From Victivallis vadensis (GTDB lineage: Bacteria > Verrucomicrobiota > Lentisphaeria > Victivallales > Victivallaceae), in contig NZ_QEKH01000026.1 of the NCBI RefSeq assembly GCF_003096415.1, forward strand, positions 1 through 64,000: a DNA stretch of 64,000 nt, written 5' to 3'. Every line of letters starts with the position of its first letter. Positions within the stretch are counted from its first letter, which is position 1. The notes under the pieces are model-generated. The model worked only from the letters and a program-made list of their open reading frames with translations. It ran no database searches and was not told the origin of the DNA. The position numbers and the translations under genes are program-made. This document shows positions 1 through 64,000 of this stretch, piece after piece.

Positions 1-129
1 TTAACATACTTGGCATTATGCGAAACAACAGCCCCTTCAATCTGACACAGTCACATCTTCAATATAATTATATTACACTTTAAAATAAAAAGCAATACCT
101 TCAAAAAGAAAAATCAGTTTTTTTGAGAT

Positions 130-162
130 AAAAAAACAGCATGAGACAAAATTGACCTCATG
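130..162 (-). terminator. Probable terminator of the ruvC-tatD-tcdA operon
   Basis: On the minus strand a 6-bp stem (CATGAG/CTCATG, loop of 11 nt) is followed within three bases by a run of seven T. It lies just past the tcdA stop. The stem is short, so it may be a weak terminator. The rest of 1-185 is AT-rich and shows no gene. Confidence 0.5.
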
Positions 163-185
163 TCGGAATAGTTGACGACGGAATT

Positions 186-914
186 TCAGAGGGCGCGCAA
201 TACGACCGACGCGCAGAAACAGCCGAAGGCGGCAGGCATATAGGAGAAGGTGCCGACCGTGGAGTGGTTATGGCCGGCTTCGTCCTGCCAGGCGTGAACG
301 GCGGCCCTGGAAACCTCCTCCGGAGAAAAAACGGTTTTGACCCCTTTGTGGACACCGAGATCCCGCAGCCGGGTGCGAACCGCACGGGCCAGCGCACATC
401 CCCGGGTTCTGGAGATATCCGCAACCTGAATCAGCGACGGATCAGTCTTGCCGCCGGAACCCATCGAGGAGATCAGCGGAATTTTCCGCTTCCGGCAGCC
501 GAGAATGAAAAACACCTTCGGGGAAAGCTGGTCGATCGCATCCACCGCATAATCGAAACGGGTTTCCAGCAGCCGGTCGATCTTTTCGTCGCGGATGAAT
601 TCCACGAGCGGAATGACCTCAATGGCCGGATTGATTTCCCGGAACCGTTCCGCCATCACCTCCGCCTTGGGGCGGCCGAAGTTCGCGGTCAGCGCCGGAA
701 GCTGGCGGTTACAGTTGGAGGGTTCGACCACATCGCCGTCCACCAGCGTCAGACGCCCCACTCCGGCGCGGGCCAGCTGTTCGGCCGCATAGGCGCCGAC
801 GCCGCCGACGCCGAGCACCAGCACGTGCGCCCGCCGCAGCCGCTCCAGCTTCCCATCGCCGACCAGCAGCCGGGTCCGCTGCTGCCGCCTCTCAAAATCC
901 TCGTATTCATTCAT
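186..914 (-). CDS. tcdA: tRNA threonylcarbamoyladenosine dehydratase (TcdA/ThiF-fold)
   Basis: This is a 242-residue E1-like adenylating enzyme of the TcdA (CsdL/YgdL) type, which in known members cyclises t6A37 in tRNAs to ct6A. The Rossmann nucleotide-binding segment VLVLGVGGVGAYAAEQLARA is followed by TLVDGDVVEPSNCNRQ, with the conserved Asp and Asn-Arg-Gln of ThiF-fold enzymes. The downstream SSMGSGGKTDPSLIQVADI segment is typical of TcdA rather than ThiF or MoeB. I chose the ATG at 914 (MNEYEDFERR); an upstream ATG in the same frame would add an unrelated 17-residue tail. The start overlaps the stop of the preceding TatD-like gene by 8 nt, which suggests translational coupling. Confidence 0.9.
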   Translation of the reverse strand: MNEYEDFERRQQRTRLLVGDGKLERLRRAHVLVLGVGGVGAYAAEQLARAGVGRLTLVDGDVVEPSNCNRQLPALTANFGRPKAEVMAERFREINPAIEVIPLVEFIRDEKIDRLLETRFDYAVDAIDQLSPKVFFILGCRKRKIPLISSMGSGGKTDPSLIQVADISRTRGCALARAVRTRLRDLGVHKGVKTVFSPEEVSRAAVHAWQDEAGHNHSTVGTFSYMPAAFGCFCASVVLRAL

Positions 915-1536
915 GATGCAAAAACTCTTGAAAAGTTTGATCCGTGATCCGTTCCAGCTCCGCATAAGAGAGATTCAGCCGCCGGGCCGCCCGCTCCAGA
1001 ATCCATTCGACCGGCTCCGGCGATGTATCGGTCTCAAAACCGATCCCGCCCAATCCGGCGGAACGCAGATGCTCCATCAGCTCCGGTCGTTCCAATGCCG
1101 CCGGGGCCAGCGATACATAAAAGCCATGACTTCGCAACTCCTCCAACAGCTCCGGGCTTCCCCGGAAACCGTGAAACAGCCGTTTCAGGCCGCCATAGGG
1201 TTTCGTTTCGGCCAGCAGCTCCGGCACCATCCGCACACAGTGGAACACCACCGGCTTTTTCAACGCCCGCGCCGCTTCCAGCAGCAGCTTCAGCCAGCGG
1301 CGCTGCACTTCGCAGACCGGCCCGCGCAGCCGGTCAAGCCCGACTTCGCCCAGCGCCGCCGCGCTTTCCAGCAACTCCGCAAAGCCGCCGGGCAATCCAC
1401 CCTCCACGGTCTCCGGCAGGTGCCACGGATGGAACTCCAGCGACCACGGCCATCCGCCGCCCGGTTCCGGGTACGGAACCGACAACAGCGTGACGGCGCC
1501 GCTCTTACACACATGGCTGTGGAAATCGCTCGCCAC
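907..1536 (-). CDS. Compact TatD-family metal-dependent hydrolase
   Basis: This 209-residue protein resembles TatD/YcfH DNases but is shorter than the usual 255-265. Visible metal-site elements are an N-terminal DFHSH (His-x-His), a glutamate in LGEVGLDR, a histidine in KPVVFHC, a histidine in LFHGFRG, and the aspartate in GFETDTSPEP, which matches the ETD.P motif of the family. The start is inferred as GTG at 1536, because the ruvC stop TAG shares its last G with it (TAGTG). An ATG-started version of the frame would read 190 residues of nonsense through ruvC. Position inside ruvC-tcdA suggests a nucleic-acid housekeeping role, but the substrate is unknown. Confidence 0.8.
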   Translation of the reverse strand: MASDFHSHVCKSGAVTLLSVPYPEPGGGWPWSLEFHPWHLPETVEGGLPGGFAELLESAAALGEVGLDRLRGPVCEVQRRWLKLLLEAARALKKPVVFHCVRMVPELLAETKPYGGLKRLFHGFRGSPELLEELRSHGFYVSLAPAALERPELMEHLRSAGLGGIGFETDTSPEPVEWILERAARRLNLSYAELERITDQTFQEFLHHE

Positions 1537-2045
1537 TACAGGGGTTTCCCCATCTTCTCCGCCAGCGTCGGACGCATCGCCAGCTGTGCGTGGCAGATCG
1601 CCAGCGCCAACGCATCGGTGGAGTCCAGCGGAATGCGTTCGATTTCGATCCCGAGCTCGGCGGCAAGCAGGATCGCAATCTGCTCCTTGGTGGCCATGCC
1701 GGTGCCGACGGCGGCGCGCTTTGCGGTCTTGGGGGAATATGCGTAGGTCGGCACTCCGCTTTCGACAAGAGCGGTCAGGATGCCGCCACGCGCCATGCCG
1801 AGAATGATCGCAGTGGAGGCGTTGCGCCCCATGAACGGCTCCTCGATCGAAGCGTAATCGGGATGAAACGCCTGAACCAGCTCGCGGATACCGCCGGCAA
1901 GCCGCCGCAGACACTCGGAATGGGGCAGCTTTGGGGAGTTCGCGATCACGCCGCAGTCGAGGATTTCCAGATGCGACAGCGAATCCGTGCGGATCACGCC
2001 GTACCCGGTAGTGCGAATCGCCGGGTCGATGCCGAGAATGACCAT
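1536..2045 (-). CDS. ruvC: Holliday junction resolvase RuvC
   Basis: This 169-residue protein is the endonuclease that cleaves Holliday junctions with RuvAB. The RNase H-like fold is evident from the N-terminal VILGIDPAIRTTGYGVI (first catalytic Asp), the central SIEEPFMGRNASTAI (catalytic Glu), the TKEQIA segment, and the C-terminal STDALALAICH (catalytic Asp). Length fits the family. The ATG at 2045 is chosen because it places the catalytic strand at residues 2-8; an upstream in-frame ATG at 2123 adds an unrelated tail. It is the first gene of the operon with tatD and tcdA. No ruvA or ruvB is in the window; yebC lies upstream, an association common in bacteria. Confidence 0.95.
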   Translation of the reverse strand: MVILGIDPAIRTTGYGVIRTDSLSHLEILDCGVIANSPKLPHSECLRRLAGGIRELVQAFHPDYASIEEPFMGRNASTAIILGMARGGILTALVESGVPTYAYSPKTAKRAAVGTGMATKEQIAILLAAELGIEIERIPLDSTDALALAICHAQLAMRPTLAEKMGKPL

Positions 2046-2267
2046 AATGACCTTTCCATAAAAATTTACCCGCCGCCGGGTACTGCCCGGCCGGGGGTTC
2101 GGGAGGCAAAGCGCCCCGACCATCGGAGACTTTACATGGGCGGAACGCCCGGCTGCCGGAGCCGGATTGTAAATCCGGCCCGCCTTTGAAACGGCAGGCT
2201 TTCCCCCGCCTCCTGATCCTTTACAACTTCCGCGGTTAAAATCACTCTATTACAACTTGCGCGCCAT
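2046..2267. other. Intergenic segment between yebC and ruvC, left part
   Basis: I see no gene here. It includes a short perfect hairpin at 2161-2179 (GCCGGATT/AATCCGGC, 3-nt loop) without a T run, and the region that must hold the ruvC promoter and ribosome site. The right part of the same gap is the dispersed repeat described separately. Confidence 0.6.
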
Positions 2268-2520
2268 CTCTGTTTACGCACATGACCGTATAAGGGCAAT
2301 GTGCGACTTGAAGGCGGAGATGAATCTCCGCACTCCAAAGACGCTTCGCGTCAGGGGGGAACGCTCCCGCGCCCGCACGGTTGCGTCTGCAATTACCAAC
2401 TGATGTTGACGCCCCTCGCAACGGCTCCGCGCTCCGAACCGGCCGCTCAAAGGCGCTTCGCTTCCTTGAGCGGCCGTGCACTCCGCCGGGCGGTACTGCC
2501 GCATCGCGGCCGGCAAGCTG
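2268..2520 (+). repeat. Dispersed hairpin-rich intergenic repeat, copy A
   Basis: This stretch is a near copy, in inverse orientation, of 6757-7000. Shared blocks include ATGACCGTATAAG, GCAATGTGCGACTTGAA, GACGCTTCGCGTC, TTGCGTCTGCAATTACCAAC and a long stem-loop. The stem-loop here is CGGCCGCTCAA / TTGAGCGGCCG (11 bp) at about 2442-2478. A second small hairpin is GCGGAGA-TGAA-TCTCCGC. The modules GCGGAGATGAATCTCCGC and GACGC..GCGTC also recur at 16500-16665. Short open frames across it change reading frame between copies, so it is not protein-coding. Confidence 0.85.
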
Positions 2521-2625
2521 CCGGCGGCGCAAACCGCCTTCGGCGTTTTTTATATGATTTTTTTATGTGAAGAGGGGACGGGTCCATCTCTGAAACCGCC
2601 CCCTTTGCTTCAACCGCGCACCGGC

Positions 2626-3381
2626 TTACTCTTCTTCCAGCTGATCCGCAATCGAATCGTCGATTTCGTAGTTCGCCGTCACCTGCTGCACGTCGTCCAG
2701 CTCTTCCATGCGTTCCACCAGCCGGAGCACCTGGCGCGCAATTCCCGGATCGGTCAGCGTCGTGACCATCTCCGCACGGCGGGTCACCTCGGCTTCTTCC
2801 GTCGGAATGCCCTTTTCCTCAAAGACCTTCGCCAGCGGTTCGAAGAATTCCGGTTCGGCCCAGACTTCCGCGACGCCGTCCTCGACGGTCAGGTCGTCCG
2901 CGCCCGCTTCGAGCACCACATCCATCAGCTTTTCCTCATCCGCCCAGTCGCCGGTGATCGTGAAGTGCGCCATGCGCTTGAACATGCGCGCCACCGCGCC
3001 GGAAGCCGCGAGGTTGCCGTTGTTGCGGTCGAACGTCATGCGCACATCGCTGATCGAACGGTTCTTGTTATCGGTCAGGCACTCGACCATCACCGCCACG
3101 CCGCCGGCGGCATAGCCTTCATAGGTGATCTCCTCGTACACGACGTCGCCGAGTTCGCCCGCGCCTTTCTTGATCGCGCGCTCGATGTTCGCATTCGGCA
3201 TGTTGACCGCCTTCGCGGAGGTCAGCGCGGCACGGAGCCGGGGGTTCGCATTCGGATCGGAACCGCCCATCTTCGCGGCGACCATAATCTCCTTGGCGAT
3301 GCGCGAAAACGCCTTGCCCTTGACCTTGTCGGCAGCTTCTTTCTTATGCTTGATGTTGGCCCATTTACTATGCCCGGACAT
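2626..3381 (-). CDS. yebC: YebC/PmpR-family protein
   Basis: This 251-residue protein has the full YebC signature: MSGHSKWANIKHKK at the N terminus, the FSRIAKEI helix, the Pro-Asn-containing NPRLRAALTSAKAVNMPNANI segment, and the YEGYAAGGVAVMVE and DNKNRSISDVR motifs. Length is normal. The family is cytosolic and has been described both as a DNA-binding transcriptional regulator and, more recently, as a translation factor that relieves ribosome stalling at proline-rich stretches. A GGAGA ribosome site precedes the ATG. It is followed on the same strand, after about 580 bp containing a dispersed repeat, by ruvC. Confidence 0.95.
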   Translation of the reverse strand: MSGHSKWANIKHKKEAADKVKGKAFSRIAKEIMVAAKMGGSDPNANPRLRAALTSAKAVNMPNANIERAIKKGAGELGDVVYEEITYEGYAAGGVAVMVECLTDNKNRSISDVRMTFDRNNGNLAASGAVARMFKRMAHFTITGDWADEEKLMDVVLEAGADDLTVEDGVAEVWAEPEFFEPLAKVFEEKGIPTEEAEVTRRAEMVTTLTDPGIARQVLRLVERMEELDDVQQVTANYEIDDSIADQLEEE

Positions 3382-3462
3382 GATGTTCTCCAGTCGTTGA
3401 GTTATGAAATTCCAAATAATTGCCTATAAATTAACCCGCGAAACCGCAAATTTCAAATTTTT

Positions 3463-4908
3463 TTACGGGTTTTCACGCGCAAGCTCTTCCAACGGAATCC
3501 GGTTGTCCTTTTTTTCGATCAGTTTGATCCTGCGCCACTTCCCGGTATTGAAGCGCCACAGGAAGATCATCGCATCCACCAGACAGACGCAGGCCACGAA
3601 GCCCCAGACCATATAGATGGAGCTTTTGAACACCTGCGTCAGCAGCACCACGCCCGGCACCAGCAATCCCCACGCCGTCAGCGAATTCAGCAGGAAAATC
3701 GCGATGGTGTCGCCCGCGCCGCGCATCGCGCCCATGAACACGAATTTCACGCTGTCCCCGGCGTTGAACAGCGCCGCCGCCGCCAGCACCCCGACGCAGA
3801 TATGCCGTACCTCGTCGAAATCCACCGACTGCTCCGCCGGAGAAAAGAACTGCGCGAGCTGGTCGGGCAGTCCGGCGTAGATCAGCGCCCCCAGAAAAGC
3901 GTAGACCGCCGACAACCGCCACGCCCGGTAGGTCGCATTCTGCGCGATGCCGTGCCGGTTCCGGCCGATGTACTGGCCGACCACGATCGCGGTCGAATCC
4001 GACAAGCCCATCAGCGGCACGAAAAAGATATTGTTGATCGACAGAGCGATCACGCTCGCCGCCAGCGCCGCCGGGCCGAGGTTGCCGATCATGAAGGTCA
4101 CCATCGTCCAGGCGCCGACGTCGATGAAGGTCTGGAAACCGGCCGGAGCGCCGAAGCGGACCAGCTTCATCAGCAGTTCCGGGCGGAACTCCCAGCGCTT
4201 CCGGGTCGGAATTTTCCGCTGGTTCTGGCTGTAGAAGTAGACCATCACCGCAATCATCAGCGCCATGCAGCAGATGCTGGTCGCGATGCCCGCGCCGAAA
4301 ATGCCGTAGGCGGGCAACCCGAGCTTGCCGAAAATGAAAATGTAATCGAGAAAGATGTTCAGCAGACATGCGCCGATGTTGATCACCGCGACCGGAATCG
4401 TCCGCCCCTGTCCTGAAAAGAATGCGAAATAGGGCGCCGCCATGCAGATGAACACACCGCTCGGCAGCAGGCTGGTGAAATACTCGATCTCCCGTGACAG
4501 CAGTTCAGTCGGATGGCCGCTGCGCTCGATGAAAAAGATTCCGATCGGCGGGATCACGAAGGTAATCACCAGCCCGGCGAAAACCGCCAGCGTCTGCCCC
4601 GCCCACACCGCGCGCAGCAGATTGCTCCGGTCGTTCGCGCCGTGATACTGCGCAACCAGCGCCGACGTGTAGTTGCAGGTCGCCAGAAAGAACGCGAACA
4701 AGGTGAAATACAGAATGCCGCCCGGCATCGACGCGGCGACGTCAAGCGTTGAGTTTTCGGCCAGAAACTTCCGGTCGACGAACTGCATGATGCTGTTCGT
4801 CGCACTCATGATCACCAGCGGATACGCGATTTTGCAGATTTCCAGGTAGCCGCCGTGGCCGACAAAACTGCGGCGGCTGAACGAACTTCGAATTCCAAAG
4901 AGTTCCAT
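3463..4908 (-). CDS. MATE-family efflux transporter
   Basis: This 481-residue integral membrane protein has the repeated six-helix halves of multidrug and toxic compound extrusion exporters. The N-terminal EICKIAYPLVIMSATNSIMQFVDRKFLA corresponds to the first transmembrane helix and its characteristic loop, and the second half begins near VRFGAPAGFQTFIDVGAW. It would export organic cations or metabolites using a Na+ or H+ gradient. The substrate cannot be read from sequence. It stands alone between yebC and a small orphan gene, with an AAGGA ribosome site upstream of the ATG. The Pro-Leu-Val region of helix 1 and the overall length are typical. Confidence 0.9.
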   Translation of the reverse strand: MELFGIRSSFSRRSFVGHGGYLEICKIAYPLVIMSATNSIMQFVDRKFLAENSTLDVAASMPGGILYFTLFAFFLATCNYTSALVAQYHGANDRSNLLRAVWAGQTLAVFAGLVITFVIPPIGIFFIERSGHPTELLSREIEYFTSLLPSGVFICMAAPYFAFFSGQGRTIPVAVINIGACLLNIFLDYIFIFGKLGLPAYGIFGAGIATSICCMALMIAVMVYFYSQNQRKIPTRKRWEFRPELLMKLVRFGAPAGFQTFIDVGAWTMVTFMIGNLGPAALAASVIALSINNIFFVPLMGLSDSTAIVVGQYIGRNRHGIAQNATYRAWRLSAVYAFLGALIYAGLPDQLAQFFSPAEQSVDFDEVRHICVGVLAAAALFNAGDSVKFVFMGAMRGAGDTIAIFLLNSLTAWGLLVPGVVLLTQVFKSSIYMVWGFVACVCLVDAMIFLWRFNTGKWRRIKLIEKKDNRIPLEELARENP

Positions 4909-5008
4909 ATGATTCCTTTATAATAAAAGAGTCATTAATATAGAGGCTGTGTTGCAAAATTCAAACAAATCCGCCTTTTTATAATCAAAAAATCCGAATG
5001 GTTTTCAT

Positions 5009-5311
5009 TCAGAGCCGTTCTTCGTCCGGGTCGAACTCGTATTCGGGAGCGGACTCCTGCGGCTCGATCCGTTCCCGCCACCGCTCGGGGCGGCGGTTTT
5101 TGAGCCAGAAGAGCAATGCGCGTACATCCGGCACGATCTCCTTGGTCACCTTGCGGCGTTTGGCGGTCTCCAGCACCTTGCCGGACTCCCGGTCGATCAT
5201 CTCCTCGGTGTGGACCTCCTCCTGCTTGAAACCGAGCGCCCGCTTGAGCAGGGCTTTTTCAATCGCGTCGAGCGGCTTCTCCTCCGGCGCGGCGTATTTT
5301 TTCTGAGTCAT
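5009..5311 (-). CDS. Hypothetical 100-residue charged protein, terminase-small-subunit-like motif
   Basis: This small soluble protein is rich in Lys, Arg and Glu. A strong AGGAGA ribosome site 7 nt before the ATG supports a real gene. The segment ALLFWLKNRRPERWRERI (about residues 66-83) resembles a motif I associate with phage terminase small-subunit-like proteins (A.xFWLKNR.P..WR). The middle region has a conserved-looking EMIDRESGKVLETAKRRKVTKEIVPD stretch. No other phage gene is nearby, so this would be a domesticated or relic gene if the resemblance is real. Function is unknown. Confidence 0.6.
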   Translation of the reverse strand: MTQKKYAAPEEKPLDAIEKALLKRALGFKQEEVHTEEMIDRESGKVLETAKRRKVTKEIVPDVRALLFWLKNRRPERWRERIEPQESAPEYEFDPDEERL

Positions 5312-5436
5312 GGCAATCTCTCCTGATTCCGGTGAAAACTTTTCAAAAGTTACAATTTTGTCAACCTTCCGCTTGTACGGAGCCGCTTTCGGGGTTAAAT
5401 TTTATGGAATGCCATTGACACAGGAGAACAGTCATC

Positions 5437-6630
5437 ATGCAATTGATTACCGATGAAATCAAAGGATACGTCGCGAATTCTTCCATGATCCGCCGGATGT
5501 TCGAGGCCGGGATCGAACTGCGCAAAAAATACGGCGCCGACAAGGTGTACGACTTCAGCCTCGGCAATCCCGACCTGCCGCCGCCGCCGGAGGTCAAACA
5601 GGCGCTCGAAACGATCGCGGCGCGCGCCGACCGCCCCTTCGCGCTCGGCTACATGCCCAATGCCGGTTATCCGGCGCTGCGCGAAAAGCTCGCGGTCCAT
5701 CTCTCCAAAGAGCAGAACGTGACGGTTCCGGCCTCCCATGTGATCATGACCTGCGGCGCGGCGGGCGGCATCAACGTGTTTTTCCGTGCCGTGCTGGAGG
5801 CGGGCGACGAGGTGATCTGCCCGGCCCCGTACTTCGTGGAATACGGCTTCTACGCCGGAAACCATCGCGGCAGGCTGATCCCGGTGCCGTCGAAGGATTT
5901 CACCTTTGAACTCGACCTCGACGCGCTGGAAAAGGCGTTCACCGCGAAGACCCGCGCGGTCATCCTGAATACGCCGAACAATCCGACCGGCCAGATTTAC
6001 ACCCGCGCCGAGCTGACCCGGTTCGCCGAAATCATCGCGGCGATGGAAAAGAAATACAACCGCACCATCTACGTGGTTTCGGACGAGCCTTACCGCTTCC
6101 TGAATTTCGACAACGTGGAACTGCCGGGGACTTTCGAGCTTTTCCCGCACAGCGTGGTGATCGGTTCCTACTCCAAGAACCTGTCGCTGGCGGGCGAGCG
6201 GCTCGGCTACATCGCGGTCTCTCCGAAAATCGAGGGCGGCGACGAGCTGGTCGCGGCGCTGACGATCTGCAACCGGATTCTGGGTTTCGTGAACGCTCCG
6301 GCGCTGGCGCAGCAGATTCTGGAGGTGTGCATGGAAGCGCAGGTGGATCTTGAGATTTACCGGGCGCGGCGCACGGCGATGGCGAAAATCCTGACCGACG
6401 CGGGAGTGGAGTTCAACATGCCGCGCGGGGCGTTCTACTTCTTCCCGAAGTCGCCGGTGGCGGACGACCGGCAATTCGTGGACGCGCTGCTGAAGGAGTG
6501 CATCCTGGCGGTGCCGGGGTGCGGCTTCGGCGGGCCGGGCTACGTGCGGCTGGCGTTCTGCGTAGACGCGAAGGTGATCGAGGGAGCGGCGGAAGGGATG
6601 AAACGAGCCGTAGCCTCCCTCAAAAAATAA
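5437..6630 (+). CDS. PLP-dependent class I/II aminotransferase
   Basis: This 397-residue enzyme belongs to fold-type I aminotransferases. The signature elements are VYDFSLGNPDLPPP near the N terminus, MTCGAAGGINVFFRAVL, ILNTPNNPTGQ (about residues 176-186), the cofactor-binding VVSDEPYR, and the Schiff-base lysine K247 in GSYSKNLSLAGERLGY. The exact substrate is not clear; aspartate, alanine or aromatic amino acids are possible. AGGAG lies 9 nt upstream of the ATG. It is a single-gene unit, divergent from the 100-residue orphan, and followed by a repeat-rich gap. Confidence 0.9.
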   Translation: MQLITDEIKGYVANSSMIRRMFEAGIELRKKYGADKVYDFSLGNPDLPPPPEVKQALETIAARADRPFALGYMPNAGYPALREKLAVHLSKEQNVTVPASHVIMTCGAAGGINVFFRAVLEAGDEVICPAPYFVEYGFYAGNHRGRLIPVPSKDFTFELDLDALEKAFTAKTRAVILNTPNNPTGQIYTRAELTRFAEIIAAMEKKYNRTIYVVSDEPYRFLNFDNVELPGTFELFPHSVVIGSYSKNLSLAGERLGYIAVSPKIEGGDELVAALTICNRILGFVNAPALAQQILEVCMEAQVDLEIYRARRTAMAKILTDAGVEFNMPRGAFYFFPKSPVADDRQFVDALLKECILAVPGCGFGGPGYVRLAFCVDAKVIEGAAEGMKRAVASLKK

Positions 6631-6756
6631 AAATTAAAAAGAATAGCCGCGCAGCGGCGTCCGCACCGGCACGTTGCCGGTCGCAGTCCAGCGCGCGAAC
6701 TGCGCTGGTCGCTTTGCGCAGGCGCGGGGCCGGAGCGAAGCGAAATGTAAGGCCGG

Positions 6757-7004
6757 CGAATACCGGCCGCAATGCGGCAGTACTGCCCGGCGGAGCGCGC
6801 GACCGCTCAAGGAAGCGAAGCGCCTTTGAGCGGTCGGTTCGGAGCGCGGAGCCGCCGCGGGGGGGGGCGGCGACGTCAGTTGGTAATTGCAGACGCAACC
6901 GCGCGGGCGCGCGAGCGTCCCCCCGACGCGAAGCGTCTTGGGAATGTATGGCTGTTTTCAAGTCGCACATTGCTCTTATACGGTCATGGGCGTAAGCAGA
7001 GGTG
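6757..7004 (-). repeat. Dispersed hairpin-rich intergenic repeat, copy B
   Basis: This is the inverse-orientation partner of 2268-2520. The long stem-loop here is CGACCGCTCAA / TTGAGCGGTCG at about 6806-6842. Compared with copy A, one base pair has changed on both arms (G:C to A:T), so pairing is kept. The block TTGGTAATTGCAGACGCAA and the TATACGGTCATG end are shared. The GC-rich run of G at 6863-6871 replaces a less extreme segment in copy A. The gap 6631-7125 otherwise holds no gene that I can support. Confidence 0.85.
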
Positions 7005-7068
7005 ACGTGCGATTGGAAAGCGGAGCTGAAGTCGGCTTCGCCGCCCCTGCGGGCTCCGCACTCCAAGG
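7005..7068 (+). repeat. Partial copy of the dispersed repeat module
   Basis: The segment starts GTGCGATTGGAAAGCGGAG and ends CTCCGCACTCCAAGG. The same module occurs in copy A and, inverted, at 16625-16660. Here the hairpin loop is enlarged to about 26 nt, and the seventh stem pair is C:G instead of A:T, so the stem is kept. Confidence 0.7.
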
Positions 7069-7125
7069 TTGTATAGGCTGCACGACCGACAACATGCCGG
7101 GGCGGAATATCGACAGGAAAGTTTC

Positions 7126-8646
<1,521 letters not shown>

Positions 8647-8713
8647 TCCGCCGTTCATCCGCTGATTTTCCGTTACTTCCGCAATCAATTGCAGTTGTGT
8701 AGATTACAAACCG

Positions 8714-10336
8714 TCACTTCTCGATCACGCACGCGGAATGCGCCGCGAGACGCACGCGCAGCGGCGACAGGAAGTCCACCCCGGCATCCCCCGGGTTGAA
8801 GAAGAAATACAACGTGCGCCCATCCCGCTCCGCAACCGCGGTTCGAAATTCCGGGTCGAGAAAACGGGCCGGAGCCCCCGCCAGCCGGATCAGGCGGCGC
8901 AGCGTATCGCGGGCGGCGCCGTCCAATTCCGGAATCTTATCCCCGGAGAGGACCAACCCGCCGGAAGCCAGCAGATGCGCCGCGTGAAAGCCGAACTCCG
9001 CCGGGGTCAGCGCGGAACCGTTCTGATTGGTCAGCACCGCGCAATCCGGGTCGTTCAACCAGAGCCGCCCGTGCTGCCAGTTGCGGCGGAAACATTCGGC
9101 AGCCAGCATCCGGAAAGTTTTCCAGTTCCGGTTGATGTCCCCCGTGACCCGCATTCCGTCGCAGCAGCCGAGGCTCGGCCACATCGGCGCGTTGCAGCCG
9201 AGGATGAACGCCCCTTCGCCCGCGCCGTCGCGGATCGCCGCCATGCCGGAGCGGTACGCTTCCACCGAGGTCACCGCACCGTGCCGTCGGCCGAAGGGGA
9301 ATCCGCCCCACACATTCGCATCGAGCTTGAAATAGCGGCAGCCCCACTCCCGGCGCATCACCCGGAACACCTCCCGCAGCCACGCACACGCGCCGGGGTG
9401 CGAACCGTCCAGCATATACCACGGCCCATTGCGCCAGCCGCCGAAGGAGCAGTCGCCCGACGAGAGCGGCTCGCCCGCTTCATTCCGCACGAAAAACTCC
9501 GGGTGTTCCCGGAACAGTTCGGAATCCGCCTCCGCGATAAACGGGGCCACCCAGAGCGCCGGTTCAAATCCGGCCTCCCGGACCCGTTCGCAAAGGCTCC
9601 GCACCCCGGCGGGGAAGTTCGGGTGCGGCGTCAGCCAGTCTCCCATCTTCGCCTGATAACCGTCGTCGATCTGGATGAAACGCAACTCCGGCAGCGACGC
9701 GCGGATCGCGGCGAGATTTTCAAAGATATCCCGCTCGGTCACCTCCGGCCCGTAACTGTACCACGAACACCAGCCCGCCGGCTGCGGCCCGTTCCAGCCT
9801 GGGCGCGAATGGTTCGCGGCCAGCCGGGCGGAGAACTCCGCCAGCAGCGTTTCCCGGTCGAAGCCGGAAGCGGTGAAGAACTCCTCCAGCTCGACCGTTT
9901 CACCGGGAGCAAGCTCCAATTGCTCCAGCTCCAGAACCGCCTCAAACCGCTCCGGGTTGAAATGGAATTTCCCGCTGAAGCGGCGGCAGGAGCTGAATCC
10001 GGCCAGTTGCACCGGTTCCCCGGCCGGAAACAGCAGCCACAGATTGTAACAGCTGAAAAAGCCCTCCTTCCCCGGCAGCCGGTAGTGCCCGGCGTCGGAG
10101 TAGGGGGTCAGGCTCTCGAACCGCTCCAGCGTGCCCTGATATTGCGAAAGCATACTGTATCCCTCGCCGTAGAAACGGGTCGATGCCGGACAGCCGGGAG
10201 TCCCGGCGAACAGCACCACCTCACCAAAGCGGCGCGGCGCATCGCCGGTGTTGGTCAGCATAATGCGGCAGCGGTTGCCGCTCCATTGAAAGTTCAGCTC
10301 CGGCGACGCGGCGGCACAGGCGGCAAAATCGATCAT
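8714..10336 (-). CDS. GH36-like alpha-galactosidase, cytosolic
   Basis: This 540-residue glycoside hydrolase of clan D has an N-terminal beta-sandwich and a TIM barrel beginning near PAGWCSWYSYGPEVTE. RFIQIDDGYQ is the typical barrel strand. The likely nucleophile is D339 in CRYFKLDANVWGG and the likely acid/base is D400 in MRVTGDINRNW. A C-terminal beta domain ends the protein. No signal peptide is visible, so it probably acts on imported oligosaccharides. Its ATG overlaps the stop of the giant multidomain gene by 4 nt (ATGA), giving a pseudopilin - giant enzyme - GH36 operon. Alpha-galactosidase is the best family call; the actual sugar may differ. Confidence 0.85.
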   Translation of the reverse strand: MIDFAACAAASPELNFQWSGNRCRIMLTNTGDAPRRFGEVVLFAGTPGCPASTRFYGEGYSMLSQYQGTLERFESLTPYSDAGHYRLPGKEGFFSCYNLWLLFPAGEPVQLAGFSSCRRFSGKFHFNPERFEAVLELEQLELAPGETVELEEFFTASGFDRETLLAEFSARLAANHSRPGWNGPQPAGWCSWYSYGPEVTERDIFENLAAIRASLPELRFIQIDDGYQAKMGDWLTPHPNFPAGVRSLCERVREAGFEPALWVAPFIAEADSELFREHPEFFVRNEAGEPLSSGDCSFGGWRNGPWYMLDGSHPGACAWLREVFRVMRREWGCRYFKLDANVWGGFPFGRRHGAVTSVEAYRSGMAAIRDGAGEGAFILGCNAPMWPSLGCCDGMRVTGDINRNWKTFRMLAAECFRRNWQHGRLWLNDPDCAVLTNQNGSALTPAEFGFHAAHLLASGGLVLSGDKIPELDGAARDTLRRLIRLAGAPARFLDPEFRTAVAERDGRTLYFFFNPGDAGVDFLSPLRVRLAAHSACVIEK

Positions 10337-13300
10337 GGTTCCCGGCTCCCGAAATTCGGCGCGGTCGCGCCGGTTCTCTCTCCGTCATACACATTCAAAA
10401 ACCAGCAGCGCGCCGTCTCCGGCAGCGCGGCCCGGATCACATTCCCGGCGATCTCCGCTTTGACGCTCCTGTAATTCCGCTTCTGCTGCGGTGTCTCCGC
10501 CGGGTCCTCGCTGCAGTACAGCTCCGCCCGGAGGTTTCCAGCCGCCGGACTCAGCAGCGGCGCGGAAACAACGCCGTCCGTCAGCGTCATCGCGCCGACT
10601 TCCGGCGGAGGCGGCGCCCCGTTCAGCCCGGCGTCGACGGCCCGGAGCACCGACGGCAGTTCAAAGCCGACGTGGGAATGCGATTGTTTCGGCAGCAGCA
10701 GCCGGCTCCGGGTGGTTGGCGCGGTTTCCGTGCTTTTCAGCCAGCTTTCCAAACCGAAAGAGCCGTCGTCCGCCCCGATCACCCAGTACAGCGGCACCTT
10801 CGCGAACGGCAGGAACCGCCCCGGATCGTACCAGCATGAACGCCGCCCCCTGCCGAAATCCGAACTGGCGTCCCCCGCCGCCCAGAAGCCGCAGCCGTAG
10901 ACCGGCACAATGAGCCGGAACCGGTCATCCAGCGTCGACACGATCGAACCGAATACGCCGCCCCAGCTCACGCCGACCAGCCCGGTCTTTTCCGGGTTCA
11001 CGTTCGGCAGCGAACGCAGCAGCGAATGCGCGCTGATCACGTCCGCCACGCTCCGCAACTGCCAGTCGGCGTCGGAGCCGCCCGCCAGCGGCACTCGTTC
11101 CGTACCGTCGGGAGCCAGCGGGCGCTTGCCGTAGAGGTCGGGAGCCAGCACCGCGTACCCCCGTGCCAGATACTGCTTCGCATAGCGGGCGAAGGCGGTT
11201 CCGCCGCCGCCGTGCACCAGCAGCACCGCCGGGAAACCTCCCGCCGGAGGCGTTCCGGCCGGAATGCCGCAGTAGGCGAACACCCGGCCCGGCCTGCCGT
11301 CCGGCAGCGGCCAGCCGTCGTAGGTCAGCGCCTGCAGTCCCGGCACCTCACTCTCCGGGAAGCCGGCAGGACGGTGCGGCGGCACCTGGAAAAGCCGTTC
11401 CGTATCCCAGATCGCGGCGGCCGGGTTGCCGTCGCGCCGCTCCGGCAGCAGCAAAGTCGCGAACTTCACGTCTCCCATGAAGAGCGGCACGCCGCCCGCA
11501 AGGCTCATCTCGCGGTGCAGGTCCTGCCGGACCTCCTCCGGCGTATCCACGTCGTGAAGCGTGATCCCCAATCCGAGTGATTCATCCGGCTTCGCGCCGA
11601 ACAGCGTCAGCGGCAACGCCAGTTCGTAGACGGTGGTTTTGCCGTTCTCATCGCGCCGGATCGCCGCATCGAGCGTTCCGGCGGGCAGCGGCACCACTCC
11701 CTTCGGCGGCGAGCCGAAAATCTCCTGCGCCAGCACCGACCCGTCCGCATTGCGCGTGAAACTCAACCGGCGGCAGTTGCGGAATTCGCCGTTGCCGTCC
11801 GAATCGCGTCCCAATGCAATGATCAGCGAATCTTCCCGCCACGGCTGGGCCGGATTCACCGTCGGCAGCGCGACGTCGTCCTGTACCCGCACCGTCAGGA
11901 ACAACCGTTCCCGGTCGACGCCCAGCGCATAGCGCGCCGAAAAATCGGCGTTTCCCCGGTGGCGCTTCTGCTGATAGGTCAACGCCCCGCCGCCGAAGTC
12001 GCGGCTGAAGAACTGCGGCGGCCAGTCCTGCTGCAGGCCGTCGATTTCCGGGGCGGCCATCACCGCCGGAAGCAGCGCGCCGAAGAACCGTTCCCGCTGC
12101 GCCTGCTTCCCGGCGGAGGTGGATGCCTCCACTTTCAGGGTCTTGAGCCTGAGCCCGTCGTATTCGAGCTTCCCCGCCGGAAGTTTCGCCTCGACGGTCC
12201 GCTTGCCCGGAACCGCAATCTCCGCCGCCGCGAACTCCCGGCCATCGTAGAAAGCGCGCAGTGTGAACCGCTGTTCCCGGGCGGAGAGATTGGCGACCGG
12301 CACGGTGAACTCCAGCCGCCCGGCCCCGTCCAGCCCCTCGCGAAGCTCTCCGAGTTCGGCCAGGCCGGTCACATCGAGCAGCATCGACTCCAGCGGCCGC
12401 CCCGCCGCATCCAGCGCCGCCAGCTCATAACAGCCGGTTGCCAACTGCACCGGCAGCCGTTCCGAAACCGGCTGAACCCTCCCGGCGCGACGCAGTTCCA
12501 GCCGGGGCGGTGCCGCGGCGCGGAACACTCCGGCCAACGCTTCACCCGGCGCGACGGCACGGCGGGAAACGGCGAACACCGACTCCGCGCTCCGCAGAGC
12601 CGTCGGCAGCACCGCGTCCGCCACTCCCAGAATATACTGCGGGAAACGGCCGACTGTCAGCGTCAGCACGCCGTCCTTTGTTTTCACGGTGCGCACATTG
12701 CCCATGATATCGTAAACGGCAAGCTCCGGCACTCCGGCCGGCAGGCTCAGTTCCCGCTCCCCCTCCGGGCTCCACACCGCGATCAGGTTCGCATCGCCGC
12801 GCCGGAAGCTGTACGCGAAGACCGCCGGATCGAGCTGATCCAGCCGCCCGAGCGATTTCGTCCCCTCCAGCAGCCGGGTCATCGCGGCGGCGGCCATCAT
12901 GGTCGGTTTCGGCTCCAGCGAGGCCGCGCCGAATTTGTGATCCTTGATATAGCTCGAAGTGTTGAAGGAGATTCCGTACCCCTGTTCGCCGCCGGAGCTG
13001 TCGAAACTGCAATAGTCGGTGGTGTAGAAAAACCACGTCGCGTCGAAGCCCTCACCCAGCGCGATCAGGTGTCCCCGGGTGAAGCGCGAAACATGGTTCA
13101 TCAGCAACTCGTGGGTCAGGTCGCGCACTTCGCCGCCGCGGTAGTCCACACCCCACTCGGTGTTGATCACCGGAGCGCCGGGCGCGATGTAGCGGTCGGC
13201 AAGCTGCCGGACCCGGCGGCAGTCACGGTGAAGTCCCGCCTTCTCCGGTTCTTCCCGGACCGGCAGGAAATAGAGGTGGATCAGGACGCCGTCCAGATAG

Positions 13301-15642
13301 TTTCCGAGCCCTTTTTTGAACAGCGTCTCCATCTTGTCCGCGCCGCGGGCGATCACGCCGTAGTTCGCGCCGAGCAGCCGGGCGTCCGGGTCGGCGGCGC
13401 GAAGCCCCTCGCGGGCGGCGCGGTAGTATTCGATGAATTCGTCGTCGTTGCCCTGCCAGTGCCAGTCCGGCTCCCAATGGAGCTGAAAATAGTTGTGTCT
13501 GCGCTGCGGGAAAAAGACTTCCCGGCGCGCTTTCAGATCGCGCGCAATTTTCTCCACCACGGCAGTGTAGCCCGCCGCGTCGCCGAGCGGCCACGCCTGC
13601 GCCTGCACGTTGTTCCACTTCCCCTCCTTGTCCACGTAGGCAGGCAGCTTCAGCAGATGGCGGGGGACGCCGTGCAGGTCATGGATCTCCATCATGCCGT
13701 TCCGCGCGGTGTAAGGCGGTTCCTTCCGGCGGTAAGCGGCGGCGTCAAGCGGCCGGAACGTCCCCGGGGTCGGCTCCAGGGCGGCCGGGGAACGGCTGTC
13801 GTAAACCCACTTCATGCCGACCGTCGGGTAAAAAGGGCGGTAGGGGTCCCCTTCCATGAATCTGCCGCTCTCAATGAAGTTCGTCCCCTGTCCGCCAAAA
13901 CGGGATTCCGCGCTGTCGGCGAGCGGCAGCGGTTCGATTTCAGGTAGAACGCCGAAGCAGACATAACCCGGCAGCCGCGAACCCTTGAACGGAACCGTCG
14001 CCCCGGATTCCGCCAGTTTGAGGTAGAGAAAATAAGACCCCGCCGCAGCGGGGGGAGGCAACGTCAGCTCCACGCCTCCGGCGAGCTGCCCCGGAGTGAC
14101 GGCGGAGCTGCCGCGCGCGACCTCCCGGTTCAGGAAATCGCACAGCTTCCACTCCAGCGTATCGTCGGCGGCGATCCGGTCCGAATGAATCCGCAGCATG
14201 ACCGGCTCGCCTTTTCGATAGATGCTGAACCGCTGCTGTTTTCCGGTGAAATCGGCGGTGATCGCCGGAGCGTCGGGATCGTTCTCCAGCTCCGTAAAGC
14301 GGACGTCGTCCAGATAGATATCGCCGTCGCCGGTGGTGAACAAATGCAAATAAACATGTTCCGCCCCCGCCGGAGCCGTCGCCGTCACCTGAATCAGCCG
14401 GTATTCGCCGCCGTCGAGCGCCATCGGTCTGGTATCCAGCTGTGGTCTCGCGAGCTTGCCGAGCCACTGCATCTGCACCAGCCCCGTCCCCTTGCCCTTC
14501 ATTTGCGCGCTCAGCCGGTAGGTCCTGCCCGGCGTGATTTTCCTGAAATCGACCGTGACCCGACCGTTGCCGGTCAACTGCATCGCGCCGACGCCCCGGT
14601 ACGCCTGCTGCCCGGAATCGTCGTACCGGAAGCTGCCGGTCGGATTCACATAGCAGCCGCCGACGTTTCCGGCACCGGTCAACGGTTCTTCAAAGTCGAG
14701 CAGCGCCGGGTCCTTCTCCGCCGCGACCGGCTTCATATCGATATTGTCGATGTACATCGAACCGCCTTTTTCCGGGAAAAAGAACAAATAGGCGTGGTTT
14801 GCCCCCGCCGGAGCCGTCGAGGAAAGCGAAAGCCGCCGGTAGGCCTCCCCCAGCTTCACCGATCGCGTTTCGGAGCCGATGATCCGGTTGCCGTCGCGCC
14901 ACTCCACCTTCGCCGCCGCCGTCCCGGAACCTTTCACGAACGCGCTCAGCCGGTAGCGGCTCTCCGTCGCCGGTTCCTTGAAATCGATGGTGATCCGTCC
15001 GTCGCCGGTAAGCTGCATCGCCCCGATGCCGTTCCGCGCCTGTTCGCCGGAGTCGTCATACCGGAAAGTCCCGGTCGGATTCACGAAGTGCGGCCCGATC
15101 CCGCCCGCCTTGCGCACCGGCGTTTCAAAATCCAGCAGCACCGGATCGGTTTCAACCGCCAGCGCCTCCATCGAAACATCGTCGAGCAGCATCTCGCCGC
15201 CTTTGGCCGGATAGAAGACCAGATAAACGTGCTTCACCCCCGCCGGAGCCTCGCCGGTCACATTGATCCGGGCATATTTCCCCGTCAGCGGCAGGGAGGA
15301 ACGGTCGGCACGCAGCACCTTATGCTGCTCCCCGAGCCACAGCAGTTCCGCCTGCGCCGTCCCGGAACCTTTCGCAAACGCGCTCAACCGGTAACGCTTT
15401 CCGGCCTCCGCCTCCCGGTAGTCCATCGTCAGGCGGCCGTCGCCGGCCAGCGCCAGCGCCCCCTTGCCGGAGCGTGCGTTCTCTCCGCCGCCGTCATACC
15501 GGAAATTTCCGGTCGGATTCACGTAAACCTTCCCCGACGGCCCCGCCTTCAGCAGCGGCTCTTCAAAATCGAGCGTCCACGCCCCCGCCGAAATCCCGGC
15601 GAAGCAGCCCAGCGCCAGACAATAAGTAAAAACAGGATTCAT
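10333..15642 (-). CDS. Secreted 1769-residue multidomain glycan enzyme (3 tandem beta domains, TIM barrel, CBM9-like, esterase)
   Basis: A signal peptide (residues 1-20) leads into three tandem repeats of about 146 residues (22-167, 168-313, 314-459). Each starts DFEEP or DFETP, contains VNPTG.FRYD and ends D[DN][VI], resembling carbohydrate-binding jelly rolls. A TIM-barrel glycosidase follows, with probable acid/base Glu near 724 (QLHWEPDW) and nucleophile Glu near 829 (VINTEWG), as in clan A enzymes. A CBM9-like domain spans about 1195-1400 (PEIDGLQQDW). An alpha/beta hydrolase of the dienelactone/acetyl-xylan esterase kind spans about 1440-1700 (LLVHGGGG, nucleophile motif GVSWGG near 1557). 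One chain would bind, cut and deacylate the same glycan outside the cell. Confidence 0.85.
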   Translation of the reverse strand: MNPVFTYCLALGCFAGISAGAWTLDFEEPLLKAGPSGKVYVNPTGNFRYDGGGENARSGKGALALAGDGRLTMDYREAEAGKRYRLSAFAKGSGTAQAELLWLGEQHKVLRADRSSLPLTGKYARINVTGEAPAGVKHVYLVFYPAKGGEMLLDDVSMEALAVETDPVLLDFETPVRKAGGIGPHFVNPTGTFRYDDSGEQARNGIGAMQLTGDGRITIDFKEPATESRYRLSAFVKGSGTAAAKVEWRDGNRIIGSETRSVKLGEAYRRLSLSSTAPAGANHAYLFFFPEKGGSMYIDNIDMKPVAAEKDPALLDFEEPLTGAGNVGGCYVNPTGSFRYDDSGQQAYRGVGAMQLTGNGRVTVDFRKITPGRTYRLSAQMKGKGTGLVQMQWLGKLARPQLDTRPMALDGGEYRLIQVTATAPAGAEHVYLHLFTTGDGDIYLDDVRFTELENDPDAPAITADFTGKQQRFSIYRKGEPVMLRIHSDRIAADDTLEWKLCDFLNREVARGSSAVTPGQLAGGVELTLPPPAAAGSYFLYLKLAESGATVPFKGSRLPGYVCFGVLPEIEPLPLADSAESRFGGQGTNFIESGRFMEGDPYRPFYPTVGMKWVYDSRSPAALEPTPGTFRPLDAAAYRRKEPPYTARNGMMEIHDLHGVPRHLLKLPAYVDKEGKWNNVQAQAWPLGDAAGYTAVVEKIARDLKARREVFFPQRRHNYFQLHWEPDWHWQGNDDEFIEYYRAAREGLRAADPDARLLGANYGVIARGADKMETLFKKGLGNYLDGVLIHLYFLPVREEPEKAGLHRDCRRVRQLADRYIAPGAPVINTEWGVDYRGGEVRDLTHELLMNHVSRFTRGHLIALGEGFDATWFFYTTDYCSFDSSGGEQGYGISFNTSSYIKDHKFGAASLEPKPTMMAAAAMTRLLEGTKSLGRLDQLDPAVFAYSFRRGDANLIAVWSPEGERELSLPAGVPELAVYDIMGNVRTVKTKDGVLTLTVGRFPQYILGVADAVLPTALRSAESVFAVSRRAVAPGEALAGVFRAAAPPRLELRRAGRVQPVSERLPVQLATGCYELAALDAAGRPLESMLLDVTGLAELGELREGLDGAGRLEFTVPVANLSAREQRFTLRAFYDGREFAAAEIAVPGKRTVEAKLPAGKLEYDGLRLKTLKVEASTSAGKQAQRERFFGALLPAVMAAPEIDGLQQDWPPQFFSRDFGGGALTYQQKRHRGNADFSARYALGVDRERLFLTVRVQDDVALPTVNPAQPWREDSLIIALGRDSDGNGEFRNCRRLSFTRNADGSVLAQEIFGSPPKGVVPLPAGTLDAAIRRDENGKTTVYELALPLTLFGAKPDESLGLGITLHDVDTPEEVRQDLHREMSLAGGVPLFMGDVKFATLLLPERRDGNPAAAIWDTERLFQVPPHRPAGFPESEVPGLQALTYDGWPLPDGRPGRVFAYCGIPAGTPPAGGFPAVLLVHGGGGTAFARYAKQYLARGYAVLAPDLYGKRPLAPDGTERVPLAGGSDADWQLRSVADVISAHSLLRSLPNVNPEKTGLVGVSWGGVFGSIVSTLDDRFRLIVPVYGCGFWAAGDASSDFGRGRRSCWYDPGRFLPFAKVPLYWVIGADDGSFGLESWLKSTETAPTTRSRLLLPKQSHSHVGFELPSVLRAVDAGLNGAPPPPEVGAMTLTDGVVSAPLLSPAAGNLRAELYCSEDPAETPQQKRNYRSVKAEIAGNVIRAALPETARCWFLNVYDGERTGATAPNFGSREP

Positions 15643-15655
15643 CGAAACACCCTTT

Positions 15656-16390
15656 CTAACGTTTCACATAATAGACGCGGCTGTTGATCACGGTACTCTC
15701 CATCCCCCCGACCTGTTCCGGGGACTTCATCTGAAGAAAACCGTATGCGGCGACATGCCCGTCGATATGGCCGAAATTGCCGGTCATGCCGCTGTGCGGA
15801 TAAGCCGTCCGGTCGATCGAATTCGTCAGAACCGGCAGATCCGGCATATTGTTGGTAAAGCCGGTATGAATATTGGAATCTCCAACCAGGATAATCTGAC
15901 TGGGACGCCTGACCTGATTCAGTTTCAAATAATCATGCCACTCATCCACCGGTTTACCATTGCTCGGATTGATCCATCCCATGTGCATATTCCACGAAAG
16001 TGTGGGATTCTTGGTCTGTACCGGGTTCGCGCTGCAATCCCGCTTCCGATTGCGGGCGCGCGGAAAACCCCACGCCGCCTGATCCCACTCGTAGAACCCT
16101 TTGACGCCCATATAGGGAACCAGTTTGTACGACCAGTATTCCGAACCGTTGAAGCCGCCGGTGCAGTATTGGTCCTGCGCCTGCCGCGGCGTCGATCCGG
16201 GCAGCACGAAATCATCGTTGTCGCCGATGTAGAGATAAGCCCCCTGACTGATGCCCTTCAGATTCCCGGCGCACTCCACCGCGAACGCCTTCGCCCGCGC
16301 CTTGTTCAGCGCCGGCAGCAGCATCGCCGCCAGAATCGCGATGATCGCTATCACCACGAGCAGCTCAATAAGCGTAAATTTCCGATACAT
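15656..16390 (-). CDS. Pseudopilin-type secreted protein (N-terminal methylation motif)
   Basis: This 244-residue protein starts MYRK and continues [19 protein letters not shown], the hydrophobic head of type IV pilins and type II secretion pseudopilins. Its C-terminal part has H-x10-DG (HSG..GHIDGHV), typical of the large DUF1559-like pilin-head families of the planctomycete-lentisphaera group. The residue before the Phe is Lys, not the usual Gly. GGGAGGAA directly precedes the chosen ATG at 16390; an in-frame ATG 14 codons upstream lacks this. It is first in the operon with the giant enzyme and GH36, which suggests a surface-display or substrate-binding role. Confidence 0.88.
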
Positions 16391-16499
16391 TTCCTCCCGC
16401 TGCCTCTCGCCAACCTTTGCCGCATTGTACATATTTCCTCCATTGTAAGCAAATTATGTTTACCGATTCCACGTCGTCCGATATCGACATCGCCGCGAG
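16391..16499. other. Leader and promoter region of the pseudopilin-GH operon
   Basis: No gene is seen. An imperfect 19-bp palindrome (GTAAGCAAATTATGTTTAC, 16445-16463) lies 55 nt before the start of the pseudopilin gene and overlaps a TACAAT element on the minus strand. It could be an operator, but it does not resemble the site in front of the lacI-type gene. Confidence 0.35.
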
Positions 16500-16665
16500 C
16501 CTGTTCCCGTGATGCGAAACATCTCTGGAGTGCCAAAGCCTTTTGGCTTGCTCCCGTGACGCGAAGCGTCTCTGGAGTGCCAAGCTTTTGGCTTGCTCCC
16601 GTGACGCAAAGCGTCTCTGGAGTGCGGAGATTCATCTCCGCTTTCCAATCGCACATACATAAGCA
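16500..16665 (-). repeat. Three tandem copies of a 45-50 bp module of the dispersed repeat family
   Basis: Units of 45-50 bp share TCCCGTGACGC.AAGCGTC and TCTGGAGTGCC (a GACGC/GCGTC hairpin), linked by small GCCAA..TTGGC hairpins. The last unit ends in the GCGGAGA-TTCA-TCTCCGC hairpin and TTTCCAATCGCAC found in copies at 2.3 and 7.0 kb. The block separates the lacI-type regulator from the glycan operon. The rightmost stretch to 16706 has no gene. Confidence 0.85.
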
Positions 16666-16706
16666 GCCTTGCCGCCCGGCCAATCCCCTGCTGTTTCAAC
16701 CGCCGC

Positions 16707-17723
16707 TCACCGGCGGCGCGGCGGGGCTGTCGTCTTTTTCACGACCAGCTCCGGCACCACCCGGATCTCCTGCCACGGGGCTTCGGGAGCGGCGATCCGG
16801 TCGAACAGCGCCGTCACCGCCGCCTCCGCCAGTTTTCCCGCGTGCTGTTCCAGGCTGGTGATCCCGTGCGACAGAATCGCCGGATCCGACATATTCGCAA
16901 ACCCCACCACCGACAGCTCCTCCGGCACCCGGCGCCCCACGATCCGCGCCGCTTCCAGCAACTGCGCCGCAAAGATATCGGTAAAAGCTCCGACCGCGGT
17001 CAGTTCCGGATGCGCCTGCAATGCGGCGGTCAGCACTGCCGCCTCCGGCGTGTCCCAGCCGCCGTCTCCGATCAGGATCAGCGTGCAATCGGCGTGTTTC
17101 CGGCAGAAATCTTCAAATCCCTCCCGCCGCAGCCGCGCCGGGCTTGCCCCCTGCGGCCCCTGATAGTATCCGAGACGGCGGTGTCCGAGTTTGTACAGAT
17201 ACTCCGCCGCCATCCATCCGCCCGCATAGTCGTCGGTTCCGACGAAATCGATATCCGCCGGGACCTTGCGGTCGATCGACACGATCGGCAATCCCCGGCT
17301 GGTCGCCTCCGTGAAATACCGGTTGTCCGCCTGGTCGTAGCGCGGCACGATCAAAATGCCGTCCACCCGGTGTTCAAGCAGCCGCCGGATGCACGCCTGA
17401 TCGTCGATCTCATCGTCGTCGTTCAGCGAAACCAGCCCCAGATAATCCCGCTTCACCAATTCCCGGTTCAGCGCGGAAAAGAGTTCGGCGAAAAAGGTGC
17501 AGTGAATGCCGCTCACGATTCCGACGGTTCCGGTCTTGCCGGTGCGCATTCCGTTGCTCAGGCGGTTGTCGTGATAGCCGAGCCTGCCCGCCACCTCCAG
17601 AATCCGGTCCCGCGTGGCCTGCGCGATCTCCCCTTTCTTCTTGATCACCCGGGACACGGTTGAAATCGAATATCCCGTCGCTTCCGCGATATCCTTCAAA
17701 TTGACGATGTAATCCTTGGTCAT
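16707..17723 (-). CDS. LacI-family transcriptional regulator
   Basis: This 338-residue repressor has the LacI helix-turn-helix at the N terminus (LKDIAEATGYSISTVSRVI, residues 9-27), the linker RLSNGMRTGKTGTVGIV, and a periplasmic-binding-protein-like sensor domain with the SIDRKVPADIDFVGTDDYAGG segment. It probably senses a sugar. It lies just upstream of the pseudopilin-giant enzyme-GH36 operon on the same strand, so control of that operon is likely. A strong promoter and a LacI-type palindrome precede it, which suggests autoregulation. The C terminus ends in a short basic, proline-containing tail. Confidence 0.92.
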   Translation of the reverse strand: MTKDYIVNLKDIAEATGYSISTVSRVIKKKGEIAQATRDRILEVAGRLGYHDNRLSNGMRTGKTGTVGIVSGIHCTFFAELFSALNRELVKRDYLGLVSLNDDDEIDDQACIRRLLEHRVDGILIVPRYDQADNRYFTEATSRGLPIVSIDRKVPADIDFVGTDDYAGGWMAAEYLYKLGHRRLGYYQGPQGASPARLRREGFEDFCRKHADCTLILIGDGGWDTPEAAVLTAALQAHPELTAVGAFTDIFAAQLLEAARIVGRRVPEELSVVGFANMSDPAILSHGITSLEQHAGKLAEAAVTALFDRIAAPEAPWQEIRVVPELVVKKTTAPPRRR

Positions 17724-17754
17724 ACCATTGCTCCAGAAGTATCCGCAAACGTTA

Positions 17755-17770
17755 CCGCAAACGATTGCGG
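17755..17770. promoter_or_regulatory. LacI-type operator in front of the lacI-family gene
   Basis: CCGCAAACGATTGCGG has perfect 6-bp arms (CCGCAA/TTGCGG). A second related half (CCGCAAACG) lies at 17743-17751. Both cover the predicted transcription start, which is the expected place for autorepression. The bound protein is inferred from position. Confidence 0.65.
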
Positions 17771-17779
17771 ACTATTTTA

Positions 17780-17808
17780 ATTATGATCGATTTCAATGGA
17801 AATGTCAA
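17780..17808 (-). promoter_or_regulatory. Sigma-70 promoter of the lacI-family gene
   Basis: Minus strand: -35 TTGACA (17803-17808), 17-bp spacer, -10 CATAAT (17780-17785). The predicted start near 17773 falls at the palindromic operator. Confidence 0.7.
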
Positions 17809-17862
17809 TACCGGACGGAAAGAAATTCGTGATTTTTCGGGGATTCCGGCTGAAAACGGCAC

Positions 17863-17894
17863 AAAAAAACGGCCGGAAGTCCAACTTCCGGCCG
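17863..17894 (-). terminator. Rho-independent terminator of the transporter operon
   Basis: Minus strand: a perfect 10-bp stem CGGCCGGAAG/CTTCCGGCCG with a 5-nt loop, followed by seven T. It lies 14 nt past the transporter stop. Confidence 0.9.
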
Positions 17895-17908
17895 CCATTG
17901 CGTTCCGC

Positions 17909-19219
17909 TTACCACTTGTGGATATAGCGCAAATACAGATAGATCATGCTCAGGAACGTACTGATCAGCATCAGCGGCGCGCCGTAGCAGGTGAAATCCT
18001 TGAAGGTGAGCTTATACCGGTTCTTGCGGGCGATCTGGCTGATCACCACGTTGGCCGAAGCGCCGATCAGCGTGCCGTTGCCGCCGAGGCAGGCGCCAAG
18101 GGCCAGCGACCAGAACAGCGGCTCGCTGATCTGGGCGCGGATCGCCTCGGTATCGGCCTCGATTCCCATCTGCCTGGCGAAAACCGGCACGATCGAGTTG
18201 ATCAGCGGAATCATCGAAATCACCAGCGGAATGTTGTCGATCACCGCCGACAGGATCGCCGCTCCCCACAGAATCACCATCATGGTCAACGCGAAGTTGC
18301 CCTTGGTGAGTTCAACCATCCCATGCCCGAGCATCGTGAAGACGCCGTTGATTTCGAGCGCGCCGACCATCATGAAGAGGCCGCAGAAAAACAAGATGGT
18401 GTTCCACTCCACCTTTTCGAGCATATGAGCCAGCTCCACCCGGCAGACCAGCGCCATGATGAAAGCGCCGCAGATTGCGATCAGCCCCGGCTCCAGATGG
18501 ATCAGGCGGCTGGTGAAAAAGCCGAGCAGCACAAAAGCGAATACGATCAGCGAACCTTTCAGCCGCCCGGCGTCGAGAATCGCCAGGCGCGGTTCGGTCA
18601 GCTGCACCTGCGCCACCGCTTCCGGATTGCTCCTGAGCCTTTTCCCCATGAAAACCACCACGATGCCGAGAATCGCCAGCGTGATCACCACAATGATCGG
18701 GGTCAGGTTGATCAGGAAGTCATTGAAGCTCAGGCCGCAGCTCGCGCCGATCAGGATGTTCGGCGGGTCGCCGATCAACGTCGCGGTGCCGCCGATATTC
18801 GAGAAGATCGCCTCCAGGATCAGGATCGGCACCGTCGGCAGTCCGAGCAGCTGGGTGATCAGGATCGTCACCGGAGCCATCAGGATCACCGTGGTCACAT
18901 TATCCATGAAGGCCGACACGATCGCGGTCGCCAGCAGGAATTCCACCGTGACCAATACGCCGTTTCCTTTGGTCTGCCGGGCAATCTGCACCGCCAGATA
19001 TTCAAATACGCCGGTCGTGGCCATGATGTTCACGATGATCATCATGCCGACCAGCAGCCCGAGCACATTCAGATCCACCTTGCCCAACATGTCGTTGAAC
19101 CCGGCGACCTTGAACACCACCATCAGTCCGGCGCCCAGCATCGCGGCGATCGTCTTATCGATTTTCTCCGATGCGATCGCGATGTAGGCGAGGACGAAAA
19201 TAACAATTCCAGCTATCAT
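17909..19219 (-). CDS. ArsB/NhaD-type ion transporter (SLC13-like)
   Basis: This 436-residue membrane protein has about eleven to twelve hydrophobic helices. The signature SNIGGTATLIGDPPNILIG (about residues 139-157) and the repeated LGGNGTLIGASANVV in the second half are characteristic of the ArsB/NhaD and related permeases of the ion transporter superfamily. Na+/H+ exchange, or arsenite or organic anion transport, are possible; the sequence alone does not decide. It starts 16 nt after the stop of the EIIA-CBS gene and is the last gene before a strong terminator, so transport may be controlled by that partner. Confidence 0.85.
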   Translation of the reverse strand: MIAGIVIFVLAYIAIASEKIDKTIAAMLGAGLMVVFKVAGFNDMLGKVDLNVLGLLVGMMIIVNIMATTGVFEYLAVQIARQTKGNGVLVTVEFLLATAIVSAFMDNVTTVILMAPVTILITQLLGLPTVPILILEAIFSNIGGTATLIGDPPNILIGASCGLSFNDFLINLTPIIVVITLAILGIVVVFMGKRLRSNPEAVAQVQLTEPRLAILDAGRLKGSLIVFAFVLLGFFTSRLIHLEPGLIAICGAFIMALVCRVELAHMLEKVEWNTILFFCGLFMMVGALEINGVFTMLGHGMVELTKGNFALTMMVILWGAAILSAVIDNIPLVISMIPLINSIVPVFARQMGIEADTEAIRAQISEPLFWSLALGACLGGNGTLIGASANVVISQIARKNRYKLTFKDFTCYGAPLMLISTFLSMIYLYLRYIHKW

Positions 19220-19235
19220 GATCCGTCACGCTTTC

Positions 19236-20150
19236 TTACAGGTTGATGATTCGTTCGAGCAGTTGCGCCTGCGTGATCACGCCGAGCAGCCCGTTGTCGC
19301 GGTCGACCACGTAGACCACCGCCTGATGCTGAACGCTGATCGCGAACACGATTTCGATCAGTGTAGCTTCCTGCGGAAACAACGGAAGCTCCCGGTTCAT
19401 CACATCTTCCACATGGGAAGCGGCTTCCACTGAAAAATATTTTTCAAACGGGTCGAAATAACGGATAAATCCGACACTTTTCAACTGGCTGAAAAAATCC
19501 GGGATGCCCAGCTTGAACAGCTCGGAACTGCTCAATTCTCCGACCAGCTTCCTGCCGTCCAGCACCGGAATCACCTCCTGCCGGTTCTCCGCCATCAGCC
19601 GGGTCGCCTCTTTCAGCTCCATCTTCGGAGTCGCGAAAACGCGGCAGGGCACCATGATATCCGCCGCAATCAGCGTATGGATCGCCTTGCGGACCTCCGC
19701 CAGCAGCTTTCTGACCTCCTCCGCTTCGCGCGCGCCGGACAGCCGGCGAGCTTTGTCGTCGGCCCGCAGACAGCTGCCGAGGTCGGCCATGAAACGCAAT
19801 CCCTCCACCGGATTTTCCTCCGGAACCAGCAGCAGACAGGCCATCGTCAGCGGCCGATCGTCGGGAGTCGGGCAATCAAAGGGTTTTGCCAGCTTCGCCA
19901 GCACGACGACCGGCGACTCCAGGCCGGGCAACCGGATATGGGGCAGAATCAGTCCGTTGCCGACCGCAGTGGGGGACTGCTCCTCGCGGATTTTGACCTG
20001 TTTGAAGATTTCAGTCGGTGAGATTCCGCATTTTTTCGCGTACTCGTCCTTTACCGCGGCCTTGGCTAAAGTGAGAAAAAGATCGTCTTCGTCCCTGATC
20101 TCCAGATCGGGAAGAAAGCTGACCGACACCGGATATTCATTGAGGTTCAT
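19236..20150 (-). CDS. PTS EIIA (PtsN-like) domain fused to a CBS pair
   Basis: This 304-residue cytosolic protein has an N-terminal EIIA domain of the fructose/nitrogen type with the phosphorylatable His at residue 71 (NGLILPHIRLPG). The C-terminal half has two CBS motifs (about 165-215 and 250-300), which usually bind adenosine nucleotides. No HPr or EI is nearby. The ATG at 20150 has AGGAG nine bases upstream; an upstream in-frame start lacks one. The gene directly precedes the ArsB/NhaD transporter, so it may gate transport in response to energy or nitrogen state. That role is an inference from context. Confidence 0.85.
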   Translation of the reverse strand: MNLNEYPVSVSFLPDLEIRDEDDLFLTLAKAAVKDEYAKKCGISPTEIFKQVKIREEQSPTAVGNGLILPHIRLPGLESPVVVLAKLAKPFDCPTPDDRPLTMACLLLVPEENPVEGLRFMADLGSCLRADDKARRLSGAREAEEVRKLLAEVRKAIHTLIAADIMVPCRVFATPKMELKEATRLMAENRQEVIPVLDGRKLVGELSSSELFKLGIPDFFSQLKSVGFIRYFDPFEKYFSVEAASHVEDVMNRELPLFPQEATLIEIVFAISVQHQAVVYVVDRDNGLLGVITQAQLLERIINL

Positions 20151-20232
20151 AATTGTACTCCTGAGTAAACAAGGAAACCATGTCAATTCAAATTCTGTTC
20201 AGATACCGGAATTCCCTGTCGCTGCAGGAAAT

Positions 20233-20637
20233 TCAACAGAACGGCACAGGAGGCGACCGCCCGGCCGGCAGTTCCGAATAAAGCCTGTGCCGCGGCCGGC
20301 CGCGGAAATCGGGATGAAACTTTTTCCCCGCCGTTCCCGGCAAGCCCTGCTCGCCGCAGGGCTGAACTTCCGCATATTCACCGATAAATCCGGATTTTTT
20401 CCACGAGTCCGGCAACAGTTTTTCCATTCCGGTCACCGCCGGCTCCGTCATCCCGAAAACCGTTACGCCATTTCCCCGGTCCGGCGTGCCGACCGCTGCT
20501 GCCGTAATCCGGGCCGATCCGAAATTCACCGGCGCACACCACCCTTCTCCGGCGGCAAAAATTTCGCCGCCGAACCCGAATCCGCACAGCGCCGTCAGCA
20601 CCAGGATCAATGATAGGCCGATAAACTTCAAATTCAT
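20233..20637 (-). CDS. Small secreted protein of unknown function
   Basis: This 134-residue frame begins with a convincing signal peptide (MNLKFIGLSLILVLTALCGF). A promoter with 17-bp spacing lies just upstream, which supports it as the first gene of the EIIA-transporter transcript; the stop is about 80 nt before the EIIA start. The C-terminal third is Arg/Pro-rich and looks less protein-like, so the gene could be decayed at its 3' end. There is no clear ribosome site. I recognise no family. Confidence 0.45.
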   Translation of the reverse strand: MNLKFIGLSLILVLTALCGFGFGGEIFAAGEGWCAPVNFGSARITAAAVGTPDRGNGVTVFGMTEPAVTGMEKLLPDSWKKSGFIGEYAEVQPCGEQGLPGTAGKKFHPDFRGRPRHRLYSELPAGRSPPVPFC

Positions 20638-20673
20638 AAAAACCGAACAGGTTTACAAATGGAACTCTCTTAT

Positions 20674-20702
20674 AAAATAGTTGCATATCCCGTAGTTTTC
20701 AA
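20674..20702 (-). promoter_or_regulatory. Probable promoter of the small secreted protein - EIIA-CBS - transporter operon
   Basis: Minus strand: -35 TTGAAA (20697-20702), 17-bp spacer, -10 TATTTT (20674-20679). The start codon of the 134-residue gene is about 30 nt after the predicted start. Confidence 0.5.
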
Positions 20703-20790
20703 GTTCAGAATAGTTCGGGAATGCTGAAAAAAATCCGAATCTTCCGGTTTCCCGGAGAATCAGGAGGGGGCTGTACAGTGCAAGCCGGGG

Positions 20791-21615
20791 CTACGCCAGC
20801 GGCAATGTTGTCGCGGCACGGGTCATCTCGTCGTGATACCCGATCACGGGGTCCAGCTTGCCGATATAAGGGCCGAGCGACTCCAGATAATGACAGGTCG
20901 CGAAATGCTCCGATTTCTCCTGATATCTCTCCAGCCAGCGGTTGAGCCGCAGCTCGTGCTCGGGAGTCGTCGGCCAGACCGCCTTGATCCCGGATTGGCC
21001 GATCCGGTAAGGTTTCGGAGTCAGCCGGGCGCGATAACAGTGCTGGGCGCAGCAGAGCTGGGCATACAGCGCGTCGGAATTGAAATCGGCCATCAATTTC
21101 TCCATCGGTTCCGAACCGGGTTCGAAGCCGCCGCGCGGCAGCAGCAGCCGGTATCCGGCGCAGGTTTTGTAAACCCGGATCGTCACTTCGCGGTACTCCG
21201 GCCGGGCCGCTACTTTGCGGATGCGGTCCAGAATCTCCGGGTCGGTCAGCGGCTTGCCGCCTCCGAACGAGATGCCCAGAAAACGGAACTTCGGCTCGGA
21301 AAAAATTTCATTCGCATCCACGTCGATAAAGACCAGCTTTTCGGAATTCAGCACCAGCGCCCCGTAGCGGTTGCGCGTGACGATGTTTTCCGGCGAAAAC
21401 TCCCGGACGATCTCCTCGCGGATCGGCCGCTCCTGATATCCCCACTCCGTCTCCTCGCCGTTCACCCGCAGCTGGATCTGGCTGAGCAGCCACTCGGCGC
21501 GCTCCTCGGCATCCTCATGCGAGATGTCGGAGTAGCCGTAAACGCGGGTCGGCTGAACCGAATCGCCGACCTGAATCGCCCCGAGCTTCTCGACCCAGTA
21601 ATGGTAAATCTTCAT
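20791..21615 (-). CDS. Conserved hypothetical protein with VFIDVD and RARLTPKPYR motifs
   Basis: This 274-residue soluble protein begins MKIYHYWVEK; the ATG at 21615 is preferred over one 44 codons upstream that adds unrelated residues. Visible motifs are VFIDVD (residues 95-100), IRVYKTCAGYRLLLPRGGF (146-164) and CAQHCYRARLTPKPYR (189-204). The last recurs, to my recollection, in a widespread uncharacterised family. An hhhDhD strand followed by an Arg-rich strand recalls primase-polymerase folds, but this is only a resemblance. The gene is divergent from rpe and shares its upstream region. Confidence 0.7.
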   Translation of the reverse strand: MKIYHYWVEKLGAIQVGDSVQPTRVYGYSDISHEDAEERAEWLLSQIQLRVNGEETEWGYQERPIREEIVREFSPENIVTRNRYGALVLNSEKLVFIDVDANEIFSEPKFRFLGISFGGGKPLTDPEILDRIRKVAARPEYREVTIRVYKTCAGYRLLLPRGGFEPGSEPMEKLMADFNSDALYAQLCCAQHCYRARLTPKPYRIGQSGIKAVWPTTPEHELRLNRWLERYQEKSEHFATCHYLESLGPYIGKLDPVIGYHDEMTRAATTLPLA

Positions 21616-21735
21616 CGTACTTCCTGAAAATGTTTGGAAACCTGCAATTGAATTAATAATAACATCCTGACGCGGAAAAGCAAGCGGAATTTCCAACCAA
21701 ACCGCTATTTCCGCATGAAAAGCATTTCCCGGCGA

Positions 21736-21764
21736 TTGTAAAAACACCGAAAAAGTGGTATATT
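21736..21764 (+). promoter_or_regulatory. Promoter of the rpe-gcvT operon
   Basis: -35 TTGTAA (21736-21741), 17-bp spacer, -10 TATATT (21759-21764). The rpe ATG is 28 nt downstream with GGGAG as ribosome site. Confidence 0.65.
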
Positions 21765-21791
21765 TCCAGTCAAGACAAGGGAGATTTTTTT

Positions 21792-22496
21792 ATGAGAGAC
21801 CTCAGGGAACTTCCGCTCGACCGGATTCTGGTTTCCCCGTCGGTGCTGGCGGCGGATTTCACCGAACTCGCCGCGGAAATCGACCGGGCGGTTCAGGGAA
21901 AAGCCGACCTGATCCATCTGGATGTGATGGACGGCTGCTTCGTGCCGAATATTTCCTTCGGGCCGCCGGTGATCAAAAGCATCCGCAAGCGGACGGAGCT
22001 GATCCTCGACACCCATATCATGATCGAACATCCGGTCCGTTATGCGAAAGCATTCGCCGAAGCCGGTTCGGATCACCTGACCTTCCATCTGGAGTGCGCA
22101 GATCCGACCGCCGAAGCGATCGAAGCGATCCGGCAGGCGGGCTGCACGGTCGGCATCTCCCTGAAACCCGCCACTCCGGCGGAGGCGGTTTTCCCGTGGC
22201 TCGACCGGATCGACCTGGTATTGGTGATGACCGTTGAACCCGGTTTCGGCGGCCAGAAATTCATGGCGGACCAGATGCCGAAAATCGCCGCGATCCGGCG
22301 TGAAATCAAACGGCGCAACTTGCATGTCCAGTTGGAAGCGGACGGCGGCATCGACGAAACGACCGTCATTCCGACCGCCTCCTGCGGCGCCAACATGATC
22401 GTGGCCGGCACCAGCGTCTTCCGCCATCCGGGCGGCGCCGCCGAAGGCATCCGGCTGCTGCACGACGCCGTTTCCGTACTGGATACGAACCTCTAA
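21792..22496 (+). CDS. rpe: Ribulose-phosphate 3-epimerase
   Basis: This 234-residue TIM-barrel enzyme interconverts ribulose 5-phosphate and xylulose 5-phosphate in the pentose phosphate pathway. Family signatures are VSPSVLAADF with the active-site Ser, HLDVMDGCFVPNISFGPP with the metal-binding His and Asp, DTHIMIEHP, MTVEPGFGGQKF, and EADGGI with the second catalytic Asp. Length is normal. It is the first gene of a four-gene operon and is followed 18 nt later by gcvT, an association with no obvious pathway link. Confidence 0.96.
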   Translation: MRDLRELPLDRILVSPSVLAADFTELAAEIDRAVQGKADLIHLDVMDGCFVPNISFGPPVIKSIRKRTELILDTHIMIEHPVRYAKAFAEAGSDHLTFHLECADPTAEAIEAIRQAGCTVGISLKPATPAEAVFPWLDRIDLVLVMTVEPGFGGQKFMADQMPKIAAIRREIKRRNLHVQLEADGGIDETTVIPTASCGANMIVAGTSVFRHPGGAAEGIRLLHDAVSVLDTNL

Positions 22497-22514
22497 CCCC
22501 GCAGGGAGCGCAGT

Positions 22515-23633
22515 ATGGCCGCACTAAAAAACACTCCGATCGTGGAATACCATATCGAACTCGGCGCCAAGATGGTTCCGACCTCCGGCTGGAATATGCC
22601 GCTCCACTACGGCGAGGGGATCATCGCCGAACACCGGCACACCCGCAAGGCCTGTTCCGTTTTCGACATGTGCCACAAGGGCGAATTCCGGATCGCCGGG
22701 CCGGAAGCGGTCCGGGCGATGGACCGCATCCTGGCCCGCCCGGTCGCGGACCTGCCGGTCGGCGGCTGCCGTTATAACTTCCTGCTAGATGACGACGGCG
22801 GCGTGCGGGACGACCTGCTGGCGTTCCGGATGGCGGACGACGACCTGTTCCTGGTGGTCAACGCGGGCAACACCTTCGCCGACGCCAACTGGATCAGGGA
22901 GCGCCTGCCGGAGCGCGGCGCGGAATTTTACGACCTTTCCGCCGATATCGCGATGCTCGACCTGCAGGGGCCGCGCTCCGCCGACGTGCTGCTGGAGCTG
23001 GGGATGAAACTTTCGGACCTGCCCGGCCATTTCCATGTGTCGCTGGCCGATCTGGACGGCATCCGCTGCATCATCAGCCGGACCGGCTGCACCGGCGAAC
23101 TGGGCTTTGAGATCTATTTCGACGCGGAGTACGCCGACCAGCTGTGGGATCTGTTTCTCTCCACCGACCCGGTGATGCCGGCGGGTTTGGGCGCCCGCGA
23201 TACGCTGCGCCTCGAAATGGGTTATCCGGTCCACGACCACGAACTCCACCGCGAATGGTCCCCCTTCGACTCCGGCGCCGGCTCCCTGATCGACCTCGAA
23301 TCGGAACGTGATTTCATCGGCAAGGCGGCGCTGCTGCAGCGCAAGGCGACCCGCCAGCTGATCGCGGTGGAACTGGAAGGGCGCCGCGCCTCCCGGCCCG
23401 GCAGCGCGGTGCTGAATGAACGCGAGGAGATCATCGGCGTGGTGACCAGCGGCTCTTTCTGCCCGACCCTTGAAAAGGCCGCCGCGCTGTGCAGTATCGA
23501 AATCGACTGCGCCAAAGTGCCCGGCGACCGGGTCCTGCTGGAAGCCGGTGACGTCCGGCTGCCCGGAACCGTGGTGGAGCGCCCGTTTTACCGCAACGGA
23601 ACCGCCAAAGAAAAACTGGAACCCGAAGCATGA
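22515..23633 (+). CDS. gcvT: Glycine cleavage system T protein (aminomethyltransferase)
   Basis: This 372-residue protein is the tetrahydrofolate-dependent T protein that releases ammonia and methylene-THF from aminomethylated H protein. The N-terminal GAKMVPTSGWNMPLHYGEGIIAEH and VFDMCHKGEFRIAGPEA segments, the YNFLLDDDGGVRDDLL stretch, and the GLGARDTLRLEMGYPVHDHEL segment with the substrate-binding Arg are typical. No gcvH or gcvP is nearby, so they must lie elsewhere. The stop overlaps the ATG of the following membrane protein by 4 nt (ATGA). Confidence 0.93.
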   Translation: MAALKNTPIVEYHIELGAKMVPTSGWNMPLHYGEGIIAEHRHTRKACSVFDMCHKGEFRIAGPEAVRAMDRILARPVADLPVGGCRYNFLLDDDGGVRDDLLAFRMADDDLFLVVNAGNTFADANWIRERLPERGAEFYDLSADIAMLDLQGPRSADVLLELGMKLSDLPGHFHVSLADLDGIRCIISRTGCTGELGFEIYFDAEYADQLWDLFLSTDPVMPAGLGARDTLRLEMGYPVHDHELHREWSPFDSGAGSLIDLESERDFIGKAALLQRKATRQLIAVELEGRRASRPGSAVLNEREEIIGVVTSGSFCPTLEKAAALCSIEIDCAKVPGDRVLLEAGDVRLPGTVVERPFYRNGTAKEKLEPEA

Positions 23634-23977
23634 TGATCCCGTTGCTGGTGCTGGTCGCGTGGGTGCTGCTCACCGTCTGGCCGCTTTTCTTCCGCCGCTG
23701 GAAATATTGGAAATACCTGCTGCCGCTCAGCAATTTCATCGTGGTCGCGCTGGGGGCGTGGCTGCTCTGCTACTTCCAGATGGAACGCAACTTCACCCGG
23801 GGAGCGGAGGCGGAGGCGGTCAGCACCACCCGGGAGTACCTGAAAAACGGCGGCGATCCGGCAATCCTTTCCCGGAAGCTCGAAGCGGTTTCCGATTCGC
23901 CGCCGCCCGCCACTCCGCGCGGAGTGATGCGTCATTGGCTTGACGCGATTCCGCCGCTGCCGGAGGAACAGCCATGA
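23630..23977 (+). CDS. Small two-helix membrane protein of unknown function
   Basis: This 115-residue protein has two hydrophobic segments near the N terminus (about residues 3-19 and 30-50), followed by a soluble tail with GVMRHWLDAIPPLPEE. It overlaps gcvT upstream and the next small membrane gene downstream by 4 nt each, so all three are probably translationally coupled. I recognise no family. Its tail and that of its neighbour (helical, about 60 residues) may interact, because they form a pair. Confidence 0.7.
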   Translation: MMIPLLVLVAWVLLTVWPLFFRRWKYWKYLLPLSNFIVVALGAWLLCYFQMERNFTRGAEAEAVSTTREYLKNGGDPAILSRKLEAVSDSPPPATPRGVMRHWLDAIPPLPEEQP

Positions 23978-24333
23978 ACATCATGATCATCGCCAATCTG
24001 CTGATCGTGGTCATGGTGTTTCTGGTGCTGCCGTACTGGCTGATCGGCAAACTGAAATTCGACCGCAAAGTAAAACTTTCGATCGGCTTCAACTACTACG
24101 GATTGATGATCGTGATCTATCTGGGGCTGATGATCTGCTCCAGCTTGAACACCGCCCGGAAGGTCGCACAGGAAAACGTGAGCACGCTCTCCCGGGCGCT
24201 GAAAGAATATCCGTCCGCCAGGGTGCAGGCGGCGCTGGAAAAATGGCTTCACAACGGGGAAGAGAGCTACTTCCTGCTGAAAAATGAGCTTCCGGTTGAA
24301 GCGCCGGAGCCGGAACCGCCGGCCGGGAAATAG
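23974..24333 (+). CDS. Small two-helix membrane protein of unknown function
   Basis: This 119-residue protein has two transmembrane segments (about residues 2-25 and 38-58) separated by a short basic loop, then an amphipathic region (RKVAQENVSTLSRALKEYPSARVQ) and a Pro/Glu-rich end. It overlaps the preceding small membrane gene by 4 nt. It ends the rpe-gcvT operon just before the tRNA-Cys promoter. The similar layout of the two small proteins suggests they arose together or work together. No family is recognised. Confidence 0.7.
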   Translation: MNIMIIANLLIVVMVFLVLPYWLIGKLKFDRKVKLSIGFNYYGLMIVIYLGLMICSSLNTARKVAQENVSTLSRALKEYPSARVQAALEKWLHNGEESYFLLKNELPVEAPEPEPPAGK

Positions 24334-24361
24334 TTTTTTGCAAGTTTCCCGGCTTCTCGGT

Positions 24362-24390
24362 TTGACAAACCCTCCAAACGGATATATATT
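24362..24390 (+). promoter_or_regulatory. Promoter of tRNA-Cys
   Basis: -35 TTGACA (24362-24367), 17-bp spacer, -10 TATATT (24385-24390). The tRNA begins 19 nt after the -10. Confidence 0.85.
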
Positions 24391-24408
24391 CAATACCATC
24401 TCAAACGA

Positions 24409-24482
24409 GGCGTGGTAGCCAATCGGTTAGGCAACGGTCTGCAAAATCGTTTAGACCGGTTCGACTCCGGTCCACGCCTCCA
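24409..24482 (+). tRNA. tRNA-Cys (GCA)
   Basis: The 74-nt cloverleaf has acceptor GGCGTGG/CCACGCC, anticodon loop CTGCAAA with GCA anticodon, T-arm GGTTCGACTCC, discriminator U (the usual Cys identity base) and an encoded CCA. A strong promoter and a terminator flank it, so it is a single-gene transcript. Confidence 0.96.
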
Positions 24483-24496
24483 TTTTTTTGCCCTCA

Positions 24497-24530
24497 AATC
24501 CCGGTTTCCGCGATGGAAACCGGGATTTTT
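24497..24530 (+). terminator. Terminator of tRNA-Cys
   Basis: A perfect 13-bp stem (AATCCCGGTTTCC / GGAAACCGGGATT, 5-nt loop) runs into a T tract. It lies 14 nt past the tRNA. Confidence 0.92.
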
Positions 24531-24590
24531 CTGTATCGTAATTGAAATTTCCCGTAAGCGGTTTATATTTACAACGGACAGGAGGAGATC

Positions 24591-24884
24591 ATGTGCAAAC
24601 TCGATGAACTCAGAGCAAAACGGGAAGATATCTACCGGATCGCGCGAACGCATAAGGTGGAAAAGCTCTACGTGTTCGGCTCCTGCGCCCGCAAGGAGGA
24701 AACACCGGATAGCGACGTGGACTTCATCGCCAAGTTTTCGCGTGGAACCACGCTGTTCGACCAAGCGGAGTTATTGGAACAACTGTCTGAATTTCTGCAC
24801 TCCAAAGTTGATGTGGTTTCGTTGGGCGCGTTAAACGGCGATACGTTCAGCCGCGAAGTAGAAAAGGATATGGTGGCACTTTGA
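24591..24884 (+). CDS. mntA: MntA-type nucleotidyltransferase antitoxin
   Basis: This 97-residue minimal nucleotidyltransferase has the GSX10DXD active site (G30, S31, D42, D44 in FGSCARKEETPDSDVDF). In characterised MntA-HepT systems the MNT protein adenylylates a tyrosine of the HEPN toxin and so neutralises it. An AGGAG site precedes the ATG. The stop overlaps the TTG start of the downstream hepT by 4 nt. Lower GC than the neighbours in the second gene suggests a mobile module. Confidence 0.9.
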   Translation: MCKLDELRAKREDIYRIARTHKVEKLYVFGSCARKEETPDSDVDFIAKFSRGTTLFDQAELLEQLSEFLHSKVDVVSLGALNGDTFSREVEKDMVAL

Positions 24885-25246
24885 ATCCTGACATCAATCG
24901 GTTGGAACATATACTCAAGGGCATTTCCCGTGTCGAAGAGACACTGACGGTGTCTTATGATGAATTTATCCGCAATCAGGATAAAAAAGACATTGTCTTC
25001 GCTAATTTCGCCATGATTGGCGAAGCCGCCGCCCGAATATCCGATGACCTGCGGAAAGCGCATCCTGATGTTTCATGGAAACGTTCCGTTGCCATGCGCA
25101 ATGTACTGATACATAATTATATGGCTGTTGACTACAGCATTGTCTGGGATACGGCGATGGATGATTTGCCGGTTCTGAAAAAAACAGATACAAAAGATAC
25201 TGGAGGATATATCGGAGAAATAACCGAATCTTACAATTGTATATGA
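24881..25246 (+). CDS. hepT: HepT-type HEPN toxin (DUF86)
   Basis: This 121-residue all-helical HEPN protein carries the RX4HXY ribonuclease motif (R73, H78, Y80 in MRNVLIHNY). In studied systems Y is the residue modified by MntA, and the toxin cleaves RNA. The start is TTG overlapping the mntA stop (TTGA). Composition is AT-richer than the surroundings, which supports horizontal transfer. It is followed by a long structured element with its own terminator. Confidence 0.9.
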   Translation: MNPDINRLEHILKGISRVEETLTVSYDEFIRNQDKKDIVFANFAMIGEAAARISDDLRKAHPDVSWKRSVAMRNVLIHNYMAVDYSIVWDTAMDDLPVLKKTDTKDTGGYIGEITESYNCI

Positions 25247-25274
25247 CAAGTCTATTTTGACTTTCAGCAGATGC

Positions 25275-25387
25275 TCAACTAGAAACCCACTACACTTCTA
25301 ACACGAGAGCCATTGCTGGAGGAGGGTGCCATATTTGGTGCTCCCCTCTTGCATTCTCGTGTGGGCTCGTAGTGGGGCCTCTAGTTG
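25275..25387 (+). ncRNA. Candidate structured RNA: 113-nt imperfect hairpin behind hepT
   Basis: The element folds back on itself in nested helices. CAACTAG (25275-25281) pairs with CTAGTTG (25381-25387), CCCACTAC (25285-25292) with GTAGTGGG (25369-25376), and CACGAGA (25302-25308) with TCTCGTG (25355-25361). A terminal 13-bp stem with G:U pairs surrounds an ATATTT loop near 25331-25336. Internal loops separate the helices, a layout somewhat like 6S RNA but shorter. A perfect terminator follows at once. The rest of the gap 25247-25485 has no open frame. It could also be a hairpin-type mobile repeat. Confidence 0.55.
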
Positions 25388-25415
25388 GTGCAATTGGGGT
25401 TGCACCTCTTTTTTT
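25387..25415 (+). terminator. Rho-independent terminator after the structured element
   Basis: Stem GGTGCAA/TTGCACC with a 6-nt loop, then CTC and a run of T to 25415. It ends either the structured RNA or the mntA-hepT transcript. Its first base is also the last base of the outer helix of the preceding element. Confidence 0.85.
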
Positions 25416-25485
25416 GCACAAATTTTCATCTGCCGCGTAAGATTGCCGATAGCTTCCGTATAAAATGACGAAGGAGATGAAAACA

Positions 25486-25899
25486 ATGAAACGAGTATTG
25501 CTTCCGCTGTTCGGAATCCTGCTGCTGGCCGGATGCGCCGCCGGTCCGCAAACACGGAATAAGCCTTATCCCGATGTCAAAGTCTCCCGCCTCCTGAAAG
25601 TGATCGACGGCGACACCTTCCGCTGCGACATCGACGAACACTCGGCTATCGCGGGCAAAAACATCTCCATCCGCCTCCGGGGGATCAACACACCCGAACT
25701 GAGAAGCAGGAATAAAGAGGAGCGCCGATCCGCCCAGCTTGAAAAACAACGCCTTTCCGATCTTCTGCACAACGCCCGCGTGATCGAGCTGCGCAACATC
25801 GGCCGGGACAAATACTTCCGGATCGACGCCGACGTCTATATCGACGGCGAGCCGCTCCTGCCGAAGCTCAACCGGCAGTATCTGACCCGGGGGAAATAA
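25486..25899 (+). CDS. Thermonuclease-like (SNase-fold) lipoprotein
   Basis: This 137-residue protein has a lipoprotein signal with Cys17 (ILLLAGC) and an SNase-like OB-fold: LKVIDGDTFRCDI with the metal-binding Asp residues, SIRLRGINTPEL with the expected Arg and Glu (R65 or R63, E71), and GRDKYFRIDADVYIDGEPL near the end. It would be anchored to a membrane and might cleave nucleic acids. It is short, and the usual N/Q-rich final segment is reduced, so activity is uncertain. The ATG at 25486 follows a GAAGGAG site; an upstream in-frame ATG has none. Confidence 0.8.
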   Translation: MKRVLLPLFGILLLAGCAAGPQTRNKPYPDVKVSRLLKVIDGDTFRCDIDEHSAIAGKNISIRLRGINTPELRSRNKEERRSAQLEKQRLSDLLHNARVIELRNIGRDKYFRIDADVYIDGEPLLPKLNRQYLTRGK

Positions 25900-25966
25900 T
25901 CCACAAAGGCAAGCAAAGCAAAAAGCGCGTCGATGCCTTTCGGCCTGCTTTCCGGTAGTTTCCGGT

Positions 25967-27736
25967 TCAGAACCGGAGCCGCAGCAGCCCCGCTGCCGGC
26001 ACTCCCACCCGCTGCGGCCCGGCGGCCGGCAGCGCAATCTCCAGCGCCATCCCGGTTGCAGAGAAGAGCTCCACCGCAACCGGGGCTTCCGCCAGATCCA
26101 GATAAACGCCGGACTTGCCGGAAGCGTTCACAATACAGAGTTCATCTCCCGGCGCCGGAGCGAATTCCACCACCTGATCCTGCGCATACAGCGCCGTCAC
26201 CTGGCGCCTGCCGCGGATCGCGGTCACACGCGGATAGTCCAGTTCCGGGTGATCCGCCCGCAGCGTGCCGTCCAGCAGCACGTCGCGGTACTCCCTCCAG
26301 AATCCCAGATAGAAACGCAGCATCGCCCGGTGTTCCGCCGGAACCGCCTCCAGCCGCACCGACACCTGCGGCACCGAAAACAGCACATTGAGCAACTGAA
26401 GCGCCGCCGTTTCGACCGGTTCGGCATAGTTCCACATCAGCATGTCGGCGTGGACGGCGCTGTCTCCGGCCAGCATCCGCACATCGATCGTGCGCACCCG
26501 GTTGGTCACCGCGTCGTTCGGACAGTCCGCGGCGCGGAACATATTGCCGTACTTGCGCATCGCCGGGCCGATATAACGCTGCCGGAATTCGATCATCACC
26601 TCCGGCTTGATCGCCCGCAGCCGCCGCATCGTCTCCGACAGCAGCACATCGACCGCCTCCGGCAGGGATTTGAAGTCGCGCCCGGCGTAATTCTCCGCGA
26701 CGGCGGGATCTTCGCCGCGAATCTCGAAGGTGTCGATGAAATCCAGCTTGAAGCCGTCCAGGTCCCACTCCCGCAGCGCCTTCTCATACAGGCCGATCAG
26801 GTAGTCGCGCACCTCCGGGAAACGCGGATCGAGCGCCGCCGCCCCGAGGCGCTCTTCAAAAAACAGGGTCTTGTCCCGGAAACGCTCAAACGCCCGGCAC
26901 TTCTTCCCGAGCCACGGCATCGAATACCACAGCACATATTTCAACCCCGATGCGTGGACGTTGCGCACGTGCGCCGCCATATCCGGGAAACGCTCCTGGC
27001 AGACCTCCCAGTCGCCGCAGAACGCATATCCCCGATGGTTGTCCAGCGTCTGCCAGCCGTCGTCGACGATGATGCTCTTCATGCCGAATCCGGCCGCCGC
27101 CCGGCACTCCGCCTCCAGCTCCGGCGCGAACAAATCCTGATGATAGCTGTACCACGAGGAATAGACCACCTCCCGCGCCTCCGCAGGAACCGGGCTGGGA
27201 CGGTATTCGGGCATCTCCGCCCACCAGGCGGCGACATCGTTCAACGCGCGCTCATAACGCACCGGACGGATATCCAGCCGCAAGGTGCACTCATATCCGG
27301 AAACGGGAGCCGTCGGACTGCGGAAGGCCTCAAGCGCGCACTCCATCACGGAATTGCGCTCCTCCACTCCGCAGTGCATCTCAAGTTGATTCATCGCATC
27401 GGAAAAAGCGAACGTCAGACGGTTCTCACCGGCCTGATTGAACAGCGTCATCACCGGGGCACCGCTGGCCAACTGGCTGACCTCCCGGCTCCCCCAGTTC
27501 GGCGGAATCAGCTTGCTCCGGAATGCCAGCGGCGACCACCGCCCCTGCAAATCGATATCGGGGAACTCCCAACGCAGCGCAAAAGCCGGCATCACCGCCG
27601 GTTCCGGGCGGCTGAATTGAAAATGAAACTCGGCAATTCCACTTTCCACCTCTTCCATGAAAGCCGCCACCTGCCAATCGGCGCACTCCCCCTCCAGCCT
27701 GACCTCGATTCCCGCCCATGCCATCGGCTTTACCAT
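25967..27736 (-). CDS. GH36-family alpha-galactosidase-like enzyme, cytosolic
   Basis: This 589-residue enzyme has an N-terminal beta-sandwich and a clan D TIM barrel starting near VVYSSWYSYHQDLF. IIVDDGWQ is the typical substrate strand. The likely nucleophile is D332 in DGFKLDFIDTF and the likely acid/base D404 in FRAADCPNDAV. No signal peptide is present. GGGAGGAA just before the ATG at 27736 fixes the start; an in-frame upstream ATG would add twelve residues. It shares family but little obvious sequence with the GH36-like protein at 8.7-10.3 kb. It stands alone between the nuclease gene and the ribosomal cluster, with no regulator adjacent. Confidence 0.88.
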   Translation of the reverse strand: MVKPMAWAGIEVRLEGECADWQVAAFMEEVESGIAEFHFQFSRPEPAVMPAFALRWEFPDIDLQGRWSPLAFRSKLIPPNWGSREVSQLASGAPVMTLFNQAGENRLTFAFSDAMNQLEMHCGVEERNSVMECALEAFRSPTAPVSGYECTLRLDIRPVRYERALNDVAAWWAEMPEYRPSPVPAEAREVVYSSWYSYHQDLFAPELEAECRAAAGFGMKSIIVDDGWQTLDNHRGYAFCGDWEVCQERFPDMAAHVRNVHASGLKYVLWYSMPWLGKKCRAFERFRDKTLFFEERLGAAALDPRFPEVRDYLIGLYEKALREWDLDGFKLDFIDTFEIRGEDPAVAENYAGRDFKSLPEAVDVLLSETMRRLRAIKPEVMIEFRQRYIGPAMRKYGNMFRAADCPNDAVTNRVRTIDVRMLAGDSAVHADMLMWNYAEPVETAALQLLNVLFSVPQVSVRLEAVPAEHRAMLRFYLGFWREYRDVLLDGTLRADHPELDYPRVTAIRGRRQVTALYAQDQVVEFAPAPGDELCIVNASGKSGVYLDLAEAPVAVELFSATGMALEIALPAAGPQRVGVPAAGLLRLRF

Positions 27737-27850
27737 AGTTTCCTCCCGAAAATTTTTCATTCCAACCGGCACAATTCAAAACACTCTCCAATATACCCGT
27801 CCCGCACCGGATTGCAAGCGGCAACCCTCAAGCGGCCTGCCGGTTCGCAC

Positions 27851-27883
27851 AAAAAAACCCGCACTGCGATAAGCGGTGCGGGT
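27851..27883 (-). terminator. Terminator ending the ribosomal gene block after rpsS
   Basis: Minus strand: a stem of ACCCGCAC paired with GTGCGGGT, extended by the adjacent CGC bases, followed by seven T. It lies about 22 nt beyond the rpsS stop and marks the end of the cluster. Confidence 0.88.
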
Positions 27884-27905
27884 CTTCTGTTTCAGCTTCG
27901 GGCAA

Positions 27906-28169
27906 TTACTTACCGGAAACGACGCCGTGATCCTTGAAGGAACGGGTCAGGGCAAATTCGCCGAGCTTGTGTCCGACCATGTTTTCAGTGACGAAAACCG
28001 GCACGAACGACTTGCCGTTGTGGACGTTGAAGGTGTGACCGACAAAGTCCGGAATGATCATGGAGCGACGCGACCAGGTTTTGATCGCAGTCTTGGGACC
28101 GGTCATCTTCTCGACCTTGTCGATCAGATACTGATCCACGAACGGGCCTTTCTTAATCGATCTGGCCAT
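27906..28169 (-). CDS. rpsS: 30S ribosomal protein S19
   Basis: This 87-residue protein carries the S19 signature: [19 protein letters not shown] at the N terminus, the [22 protein letters not shown] core and the [13 protein letters not shown] end. It binds the 30S head with S13. The ATG overlaps the rplB stop by one base (TAATG). It is the last gene of the block; rplV and rpsC, which usually follow, are absent. Confidence 0.98.
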
Positions 28170-28999
28170 TACTTCTTCCTCCGTTCAACGATGAAGTTCT
28201 TGGAAGTCTTCTTCGGGTTGCGGGTACGCTTGCCCTTAGCCAGCACGCCCCACGGCGAAACCGGATGGCCGCCGCCGGAAGTGCGGCCTTCGCCGCCGCC
28301 CATCGGATGGTCGACCGGGTTCATCGCCACGCCGCGGACATGCGGACGGAAGCCCATATAGCGCTTCTTGCCGGCCTTGCCGAGCTTGACGTTCATCCGT
28401 TCCAAGTTGCCGATCTGCCCGATCATCGCGCGGCAGTTCAGATGCAGCATCCGGACTTCGCCCGAAGGCAGCTTGATCTGCGCATAGGTCTCTTCCTTGC
28501 CGCGGAGAGTCGCCACCTGGCCCGCGGAACGGACCAGCTTGGCGCCGTTGCCCGGCTGAAGCTCGATGCAGCAGATGTTGATGCCGACCGGAATATCCCG
28601 GAGCTTCATGCTGTTGCCCGGCTTCAGTTCGGCCTTCGGGCCGTTCATCACCACATCGCCGACCTTCAGGCCGACCGGGGCGAGGATATAGGCCTTCTCG
28701 CCGTCGGCATAGCTCAGCAGAGCGATGTTCGCAGTACGGTTCGGATCGTATTCGATCGAAACCACCTTCGCCGGCACGCCCTCCTTGGCGCGGACGAAGT
28801 CGATCATACGATAACGACGCTTGTTGCCGGCGCCGCGGAACCGGGTCGTGGTACGACCGTAGTTGTTGCGTCCGCCAGTGGACTTCTTACCCTTTACCAG
28901 ACTCTTTTCCGGCTTGTCGGTGGTGATTACAGCTGCGTAATCCAGCACCGCCATATGACGCCGGGAGGGAGTCACGGGATTAAAATTCTTAACCGCCAT
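28169..28999 (-). CDS. rplB: 50S ribosomal protein L2
   Basis: This 276-residue protein is the L2 subunit that supports the peptidyl transferase centre. The [20 protein letters not shown]-terminal core, the VEYDPNR-like [16 protein letters not shown] strand, and the [17 protein letters not shown] loop with the conserved His-Pro-Met-Gly are all present. Length is normal. It sits between rplW and rpsS as in other S10 operons. Confidence 0.98.
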
Positions 29000-29018
29000 T
29001 TAAACATTCTCCCCCGTC

Positions 29019-29300
29019 TTAAATGATTTCAATGCTGCCTTCGGACAAGGTGACAACCGCCTTTTTCCAATCGGAGCGGCGTCCCGTCTTCATGGAACGG
29101 CCGGCCCGCTTGGCCTTGCCCTGATAGTTCAACACATTCACGGATTTGACCTTGACCTTGAAGAGTTCTTCGATGGCCCGGCCGATCTCAATCTTCTCGG
29201 CATCGGTCCTGACCTTGAAGGTGTACTTCTGCTCCGCAATCAGAGCATTGCACTTCTCGGTGACGACCGGCGCGATGATGATATCAAACGCACTTCTCAT
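29019..29300 (-). CDS. rplW: 50S ribosomal protein L23
   Basis: This 93-residue L23 lies at the peptide exit tunnel and docks SRP and trigger factor. The IIIAPVVTEKCNALI start, the YTFKVRTDAEKIEI strand, and the VNVLNYQGKAKRAGR loop fit the family. It follows rplD by 12 nt. Confidence 0.96.
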   Translation of the reverse strand: MRSAFDIIIAPVVTEKCNALIAEQKYTFKVRTDAEKIEIGRAIEELFKVKVKSVNVLNYQGKAKRAGRSMKTGRRSDWKKAVVTLSEGSIEII

Positions 29301-29312
29301 TGTTGTTCCTCC

Positions 29313-29951
29313 TTACGCCAGCCGCTGGATGAACGCGTCCAGAGCATCCTTCGTGAAAAGGAGCTTCTTGAAACGCAGAAGTTCATACACATTGACCGTG
29401 TCCGTCTTGCGAAGCACGACGTTCGGGATATTGCCGGTGGCGCAGACTGAAGCCGCATCAAGTTCCGGCAGCGAAATCATCACCGTCTCATTCGCGACAT
29501 TGAGATTCTTCAGAATCGCGAACGCATTCCGGGTCTTGTGATCCGCCAGTTCGAACTTGTCGAGCAGCACCAGATCGCCTTCGACGATACGCTCGGAGAG
29601 CGCACGCTTCAGCGCCAGCTGCAGCACCTTCTTGTTGACCTTCTTCGCGAACGAGCGCGGACGGGGTCCGAAAATCGTACCGCCGCCGACCCACACGGGA
29701 CTCCGGCTCGAACCGGCACGGGCACGGCCCATACCCTTCTGACGGAACGGCTTCGCGCCGCCTCCGGAAACTTCGCCGCGGGTCTTGGTGCAGGCGGTGC
29801 CTGCCCGCTGTCCCGCGAGATAAGCGACCACCGTGTCATGCACGGCCTGCTCACCCTTTTCCAGCTCGATCACACCTTCCGGAATGACATATTCGCCAAC
29901 CCGGGCACCTTTGCAATCAAGGATATCTAACGTATTCGACATCTTGCTCAC
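29313..29951 (-). CDS. rplD: 50S ribosomal protein L4
   Basis: This 212-residue L4 has the extended tunnel loop visible as GEVSGGGAKPFRQKGMGRAR followed by GSSRSPVWVGGGTIFGPRPR. In gamma-proteobacteria L4 represses its own operon by binding the leader; whether that holds here is not known. The start lies 3 nt after the rplC stop, so the pair is likely coupled. Confidence 0.97.
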   Translation of the reverse strand: MSKMSNTLDILDCKGARVGEYVIPEGVIELEKGEQAVHDTVVAYLAGQRAGTACTKTRGEVSGGGAKPFRQKGMGRARAGSSRSPVWVGGGTIFGPRPRSFAKKVNKKVLQLALKRALSERIVEGDLVLLDKFELADHKTRNAFAILKNLNVANETVMISLPELDAASVCATGNIPNVVLRKTDTVNVYELLRFKKLLFTKDALDAFIQRLA

Positions 29952-29954
29952 CTA

Positions 29955-30611
29955 TTACTTCTTCGCCCCGGTTTGCTTTTTGATCGCACTCCGGATCAAC
30001 AAGATACCGCCGTTGGCGCCCGGGATCGCTCCCTTGACCAGCAGTACATTGTCTTCCGCCATCACGCGGACAACCTGCAGATTCTGCACGGTGCGCGGAA
30101 CGTTGCCCATATGGCCCGGCATCCGCTTGCCCTTGATCACGTTGCCCGGCCATTCGCAGCAGCCGATGGAACCGGTACGCCGGGTCCAGACACCGCCGTG
30201 GCTCGCGCGGCCGCCGCCGAAGCGGTAACGGCGCACAACACCCTGGAAACCGCGGCCCTTGGTGGTGCCGACCACATCCAGATAGTCGTTGGCTTCAAAA
30301 ACATCCGCATTCAGAACAGTACCCGGCGCAGGAGCCTCGTCGCCGGCGGCGGTGCGGATTTCCCGCAGCACCGACGGCAGCTTGTCGCCCGTCACTCCGG
30401 CTTTCGCCAGGTGGCCGGCACGCGCCTTGGTCACATTCTTCGCCTTACGCTCGCCGAAACCCAGCTGAACTGCCGAGTATCCGTCGCGCTCGACCGTCTT
30501 GACATCAGTCACCACGCAGGGACCGGCCTGAACCACCGTCACGGGGATCAGCACGCCCTTCTCGTCGTAGACCTGAGTCATTCCGACCTTTCTACCGATT
30601 AATCCTTTCAT
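29955..30611 (-). CDS. rplC: 50S ribosomal protein L3
   Basis: This 218-residue L3 starts MKGLIGRKVGMTQVYDEKG and has the family loop GFQGVVRRYRFGGGRASHGG with WTRRTGSIG..EWPGNVIKGKRMPGHMG, which reaches the peptidyl transferase centre. It is separated from rpsJ by a 73-nt gap with a hairpin. Confidence 0.98.
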   Translation of the reverse strand: MKGLIGRKVGMTQVYDEKGVLIPVTVVQAGPCVVTDVKTVERDGYSAVQLGFGERKAKNVTKARAGHLAKAGVTGDKLPSVLREIRTAAGDEAPAPGTVLNADVFEANDYLDVVGTTKGRGFQGVVRRYRFGGGRASHGGVWTRRTGSIGCCEWPGNVIKGKRMPGHMGNVPRTVQNLQVVRVMAEDNVLLVKGAIPGANGGILLIRSAIKKQTGAKK

Positions 30612-30636
30612 ACTTTCTCCTTTCGTGAGAAATTTC

Positions 30637-30672
30637 GATACTTGCCCCCAATCGGTCGGGGGCCTTGGTATC
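30637..30672 (-). promoter_or_regulatory. Hairpin between rpsJ and rplC
   Basis: An outer stem GATAC/GTATC and an inner stem CCCCC/GGGGG with an 8-nt loop lie in the 73-nt gap. No T run follows on the minus strand, so it is not a simple terminator. It could be a processing or translational control element. Confidence 0.5.
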
Positions 30673-30684
30673 TAGGGTTCCGAC

Positions 30685-31008
30685 TTAGAACCCGGTCTTG
30701 ATCGTGATGTCCACGCCGGCGGGAAGGTTGAGCTTCTTGAGCTCGTCGACCGTCTTCGCCGTCGGGTTTACAATGTCCAGCATCCGCTTGTGCGTGCGGA
30801 TTTCAAACTGCTCCATCGACTTCTTGTCGACATGGGGTGAACGGTTGACCGTCCAGCGTTCGATCCGGGTCGGAAGCGGAACCGGGCCCGCAACCATGGA
30901 ACCGGTGCGCTTGGCAGCCTCAAGAATCTCATTGACCGACTGATCCAGAATCCGATGCTCGTAAGCCTGAAGCCGGATCCGGATGCGCTGGTTTTTTCCC
31001 GTAGCCAT
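30685..31008 (-). CDS. rpsJ: 30S ribosomal protein S10
   Basis: This 107-residue S10 (NusE) also joins antitermination complexes. The [20 protein letters not shown] start, [39 protein letters not shown]-type centre, and VDITIKTGF end are diagnostic. The start is 3 nt after the fusA stop, so the str and S10 groups are directly fused here. Confidence 0.98.
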
Positions 31009-31011
31009 AGC

Positions 31012-33126
<2,115 letters not shown>

Positions 33127-33148
33127 AATCGTTCACTGCTTCCGGCGA

Positions 33149-33619
33149 TTACCAGCGGTAATGGGCGAACGCCTTGTTCGCCTGCGCCATTTTAAAAGTA
33201 TCTTCCTTTTTCTTGATCGAGGAACCGGTATTGTCAAACGCATCCAGCAACTCTCCGGCGAGGGACTCGGTCATCGACTTGCCCTTGCGGCCGCGGGAAT
33301 AGGTGACAATCCAACGCATCGCCAGCGCGACCTGACGATCGGGATCCACTTCGACGGGGACCTGATAGGTCGCACCGCCGACGCGGCGGCTCTTGACTTC
33401 CAGCTTCGGCTTCACGTTCTCCAACGCCTGATTGAAGACCTCGATGGCCTCCATATCGGCCTTCTTGCCCTGAATCATGTCCAGCGCGCCATAGACGATC
33501 TGCTGCGCGGTGGACTTCTTGCCGCGGGTCATGATCGTATTGATCAGCTGCGCGACCAGTTTGCTGTTGTACTTCACGTCGGGAATCAACTCCCGCTTCA
33601 CGACACTGCGTCTTCTCAT
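33149..33619 (-). CDS. rpsG: 30S ribosomal protein S7
   Basis: This 156-residue S7 has [19 protein letters not shown] at the start, the [17 protein letters not shown] loop and the C-terminal NKAFAHYRW. It nucleates the 30S head. It is in the standard rpsL-rpsG-fusA order. Confidence 0.98.
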
Positions 33620-33652
33620 GTGTTTCGCACCCTATATAGTTAACTGAATCGC

Positions 33653-34069
33653 TTACTTCTTCTTGCCTTTGCCCTTGCCCGCAGCCTCTTCCTGGCCCGG
33701 CTTCGGACGCTTCGCGCCGTACTTGGAACGCCCCTGACGGCGCTTGTCGACGCCGAGGCTGTCCAGCGCGCCGCGCACGATGTGATAACGGACGCCGGGA
33801 AGGTCGCGGACACGGCCGCCCTTGACCAGCACCACGGAGTGCTCCTGCAGATTGTGGCCTTCGCCGCCGATGTAGGCGGTGACTTCCTGACCGTTGGTCA
33901 GGCGGACGCGGGCGATCTTGCGCAACGCGGAGTTCGGCTTCTTGGGAGTGCGGGTGGTGACCTGCAGACAGACGCCGCGACGCTGCGGACAGGCGCTCAA
34001 CGCCTTGGATTTGCTCTTCTTAACCTTTTCTTCGCGCCCGAAACGCACCAATTGGTTGATTGTCGGCAT
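33653..34069 (-). CDS. rpsL: 30S ribosomal protein S12 with a Lys-rich C-terminal extension
   Basis: This 138-residue S12 has [15 protein letters not shown], the decoding loop [19 protein letters not shown] and [19 protein letters not shown]. The usual length is about 124; the extra end ([14 protein letters not shown] region) is basic and probably disordered. It is the first gene of the str part, about 200 nt after rpoC. Confidence 0.97.
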
Positions 34070-34216
34070 AACAACTTCCTGATTTTTTATATTTAAATGC
34101 GATTGTCAATCCTGTTCAGCATACATCAAAGACTCATAAAATAATACCTGAAAGCACGTTTTGCAAATTGCGCAACTGCTTTTTCGGCAAAAAATCCTGA
34201 ATAATGCCGAATTTCG

Positions 34217-34258
34217 CGCTTCCGGGAGACGGATTTCCAACCCGGCTTCCCGGAAGCG
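34217..34258 (-). promoter_or_regulatory. Strong hairpin between rpoC and rpsL
   Basis: A perfect 11-bp stem (CGCTTCCGGGA / TCCCGGAAGCG) encloses about 20 nt, 15 nt beyond the rpoC stop. No T run follows on the minus strand. It could protect or process the rpoBC message, or act as a partial terminator before the str group. Confidence 0.55.
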
Positions 34259-34272
34259 TTTACCAACTTTCC

Positions 34273-38667
<4,395 letters not shown>

Positions 38668-38685
38668 GGTTATTTCCTCCTCGAA

Positions 38686-41600
38686 TTAGTTTTCGGACGT
38701 CTTTTTGACCGTGCGGATGTCAAGACCGAGACTCTGCATTTCCTTCAGCAGCACGTTGAAGGACTCAGGCCGTCCGGCTTCCAGCACATTGTGCCCCTTG
38801 ACGATCGATTCGTAGATGCGGGCACGGCCGGCGACGTCGTCCGATTTCACCGTCAGCATCTCCTGCAGGTTGTAGGCGGCGCCGTACGCTTCGAGCGCCC
38901 ACACTTCCATTTCTCCGAAGCGCTGGCCGCCGTGCTGCGCCTTACCGCCGAGCGGCTGCTGGGTGACCAGCGAATACGGGCCGACCGCACGGGCGTGGAT
39001 CTTGTTGGCGACCAGGTGGTCCAGCTTCAGCATGTACACCTGACCGACCATCACGCGCTGGTCGAACTTATTGCCGGTCCGGCCGTCATAGACGTCCGCC
39101 TTGCCGTCGTAGACCCACTCGCCGGCCTCGTTCTGCTTGAAGCCCCAGTGGTAGTCATGCCCCTCCTTCGCGGTGAAAGCGTCGTTGCCCTTGCGCATCA
39201 GGTCGATGATCTCCTGCTCGCCGATACCGTCGAACACCGGAGTGGCGGCCTTGAAGCCGAGCATCTTGGCGGCCCAGCCCAGGTGAGTTTCGAGCACCTG
39301 GCCGATATTCATACGGCTCGGCACGCCGAGCGGATTCAGGATGATGTCCACCGGCGTACCGTCCTCAAGGAACGGCATGTCCTCCACCGGCACAATCCGC
39401 GACACGATACCCTTGTTGCCGTGACGGCCGGCCATCTTGTCGCCGACCTGCAGCTTGCGCTTGCAGCCGACATAGACCTTCACGCGCTTGATCACACCGA
39501 GATCGGCGTTGTCGCCGGAATCCATATTGTCAGCCATCCGGCGGCGCTTCTCCTCGTTCTCCTCGAATTGCGGGATGAACGAATCAATGATTTCGGTCAA
39601 CGTCTTCTTCAGGTCGCAATCCTCCATGCTCCAGCAGTCGTAGTGAGCCGCCAGCTTCTGGATCGAGCTCTTGGTCACCTTGCGGTTGGAACTGATCAGC
39701 ACCGCGTTCTCACGGGCCGGGGACATATCGAAAATCGGATACGGCAGCTTGATGCCGAGCATCACATCGGAAAGACGGCTGGTCAGATCGTCGATCAGGC
39801 CGTTGTAGATATCCCGATAGTCGTTCTTCATCATCTTCTGCTGACGTTTTTCCTCGGACTTGGACAGGCTGGAGCGCGACGGATCCTTCGCATATTCGAT
39901 GCGGATATCCATCACGATGCCGCCCTTGCCGCTCGGCACGGTCAGGCTCGAATCCTTCACATCCGCCGCCTTCTCGCCGAAAATCGCGCGCAACAGGCGC
40001 TCTTCCGGCGCCAGTTCGGTCTCGCTCTTCGGCGTGATCTTGCCGACCAGAATATCGCCCGGCTTCACCTCGGCGCCCTCAAACACCACGCCGCGGCTGT
40101 CGAGGTTGCGCAGCGCATCCTCGCTGACGTTCGGAATATCACGGGTGATCTCCTCCGGCCCGAGCTTGGTTTCACGGCTGGTGATCTCGAACTCATCCAC
40201 ATGGATGCTGGTGTAGACGTCCTCCTTGACCAGACGCTCGGAAACGATGATCGCGTCCTCGAAGTTGTACCCGCACCACGGCATGTAGGCCACCAGCACG
40301 TTGCGGCCGAGCGCGAGCTCGCCGTCCTGGGTCGCGGCGCCGTCCGCCAGGATGTCGCCCTTCTTCACGGCCTGGCCGTGCTCGACGATCGGGCGCTGGT
40401 TCACGCTGGTTCCGGCATTGCTGCGCAGATACTTGTAGAGACGGTAATACTGATAGGACTTCTTGTCCGCATCGGGAGCCGGCAGATTGCCGTCCGGCGT
40501 CACGATGATATGCTCGGAACAGACCTCCGCGACGATGCCGTCCGCCTTCGCGGCGACCACGGCGCGGGAGTCGCGGGCGATCCGCGCTTCCAGACCGGTG
40601 CCGACATACGGCGACTCCGGCATCAACAGCGGCACCGCCTGGCGCTGCATGTTCGACCCCATCAGGGCGCGGTTCGCGTCGTCATGCTCCAGGAACGGAA
40701 TGATGCCGGCGGCGGCGCTGATCAGCTGCTTCGGCGACACGTCCATATACTGAACCGCCTCGCGCGGATGCTCTTCGGATTCGCCCTTGTAACGGCTCAT
40801 GATCATCGGGCGGACGAACCGGTTGTTCTCGTCGAGCAGCGCGTTCGCCTGCGCGATCACGTACTGTTCTTCCTTGTCGGCGGTCAGATAGTCGATCTGA
40901 TCCGTGACCTGACCGTCCACCACCTTGCGGTACGGAGTTTCCAGGAAACCGTACTCGTCGATGATCGCATACAGCGACATCGAACTGATCAGACCGATAT
41001 TCGGACCTTCCGGGGTCTCGATCGGACAGATGCGGCCGTAGTGGCTGGAGTGAACGTCGCGCACTTCAAAACCGGCGCGGTCGCGGGAAAGACCGCCCGG
41101 ACCGAGCGCCGACAGACGGCGCTTGTTGGTCAATTCGCTCAGCGGGTTGGTCTGGTCCATAAACTGCGACAGCTGGCTGCGGGCGAAGAAATCGCGGATC
41201 ACGCCGGCGAACGCCTTCGGGTTCACCAGCTTGGACGGAGTCACGTTCTGATCGTCGAAGGTCATGCGCTCGCGGACCAGGCGCTCGGTGCGCAGCAGGC
41301 CGGCGCGGCACTGGTTCTGCAGCAGTTCGCCGACGGTGCGGACGCGGCGGGCGCCCAGGTGGTCGATGTCGTCCACCGCGCCGCCGGAGTGACGCAATTT
41401 GATCAGCATCTTGGTCGCGGCCATCAGGTCCTTCGGATCGAGTACGCGCAGCGTCAGCGGGATATCCTGCTTCAGCCGCTCATTGAGCTTGTAGCGGCCC
41501 ACCGCGCCCAGATCGTAGCGGCGGTTGTCGAAGAACAGGCGCTTGATCAGCAGCTTCGCGTTGTTGATGTTCGGCGGATCGCCGGGACGCATGCGGCGGT

Positions 41601-42510
41601 AGATCTCCTTGAGGGCATCTTCCTCGTTGCGGGCCGGGTCCTTGCGCAGGCAGCCGATCAGATAGTTGTCGCCTTCCGCGATGTAAGCCAGCTCAACTTC
41701 CTTGATGCCGGCGTCGATCAACTGCTTCAGATGGTTTTCGGTCAACTGCACCAGCTCGTCGATCACCAGCACATCGTCTTCGGTGGTGATGTCGTCGACG
41801 GTGTAGAAGCCGGAAAGATCCTTCTGCTTCAGCAGCGAAGCGGTCGTGTGCTTCTTGACCTCATAGCATTCCGCCAGAATATCGCGGTTGGTGGGATAGC
41901 CGATTGCGCGCAGGAAAGTGGTGATATAGAACTTCCGGCGGCGGCGGCGGCGGTCCAGATAGATATAGATGAAGTCGTTGATGTCAAACTGGACATCCAT
42001 CCACGAGCCGCGGTCCGGAATGATCCGGTAGGAGTACAGCGTGCGGCCGGAGGTATGGCGGGTCTTTTCAAAGCAGATGCCCGGCGAACGGTGGAGCTGG
42101 CTGATGATCACGCGCTCAGCGCCGTTGATGATGAAGGTGCCCTGCTCGGTCATGATCGGAATATCGCCCATGTACACGCGCTCGGGAATCTCGGTACCGT
42201 TGACCTTCAGCAGGAAATCGACATACAGCGGAGCATCATAGATTTTGCCGTCCTTGATGCAATCGACGACATCGCCCTTCTGGTCGGTGGAATTACCGAT
42301 TTCATAGGAGACGAATTCCAGCGACATCTGCTTGTCGAAGCTCTCGATCGGGAAAATCTCGTTGAAGACCTCCTGCAATCCCTGATTCTTGCGCTCCGCC
42401 GGCGGCACATCGCGCTGCAGAAAATTGAAGTAGGAGTCAAGCTGGAGACCGATCAAATCCGGCACGTCGAGCACGTCCCGAAGCTTTCCAAAATTAATTC
42501 GTTTTGTCAT
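38686..42510 (-). CDS. rpoB: RNA polymerase beta subunit
   Basis: This 1274-residue subunit shows the rifampicin-pocket stretch [20 protein letters not shown], with [20 protein letters not shown], and the C-terminal [24 protein letters not shown]. Length is within the family range. A 420-nt gap containing three related hairpins separates it from rplL. Confidence 0.98.
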
Positions 42511-42930
42511 ATCCTGCTCGTTGTTTGGTTTTATGTGAATGAAAAAAATTCAAAAAAAATATAAAAATATCCGGTATTTAAAGACGGAAAAAGAGATTTT
42601 CCGTTGAAAATCCCGAAAAAAGCCATAGTCAAAACACAAAAGAACCGACCTGTCGACAAAAAACCACATCGACAGTTCGGAATTCACGAAAAAAATCGCA
42701 ATTTTTCTTCAAAATATTTAAGGATATCCAGACGGCGCGGAACCGACAAAAAACCACATCGGCTCCGGTCCGGAGAAACGTCTTGCGACAAAAGTCCACA
42801 TCGTAAAACGCTTCGGCAAGGGGAAAGTTCCGTTTTCTCACAGCCGGTCCCGCTTGCGGAACCGGTATGAGACGAAACAACGGCAGTGGGTATCCCGCAG
42901 GAGACCCGCCGCCGTTAAAAGAGGTCAATC
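42511..42930 (-). promoter_or_regulatory. rplL-rpoB intergenic region with three tandem hairpins sharing one loop
   Basis: No gene is seen. On the minus strand three stem-loops occur at 42650-42675, 42739-42766 and 42778-42810. Loops read TGTGGTTTTTTG, TGTGGTTTTTTG and TGTGGACTTTTG, each closed by CGA/TCG. Outer stem bases differ but still pair: CTGTCGA/TCGACAG; GGAGCCGA/TCGGTTCC with one G:U; and a 10-bp stem with one mismatch. The conserved loop with covarying stem suggests a repeated RNA protein-binding site or attenuator controlling rpoBC. The AT-rich 42511-42620 part probably holds the rpoB ribosome site and a possible promoter. Confidence 0.7.
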
Positions 42931-43320
42931 TTACTTGACTTCGACCTTCGCACCGGCGGCTTCGAGAGCAGCCTTGAGCTTTTCGGCTTCGTCCTTGGCA
43001 ATACCTTCCTTGATCGCCTTCGGAGCGCCCTCGACGAGGTCCTTCGCTTCCTTCAGGCCGAGGCCGGTGATGCCGCGGATTTCCTTGATGACGCCGATCT
43101 TCTTCGCAGCATCAAAGCCGGCGAGGATCACGTCGAATTCGGTCTTCTCTTCAGCGGCCGGAGCAGCGGCGCCGGCCGCCGGAGCGGCGGCGACCGCCAC
43201 CGGAGCGGCGGCGCTGACGCCCAGACGCTCTTCCAGAGTCTTGACCAGCTTGGACAATTCCAGCACGGTCAGGTTCTCGACATAAGAGACGAACTCTTCC
43301 ATTTTGTTCTCTTCGGACAT
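42931..43320 (-). CDS. rplL: 50S ribosomal protein L7/L12
   Basis: This 129-residue stalk protein has an N-terminal dimer helix region ([20 protein letters not shown]), an Ala/Pro-rich hinge, and the C-terminal domain [20 protein letters not shown] with [16 protein letters not shown]. The ATG at 43320 (MSEENKM) is used; an ATG five codons upstream lies inside the ribosome site region. Confidence 0.97.
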
Positions 43321-43351
43321 CTTAAATGCCTCCATTCGTTATTCTAGTTAA

Positions 43352-43873
43352 CTATTGCTTTTCGACTTTTTCTTTATATGCGTTGAGCACATTCAAGATG
43401 CTCGCAGCCTTGGCGTTGAGAACGGTGACCAGATTCCTCGACGGAGCCTGAAGCACACCGAGCAACATCGCCTGAAGCACGGGCTTCGACGGCAGTTCAG
43501 CCAGACTTCCGACCTCGGCGGGCGAAAGCACCGCACCATCCATGTAACCGCCCTTGGCGGCCACTTTGTCGTTCTTCTTGCCGAACTCCGCCAGAACTTT
43601 GGCGGCGGCGCTGCAATCGCCCTTGCCGGCGACGAGCGCAGTGCCCTGAGTGAAATCGATCGTTTCAAGCCCTTCGATCTTCAGGGCTTCTCCGGCTTTC
43701 TTGATCAGCGTGTTCTTCAGCACATGGCAGACCGCGTTCTGGGCCGCCAGCTGATTGCGCAGCTCGGAAAAATCCTTGACGGTAAGACCGGCAAAAGAGA
43801 TGAAATAAACGTAATCGGCGTTGCCGATCATATCACTGATCTGCTTGACCAGAAAATGCTTTTCGTTTCTCAT
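43352..43873 (-). CDS. rplJ: 50S ribosomal protein L10
   Basis: This 173-residue L10 is the stalk base that holds L7/L12 dimers and in many bacteria represses rplJL by binding its leader. The [19 protein letters not shown] and [15 protein letters not shown] segments fit the family. It overlaps rplA by 4 nt (ATGA), so there is no separate L10 leader of the classical type here. Confidence 0.95.
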
Positions 43874-44577
43874 TCTTTCGACCTCACCAGTTCCTTGACG
43901 TTGATCTTGACTCCGGGAGTCATCGTCGCAGAGATCGTGCAGGAGAGGATATACGCCCCCTTCGCAGTGGTCGGCTTCGCCTTGATCAGCGCATCGACGA
44001 TCACATCGAAGTTCTCTTTGAGAGCATCCGACTCGAACGACATCTTGCCGAACGGCACATGCACACAGGCGCCGCGATCCGCACGGAATTCCGCACGGCC
44101 GCCCTTCGCCTCGCGAACCGCAGTTCCGACCGATTCGGTCACCGTACCGGTCTTCGGGTTCGGCATCAGGCCGCGGGGACCGAGCTGACGGCCGAGGGGA
44201 CGGACCAGACGCATCGCATCCGGAGTCGCGATCAGGATATCGAAATCCTGCCAGCCGTCTTTGATCTTCTGAACAATGTCTTCATAACCGACGAAATCGG
44301 CGCCGGCATCCTTGGCGTCCTGGGCCAGCTGGCCGTCGGCGACGACCGCAACGCGGACCGTCTTGCCGGTGCCCCGGGGAAGCGCAACCGCACCGCGGAC
44401 CGTCTGGTCGGACTTGCGCGGATCGACGCCGAGCTTGAAAGCGACTTCGGCGGTCTGGTTGAACTTGACGCCCGGCATCGTCTTCAACAGAGCGATTGCC
44501 TCGGCCACGCCATAGCGTTTCTGCAGATCGAAACCGGCGGTTTCCACCTGCTTCTTGTAAAGCTTACTTCTACGCAT
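43870..44577 (-). CDS. rplA: 50S ribosomal protein L1
   Basis: This 235-residue L1 has [39 protein letters not shown] and the [19 protein letters not shown] loop, all diagnostic. The ATG at 44577 is chosen because upstream residues in the same frame read through rplK. It overlaps the rplK stop by 8 nt. Confidence 0.97.
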
Positions 44578-44998
44578 CGACCACCTCGATTCCCATGCTG
44601 CGCGCGGTTCCTTCGATGATGCGCATTGCCGCTTCCTCGCTCCGGGCGTTGATATCATCCTTCTTGATCTGAACGATTTCACGGATCTGCGCACGGGTGA
44701 TTTTGCCGGCCTTTTCAGAGCCCGGCTTTTTCGCCGCGGAAGCCACTCCCGCCGCCTTCTTGATCAGAACGGCAGCCGGGGGGGATTTGCAGATGAATGT
44801 GAACGACCGGTCCTGATAGACCGTGATCACGACAGGAATAATCATTCCGCTCTGAGACTGAGTGGCGGCATTGAACTGCTTACAGAACTCCATAATGTTG
44901 CAACCGGCCGAGCCAAGGGCGGGACCGATCGGCGGAGCCGGGTTAGCGGCGCCGGCCGGAATCTGCAACCGGATCAAGCCTGTAACCTTCTTTGCCAT
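44570..44998 (-). CDS. rplK: 50S ribosomal protein L11
   Basis: This 142-residue L11 has [21 protein letters not shown], the loop [13 protein letters not shown], and the C-terminal RNA-binding part ending [10 protein letters not shown]. The ATG at 44998 (MAKKVTGLI) is typical. It lies about 100 nt after nusG. Confidence 0.97.
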
Positions 44999-45096
44999 GA
45001 TTAAACTTCCTTTTCCGATTCCAAGGTGGTCCGGACTGACAGGCATCCCGCCACCAAAGAATCATACACCATTTAGAAAAAGTTTCGAACCCAGCC

Positions 45097-45678
45097 TTAA
45101 ACGGTGCGTTCGACCTGCCAAAACTCCAATTCAACCGGGGTGGAACGACCGAAAATGGAAACCATCAATTTCAGCTTGCCGCGTTCGTTGTCGATCTCCT
45201 GAATCGCCCCTTCAAAATTCTCGAAAGCGCCGTCCTTGATCCGGACGACTTCGCCGACCTCAAATGCGATTTTCGGCTTGACTTCCGGCGCTCCGGCCTG
45301 GGCCGGGCGCATGATATCTTCCACTTCACTCTCAGTCAGCGCGGTCGGCTTGTTGTCGCCGCCGAGGAATCCGAGGACTCCCTGCACGCTACGGATGAAG
45401 TACCAGGCCTTCTCATTGATCATGCCGAGATCATCGTACAGATCCATGCGAACCCAGATATAGCCGGGGAAAAGCTTGCGGGTCGTCGTGGTTTTCTTGC
45501 CCTGCCGGACTTCAGCGACCTTCTCCGTCGGAATGAAGGCCTCGTACACCGGAACCTGATCGCCGGTCTGAAGCTGACGCAAAATCTTGTCGCGGACCTT
45601 GTTTTCGTGACCCGAGAGCGTGTGGATCACAAACCATTGTCCCCGCTTATCGCGCTCGGTTTCTGCGGACTCGTTCAT
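45097..45678 (-). CDS. nusG: Transcription termination/antitermination protein NusG
   Basis: This 193-residue NusG has the N-terminal NGN domain (WFVIHTLSGHENKVRDKIL, FPGYIWVRMDL) and the KOW domain (VGEVVRIKDGAFENFEGAIQ). It binds RNA polymerase and couples to S10. It follows secE by 15 nt, the standard order. Confidence 0.97.
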   Translation of the reverse strand: MNESAETERDKRGQWFVIHTLSGHENKVRDKILRQLQTGDQVPVYEAFIPTEKVAEVRQGKKTTTTRKLFPGYIWVRMDLYDDLGMINEKAWYFIRSVQGVLGFLGGDNKPTALTESEVEDIMRPAQAGAPEVKPKIAFEVGEVVRIKDGAFENFEGAIQEIDNERGKLKLMVSIFGRSTPVELEFWQVERTV

Positions 45679-45693
45679 GATTGATCATTACCT

Positions 45694-45948
45694 TCAAAAC
45701 TTACCAACCGTTACCAGGCGGATTACGATCCGCGCCACTTCATCGACACCGGCGACGAACAGCGCGAGAATGGCGATTGCCACCACCACCAGCACGGTAG
45801 ATTCAAACAACTGCTGGCGATTCGGCCAGGTGCAGCGGCCTAGTTCGGCCATCGTTTCGGAAATAAAGCGCCGAATTCTGCCCATAAACGAATCGAAACC
45901 GGCGGTGACCCCGGTCTGCTGCATGCTGCGCTTCTGATCGTTTCCCAT
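45694..45948 (-). CDS. secE: Preprotein translocase subunit SecE
   Basis: This 84-residue protein has one C-terminal transmembrane helix (STVLVVVAIAILALFVAGVDE) preceded by the amphipathic RFISETMAELGRCTWPNRQQL, the SecE signature with W-P-x-R. It lies between tRNA-Trp and nusG as in many bacteria. Confidence 0.95.
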   Translation of the reverse strand: MGNDQKRSMQQTGVTAGFDSFMGRIRRFISETMAELGRCTWPNRQQLFESTVLVVVAIAILALFVAGVDEVARIVIRLVTVGKF

Positions 45949-45984
45949 ATTTCCTGTTACCTGCCTGACTTTCTATCAAAAAAT

Positions 45985-46061
45985 TGGCAGGAGAGGTGAG
46001 GCTCGAACTCACGACCTGCGGTTTTGGAGACCGCCGCTCTAGCCAACTGAGCTACTCTCCT
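45985..46061 (-). tRNA. tRNA-Trp (CCA)
   Basis: The 77-nt cloverleaf has acceptor AGGAGAG/CTCTCCT, anticodon CCA in a CTCCAAA loop, T-arm GAGTTCGAGCCTC, discriminator G and an encoded CCA. It sits between rpmG and secE. Confidence 0.96.
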
Positions 46062-46089
46062 GTCTCAATCATAAAGCAAACTTCAATGC

Positions 46090-46242
46090 TCAGCGCGTTT
46101 CCTTGTGAATCGTATGCTTGCGTTCAAATTTGCAATACTTCTTCTTTTCCAAGCGCTCGGGCGTATTGCGCTTTTCCTTCATCGACGTATAGTTACGCCG
46201 CTTGCACTCCGTGCATTCCAGAATGATTAATTCGCGCGCCAT
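46090..46242 (-). CDS. rpmG: 50S ribosomal protein L33
   Basis: This 50-residue gene starts [20 protein letters not shown] and ends KHTIHKETR. The first zinc pair (CTEC) is present, but the second region reads YCKFERKH, so only one of the two usual cysteines remains there. It may not bind zinc tightly. The gene sits between tuf and tRNA-Trp, a common location. Confidence 0.95.
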
Positions 46243-46268
46243 TTTTCTTACCTAGTTTTACATGATTA

Positions 46269-46297
46269 TCCCGGAACCGCCGACCGGCGGTCCGGGA
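46269..46297 (-). promoter_or_regulatory. Stable hairpin between tuf and rpmG
   Basis: Stem TCCCGGA/TCCGGGA with a bulged A and an inner CCGCC/GGCGG (loop GACC). No T run follows on the minus strand. It lies about 20 nt beyond the tuf stop and may process or attenuate the message. Confidence 0.55.
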
Positions 46298-46316
46298 TGA
46301 TAGTCCGAGACCGAAA

Positions 46317-47513
46317 TTACTTGATGATTTCGGAGACTCGGCCGGAGGCAACCGTACGGCCGCCTTCACGGATCGCGAAACGCAGACCCTTTTCCATGGC
46401 GATCGGAGCGATCAGTTCCACGGTGATCGAAGTATTGTCACCGGGCATGACCATCTCGGTGCCTTCATTCAGGGTGATCGTGCCGGTCACGTCAGTCGTA
46501 CGGAAGTAGAACTGCGGACGATAGTTGTTGAAGAACGGGGTATGACGGCCGCCTTCATCCTTGCTCAGCACGTAGATTTCGCCCTTGAACTGGGTGTGCG
46601 GGGTCACGCTGCCCGGCTTGGCCAGAACCTGACCGCGCTCGACATCTTCCTTCTTAGTGCCGCGGAGCAGGCAACCGACGTTGTCGCCGGCCTGGCCCTG
46701 ATCGAGCAGCTTGCGGAACATTTCGATACCGGTGACGGTGGTCTTGACAGTCGGCTTGATACCGATGATTTCGACTTCGTCGTTGAGCTTGATCACACCG
46801 CGCTCGACACGGCCGGTGACCACGGTGCCGCGACCTTCGATCGAGAACACGTCTTCGATCGGCATCAGGAAGGGCTGATCCACATCGCGCTTCGGCTCGG
46901 GAATGAAGCTGTCGACCGCATCCATCAGCTCGAGGATGCACTTGCAGGCCGGGTTCTCCGGATCGCCGTCGGCTTCGATCGCCTTCAGAGCGGAGCCCTT
47001 GATGATCGGGGTGTCGTCGCCGGGATATTCATAACTGCTGAGCAGCTCGCGGATTTCCATTTCGACGAGCTCGAGCAGTTCCGGGTCATCGAGCTGGTCG
47101 CACTTGTTCATGAAAACGACGATCGCCGGCACACCCACCTGACGGGCGAGCAGCACGTGCTCGCGAGTCTGGGCCATCGGGCCGTCGGTCGCGGCGATCA
47201 CGAGGATCGCACCGTCCATCTGCGCGGCGCCGGTGATCATGTTCTTCACATAGTCGGCGTGTCCCGGGCAGTCAACGTGAGCATAGTGACGATTCGCAGT
47301 CTGGTATTCAACGTGGGAGGTGTTGATGGTGATACCGCGCTCTTTTTCTTCCGGAGCATTGTCGATTTCATCATATTTACGGACTTCACCGCCGAACTTC
47401 TTGTTCAGCACCATGGTGATGGCGGCGGTCAGAGTGGTTTTGCCGTGGTCGACGTGACCAATCGTACCAACGTTAACGTGCGGCTTGGTTCTTTCGAATT
47501 TTTCCTTAGCCAT
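46317..47513 (-). CDS. tuf: Elongation factor Tu
   Basis: This 398-residue GTPase has the P-loop [14 protein letters not shown], the switch [14 protein letters not shown], and NKCDQ. It delivers aminoacyl-tRNA. It is preceded by tRNA-Thr and tRNA-Leu and followed by rpmG, an arrangement like E. coli tufB. Confidence 0.98.
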
Positions 47514-47569
47514 TTTTCCCTCCTGAAAGGTTTAGAGTTTTCCAACTGCTTCAAAATCTATTAAAATAA

Positions 47570-47645
47570 TGGAGCCTACATCCGGACTTGAACCGGAGAC
47601 CTCATCCTTACCAAGGATGTGCTCTACCGACTGAGCTATGTAGGC
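47570..47645 (-). tRNA. tRNA-Thr (GGT)
   Basis: The 76-nt cloverleaf has acceptor GCCTACA/TGTAGGC, anticodon GGT in a TTGGTAA loop, and an encoded CCA. It lies about 55 nt before tuf in the same transcript. Confidence 0.96.
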
Positions 47646-47747
47646 ATCAATCCGCATCCATTCGATTTGACGATCGAAGGCGGCAGAATTTTAAAATACA
47701 CCGTCTCAACCGTTTTGCAACCCTAAACTTGCAAAAAAACGGAAAAA

Positions 47748-47832
47748 TGGTACTCGGGGGGGGACTTGAACCCCCAAGGATTGCTCCATATGGACCTCAA
47801 CCATACGCGTCTGCCAATTCCGCCACCCGAGC
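47748..47832 (-). tRNA. tRNA-Leu (GAG)
   Basis: The 85-nt class II tRNA has a long variable arm, anticodon GAG in a TTGAGGT loop, acceptor GCTCGGG/CCCGAGT (G:U at the first pair), discriminator A and encoded CCA. It is the first RNA of the block, right after the promoter. Confidence 0.95.
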
Positions 47833-47875
47833 GCATTCATTTAGTGAACCGCATTTATCAGCGAGAACAGGACAT

Positions 47876-47903
47876 AATATATTCGCCCTCGCCCGATTTG
47901 CAA
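47876..47903 (-). promoter_or_regulatory. Promoter of the tRNA-Leu - tRNA-Thr - tuf transcript
   Basis: Minus strand: -35 TTGCAA (47898-47903), 16-bp spacer, -10 TATATT (47876-47881). The tRNA 5' end is about 44 nt downstream. Confidence 0.65.
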
Positions 47904-48056
47904 ATCCCAAAACCAACTTTTTCACAGAAAAACAGCAAAAAACAGCTTTTCCCGACTGAAATCATTCATTTTCCCAAAGCGCGAAGCCACGATCTTCCCC
48001 GCTCTAATGCCGGAACGTCGCAGGATTCCCGCCCCATCCCGGCACCCGGCCGCCGT

Positions 48057-49268
48057 CTATTCGCCGACCAGTTTGCCGTTGTCCACCGCGGCGTTGCGCC
48101 GCTTGAAAGTGGGGATGTCCAGGTCTTCGCCGTTCCACAATACCGGCATGGTCTTCTCCATGATCCCTTTGGAAAGCGGTTCCAGAAGCGGAAAGAGTTC
48201 GAGCTGCGTGGAGGCTCCGTCGGCCGCTCCGGCGGCGGCGCGGCCCCGGCGCGGCATCCGCGAGGTCTCCTTGCGCATCGCCTCCACCGTCACGGTTTCG
48301 GCATCGAATCTGATCGTAACCGCGGTCAGCTGGAGCATGCCGCTCCACTCCTCCCCGGTGGAAGCTCCGATAATCAGTTCGGCCCCCGGTTTCACATAGC
48401 GGCCGGCCAGCTCCAGCGCAGCTTTGGTCTCGCCGATCGAGAGCTCCGGCCCGCCCAGCAGCGAAAAAACCACCGCATCGGCTTCACCGAGCTTGTCGGC
48501 GCCCCCCAGCAGCGGAGAGTGAAGCAGTTGCTCCATCGCGGCCTCGATCCGGCCATTGACTTCCGCGCTTTCGACCAGACCGACGCCGATGCTGCAGTAA
48601 CTTTTCTTGCGCTTCAGCAGCGCCACGAAGTTGTTGAAATCCGCCGCCAGCAGATTGCCGTGGCGCAGCACCGCGGTCAGGGCCAGCACCGTCCGCGAAA
48701 ACTCCCGGTCGGCAAGCCGGAACGCCTCGCTGAGCGGAGTGGTCGAGTCCAGAATCGAAAAAAGCAGATCGTTCGGCAGGCACAATACCGCATCGGCGAG
48801 CCCGAGCAGTTCGTTCTTCACCGTCTCCTCGGCCGTCTTGCGCTTGCTGTGTCCCTCCAGCGTGAAGGGAAGCGTCACCAGAAACAGCGTCGGAATTTCC
48901 AGCTTCCGCGCCACGCTCAACACCACCGACACGCCGCCCGAAGCTGTTCCCCCGCCCAGTCCGCCGACCACCAGCAGCATCGAAGTCCCGGCCAGCATCC
49001 GCTCCAGCGCGGCCCGCTCATGCGCCAGCGCCCGCTGCCCGTCCAGCACATTGCCGCCGCAGCCGCGTCCGCCGCGCCAGCGGGCGCCGGCCAGCAGCAT
49101 CGAACCTTCCGGCAGATTCAGCCCTTCCAGGCCCCGCCGGTCGGTATCCACGGCCAGCAGCCGCAGTGACGCGGCGGCCGGACTCCCGACAAAACCGCGC
49201 AGCACCCGGCACCCGGCGCCGCCGATTCCGAGTACGGTAACCATTTTATTCTCAACAGGATTTTCCAT
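48057..49268 (-). CDS. ftsZ: Divergent cell-division GTPase FtsZ
   Basis: This 403-residue protein aligns with FtsZ along its length: GIGGAGCRVLRGF (14-26), the nucleotide loop GGLGGGTASG (102-111), PNDLLF, the SPLLGG segment and a C-terminal DIPTFKRR (384-391) matching the FtsA-binding tail DIPAFLR. Key positions differ. The tubulin signature GGGTGTG reads GGGTASG, and the catalytic T7 loop NxDFAD reads AADFNN (A208, D210, N213), so two of three catalytic-loop residues are replaced. It sits 2 nt after ftsA, so it is likely the division FtsZ with altered GTPase behaviour. The linker is short. Confidence 0.85.
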   Translation of the reverse strand: MENPVENKMVTVLGIGGAGCRVLRGFVGSPAAASLRLLAVDTDRRGLEGLNLPEGSMLLAGARWRGGRGCGGNVLDGQRALAHERAALERMLAGTSMLLVVGGLGGGTASGGVSVVLSVARKLEIPTLFLVTLPFTLEGHSKRKTAEETVKNELLGLADAVLCLPNDLLFSILDSTTPLSEAFRLADREFSRTVLALTAVLRHGNLLAADFNNFVALLKRKKSYCSIGVGLVESAEVNGRIEAAMEQLLHSPLLGGADKLGEADAVVFSLLGGPELSIGETKAALELAGRYVKPGAELIIGASTGEEWSGMLQLTAVTIRFDAETVTVEAMRKETSRMPRRGRAAAGAADGASTQLELFPLLEPLSKGIMEKTMPVLWNGEDLDIPTFKRRNAAVDNGKLVGE

Positions 49269-49270
49269 GA

Positions 49271-50539
49271 TTACCCCCTCCTGTTCCAGAGCTTTTTCCG
49301 GGTCCTGCTCACCAGTGAATCCACCATGTCGAGCAGGCTGCCGAAACCGCCGCGGCCGGAACAGCCCGGCTCCATCGCATTGTATGCCACCGCCAGGCGC
49401 AGCGCCCCCCAGACCGTGCTGAACCGCGGATTCTCCGCCAAGGCGACCGGGTCGCCGTTTTCCAGCGGCTGGGCAATCCGGCAGCTCATTTCGAACACCT
49501 CCCGGAACATGGCTCCAGTCCGCTCGAACATCGCGCCGCCGCCGGTCAGGATGCCGCCCGCCTCCAATTGGCTCAATGCGTTTTTCTCATTCAAAATCTG
49601 CTTGATGATCTCAAAGGTCTCCCGCAGCCGCAGGTCGATGATGGTCTCGAAGGAGTTCAGCGGAATCCGCCGGGGCGTACCCACACTGCTTCCCGGAAAC
49701 TCCAGGCAGTCGCGATGCTCCCGGATCGCCCGGCTCAACGAGCCGTCCTCGACCAGCTTGCGGCAGACGCCGATATTCAAATCCAGTCCGACCGCCAGAT
49801 CGTTGCAGACGTGGTCGAAGCCGACCTGCAGCACGCCGGAAGCGCGCACGCCGGAGTTGCATTCGACATCGTATTCGGTCGTCCCGGCGCCGATGTCCAC
49901 CAGCAGCGCCCCGCTGCCGCGCTCCTCTTCCGAAAGGATGCCGTAGTCGGTCGCCAGCGGCGCAAACACCGGATAGATCATCGAATCCTCGAAGCCGGAT
50001 TCGCGCACGATCGTCCTGAAATTTTCCAACCGGGTGGTAACGCCGTGCACCAGATGTACATAGGCATCCAGCCGGCGGCCGCTCTGAAGCAGCGGATTGC
50101 AGACCGGGCGGCCGTCGATCGCGAAGCAGGATTCGGAGATATTGATGATTTCCCGCCCGGCCGAAACGTGCTGGTCTTTCGCATTTTCAACCGCTTCGGC
50201 CCGCTCCTTTTCGGTCACGACGCGCTGCTCGCTCCTGATCGTGGCGGTGCCGACGCCCTGCATCGACTCGATGCCGCAGCCGGTCACCGGAACGATCACC
50301 AGACGGCTGTTGCCCAACTCCCGGTCCGAACTGCGGTCGGCCTCCTCCAGCGCCGAGCCCAGCAGCTCGAACGCTTTATCCATATTGTAGATTTCGCCCT
50401 TGACGATCGAGCCCTCGCTGGGCACGCATCCCTGGCCGATGACCTTGACCTTGCCGTCCGGCAAGGCTTCGCCGACCAGCACGCAGATCTTGGAACTGCC
50501 CAGATCGACGGCAGTCACGATTTCCCGGTTGTTGAACAT
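49271..50539 (-). CDS. ftsA: Cell-division actin homologue FtsA
   Basis: This 422-residue protein has the actin-like phosphate loops: VTAVDLGSSKICVLVGE near the N terminus, ALLVDIGAGTTEYDV and GGILTGGGAMFE, and the SHS2-like 1C insertion. The C terminus LLDMVDSLVSRTRKKLWNR is an amphipathic membrane-targeting helix. It anchors FtsZ to the membrane. The gene pair stands alone rather than in a dcw cluster. Confidence 0.95.
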   Translation of the reverse strand: MFNNREIVTAVDLGSSKICVLVGEALPDGKVKVIGQGCVPSEGSIVKGEIYNMDKAFELLGSALEEADRSSDRELGNSRLVIVPVTGCGIESMQGVGTATIRSEQRVVTEKERAEAVENAKDQHVSAGREIINISESCFAIDGRPVCNPLLQSGRRLDAYVHLVHGVTTRLENFRTIVRESGFEDSMIYPVFAPLATDYGILSEEERGSGALLVDIGAGTTEYDVECNSGVRASGVLQVGFDHVCNDLAVGLDLNIGVCRKLVEDGSLSRAIREHRDCLEFPGSSVGTPRRIPLNSFETIIDLRLRETFEIIKQILNEKNALSQLEAGGILTGGGAMFERTGAMFREVFEMSCRIAQPLENGDPVALAENPRFSTVWGALRLAVAYNAMEPGCSGRGGFGSLLDMVDSLVSRTRKKLWNRRG

Positions 50540-50869
50540 GGCTGTCTCACTTGATTCGGATTGTATTTATTCAGATTAAATATACCGGATGTGATCCGAA
50601 AATGCCAGTCCCCAACCGGATTTTCCGCCAAAATCACCGGCTCCGGCCCAATCCGGCGCCGACCGGAAAACGACGACGGATCAGTCGCCGGTTTATCGGT
50701 GCTGATAACGACTCGGCTTCCGCCATATCCATGCAGTTTCCATCCGGTCCGCCGGAATGCCGGGAACAGGGAATTTCAATCCGGCGCATTCCTTGTAATC
50801 GGAGGAACTCCAGATTATATTATACTTCGAGTTGAATTACAGAGACTTAAATGAATTGAGAAATTCCGC
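50540..50869. other. Divergent intergenic region between ftsA and the araC-type gene
   Basis: No gene is seen in this 330-bp gap. It must carry the ftsA promoter on the minus strand and holds the promoter listed for the araC-type gene. The sequence is not repetitive. Confidence 0.6.
50793..50821 (+). promoter_or_regulatory. Promoter of the araC-type gene, with an internal palindrome
   Basis: -35 TTGTAA (50793-50798), 17-bp spacer, -10 TATATT (50816-50821). The spacer contains GGAGGAACTCC, an 11-bp palindrome that could bind a regulator. Confidence 0.55.
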
Positions 50870-51775
50870 ATGGCAGGTCCGAATTCAGAGAGAAGAGCGG
50901 CGTACAGGAATTGTTTTTCCGCGGAACCCATTCTGCGGAAAGCGGATTCGGATTTTGCCGCCGGCCGGATTTTACCGCGTTTCAAACGCCTCGCACTTCG
51001 CAAATATCCTCAGGGGAATATGGTTCCCCCGCACCGCCACCTCGATTATGAAGCGGTCCTGCTCTGCTCCGGGGCATACCGGTTCAGAATCAACGGGACC
51101 GAGATGGAACTGACGCCCGGAGAAGGAATTCTGGTCAATATCGGCGACCAGCACGAGGACTGGAGGGGAGACGGAGCGAAATTTATCGGTTTCTCCTTTA
51201 CATTGGAAGCCTTTCCCGCAACCAACGGCATCCCGGCTCTTCTGGCTCCCGGAGTCTCTCCGCAGGAGCAGCGATTTCGGATTGATTTGAAAGAAGCCGA
51301 AGGACTGGCCAGAAAAATTTATGAAGAAGAACAGCGGCAGACGGCATTTTCACGGCTGATTCAGGAAGCGATTTCTCTGGAATTGTTCTGGAGAATCATC
51401 CAGGGGCTTCCCCGGGAATCACTTTCGACCGGTTTTCTGGATAATACAGCAGACGGCAGTTTCAGGGCCCGGCTTTCCAGATTGTTCCAGGATCATATTG
51501 AAGAAGTTCTAACGCTGGACGATATTGCAAAACAGCTGGGAATCAGCCGGACTTCGCTGACGAATAAATGCAATGAACTGTTTCACATGTCGCCCGGCAA
51601 GGCCTTCTGCCGCTGCAAGATGGAACGCGCCGGGTATCTGCTGGTCAATACCCGGCTGACGGTCAAGGAAATCGCCGGCAGATTGGGATATGCGAGCGAA
51701 TTCGCCTTTTCGCGCGCTTTCCGCAGGGAGTTCAATCTGTCACCAGCCGAATGGCGCAGAAACTATATTTACTGA
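50870..51775 (+). CDS. AraC-family transcriptional regulator
   Basis: This 301-residue regulator has an N-terminal cupin-type sensor (VPPHRHLDYEAVLLCSGAYRFRING) and a C-terminal double helix-turn-helix (LTLDDIAKQLGISRTSLTNKCNEL and VKEIAGRLGYASEFAFSRAF, split here). It is transcribed into a glycan locus whose genes start 120 nt downstream, so it probably activates that operon in response to a sugar. The ribosome site is poor, and the first 30 residues are basic and unlike typical family starts. A later start is possible. Confidence 0.85.
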   Translation: MAGPNSERRAAYRNCFSAEPILRKADSDFAAGRILPRFKRLALRKYPQGNMVPPHRHLDYEAVLLCSGAYRFRINGTEMELTPGEGILVNIGDQHEDWRGDGAKFIGFSFTLEAFPATNGIPALLAPGVSPQEQRFRIDLKEAEGLARKIYEEEQRQTAFSRLIQEAISLELFWRIIQGLPRESLSTGFLDNTADGSFRARLSRLFQDHIEEVLTLDDIAKQLGISRTSLTNKCNELFHMSPGKAFCRCKMERAGYLLVNTRLTVKEIAGRLGYASEFAFSRAFRREFNLSPAEWRRNYIY

Positions 51776-51821
51776 TTTCTCGATTTTGTATTTTCTGCAA
51801 TGTTATATGTCATTTCGGAGC

Positions 51822-51850
51822 TTGCCGAAACTGTCTTTTTCAGGTATAAT
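51822..51850 (+). promoter_or_regulatory. Promoter of the GH38-pseudopilin-GH2 operon
   Basis: -35 TTGCCG (51822-51827), 17-bp spacer, -10 TATAAT (51845-51850). The GH38 ATG is 46 nt past the -10. Confidence 0.7.
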
Positions 51851-51896
51851 ATAAACAAACATTCCAGATCGAATTACCGGGAAAGCTGCTGATGCA

Positions 51897-54248
51897 ATGA
51901 AAAGTTCCGTATATATCGTGCCGAGTTTTCATTATGATGTCGTCTATCTGCAGGACTACCAGACTTATCTGGAACGGGGATTCGCCATTCTGGACCGGGC
52001 GCTCTGCCTTTTGGAAAGCTCTTCCGAATACTGTTTCCTGATTGAACAGGTCATTCTGGCGGAGGCATACTGTGCAGGCCGCCCGGACCGCCTGGCCAAG
52101 CTGAAACGCTTCACGGAAGCGGGAAGATTGCATTTTGCTCCCGGCATGTACGTCATGCCGGATATGAATATGCCGGACGGCGAATCTTTGTTTCTGCAAA
52201 TTTCCGAAGGTTTCCGGTGGTTGGAGGAAAAGCTGCACTACCGGCCCGCCATCTGCTGGATCGCCGACTGCTGGGGGCATCCGGCGCAATTGCCCCAGAT
52301 ACTTACCCGATGCGGATTCAAAGGATACGCTTTCTGGCGCTGCATGAATCCGGATTTGCGGAAAAACCACTTCCTCTGGCGCGGAATCGACGGCACGACG
52401 ATCAGAACCCACTGGCTCAGCAAAGGTTACAGCCCGATCCACTTTCCCGACACCGCCGAAATCGTCAATGCGCCGGATCAGAAGATTTTCACAAGCTCCT
52501 GCGAACAGCTCGAAACCCTCTGCCGGGAATTTGAGGAGATCGGCGCGGCAGGCCACGTGCTTTTGTGCAATGGCGGCGACTTTACAATGCCGCAGGAATC
52601 CGCTTCCGCCACGCTCGCGCATCTGCGTTCTACCGGCCTTTTTGCCAAGTTGGAACTCTCCGGCCCGGAACAATATTTCGACAGCCTCGACTGGAAAAAC
52701 ACCATTCTGTATGACGGAGAGTTCAACAGCGCTCTTCAGGGGACGTTCTCCTCAAATATCCGGCTCAAGCAGCAAATCCGGGAGTGCGCGTTCTTCTTTA
52801 ACGCTCTTGAACGGCTGGCAGTATTAACCGGACGCCCGTGGGAAAAACGGGAGATGTTGCTGAAACAGCTCCTGAAGCAGCAATTCCATGACACGATCTG
52901 CGGCACGCTCGCCGACGCTCCCTTGAATGACACGCTGCGCGAGCTCGCCGCCTGTCTCAGGCAGCTTGAAGAAGCGCGGCTGGAACTCGGCAGTTCCGCC
53001 GTACCGGAAAAAAACCTGTTCAATCCAACCCAGTTCGACCGCACCGAAATCATCCGCGACGGCGACAGGCCTCTCCTGCTGTCCGTCGGACCGCACGCCA
53101 GCTCGCCGCAACGGACGGCGCGGGTATTATCACCGGACGGCGACACATCGCTGCCGCAGACATTCACCAACGGCTTCTATTCCGCCCGGCTTGACGCGGA
53201 AGGCTTTATCGCTTCGCTGAAAGTCGACGGCGGAGAACTGGTCAATCCCCATGCCGCGGTAAAGTTCGGCGCCCTCACCATGCAGATGGACTACGGCGAC
53301 CTCTGGCTCCACTTCGACGCACCGTTGAGCGGGGGTTCTCCGGCGGCCGCCCTGACGCAGAACCGGGAGGACCCGCTCGATTTCCCGGATGACTCCGGAC
53401 TGGTGAACCGCGGCACGTTCCGGCCTGAGATCCGGGAGGCCGCGCTGGTCTTCCGTTCACCGGAGCTGTGGATCGTCCGGCAGACCGGCAGGCTTTGCTT
53501 CTGGCAGCTGAATATCGACTTCACGGTGGAAACCCACTTCCGAAGCGATTCCCCGCGCATCGCCTACCGGGTGGAATTTACTCCGAAAGGGAAACATTAC
53601 CGTATCCGGGCGGCATTCCCTTCCACGGTCGGCGCCGACGGCGCGGTTTATTATGAAATCCCGTTCGGAATCCAGAAGCGCGGCCGGGCGGTCCATGCGG
53701 CACAGAACTGGATGGATTTTTCAGACGCGGATAAGGGAATCGCATTGCTGAACCGCGGGTTGCCCTCAAACAGCGTCGACTCGGCGGGAAACCTGCTGCT
53801 GACGCTGTTCCGTTCAGCCGCCATGGAATATAAAGCTCCCAGTGAAGAATCGTTCGGAACAGGTGTGCGGCACAATTTCGAGTACGCGGTCGTACCGCAT
53901 GGGAAACGCAATTTCGCAGCTCTGGTCAAAGAAGGAATCCTGTTCAATGCTCCCCTTCTGGAAACCGGCTGCCGTTTGCCGAGGGCTTTTGTTCCCGAAG
54001 CGGAAAACATCATGATCAGTGCGATCAGAAACAGCGAAGACGGCGTGCTGTTGCGGCTGTACGAATGTGCCGGACTCCCGACCACCTCTTCCATCCACAT
54101 TCCCGAATGTTTCCGGTCCTGTCTGGATGTGGATGGATTGGGCGAAAGAAGCGGCGGAAAGGGATTTCCGGTCTTCGGAACCGTCCCGGTCGAACTGAAC
54201 CCATTTGAAATAAAAACCCTGCTCCTGCTTCCCAACAGAAAAAATTAA
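51897..54248 (+). CDS. GH38-like alpha-mannosidase, cytosolic
   Basis: This 783-residue enzyme has the GH38 barrel start [16 protein letters not shown] with metal ligands H12 and D14 (usually HxDxxW). The nucleophile is probably D124 in [18 protein letters not shown] helical bundle and C-terminal beta domains follow, ending in FEIKTLLLL. No signal peptide is seen, so substrates are taken up first. The pattern around H12 is altered relative to HSHWD, so substrate range may differ. It is the first gene of the operon. Confidence 0.85.
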
Positions 54249-54265
54249 TTCACGGAGGAAATAAA

Positions 54266-55390
54266 ATGAGCCTTGATGAATTTCATTCGGTTTCCATGGA
54301 AAAGCAGTCCCTGACACAAAAATTTACATTGATTGAGCTGCTCGTGAACATCACTTGTAAAATATATAATCCATCCCCGTATGCCGCTCTGCGTAAAAGA
54401 GAGGGGTTCGGGGGAGAGAAAGCGGCGATAAGCGCCGCATCTCTCCCCGTACCAAACATCCCCAACTTTTCACATACTCCCGGCAAGCTCTCACGCCTCC
54501 GCCAATGCTCTGCAAGCGGCAAGCCGGAGCAAAAACGTGAAGTTGCCTTTCCGCAGAAAAGCGGGAAGACAACTTCACGTTATTGCGGCTCTTCCTTCCC
54601 CGCCGGCCGACCGCGCCTCCGCCTGTCGACCGTCCCGTACCCGGCACCGGCACCTTGCCGGACGCAGGGGGCGCGGGGGACGGCGGACACGCCCCCCGCA
54701 TACCGCCATGTAAGGCCGTTTACCCTGATTGAGTTGCTCGTCGTCATAGCGATCATTGCCATTTTGGCTTCCATGCTGCTGCCTGCATTGAACCGGGCAC
54801 GCCAGAAGGCCCGTGAGACCGCATGCCTGAGCACGATGAAGCAACAGATGCTTTATACCCAGATGTACCTGGATCAGTTTAACGGTTCGATCATATCGGA
54901 ATGGTCCTCTTCCTCGGTTCAGGCGCGTTCCTGGGTGGGATGCCTGTTGAGCGCCGGATATCTTTCCGCGGCAAACGGCAAGGAGTGGACCTGTCCCGAC
55001 TTGCGCCCGCGGCGGGCACTGGATGAAATTTCCGAGGCCCCCGATTACGGATACGGGCAGAACTACGGCGCTTATCGCGTAGTGGAAGGTGTGAACCAGC
55101 AGGACGGCACGATCCGCATCTGGATCGCCTCCAGTTGTTACATTATGAATTTTAAAAAGATGCGGTCGCCGAGTTCTTTCATCTTCATTGCAGACGGAAA
55201 GACCAGCAACAATCTCTGCCATGCCAAGCTGACTCCGCAATGGGGACCGGCCACCTGGGCAGCCTCCCCGTGGCGCGCCCATAATTCCAACGCGGTCAAC
55301 ACGGCTTTCGGAGACGGCCGGGCGGCCGCGCTGAACCGAAACGAGCTGGAGCAAACCCTTTACAATGGAATCGTCTATGCCGTAGACTAA
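54266..55390 (+). CDS. Pseudopilin-type protein with an internal insertion between two FTLIELLV motifs
   Basis: The 374-residue frame starts [19 protein letters not shown] and reads FTLIELLV at residues 20-27 (54323-54346). It then passes through about 124 non-pilin codons to a second [28 protein letters not shown] starting at residue 152 (54719). Removing one 396-nt unit would leave a normal pilin of about 242 residues. The inserted peptide is Arg/Pro/Ser-rich and unlike a protein domain. The C-terminal part has H-x10-DG. A GGAGGA site supports the ATG. The natural product may be a long-leader prepilin, a defective gene, or one translated only after rearrangement. Confidence 0.75.
54347..54742 (+). 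repeat. 396-bp in-frame insertion unit in the pseudopilin gene
   Basis: The unit runs from just after the first FTLIELLV codons to the end of the second. The two 24-nt motif segments encode the same peptide but differ at four silent positions (ACA/ACC, TTG/CTG, CTG/TTG, GTG/GTC), so it is not a fresh target-site duplication. It contains a strong stem-loop at 54534-54581 (12 perfect outer pairs, AACGTGAAGTTG / CAACTTCACGTT, plus an inner stem). Length is a multiple of three and stop-free. No transposase is present. Confidence 0.65.
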
Positions 55391-55413
55391 GAGCTTATCC
55401 CCAAATAAGCTCT
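55390..55413 (+). promoter_or_regulatory. Hairpin between the pseudopilin gene and the GH2-like gene
   Basis: A perfect 9-bp stem AGAGCTTAT/ATAAGCTCT with a 6-nt loop lies between the stop and the ribosome site (AAGGAAATAAAG) of the next gene. There is no T run. It may tune translation of the downstream gene. Confidence 0.5.
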
Positions 55414-55432
55414 AAGCAATAAGGAAATAAAG

Positions 55433-58400
55433 ATGAAATATTGGTTCACAGTTCTTGTATCCGGAATCGGATCGCTGCTTGCCGCCGCCAATTTGCTGAT
55501 TGCCCCGGAGGGGTCATTGCGCTGCGACCGGGCGGGCGACGGCATAACAGTAGAAATCCGAAACGGCTTGGTGAATCTGACGCTTGAAGGAGCGGAACGC
55601 CAGCTCGGCTTTTCCCTGCCGATCGAACCTGACGCCAAATTGGTCCGGCTCAGCGGCAGGATGCAGGTCAAAGGCGTCAGGCGCGGAAAAGCAAACTGGC
55701 AGGACGGCAGGATGGCCATGCGTTTTTACGACAGACAGGGAAAGGCGGTCGGAGAATGGCCGCGCGTCTTTTCCGCTTCCGGAACATCCGGCTGGCTGGA
55801 TTGCGACCGGCTTTATCAGGTCCCGGAAGGCGCGGCTACATTGAGATTTACCCCGGCCAATTTCGGGACAGCCGGCAAGGTGAAAATCCGCAACCTGCGG
55901 CTGGAAGCCCTCCGCTTCCCGGAAGAGGCAAATATGGATGCCCCGCCGCCGGATGGTTCCGATCAGGAAGCACTGTTCACTCTGGATGACGCGCAGAAAC
56001 TGACCACGCCGACGCGGGAACGGATCTGCCTGAACGGATTATGGAGTTTCCGGCCGGTTTTTCACGGCGAAAGCCCCGCCCGCTTCCCTGCGGACGGAAG
56101 CGGCTGGGGATACTTCAAAGTCCCCGGCTCCTGGCCGTCATATCCAAACGGAATGAAATTTTATCTCTCTTCGCTTGCATTGCACAAGCTGGATGCGGCC
56201 AATCTCAACAGCGCCTGGTACCGGCGCACCATCACGGTGCCCGCCTCCTGGAAAGGACGCCGGATTCTGCTGAATGCCGATCTGATTCAAAGCTGCGCAA
56301 AAGTATTCGTGGATGGAACGGAGGCCGGCGAACTCTATTATCCGGGCGGAGAACTGGACCTGTCCGGACGGCTGATCCCCGGTCAAAAGCACACGGTCTC
56401 CCTTCTGGTCAGCGCCCGGCCGGAGGTACTGACGACCTTCATGGCCCAGAACCGCCTGATCACGGAGAAAGGGCAGTTGCAGAACCGGGGAATCACCGGC
56501 GATCTCTATCTGGAATCGCGTCCGATGATGGCCGCCGTTGCGGATGTGCATGTAATCACCTCCGTAAAACATCGGGAGATCACTTTTGATACCGGCTTCG
56601 CCGATCTTCCCGCCGGCCGATACCGGCTGGAAGCGGAAATCACTGCGGGGAACAAAGTTGTAAAATGCTTCACTTCAGAACCGTTCCGGACGGAAGGAGG
56701 AAAAAACTTCCGCCACCGTTTCTCCGGGAAATGGAATGACCCGCTGCAGTGGGACACGGATACTCCCGAAAATCTGTATACGGCAAAGCTCCGTCTTCTT
56801 ACCGGTCACGACGAATTGCTTGACGCGTTTCTTCCCCAGGAATTCGGTTTCCGGGAATTTTCCGTCAACGGCCGCGATTTCTACCTGAACGGCAGGAAGA
56901 TCCATTTGCGCATGCTGGTTACCAGAGCCCCGCAGGAGCCTGATTTCGCTTCGCCCGGCCGGATCGGCCATCTGGTGAAATCCGCCCGGCAATTCGGCGT
57001 GAACTGCCTGATCGGCTGGAATTACAGCTTCGCTCCCGGCATATTCTCTTATCCGGACGGTTTTCATAAGCTGACCTCAAAACAAGGAATGCTGACCACA
57101 TTGACACTTCCCCACGTAAAGGATTTTAAAACGAATCTGTTCGATCCGGCGCAGGCCGAAAGTTATCGGCGTCAGGCGGAACATCTGATCCGGCGTTACT
57201 GGAATGTACCGGGCGTGGTTATGTTTGTGATGAACCACAATGCGATGGGGTACTCCGGAGATCAGAACCCGGAACGGCTCGGAACGGCCTACCGCCCGGA
57301 AGATGCCGTCGTTCCGGGAACGTTTCCGGGACGAGCCCAGGCCATGCTTGCCGAAAAACTCGTCAAAAGCCTGGATTCCTCCCGCCCGGTCTACCATCAT
57401 CAAAGCGGCAACCTCGGTGATGTCTATACATTGAACTGTTATCTGAACTGGGCCCCGCGCCAGGAACGGAGCGACTGGCTGGAACACTGGGAAAAATACG
57501 GCACGATGCCGGTGATGTTCGTCGAATGGGGGATTCCCCATGTGGCGAGCTGGTCCAGTTACCGGGGCCCCGCCTTCATCTGGCGCAGCCCCGGCGTGCA
57601 GTGCATCTGGGTCAACGAGTTCAATGCCGCCATCCTCGGCGAGGAAGCGTATCGCGCCGAACCGGCCAAGACCTCATATTACGAACTTCAGGAAAAGCTG
57701 GTCAAGGGGAACCGGCCGGTCCTGTTTCACACCCTGGGCGGCAACGGCCCGCTGAACCGGATTGCGGATGTGAACCGTGTCCGCAATTATTATGCGAGGC
57801 GGAACTTCCGCGATATGCGCGCCCGGGGGATATCCGGCATCCTGCCGTGGGACCAATTCACTTTCTGGGAGTGGGAGGGCCGGAGAGCGGGCATCGGCAA
57901 CAACCCGGAGCGTTTCCATAACCTGAAACGCCCCGGAATCGTTCCCGACGAACTGCTCAACCGCGGAGAGCATATCAACAATCCCTTCGGCAGCTACCGG
58001 TTGTCGCAGACCGGCCTGCCGATCGCCGAGAATTTTACTGAATATCTCGGCTGGATCGCCGGAAAAATCGGAGAGTTCACCGAAAACAGCCATCAATTCC
58101 GCCCCGGTGAAACCGTCGATAAGTCGTTGATGCTGCTGAATGACAGCCGGCGGGACGCCGATATACGCTGGGAGTGGCGGGTGCCGTCCCTGCATCTCAA
58201 ACAGAACGGAAGTGTGTCGGTCGCCCCGGGAGAGCGCGGCGAAGTTCCGGTTTCCTTCACAATTCCCGCCGATTTCAGCGGGAAACCGGTGCTGGAAGCC
58301 GATATCTCTTTCCCTGACGGCAGCAATCGCCAAGATCGGTTGGAGCTTACGGTTCTGCCGCCGGAATACCCCCGGATCAACTCCGTCGTCGGCTTATTCG

Positions 58401-60112
58401 ATCCTGACGGCAGCGCCGCCGCGCTGCTGGAACGCGGGAAAATCGGATTCCGCACCGTAAAATCCGATGCGGATCTGGCGGGCGTCGAACTGCTGATCCT
58501 CGGACGCCGCGCTCTGGACCGTCTGCCCCTGCATCTCTCCGGCAGGCTGAAAGCCGGCCTGAAGCTGATGGTACTGGAACAGAGCATCGGCAGCCTGAAC
58601 CGGCTTGGACTTCGCGGGACGGAACAGGGATACCGGGAAGTTTTTCCGTTGAATGACGAGTATGCAGTTGCGCGCGATTGGCGCGGCAGCGCCACTTTGC
58701 TGCCCCCTTATCTTGAAGTTCCGGCTTTCGAGGCCACCAATCCGAAATGGAATTGGAACGGCTTCGACAATACCCGGGTGTGGCGGGCGGGAAACCGCGG
58801 CTGCGTCACGCAGGTTCCGCTGGAAAAACCGGCCATAGGGAATTGGAACCCGCTGCTGCAATGCGGATTTGACCTGCAATACACGCCGCTGGCGGAATTC
58901 CGGGAGGGAAAAGGACGGATTCTTTTCTGTCAGCTTGCGGCGACCGGACGGACTGAATGCGAACCGCAGGCGGAGGATTTCTTCCTGAAAGCTCTTTCCC
59001 GTCTGGATCGGGCGGAGATTCCGCCGGAACGCATCGTTTTCTATGCGGGCGCGCCGGAGGGAGAGGCCCTGCTCGCATCGTTGAAAGTCCCATTTCACGC
59101 CTATGCCGGGAAGCTGCCGGAAAATGCCTTGCTTGTGCTCGGCCCCGGAGCGAAAGTCCCACAGCTTTCGAATGCAGTCGAAGCCGGAGCGAATGTTCTG
59201 GCGCTCGGACTTGGCGCAACGGAGTTGGAAGCGGTCCTGCCCGGTGTTTTTCAGTTGGAATCCGGCAATTTTGTTTCCGATTATGCGGCCGGGCTCAGGG
59301 ATTATCCGGAATTCACCGGGGTAGGTCAGGCTGAACTTCACTGGCGCGGCAAAATGCAATTTGACGGCTTCCCGGCAACCAATCCCGGAGGACGGGCGCT
59401 TGCCGTACACCGCATCGGCCGGGGAAGCTTTGTCGCCATGCAGCTGCCTGCCTGGAAATTCGACGGAAAAGAGTTTTACAATCGTACCACGCTCCGCCGG
59501 ACAACTTTCCTTACGTCCCGCCTGCTCGCCAATCTCGGCGCCCCATCCGATACCGGTCTCTTCGATCTGCTGGATGGAGTGAAGGGAAACCTATCGCTGC
59601 CGCTCCCCAACGACCAATGGCTCGGCATCCCCGATCCCGGAAAGACCGGTCATAACAGCGGCTGGTTCCGCTCGGATTTCACCCCGGATAAAAGCTGGCG
59701 GAAGGTTTCGGTGCCCGGAACATTTCAGTCCCAGTTCGCGAAACTGACGAACTATCACGGATATTTCTGGTACCGTCTTGAATTCAACCTGCCGGAGAAT
59801 CTCCCGGCAGATGATTATGAGCTTTTCATCGGCGCGGTCGACGATGAATCATGGGTCTGGCTGAACGACAATTTTCTCGGAGAAATTACCGCGGGAAACC
59901 GGCCGGACGACTACTGGCAATTCTCCCGCGACTTCAAGTTGAAACCGGGCAGCCTGAAAGCCGGGCGCAACGTTCTGGTTGTGCTTTGCAATGATCTGCG
60001 GGATACCGGCGGAATCCTCGGGATACCGTCCCTGAAAACTCAAAACCGTTATAATTTCTATACGGATAAGCCCGAAGCTGCCGACGATCCCTATCGATAC
60101 TATCGGTGGTAA
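55433..60112 (+). CDS. Secreted 1559-residue GH2-like glycoside hydrolase
   Basis: A signal peptide (MKYWFTVLVSGIGSLLAAANL) precedes a jelly-roll domain (about 25-165), a GH2 sugar-binding sandwich (about 195-350, LNGLWSF), an immunoglobulin-like domain and a TIM barrel. At the usual acid/base position (NE motif) the sequence reads VMFVMNHNAMGYSGD (N601, H602), so the Glu is missing. The nucleophile motif VEWG (E698) is present. Later beta domains, including a final DDESWVWLND-type jelly roll, extend it far beyond ordinary GH2 size. It probably cuts extracellular glycans, though the mechanism may differ. It is last in the operon. Confidence 0.8.
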   Translation: MKYWFTVLVSGIGSLLAAANLLIAPEGSLRCDRAGDGITVEIRNGLVNLTLEGAERQLGFSLPIEPDAKLVRLSGRMQVKGVRRGKANWQDGRMAMRFYDRQGKAVGEWPRVFSASGTSGWLDCDRLYQVPEGAATLRFTPANFGTAGKVKIRNLRLEALRFPEEANMDAPPPDGSDQEALFTLDDAQKLTTPTRERICLNGLWSFRPVFHGESPARFPADGSGWGYFKVPGSWPSYPNGMKFYLSSLALHKLDAANLNSAWYRRTITVPASWKGRRILLNADLIQSCAKVFVDGTEAGELYYPGGELDLSGRLIPGQKHTVSLLVSARPEVLTTFMAQNRLITEKGQLQNRGITGDLYLESRPMMAAVADVHVITSVKHREITFDTGFADLPAGRYRLEAEITAGNKVVKCFTSEPFRTEGGKNFRHRFSGKWNDPLQWDTDTPENLYTAKLRLLTGHDELLDAFLPQEFGFREFSVNGRDFYLNGRKIHLRMLVTRAPQEPDFASPGRIGHLVKSARQFGVNCLIGWNYSFAPGIFSYPDGFHKLTSKQGMLTTLTLPHVKDFKTNLFDPAQAESYRRQAEHLIRRYWNVPGVVMFVMNHNAMGYSGDQNPERLGTAYRPEDAVVPGTFPGRAQAMLAEKLVKSLDSSRPVYHHQSGNLGDVYTLNCYLNWAPRQERSDWLEHWEKYGTMPVMFVEWGIPHVASWSSYRGPAFIWRSPGVQCIWVNEFNAAILGEEAYRAEPAKTSYYELQEKLVKGNRPVLFHTLGGNGPLNRIADVNRVRNYYARRNFRDMRARGISGILPWDQFTFWEWEGRRAGIGNNPERFHNLKRPGIVPDELLNRGEHINNPFGSYRLSQTGLPIAENFTEYLGWIAGKIGEFTENSHQFRPGETVDKSLMLLNDSRRDADIRWEWRVPSLHLKQNGSVSVAPGERGEVPVSFTIPADFSGKPVLEADISFPDGSNRQDRLELTVLPPEYPRINSVVGLFDPDGSAAALLERGKIGFRTVKSDADLAGVELLILGRRALDRLPLHLSGRLKAGLKLMVLEQSIGSLNRLGLRGTEQGYREVFPLNDEYAVARDWRGSATLLPPYLEVPAFEATNPKWNWNGFDNTRVWRAGNRGCVTQVPLEKPAIGNWNPLLQCGFDLQYTPLAEFREGKGRILFCQLAATGRTECEPQAEDFFLKALSRLDRAEIPPERIVFYAGAPEGEALLASLKVPFHAYAGKLPENALLVLGPGAKVPQLSNAVEAGANVLALGLGATELEAVLPGVFQLESGNFVSDYAAGLRDYPEFTGVGQAELHWRGKMQFDGFPATNPGGRALAVHRIGRGSFVAMQLPAWKFDGKEFYNRTTLRRTTFLTSRLLANLGAPSDTGLFDLLDGVKGNLSLPLPNDQWLGIPDPGKTGHNSGWFRSDFTPDKSWRKVSVPGTFQSQFAKLTNYHGYFWYRLEFNLPENLPADDYELFIGAVDDESWVWLNDNFLGEITAGNRPDDYWQFSRDFKLKPGSLKAGRNVLVVLCNDLRDTGGILGIPSLKTQNRYNFYTDKPEAADDPYRYYRW

Positions 60113-60132
60113 GCACTCAATATACCAGACGA

Positions 60133-60169
60133 CCGGGGACGTCCCATTTTCCTATGGAACGCTCCCCGG
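60133..60169. other. Hairpin at the convergent ends of the GH2-like and YdjM-like genes
   Basis: CCGGGGA pairs with TCCCCGG, with inner CGT/ACG and CCAT/ATGG pairs. It overlaps the stop of the minus-strand gene at 60152. Without a T run on either side, a terminator function is uncertain. Confidence 0.4.
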
Positions 60170-60682
60170 ACGGTGTGCCTCGAACCATGCGACCAGCTCG
60201 CGATCCAGTTTCGGCATCGGATATTCCAAAAACGTCCGCTTTTTCCAGTAAACCACCAGAACCGTCAGCACAATCAGCAGCGCGCCGGCCGTCAGATTCT
60301 GCCAGGAGTAAAACTCCCACGCATATCCGGTGCCGACCCGCAGTCGGCTGAACGGCCACAGGTATTCAAAATACCACCCCTCCCCGGAACCGAAAAGGTC
60401 CAGCAGCAAATGCAGGTGCGCCAGCAGGAAGTAAACGATGAATGCCGTCACGCGCGACTGCGAAAAGAACGCCAGCCCCCCGGCCAGCACCACCGCAAAC
60501 GGCAGGTTGTGCGCCAGGACATGATGATAGTCATAATAACACTCCCAGCCGCCCAGCAGCGACAGGCCGTCAAGATCGGAAAGCGAAGCGGCAAGCATGC
60601 AGAAAAACCGTTCGCGCGGCCCGAAGGCAGGAACCAGATTGCCGGCCAGCCAGCCGCTCAGAATATGGGTCTGCACGTGCAT
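60152..60682 (-). CDS. YdjM-like membrane-bound metal-dependent hydrolase
   Basis: This 176-residue membrane protein has about four helices and the family pattern of His and Asp: THILSGWLAGNL, SDLDGL, YHHVLAHNLPF and HLHLLLDLFG. These proteins (DUF457/YdjM) are thought to bind metal and act as inner-membrane hydrolases, but no substrate is known. It is 4 nt after the stop of the upstream small membrane protein, with which it forms a pair. Confidence 0.8.
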   Translation of the reverse strand: MHVQTHILSGWLAGNLVPAFGPRERFFCMLAASLSDLDGLSLLGGWECYYDYHHVLAHNLPFAVVLAGGLAFFSQSRVTAFIVYFLLAHLHLLLDLFGSGEGWYFEYLWPFSRLRVGTGYAWEFYSWQNLTAGALLIVLTVLVVYWKKRTFLEYPMPKLDRELVAWFEAHRPGSVP

Positions 60683-60686
60683 ACCG

Positions 60687-61016
60687 TCACTCCGTCACGC
60701 CCCAGATCTGCCGCAGCGCGGGAGCCATCAGCCACCACAGCGAATAGCACAGCGCCAGAACCGAAATGATTTTGACCAGCAGGTTCGGCCATGCGATCCG
60801 GACCTTGTTTTCGGTTCCCGCAATCCGGATCAGGTCGGCCGTCAGCAACAGTATCACGATTGCGGCGGGAACATACAAATGGAGCAATCCGGTTCCCTGC
60901 GCGGCAGGATTGATTTCCTTGAGCTTCAACACGGTAAAGGAAAGAATCACCCAGACGCCCCAGGCGGCGAGATGGGCGATATCCCCGGCAATCGCAAAGA
61001 ATTTGAAGTGCGTCAT
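60687..61016 (-). CDS. Small membrane protein of unknown function
   Basis: This 109-residue protein has three hydrophobic stretches (about 5-28, 42-66, 82-100). It is followed 4 nt later by the YdjM-like gene, and they are probably co-transcribed. I recognise no family. Confidence 0.7.
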   Translation of the reverse strand: MTHFKFFAIAGDIAHLAAWGVWVILSFTVLKLKEINPAAQGTGLLHLYVPAAIVILLLTADLIRIAGTENKVRIAWPNLLVKIISVLALCYSLWWLMAPALRQIWGVTE

Positions 61017-61080
61017 TCCTTCCCTCCCGGGTTACCGGATGTTCATTCGGAAACGCCGCGCGGCTGTTCCCTGTTGTTCT

Positions 61081-63204
61081 TCAATAGATGAAAAGGAGTT
61101 CGCGGTACTTCGGCAGCGGCCACAATTCGTCGTCCACCACCTTTTCCAGCCGGTCCACCAGCTTGCGCAGCTCCGCCTGTCTTGCCCGGATCAGCTCCGG
61201 GTCTCCCGTCGGCAACACCTCTTCCAACGCCGCTTCCGCTTTCGTCAGCTCCCCGTACAGCGAACCGGCCACTTCCAGCTCCGCATCCAATGCCGGAACC
61301 GTCGCCGCTCCGGCGGCGGCCCCGATCTGTTTCAGGTGCCTGACCACCGCCGGGTTGATCACGGTCCGCGCCATGATCAGCGCCAGTTCGCCCTCGATCC
61401 GGCTGCGCGTCTTGAAATCCTCGTAGTAAACCTCATAGCGCGACCTCAGCTCCGCCTCCGTGAACACGCCGTACTTGCGGAACATCGCCACGCTCTCCGG
61501 CTTCAGGATCGTCTTGAGCGCCTCCGGCACCGAACGCAGGATCGGCAGCCCCCGCCGCTCCGCCTCCGCCACCCAGTCGGTGCAGTAGTTGTCGCCGTTG
61601 AAGATGATCCGCCGGTGCGCCTTCAACACCCGCTTCAGCAATGCCTGCAATGCGTCGCTGAACTTCTCCTCCGGCACCTGCTCCAACTCGGAAAGAATCT
61701 CGTCGAGCGATTCCGCCACGATCGTATTCAGGATCACATTCGGTCCCGAACAGGACTGGCTCGAACCCGGCGAACGGAATTCAAACTTATTGCCGGTATA
61801 CGCGAACGGGCTGGTGCGGTTCCGGTCGGTCGCGTCCTGCGGCAGCGGCGGCAGCGTATCCACGCAGATCTGCATCGCGTGCCCCTTTTTCGCCGGACCG
61901 GCCGAACCGGATTCCAGTTCGTCGATCACCGCCGTCAGCTGATCGCCCAGATAGATCGAAATGATCGGCGGCGGCGCTTCATTCGCGCCCAGCCGGTAAC
62001 TGTTGCCGGAATTCGCGGTCGCCATGCGCAGCAGCTCGCCGTGCCGGTCGATCGCCTGGATCACCGCCGCGATCGTGGTCAGGAACATCGCGTTGCGCAG
62101 CGGATCCTTGCCCGGATTCAGCAGATTGATCTTATTCGTGCCGAACGACCAGTTGTTGTGCTTGCCCGAGCCGTTGACTCCGTCGAACGGCTTCTCGTGC
62201 ATCAGGCAGACGAAACCGTGCCGATCGGCGGTTTCGCGCAACACATCCATCACCAGCATGTTATGGTCGCAGGCGAGATTCAGCTCCTCGAACACCGACG
62301 CGATTTCAAACTGCGCCGGAGCCGCCTCGTTGTGGCGGGTCTTGGCCGGAATCCCCAGCCGCCACAGCGTCTGGTCCACCTCGGTCATAAACGCCAGCAC
62401 CCGCGGCTTGATCGCGCCGTAGTAGTGGTCGTCGAGCTGCTGGTGTTTCGGAGGCGGCGCACCGAACAGCGTGCGCCCGGTCTGGATCAGGTCGGGACGG
62501 CAGGTGTAGAGCCGCCGGTCCACCAGAAAATACTCCTGCTCGGCCCCGAGCGTGACCTCCGGCGTACCGCCGTCTTCGACGCCGAACACCTTCAGCAGCC
62601 GTTCGATCTGTTCCGACAGCGCCTTGATCGAACGCAGCAGCGGCGTCTTTTTGTCCAGCGCCTCGCCGGTATAACTGCAGAACGCGGTCGGGATGCAGAG
62701 CGTCGCGCCGAATTTATTCTTCTTGATGAAAGCCGGGCTGGTCGGATCCCACGCGGTATAGCCGCGCGCCTCGAAGGTCGAACGCAGCCCGCCCGACGGG
62801 AAACTCGACGCGTCGGATTCGCCCACCACCAGATTCTTGCCGGAAAATTTCAGAATCGCCCCTTCGCCTTCCGGCTCCAGAAACGCGTCGTGCTTTTCGG
62901 CGGTTCCGCCGGTCAGCGGCTGGAACCAGTGGGTGTAATGGGTCGCGCCCTTCGCGATCGCCCACTCCTTCATCGCGTGGGCGACGTCCCCGGCGATCGC
63001 GGCGTCCAGCGGCGCGCGTTCCCGGACGGTTTTCAACAGCTTCTCATAGACCGCGCTCGGCAGGAACTCCTTCATGGACGCCAGGTTGAACACATCTTCG
63101 CCGTAGCTTTCCTCGGGGCGCTCCGCCGCCTGGAAATTCACCCGGCACGGTTCGGGGTCGGCTGCAATGTCCCTGATCGCCCAACGTCTGGATTCGCTGC
63201 TCAT
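61081..63204 (-). CDS. glnN: Type III glutamine synthetase (GlnN)
   Basis: This 707-residue enzyme is the large GSIII form that makes glutamine from glutamate and ammonia with ATP. GSIII markers are GGTAEKHDAF, LGAEQEYFLVDRR, KTRHNEAAPAQFE and NGSGKHNNWSFGTN. It would be cytosolic and hexamer- or dodecamer-forming. A good promoter precedes it. Together with the NifA-type regulator in the window it suggests nitrogen-responsive control, though they are 53 kb apart. Confidence 0.97.
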   Translation of the reverse strand: MSSESRRWAIRDIAADPEPCRVNFQAAERPEESYGEDVFNLASMKEFLPSAVYEKLLKTVRERAPLDAAIAGDVAHAMKEWAIAKGATHYTHWFQPLTGGTAEKHDAFLEPEGEGAILKFSGKNLVVGESDASSFPSGGLRSTFEARGYTAWDPTSPAFIKKNKFGATLCIPTAFCSYTGEALDKKTPLLRSIKALSEQIERLLKVFGVEDGGTPEVTLGAEQEYFLVDRRLYTCRPDLIQTGRTLFGAPPPKHQQLDDHYYGAIKPRVLAFMTEVDQTLWRLGIPAKTRHNEAAPAQFEIASVFEELNLACDHNMLVMDVLRETADRHGFVCLMHEKPFDGVNGSGKHNNWSFGTNKINLLNPGKDPLRNAMFLTTIAAVIQAIDRHGELLRMATANSGNSYRLGANEAPPPIISIYLGDQLTAVIDELESGSAGPAKKGHAMQICVDTLPPLPQDATDRNRTSPFAYTGNKFEFRSPGSSQSCSGPNVILNTIVAESLDEILSELEQVPEEKFSDALQALLKRVLKAHRRIIFNGDNYCTDWVAEAERRGLPILRSVPEALKTILKPESVAMFRKYGVFTEAELRSRYEVYYEDFKTRSRIEGELALIMARTVINPAVVRHLKQIGAAAGAATVPALDAELEVAGSLYGELTKAEAALEEVLPTGDPELIRARQAELRKLVDRLEKVVDDELWPLPKYRELLFIY

Positions 63205-63249
63205 ATTCGGCTGTTCACTCCTGTATATTCAAAAATTGCACATCTTACA

Positions 63250-63278
63250 AATATACAGCCGTAACCGTTGAAAATCAA
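63250..63278 (-). promoter_or_regulatory. Promoter of glnN
   Basis: Minus strand: -35 TTGATT (63273-63278), 17-bp spacer, -10 TATATT (63250-63255). The ATG at 63204 is about 45 nt downstream, with AGGAG between. Confidence 0.65.
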
Positions 63279-63307
63279 GAAATACAGAAATTGTAACAAA
63301 GGAATTG

Positions 63308-64000
63308 TCACGCCTTTTCAAACACAATTCCCGCATAGTCGACCACCGTGCGGTAGTCGCCGCTGACCGCGCCCGAATCGGCCATCGCCGCCACGCGTCC
63401 CCGGACCGTCCTCTCCGGATCAAGCCGGTCCAGCATCGCCAGATAGATCGCGATCGGGTGCGCGCCGCAGATCGTCGCACCGGTACGCCCCAGAAACTTC
63501 ACGAATCCCGTCAGGTCCCGCGCCGCGATCAGCTCCGCCGCCTCGCGGTCCAGCCGGTTCAGTTCCGCCGGATCAGCACTCTCACCGAACGGCGTATAAC
63601 GGAATTTCCTGCCGTAATGGGTAAAGTCCGAACTGATCAGCCACAGCACATCGGGCGCATCCAGCTTCGCCAGCGCCGCTCCGAGGCTCTGCGCATCCTC
63701 CGCCGAAATCCCGCCCACCACCAGCGGCAGCACCACCGGCGCATCGAAAAAATATTGAATCAGCGGAAACTGCACTTCCAGCGAATGTTCGTTGATGTGG
63801 GCGTCATCGTTCACCATCACCAGCGGATTGCGTTCCGCCTCCAGCACATCGAGCAGATCCGTTGCGGTGGACAGGTCGCCGAACGGCGTCCGCCAGCTCG
63901 TGAAAGTGGCAGCAGCGATACCGCGAAAGCCGACGTAATGCGACGGCCCGAGCAGCACCACCTTCGAACAGCCGCAATGCCGCGCCGCCCGCAGCGTCTC
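63308..64000 (-). CDS. MEMO-family (AmmeMemoRadiSam B) protein, partial
   Basis: The frame is open to the window edge (at least 230 residues), so the true start is outside. VVLLGPSHYVGFRG, the DDAHINEHSLEVQFPLIQ segment and the ISSDFTHYG motif with a metal-binding-type His set identify a MEMO1/AmmB-like protein, a fold related to extradiol dioxygenases. These often accompany an AMMECR1-like protein and a radical SAM enzyme, which may lie beyond the edge. The function in bacteria is not established. Confidence 0.88.
   Translation of the reverse strand, partial: ETLRAARHCGCSKVVLLGPSHYVGFRGIAAATFTSWRTPFGDLSTATDLLDVLEAERNPLVMVNDDAHINEHSLEVQFPLIQYFFDAPVVLPLVVGGISAEDAQSLGAALAKLDAPDVLWLISSDFTHYGRKFRYTPFGESADPAELNRLDREAAELIAARDLTGFVKFLGRTGATICGAHPIAIYLAMLDRLDPERTVRGRVAAMADSGAVSGDYRTVVDYAGIVFEKA

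Follow-up and report, generated by a model that had tools for sequence, protein, structure and literature searches.

A sole FtsZ with replaced T7-loop residues in Victivallis vadensis, and the variability of the same positions across Verrucomicrobiota

The ftsZ gene found in the window (the whole 64,000-nucleotide stretch of Victivallis vadensis DNA analysed here) raises the question of how a division protein can work when part of its GTP hydrolysis site is replaced. Current models of how bacteria divide give hydrolysis-driven treadmilling a central place. In S. aureus FtsZ, the key residues of the composite active site (D46, Q48, R143, N208, D210 and D213) are termed conserved across species; D210 swings in and positions the catalytic water, the substitutions N208L, D210N and D213N abolish assembly, and the R143K and Q48A variants assemble with a GTPase activity that is ~6-fold lower (PMC8936486). 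An earlier note on the V. vadensis gene had pointed out that its T7 loop reads AADFNN, with the residues at E. coli positions N207 and D212 replaced, that the GGGTGTG signature reads GGGTASG, and that the protein ends in an FtsA-binding tail. The features discussed below are collected in Table 1.

Table 1. Features of the ftsA-ftsZ locus of V. vadensis (positions in the window)
Feature	Position	Strand	Remarks
ftsA	49271..50539	minus	directly upstream of ftsZ; TIGR01174 220 bits (cut-off 175.9)
AGGAGG, ribosome-binding site of ftsZ	49277..49282	minus	within the last ftsA codons; ftsA-ftsZ gap 2 nt
ftsZ	48057..49268	minus	403 aa, ATG start; sole copy in the genome
T2 loop AVDTDRRG, residues 39-46	49131..49154	minus	N43->D, D45 kept, Q47->R; positions 43 and 45 show no variation among 66 relatives
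T4 signature GGGTASG, residues 105-111	48936..48956	minus	canonical form GGGTGTG
K142 replacing catalytic R142	48843..48845	minus	from sequence alignment
T7 loop AADFNN, residues 208-213	48630..48647	minus	N207->A, D209 kept, D212->N; aligned with E. coli and 66 relatives
C-terminal block SKGIM..T.PV..GEDLDIPTFKRR with the xIxIDxGK extension	48060-48183		no change at G368, D384, P386 or R390 among 66 relatives
FtsA-binding peptide DIPTFKRR, residues 384-391	48096..48119	minus	D, P and R unchanged in all 66 relatives
12-residue extension NAAVDNGKLVGE beyond DIPTFKRR	48060..48095	minus	relatives: xIxIDxGK

By lineage, gene position and tail, the V. vadensis protein is an FtsZ ortholog. Both FtsZ Pfam domains score above their cut-offs (PF00091 73.7 bits, PF12327 36.7 bits), and a phmmer search of the PDB with this sequence as the query returned only FtsZ and its close kin. 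The NCBIfam equivalog model for ftsZ, TIGR00065, gives 156.6 bits, below its curated cut-off of 295.2, which places the protein outside that family as curated. The AlphaFold2 model (pLDDT 88) has the FtsZ fold: its nearest solved chains are all FtsZ, with Z up to 36.2 over ~305 residues; within its core, confidence is lowest in the T7 loop (mean pLDDT 69). The FtsA-binding peptide, together with ftsA only 2 nt upstream, marks the protein as the FtsZ ortholog, and ftsA adjoins ftsZ at 113 of the loci with enough flanking sequence. The genome also carries three FtsW/RodA-type genes. The tail described in the earlier note is a real FtsA-binding peptide, although the protein continues for 12 residues beyond it, and an extension of this type is conserved in relatives.

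Alignment with E. coli FtsZ sets N207-V-D209-F-A-D212 against A-A-D-F-N-N, so that N207, D209 and D212 correspond to A208, D210 and N213 of V. vadensis, and the pattern N-x-D-x-x-D is absent; the same register is seen in congeners, and the two replacements reported before are therefore confirmed. The PDB entries for FtsZ of P. aeruginosa, S. aureus and Thermobifida served as a control, and all read NxDFAD. A slip in the alignment register was ruled out, as relatives bridge the two states (e.g. AADFSD in the congener G061), and a sequencing error is excluded because the D212 position is N or S in 6 of the 7 genomes of the genus Victivallis, with D in the remaining one. The altered T4 signature likewise holds up, and the tubulin signature pattern [SAG]GGTG[SAT]G does not match it. 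The alignment further revealed three departures that had not been mentioned earlier, N43->D, Q47->R and R142->K, so that only D45 is kept from the active-site trio D45/Q47/R142. In known filaments the T2 loop, which carries two of these changes, pairs with T7 across the subunit interface.

A canonical second ftsZ elsewhere in the genome would offer a simple way out, and the earlier note had proposed to look for one. The V. vadensis genome (5.2 Mb, 99.5% complete) contains a single PF00091 gene, and a profile search for type B tubulin, as we term a second, divergent tubulin that occurs in this class, gave no match in it, although the same search does detect that tubulin in 58 other genomes; a second ftsZ was accordingly rejected. 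We also rejected type B tubulin as a missing catalytic partner in V. vadensis, since the search found it neither there nor in the other Victivallaceae listed; it is present in 58 of 129 Lentisphaeria genomes. The model of type B tubulin is nearest to TubZ (Z 28.9, versus ~25 for FtsZ). Its genes are chromosomal (loci L122-L123, L125-L134 and L136-L140), and the protein has a T7-like motif, LDGHIDxEDF, with invariant acids. Directly upstream of nearly every copy lies a conserved gene for a protein of ~110 aa (e.g. L122:3438-3767, L123:2710-3036, L139:3394-3738 and L129:3427-3792), which has no Pfam match and one very weak match to a winged-helix domain. The order of the two genes resembles that of tubR-tubZ in plasmid partition systems. 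With its TubZ-like fold and conserved small upstream gene, type B tubulin is not an obvious replacement for FtsZ.

The replaced residues do not mark a gene in decay. Compared with that of a congener, V. vadensis ftsZ differs by 0.25, 0.18 and 0.49 at codon positions 1, 2 and 3, which indicates purifying selection; together with the conserved operon and nucleotide pocket, this led us to reject a pseudogene or decaying copy. In 66 relatives the T2 Asp pair (Asp41 and Asp43 of V. vadensis, E. coli positions 43 and 45), the GxGG of T3, the GxG of T4, E138 and the PND motif are all invariant or nearly so. When positions of the core are ranked by variability in the same 66 relatives, that of N207 falls at the 75th percentile, that of D212 at the 63rd and that of D209 at the 17th; the first two vary like ordinary core residues and the third is conserved. 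The conservation of the pocket and of the FtsA peptide implies selection on the binding of nucleotide and of FtsA, but not on two of the three T7 residues. The intact pocket of V. vadensis FtsZ also argues for continued use of nucleotide, because the pocket decays as well in the family whose FtsZ seems to have ceased to be a GTPase.

We therefore regard the V. vadensis protein as a division FtsZ with a relaxed and rewired hydrolysis site, which would bind GTP and probably hydrolyze it slowly with the help of one T7 carboxylate, an explanation that we consider somewhat better than even. According to this proposal, FtsZ would bind GTP and build FtsA-tethered filaments; a single T7 carboxylate, D209 in V. 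vadensis, could suffice to hold the attacking water; hydrolysis and turnover would persist at a pace below that of E. coli; and the T2 changes (the class-wide N43->D and the lost Q47) might reflect a subunit interface in which the potassium site formed by N207 and Q47 has fallen out of use. GTP binding and the link to FtsA are supported by sequence conservation, while assembly and slow hydrolysis are only probable. If the results on S. aureus mutants were simply transferred, V. vadensis FtsZ would be predicted to form no polymer at all; against this prediction, D209 is retained, and purifying selection acts on ftsZ in its place next to ftsA. By analogy, the damage that changes of N207 or D212 cause in S. 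aureus and E. coli does count against our explanation.

The replaced residues, the sole gene copy and the retained FtsA peptide all stand, but V. vadensis FtsZ is not a special case: within the family, the class and much of the phylum, N207 and D212 vary freely. All three residues N207, D209 and D212 are kept in just 1 of 40 Victivallaceae. N-x-D-x-x-D is kept by a single sequence among the 93 full-length FtsZ of Lentisphaeria and by 12 of 158 from Verrucomicrobiota as a whole (11 of 65 in classes other than Lentisphaeria). In those other classes N207 is kept in 45 of 65 sequences, and the usual losses are of D212 (NLDFAT, NVDFTA) or of D209 (KLGLDD, RMGIADL). When the T7 columns are left out of tree building, at least 17 changes of state are required at position 209, 19 at 212 and 19 at 207; these counts are blind to the direction of change, and loss is their natural reading because the canonical state prevails outside the phylum. 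Outside Verrucomicrobiota, D212 is also lost in two FtsZ sequences of Bryobacterales (Acidobacteriota; L190, L192), which read NVDFAH. The KLGLDD and RMGIADL loops, in which D209 and N207 are lost and D212 is kept, occur in family f31 (L157, L158, L214, L215), whose FtsZ proteins have very long, low-complexity tails and whose genomes encode BtubA/B-like tubulins. No paper in the literature searched dealt with T7 loss in Verrucomicrobiota, although it may have been noticed earlier. A 2007 paper on V. spinosum termed its FtsZ canonical, yet listed eight departures from conserved positions (PMC1845146). TraDIS showed that V. spinosum ftsZ is essential (PMC12283558).

Such a distribution could also mean that GTP is hydrolyzed in a fully normal way and that the lineage never strictly needed N207 and D212, with contacts to water and metal supplied by other residues of the phylum's interface, such as the Asp found class-wide at E. 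coli position 43. The replacement N43->D is consistent with this idea, being universal among the 93 full-length Lentisphaeria sequences and present in 12 of the 65 sequences from other classes; so is the prevalence of D212->T/A, the most frequent state in several further families of the phylum. We nevertheless consider it improbable: covariation between T2 and T7 (positions 43/47 versus 207) is not significant in independent pairs, which are so few that the comparison is underpowered.

A more serious rival, which we still judge unlikely, is that V. vadensis FtsZ serves as a GTP-binding scaffold without meaningful hydrolysis, its static FtsA-tethered filaments recruiting septal wall synthesis while other factors provide turnover. 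This rival takes up the idea of static polymers put forward in the earlier note, which the E. coli D212 mutants do not by themselves establish. N207, D212 and R142 are changed together in V. vadensis, and in E. coli the D212G protein, with GTPase activity reduced about tenfold, forms static membrane rings (PMC7320174) and supports division in strains with unlinked suppressors (PMC5405962). Sequences lacking both acids also exist: the eight rows of our alignment with neither acid comprise one alignment gap and seven Lentisphaeria, which fit a scaffold of this kind, and five of the seven come from genomes with the second tubulin. On the other hand, D209 is retained in V. vadensis and most of its class, and all 40 Victivallaceae have an acid at 209 or 212 (at least one). 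Nor are both acids missing in any of the 64 scorable sequences from other Verrucomicrobiota classes. For these other classes the pattern gives a raw Fisher p of 9e-6, in which common descent is ignored; a dependent-evolution (Pagel-type) test gives p 0.13, and when independence is simulated, so few rows with neither acid arise with P 0.085. The tendency to keep one carboxylate is thus suggestive, not significant after phylogenetic correction, and can be used as a lead only; as a proven rule that both acids are never lost, it was rejected for want of statistical support on the tree.

The T7 residues are termed conserved across species and required for assembly and hydrolysis of FtsZ, yet their loss recurs phylum-wide, and a single FtsZ lacking part of the T7 site in a dividing phylum amounts to a natural experiment. 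It bears on which residues are indispensable, on the universality of treadmilling and on how PVC bacteria could give up FtsZ; the textbook mechanism of FtsZ may be less universal than believed. Cultured members of Verrucomicrobiota make such questions testable. One tentative scenario, which we would sooner doubt than accept, is that FtsZ in this phylum was freed from the two-aspartate GTPase, with T7 loss as the first step and, in one family of Lentisphaeria, reduction to a ~250-aa FtsA-binding adaptor without the polymerisation half as the next, and that such forms may be intermediates toward the loss of FtsZ in the related Planctomycetes and Chlamydiae.

Reduced relatives of FtsZ were observed in two groups, whose genomes carry type B tubulin. 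In family f9 (L200, L201, L202, L203, L207, L208) many of the FtsZ equivalents are "mini-FtsZ" proteins of ~247-267 aa, with longer open frames in a few cases, e.g. L208, and the N-terminal GTPase half is joined straight to the FtsA peptide ENLDIPTYQR; they have neither the T7 loop nor the C-terminal domain, and in several the GGGTGTG signature is lost. Genus g47 (L204, L205) encodes a 357-aa FtsZ-like protein, in which the nucleotide pocket is not recognisable and the C-terminal end reads KVPTYKRLGIKV.

Compared with canonical FtsZ of E. coli, S. aureus and B. subtilis, the V. vadensis protein shares the fold (Z ~36), 24-29% identity, the pocket, D45 and D209, the FtsA peptide and the ftsA-ftsZ gene order; it differs in N207, D212, R142, N43, Q47 and GGGTGTG, all of which are changed, and in falling below the TIGR00065 cut-off. 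With FtsZ of other Verrucomicrobiota classes it has in common the non-canonical T7 found in most of them, whereas N207 and N43 are usually kept there and some of their tails are very long and disordered. Beta-tubulin also has no acid at position 212 (K254), and its site is non-hydrolysable. The alpha/beta pair is, however, a heterodimer, and searches of the V. vadensis genome with PF00091 and the type B profile found no second subunit. The closest experimental counterparts are the D212G and D212N mutants of E. coli, in which the same position is altered; in V. vadensis, unlike in these mutants, the change is natural and inherited, is accompanied by further changes, and occurs in a gene under selection.
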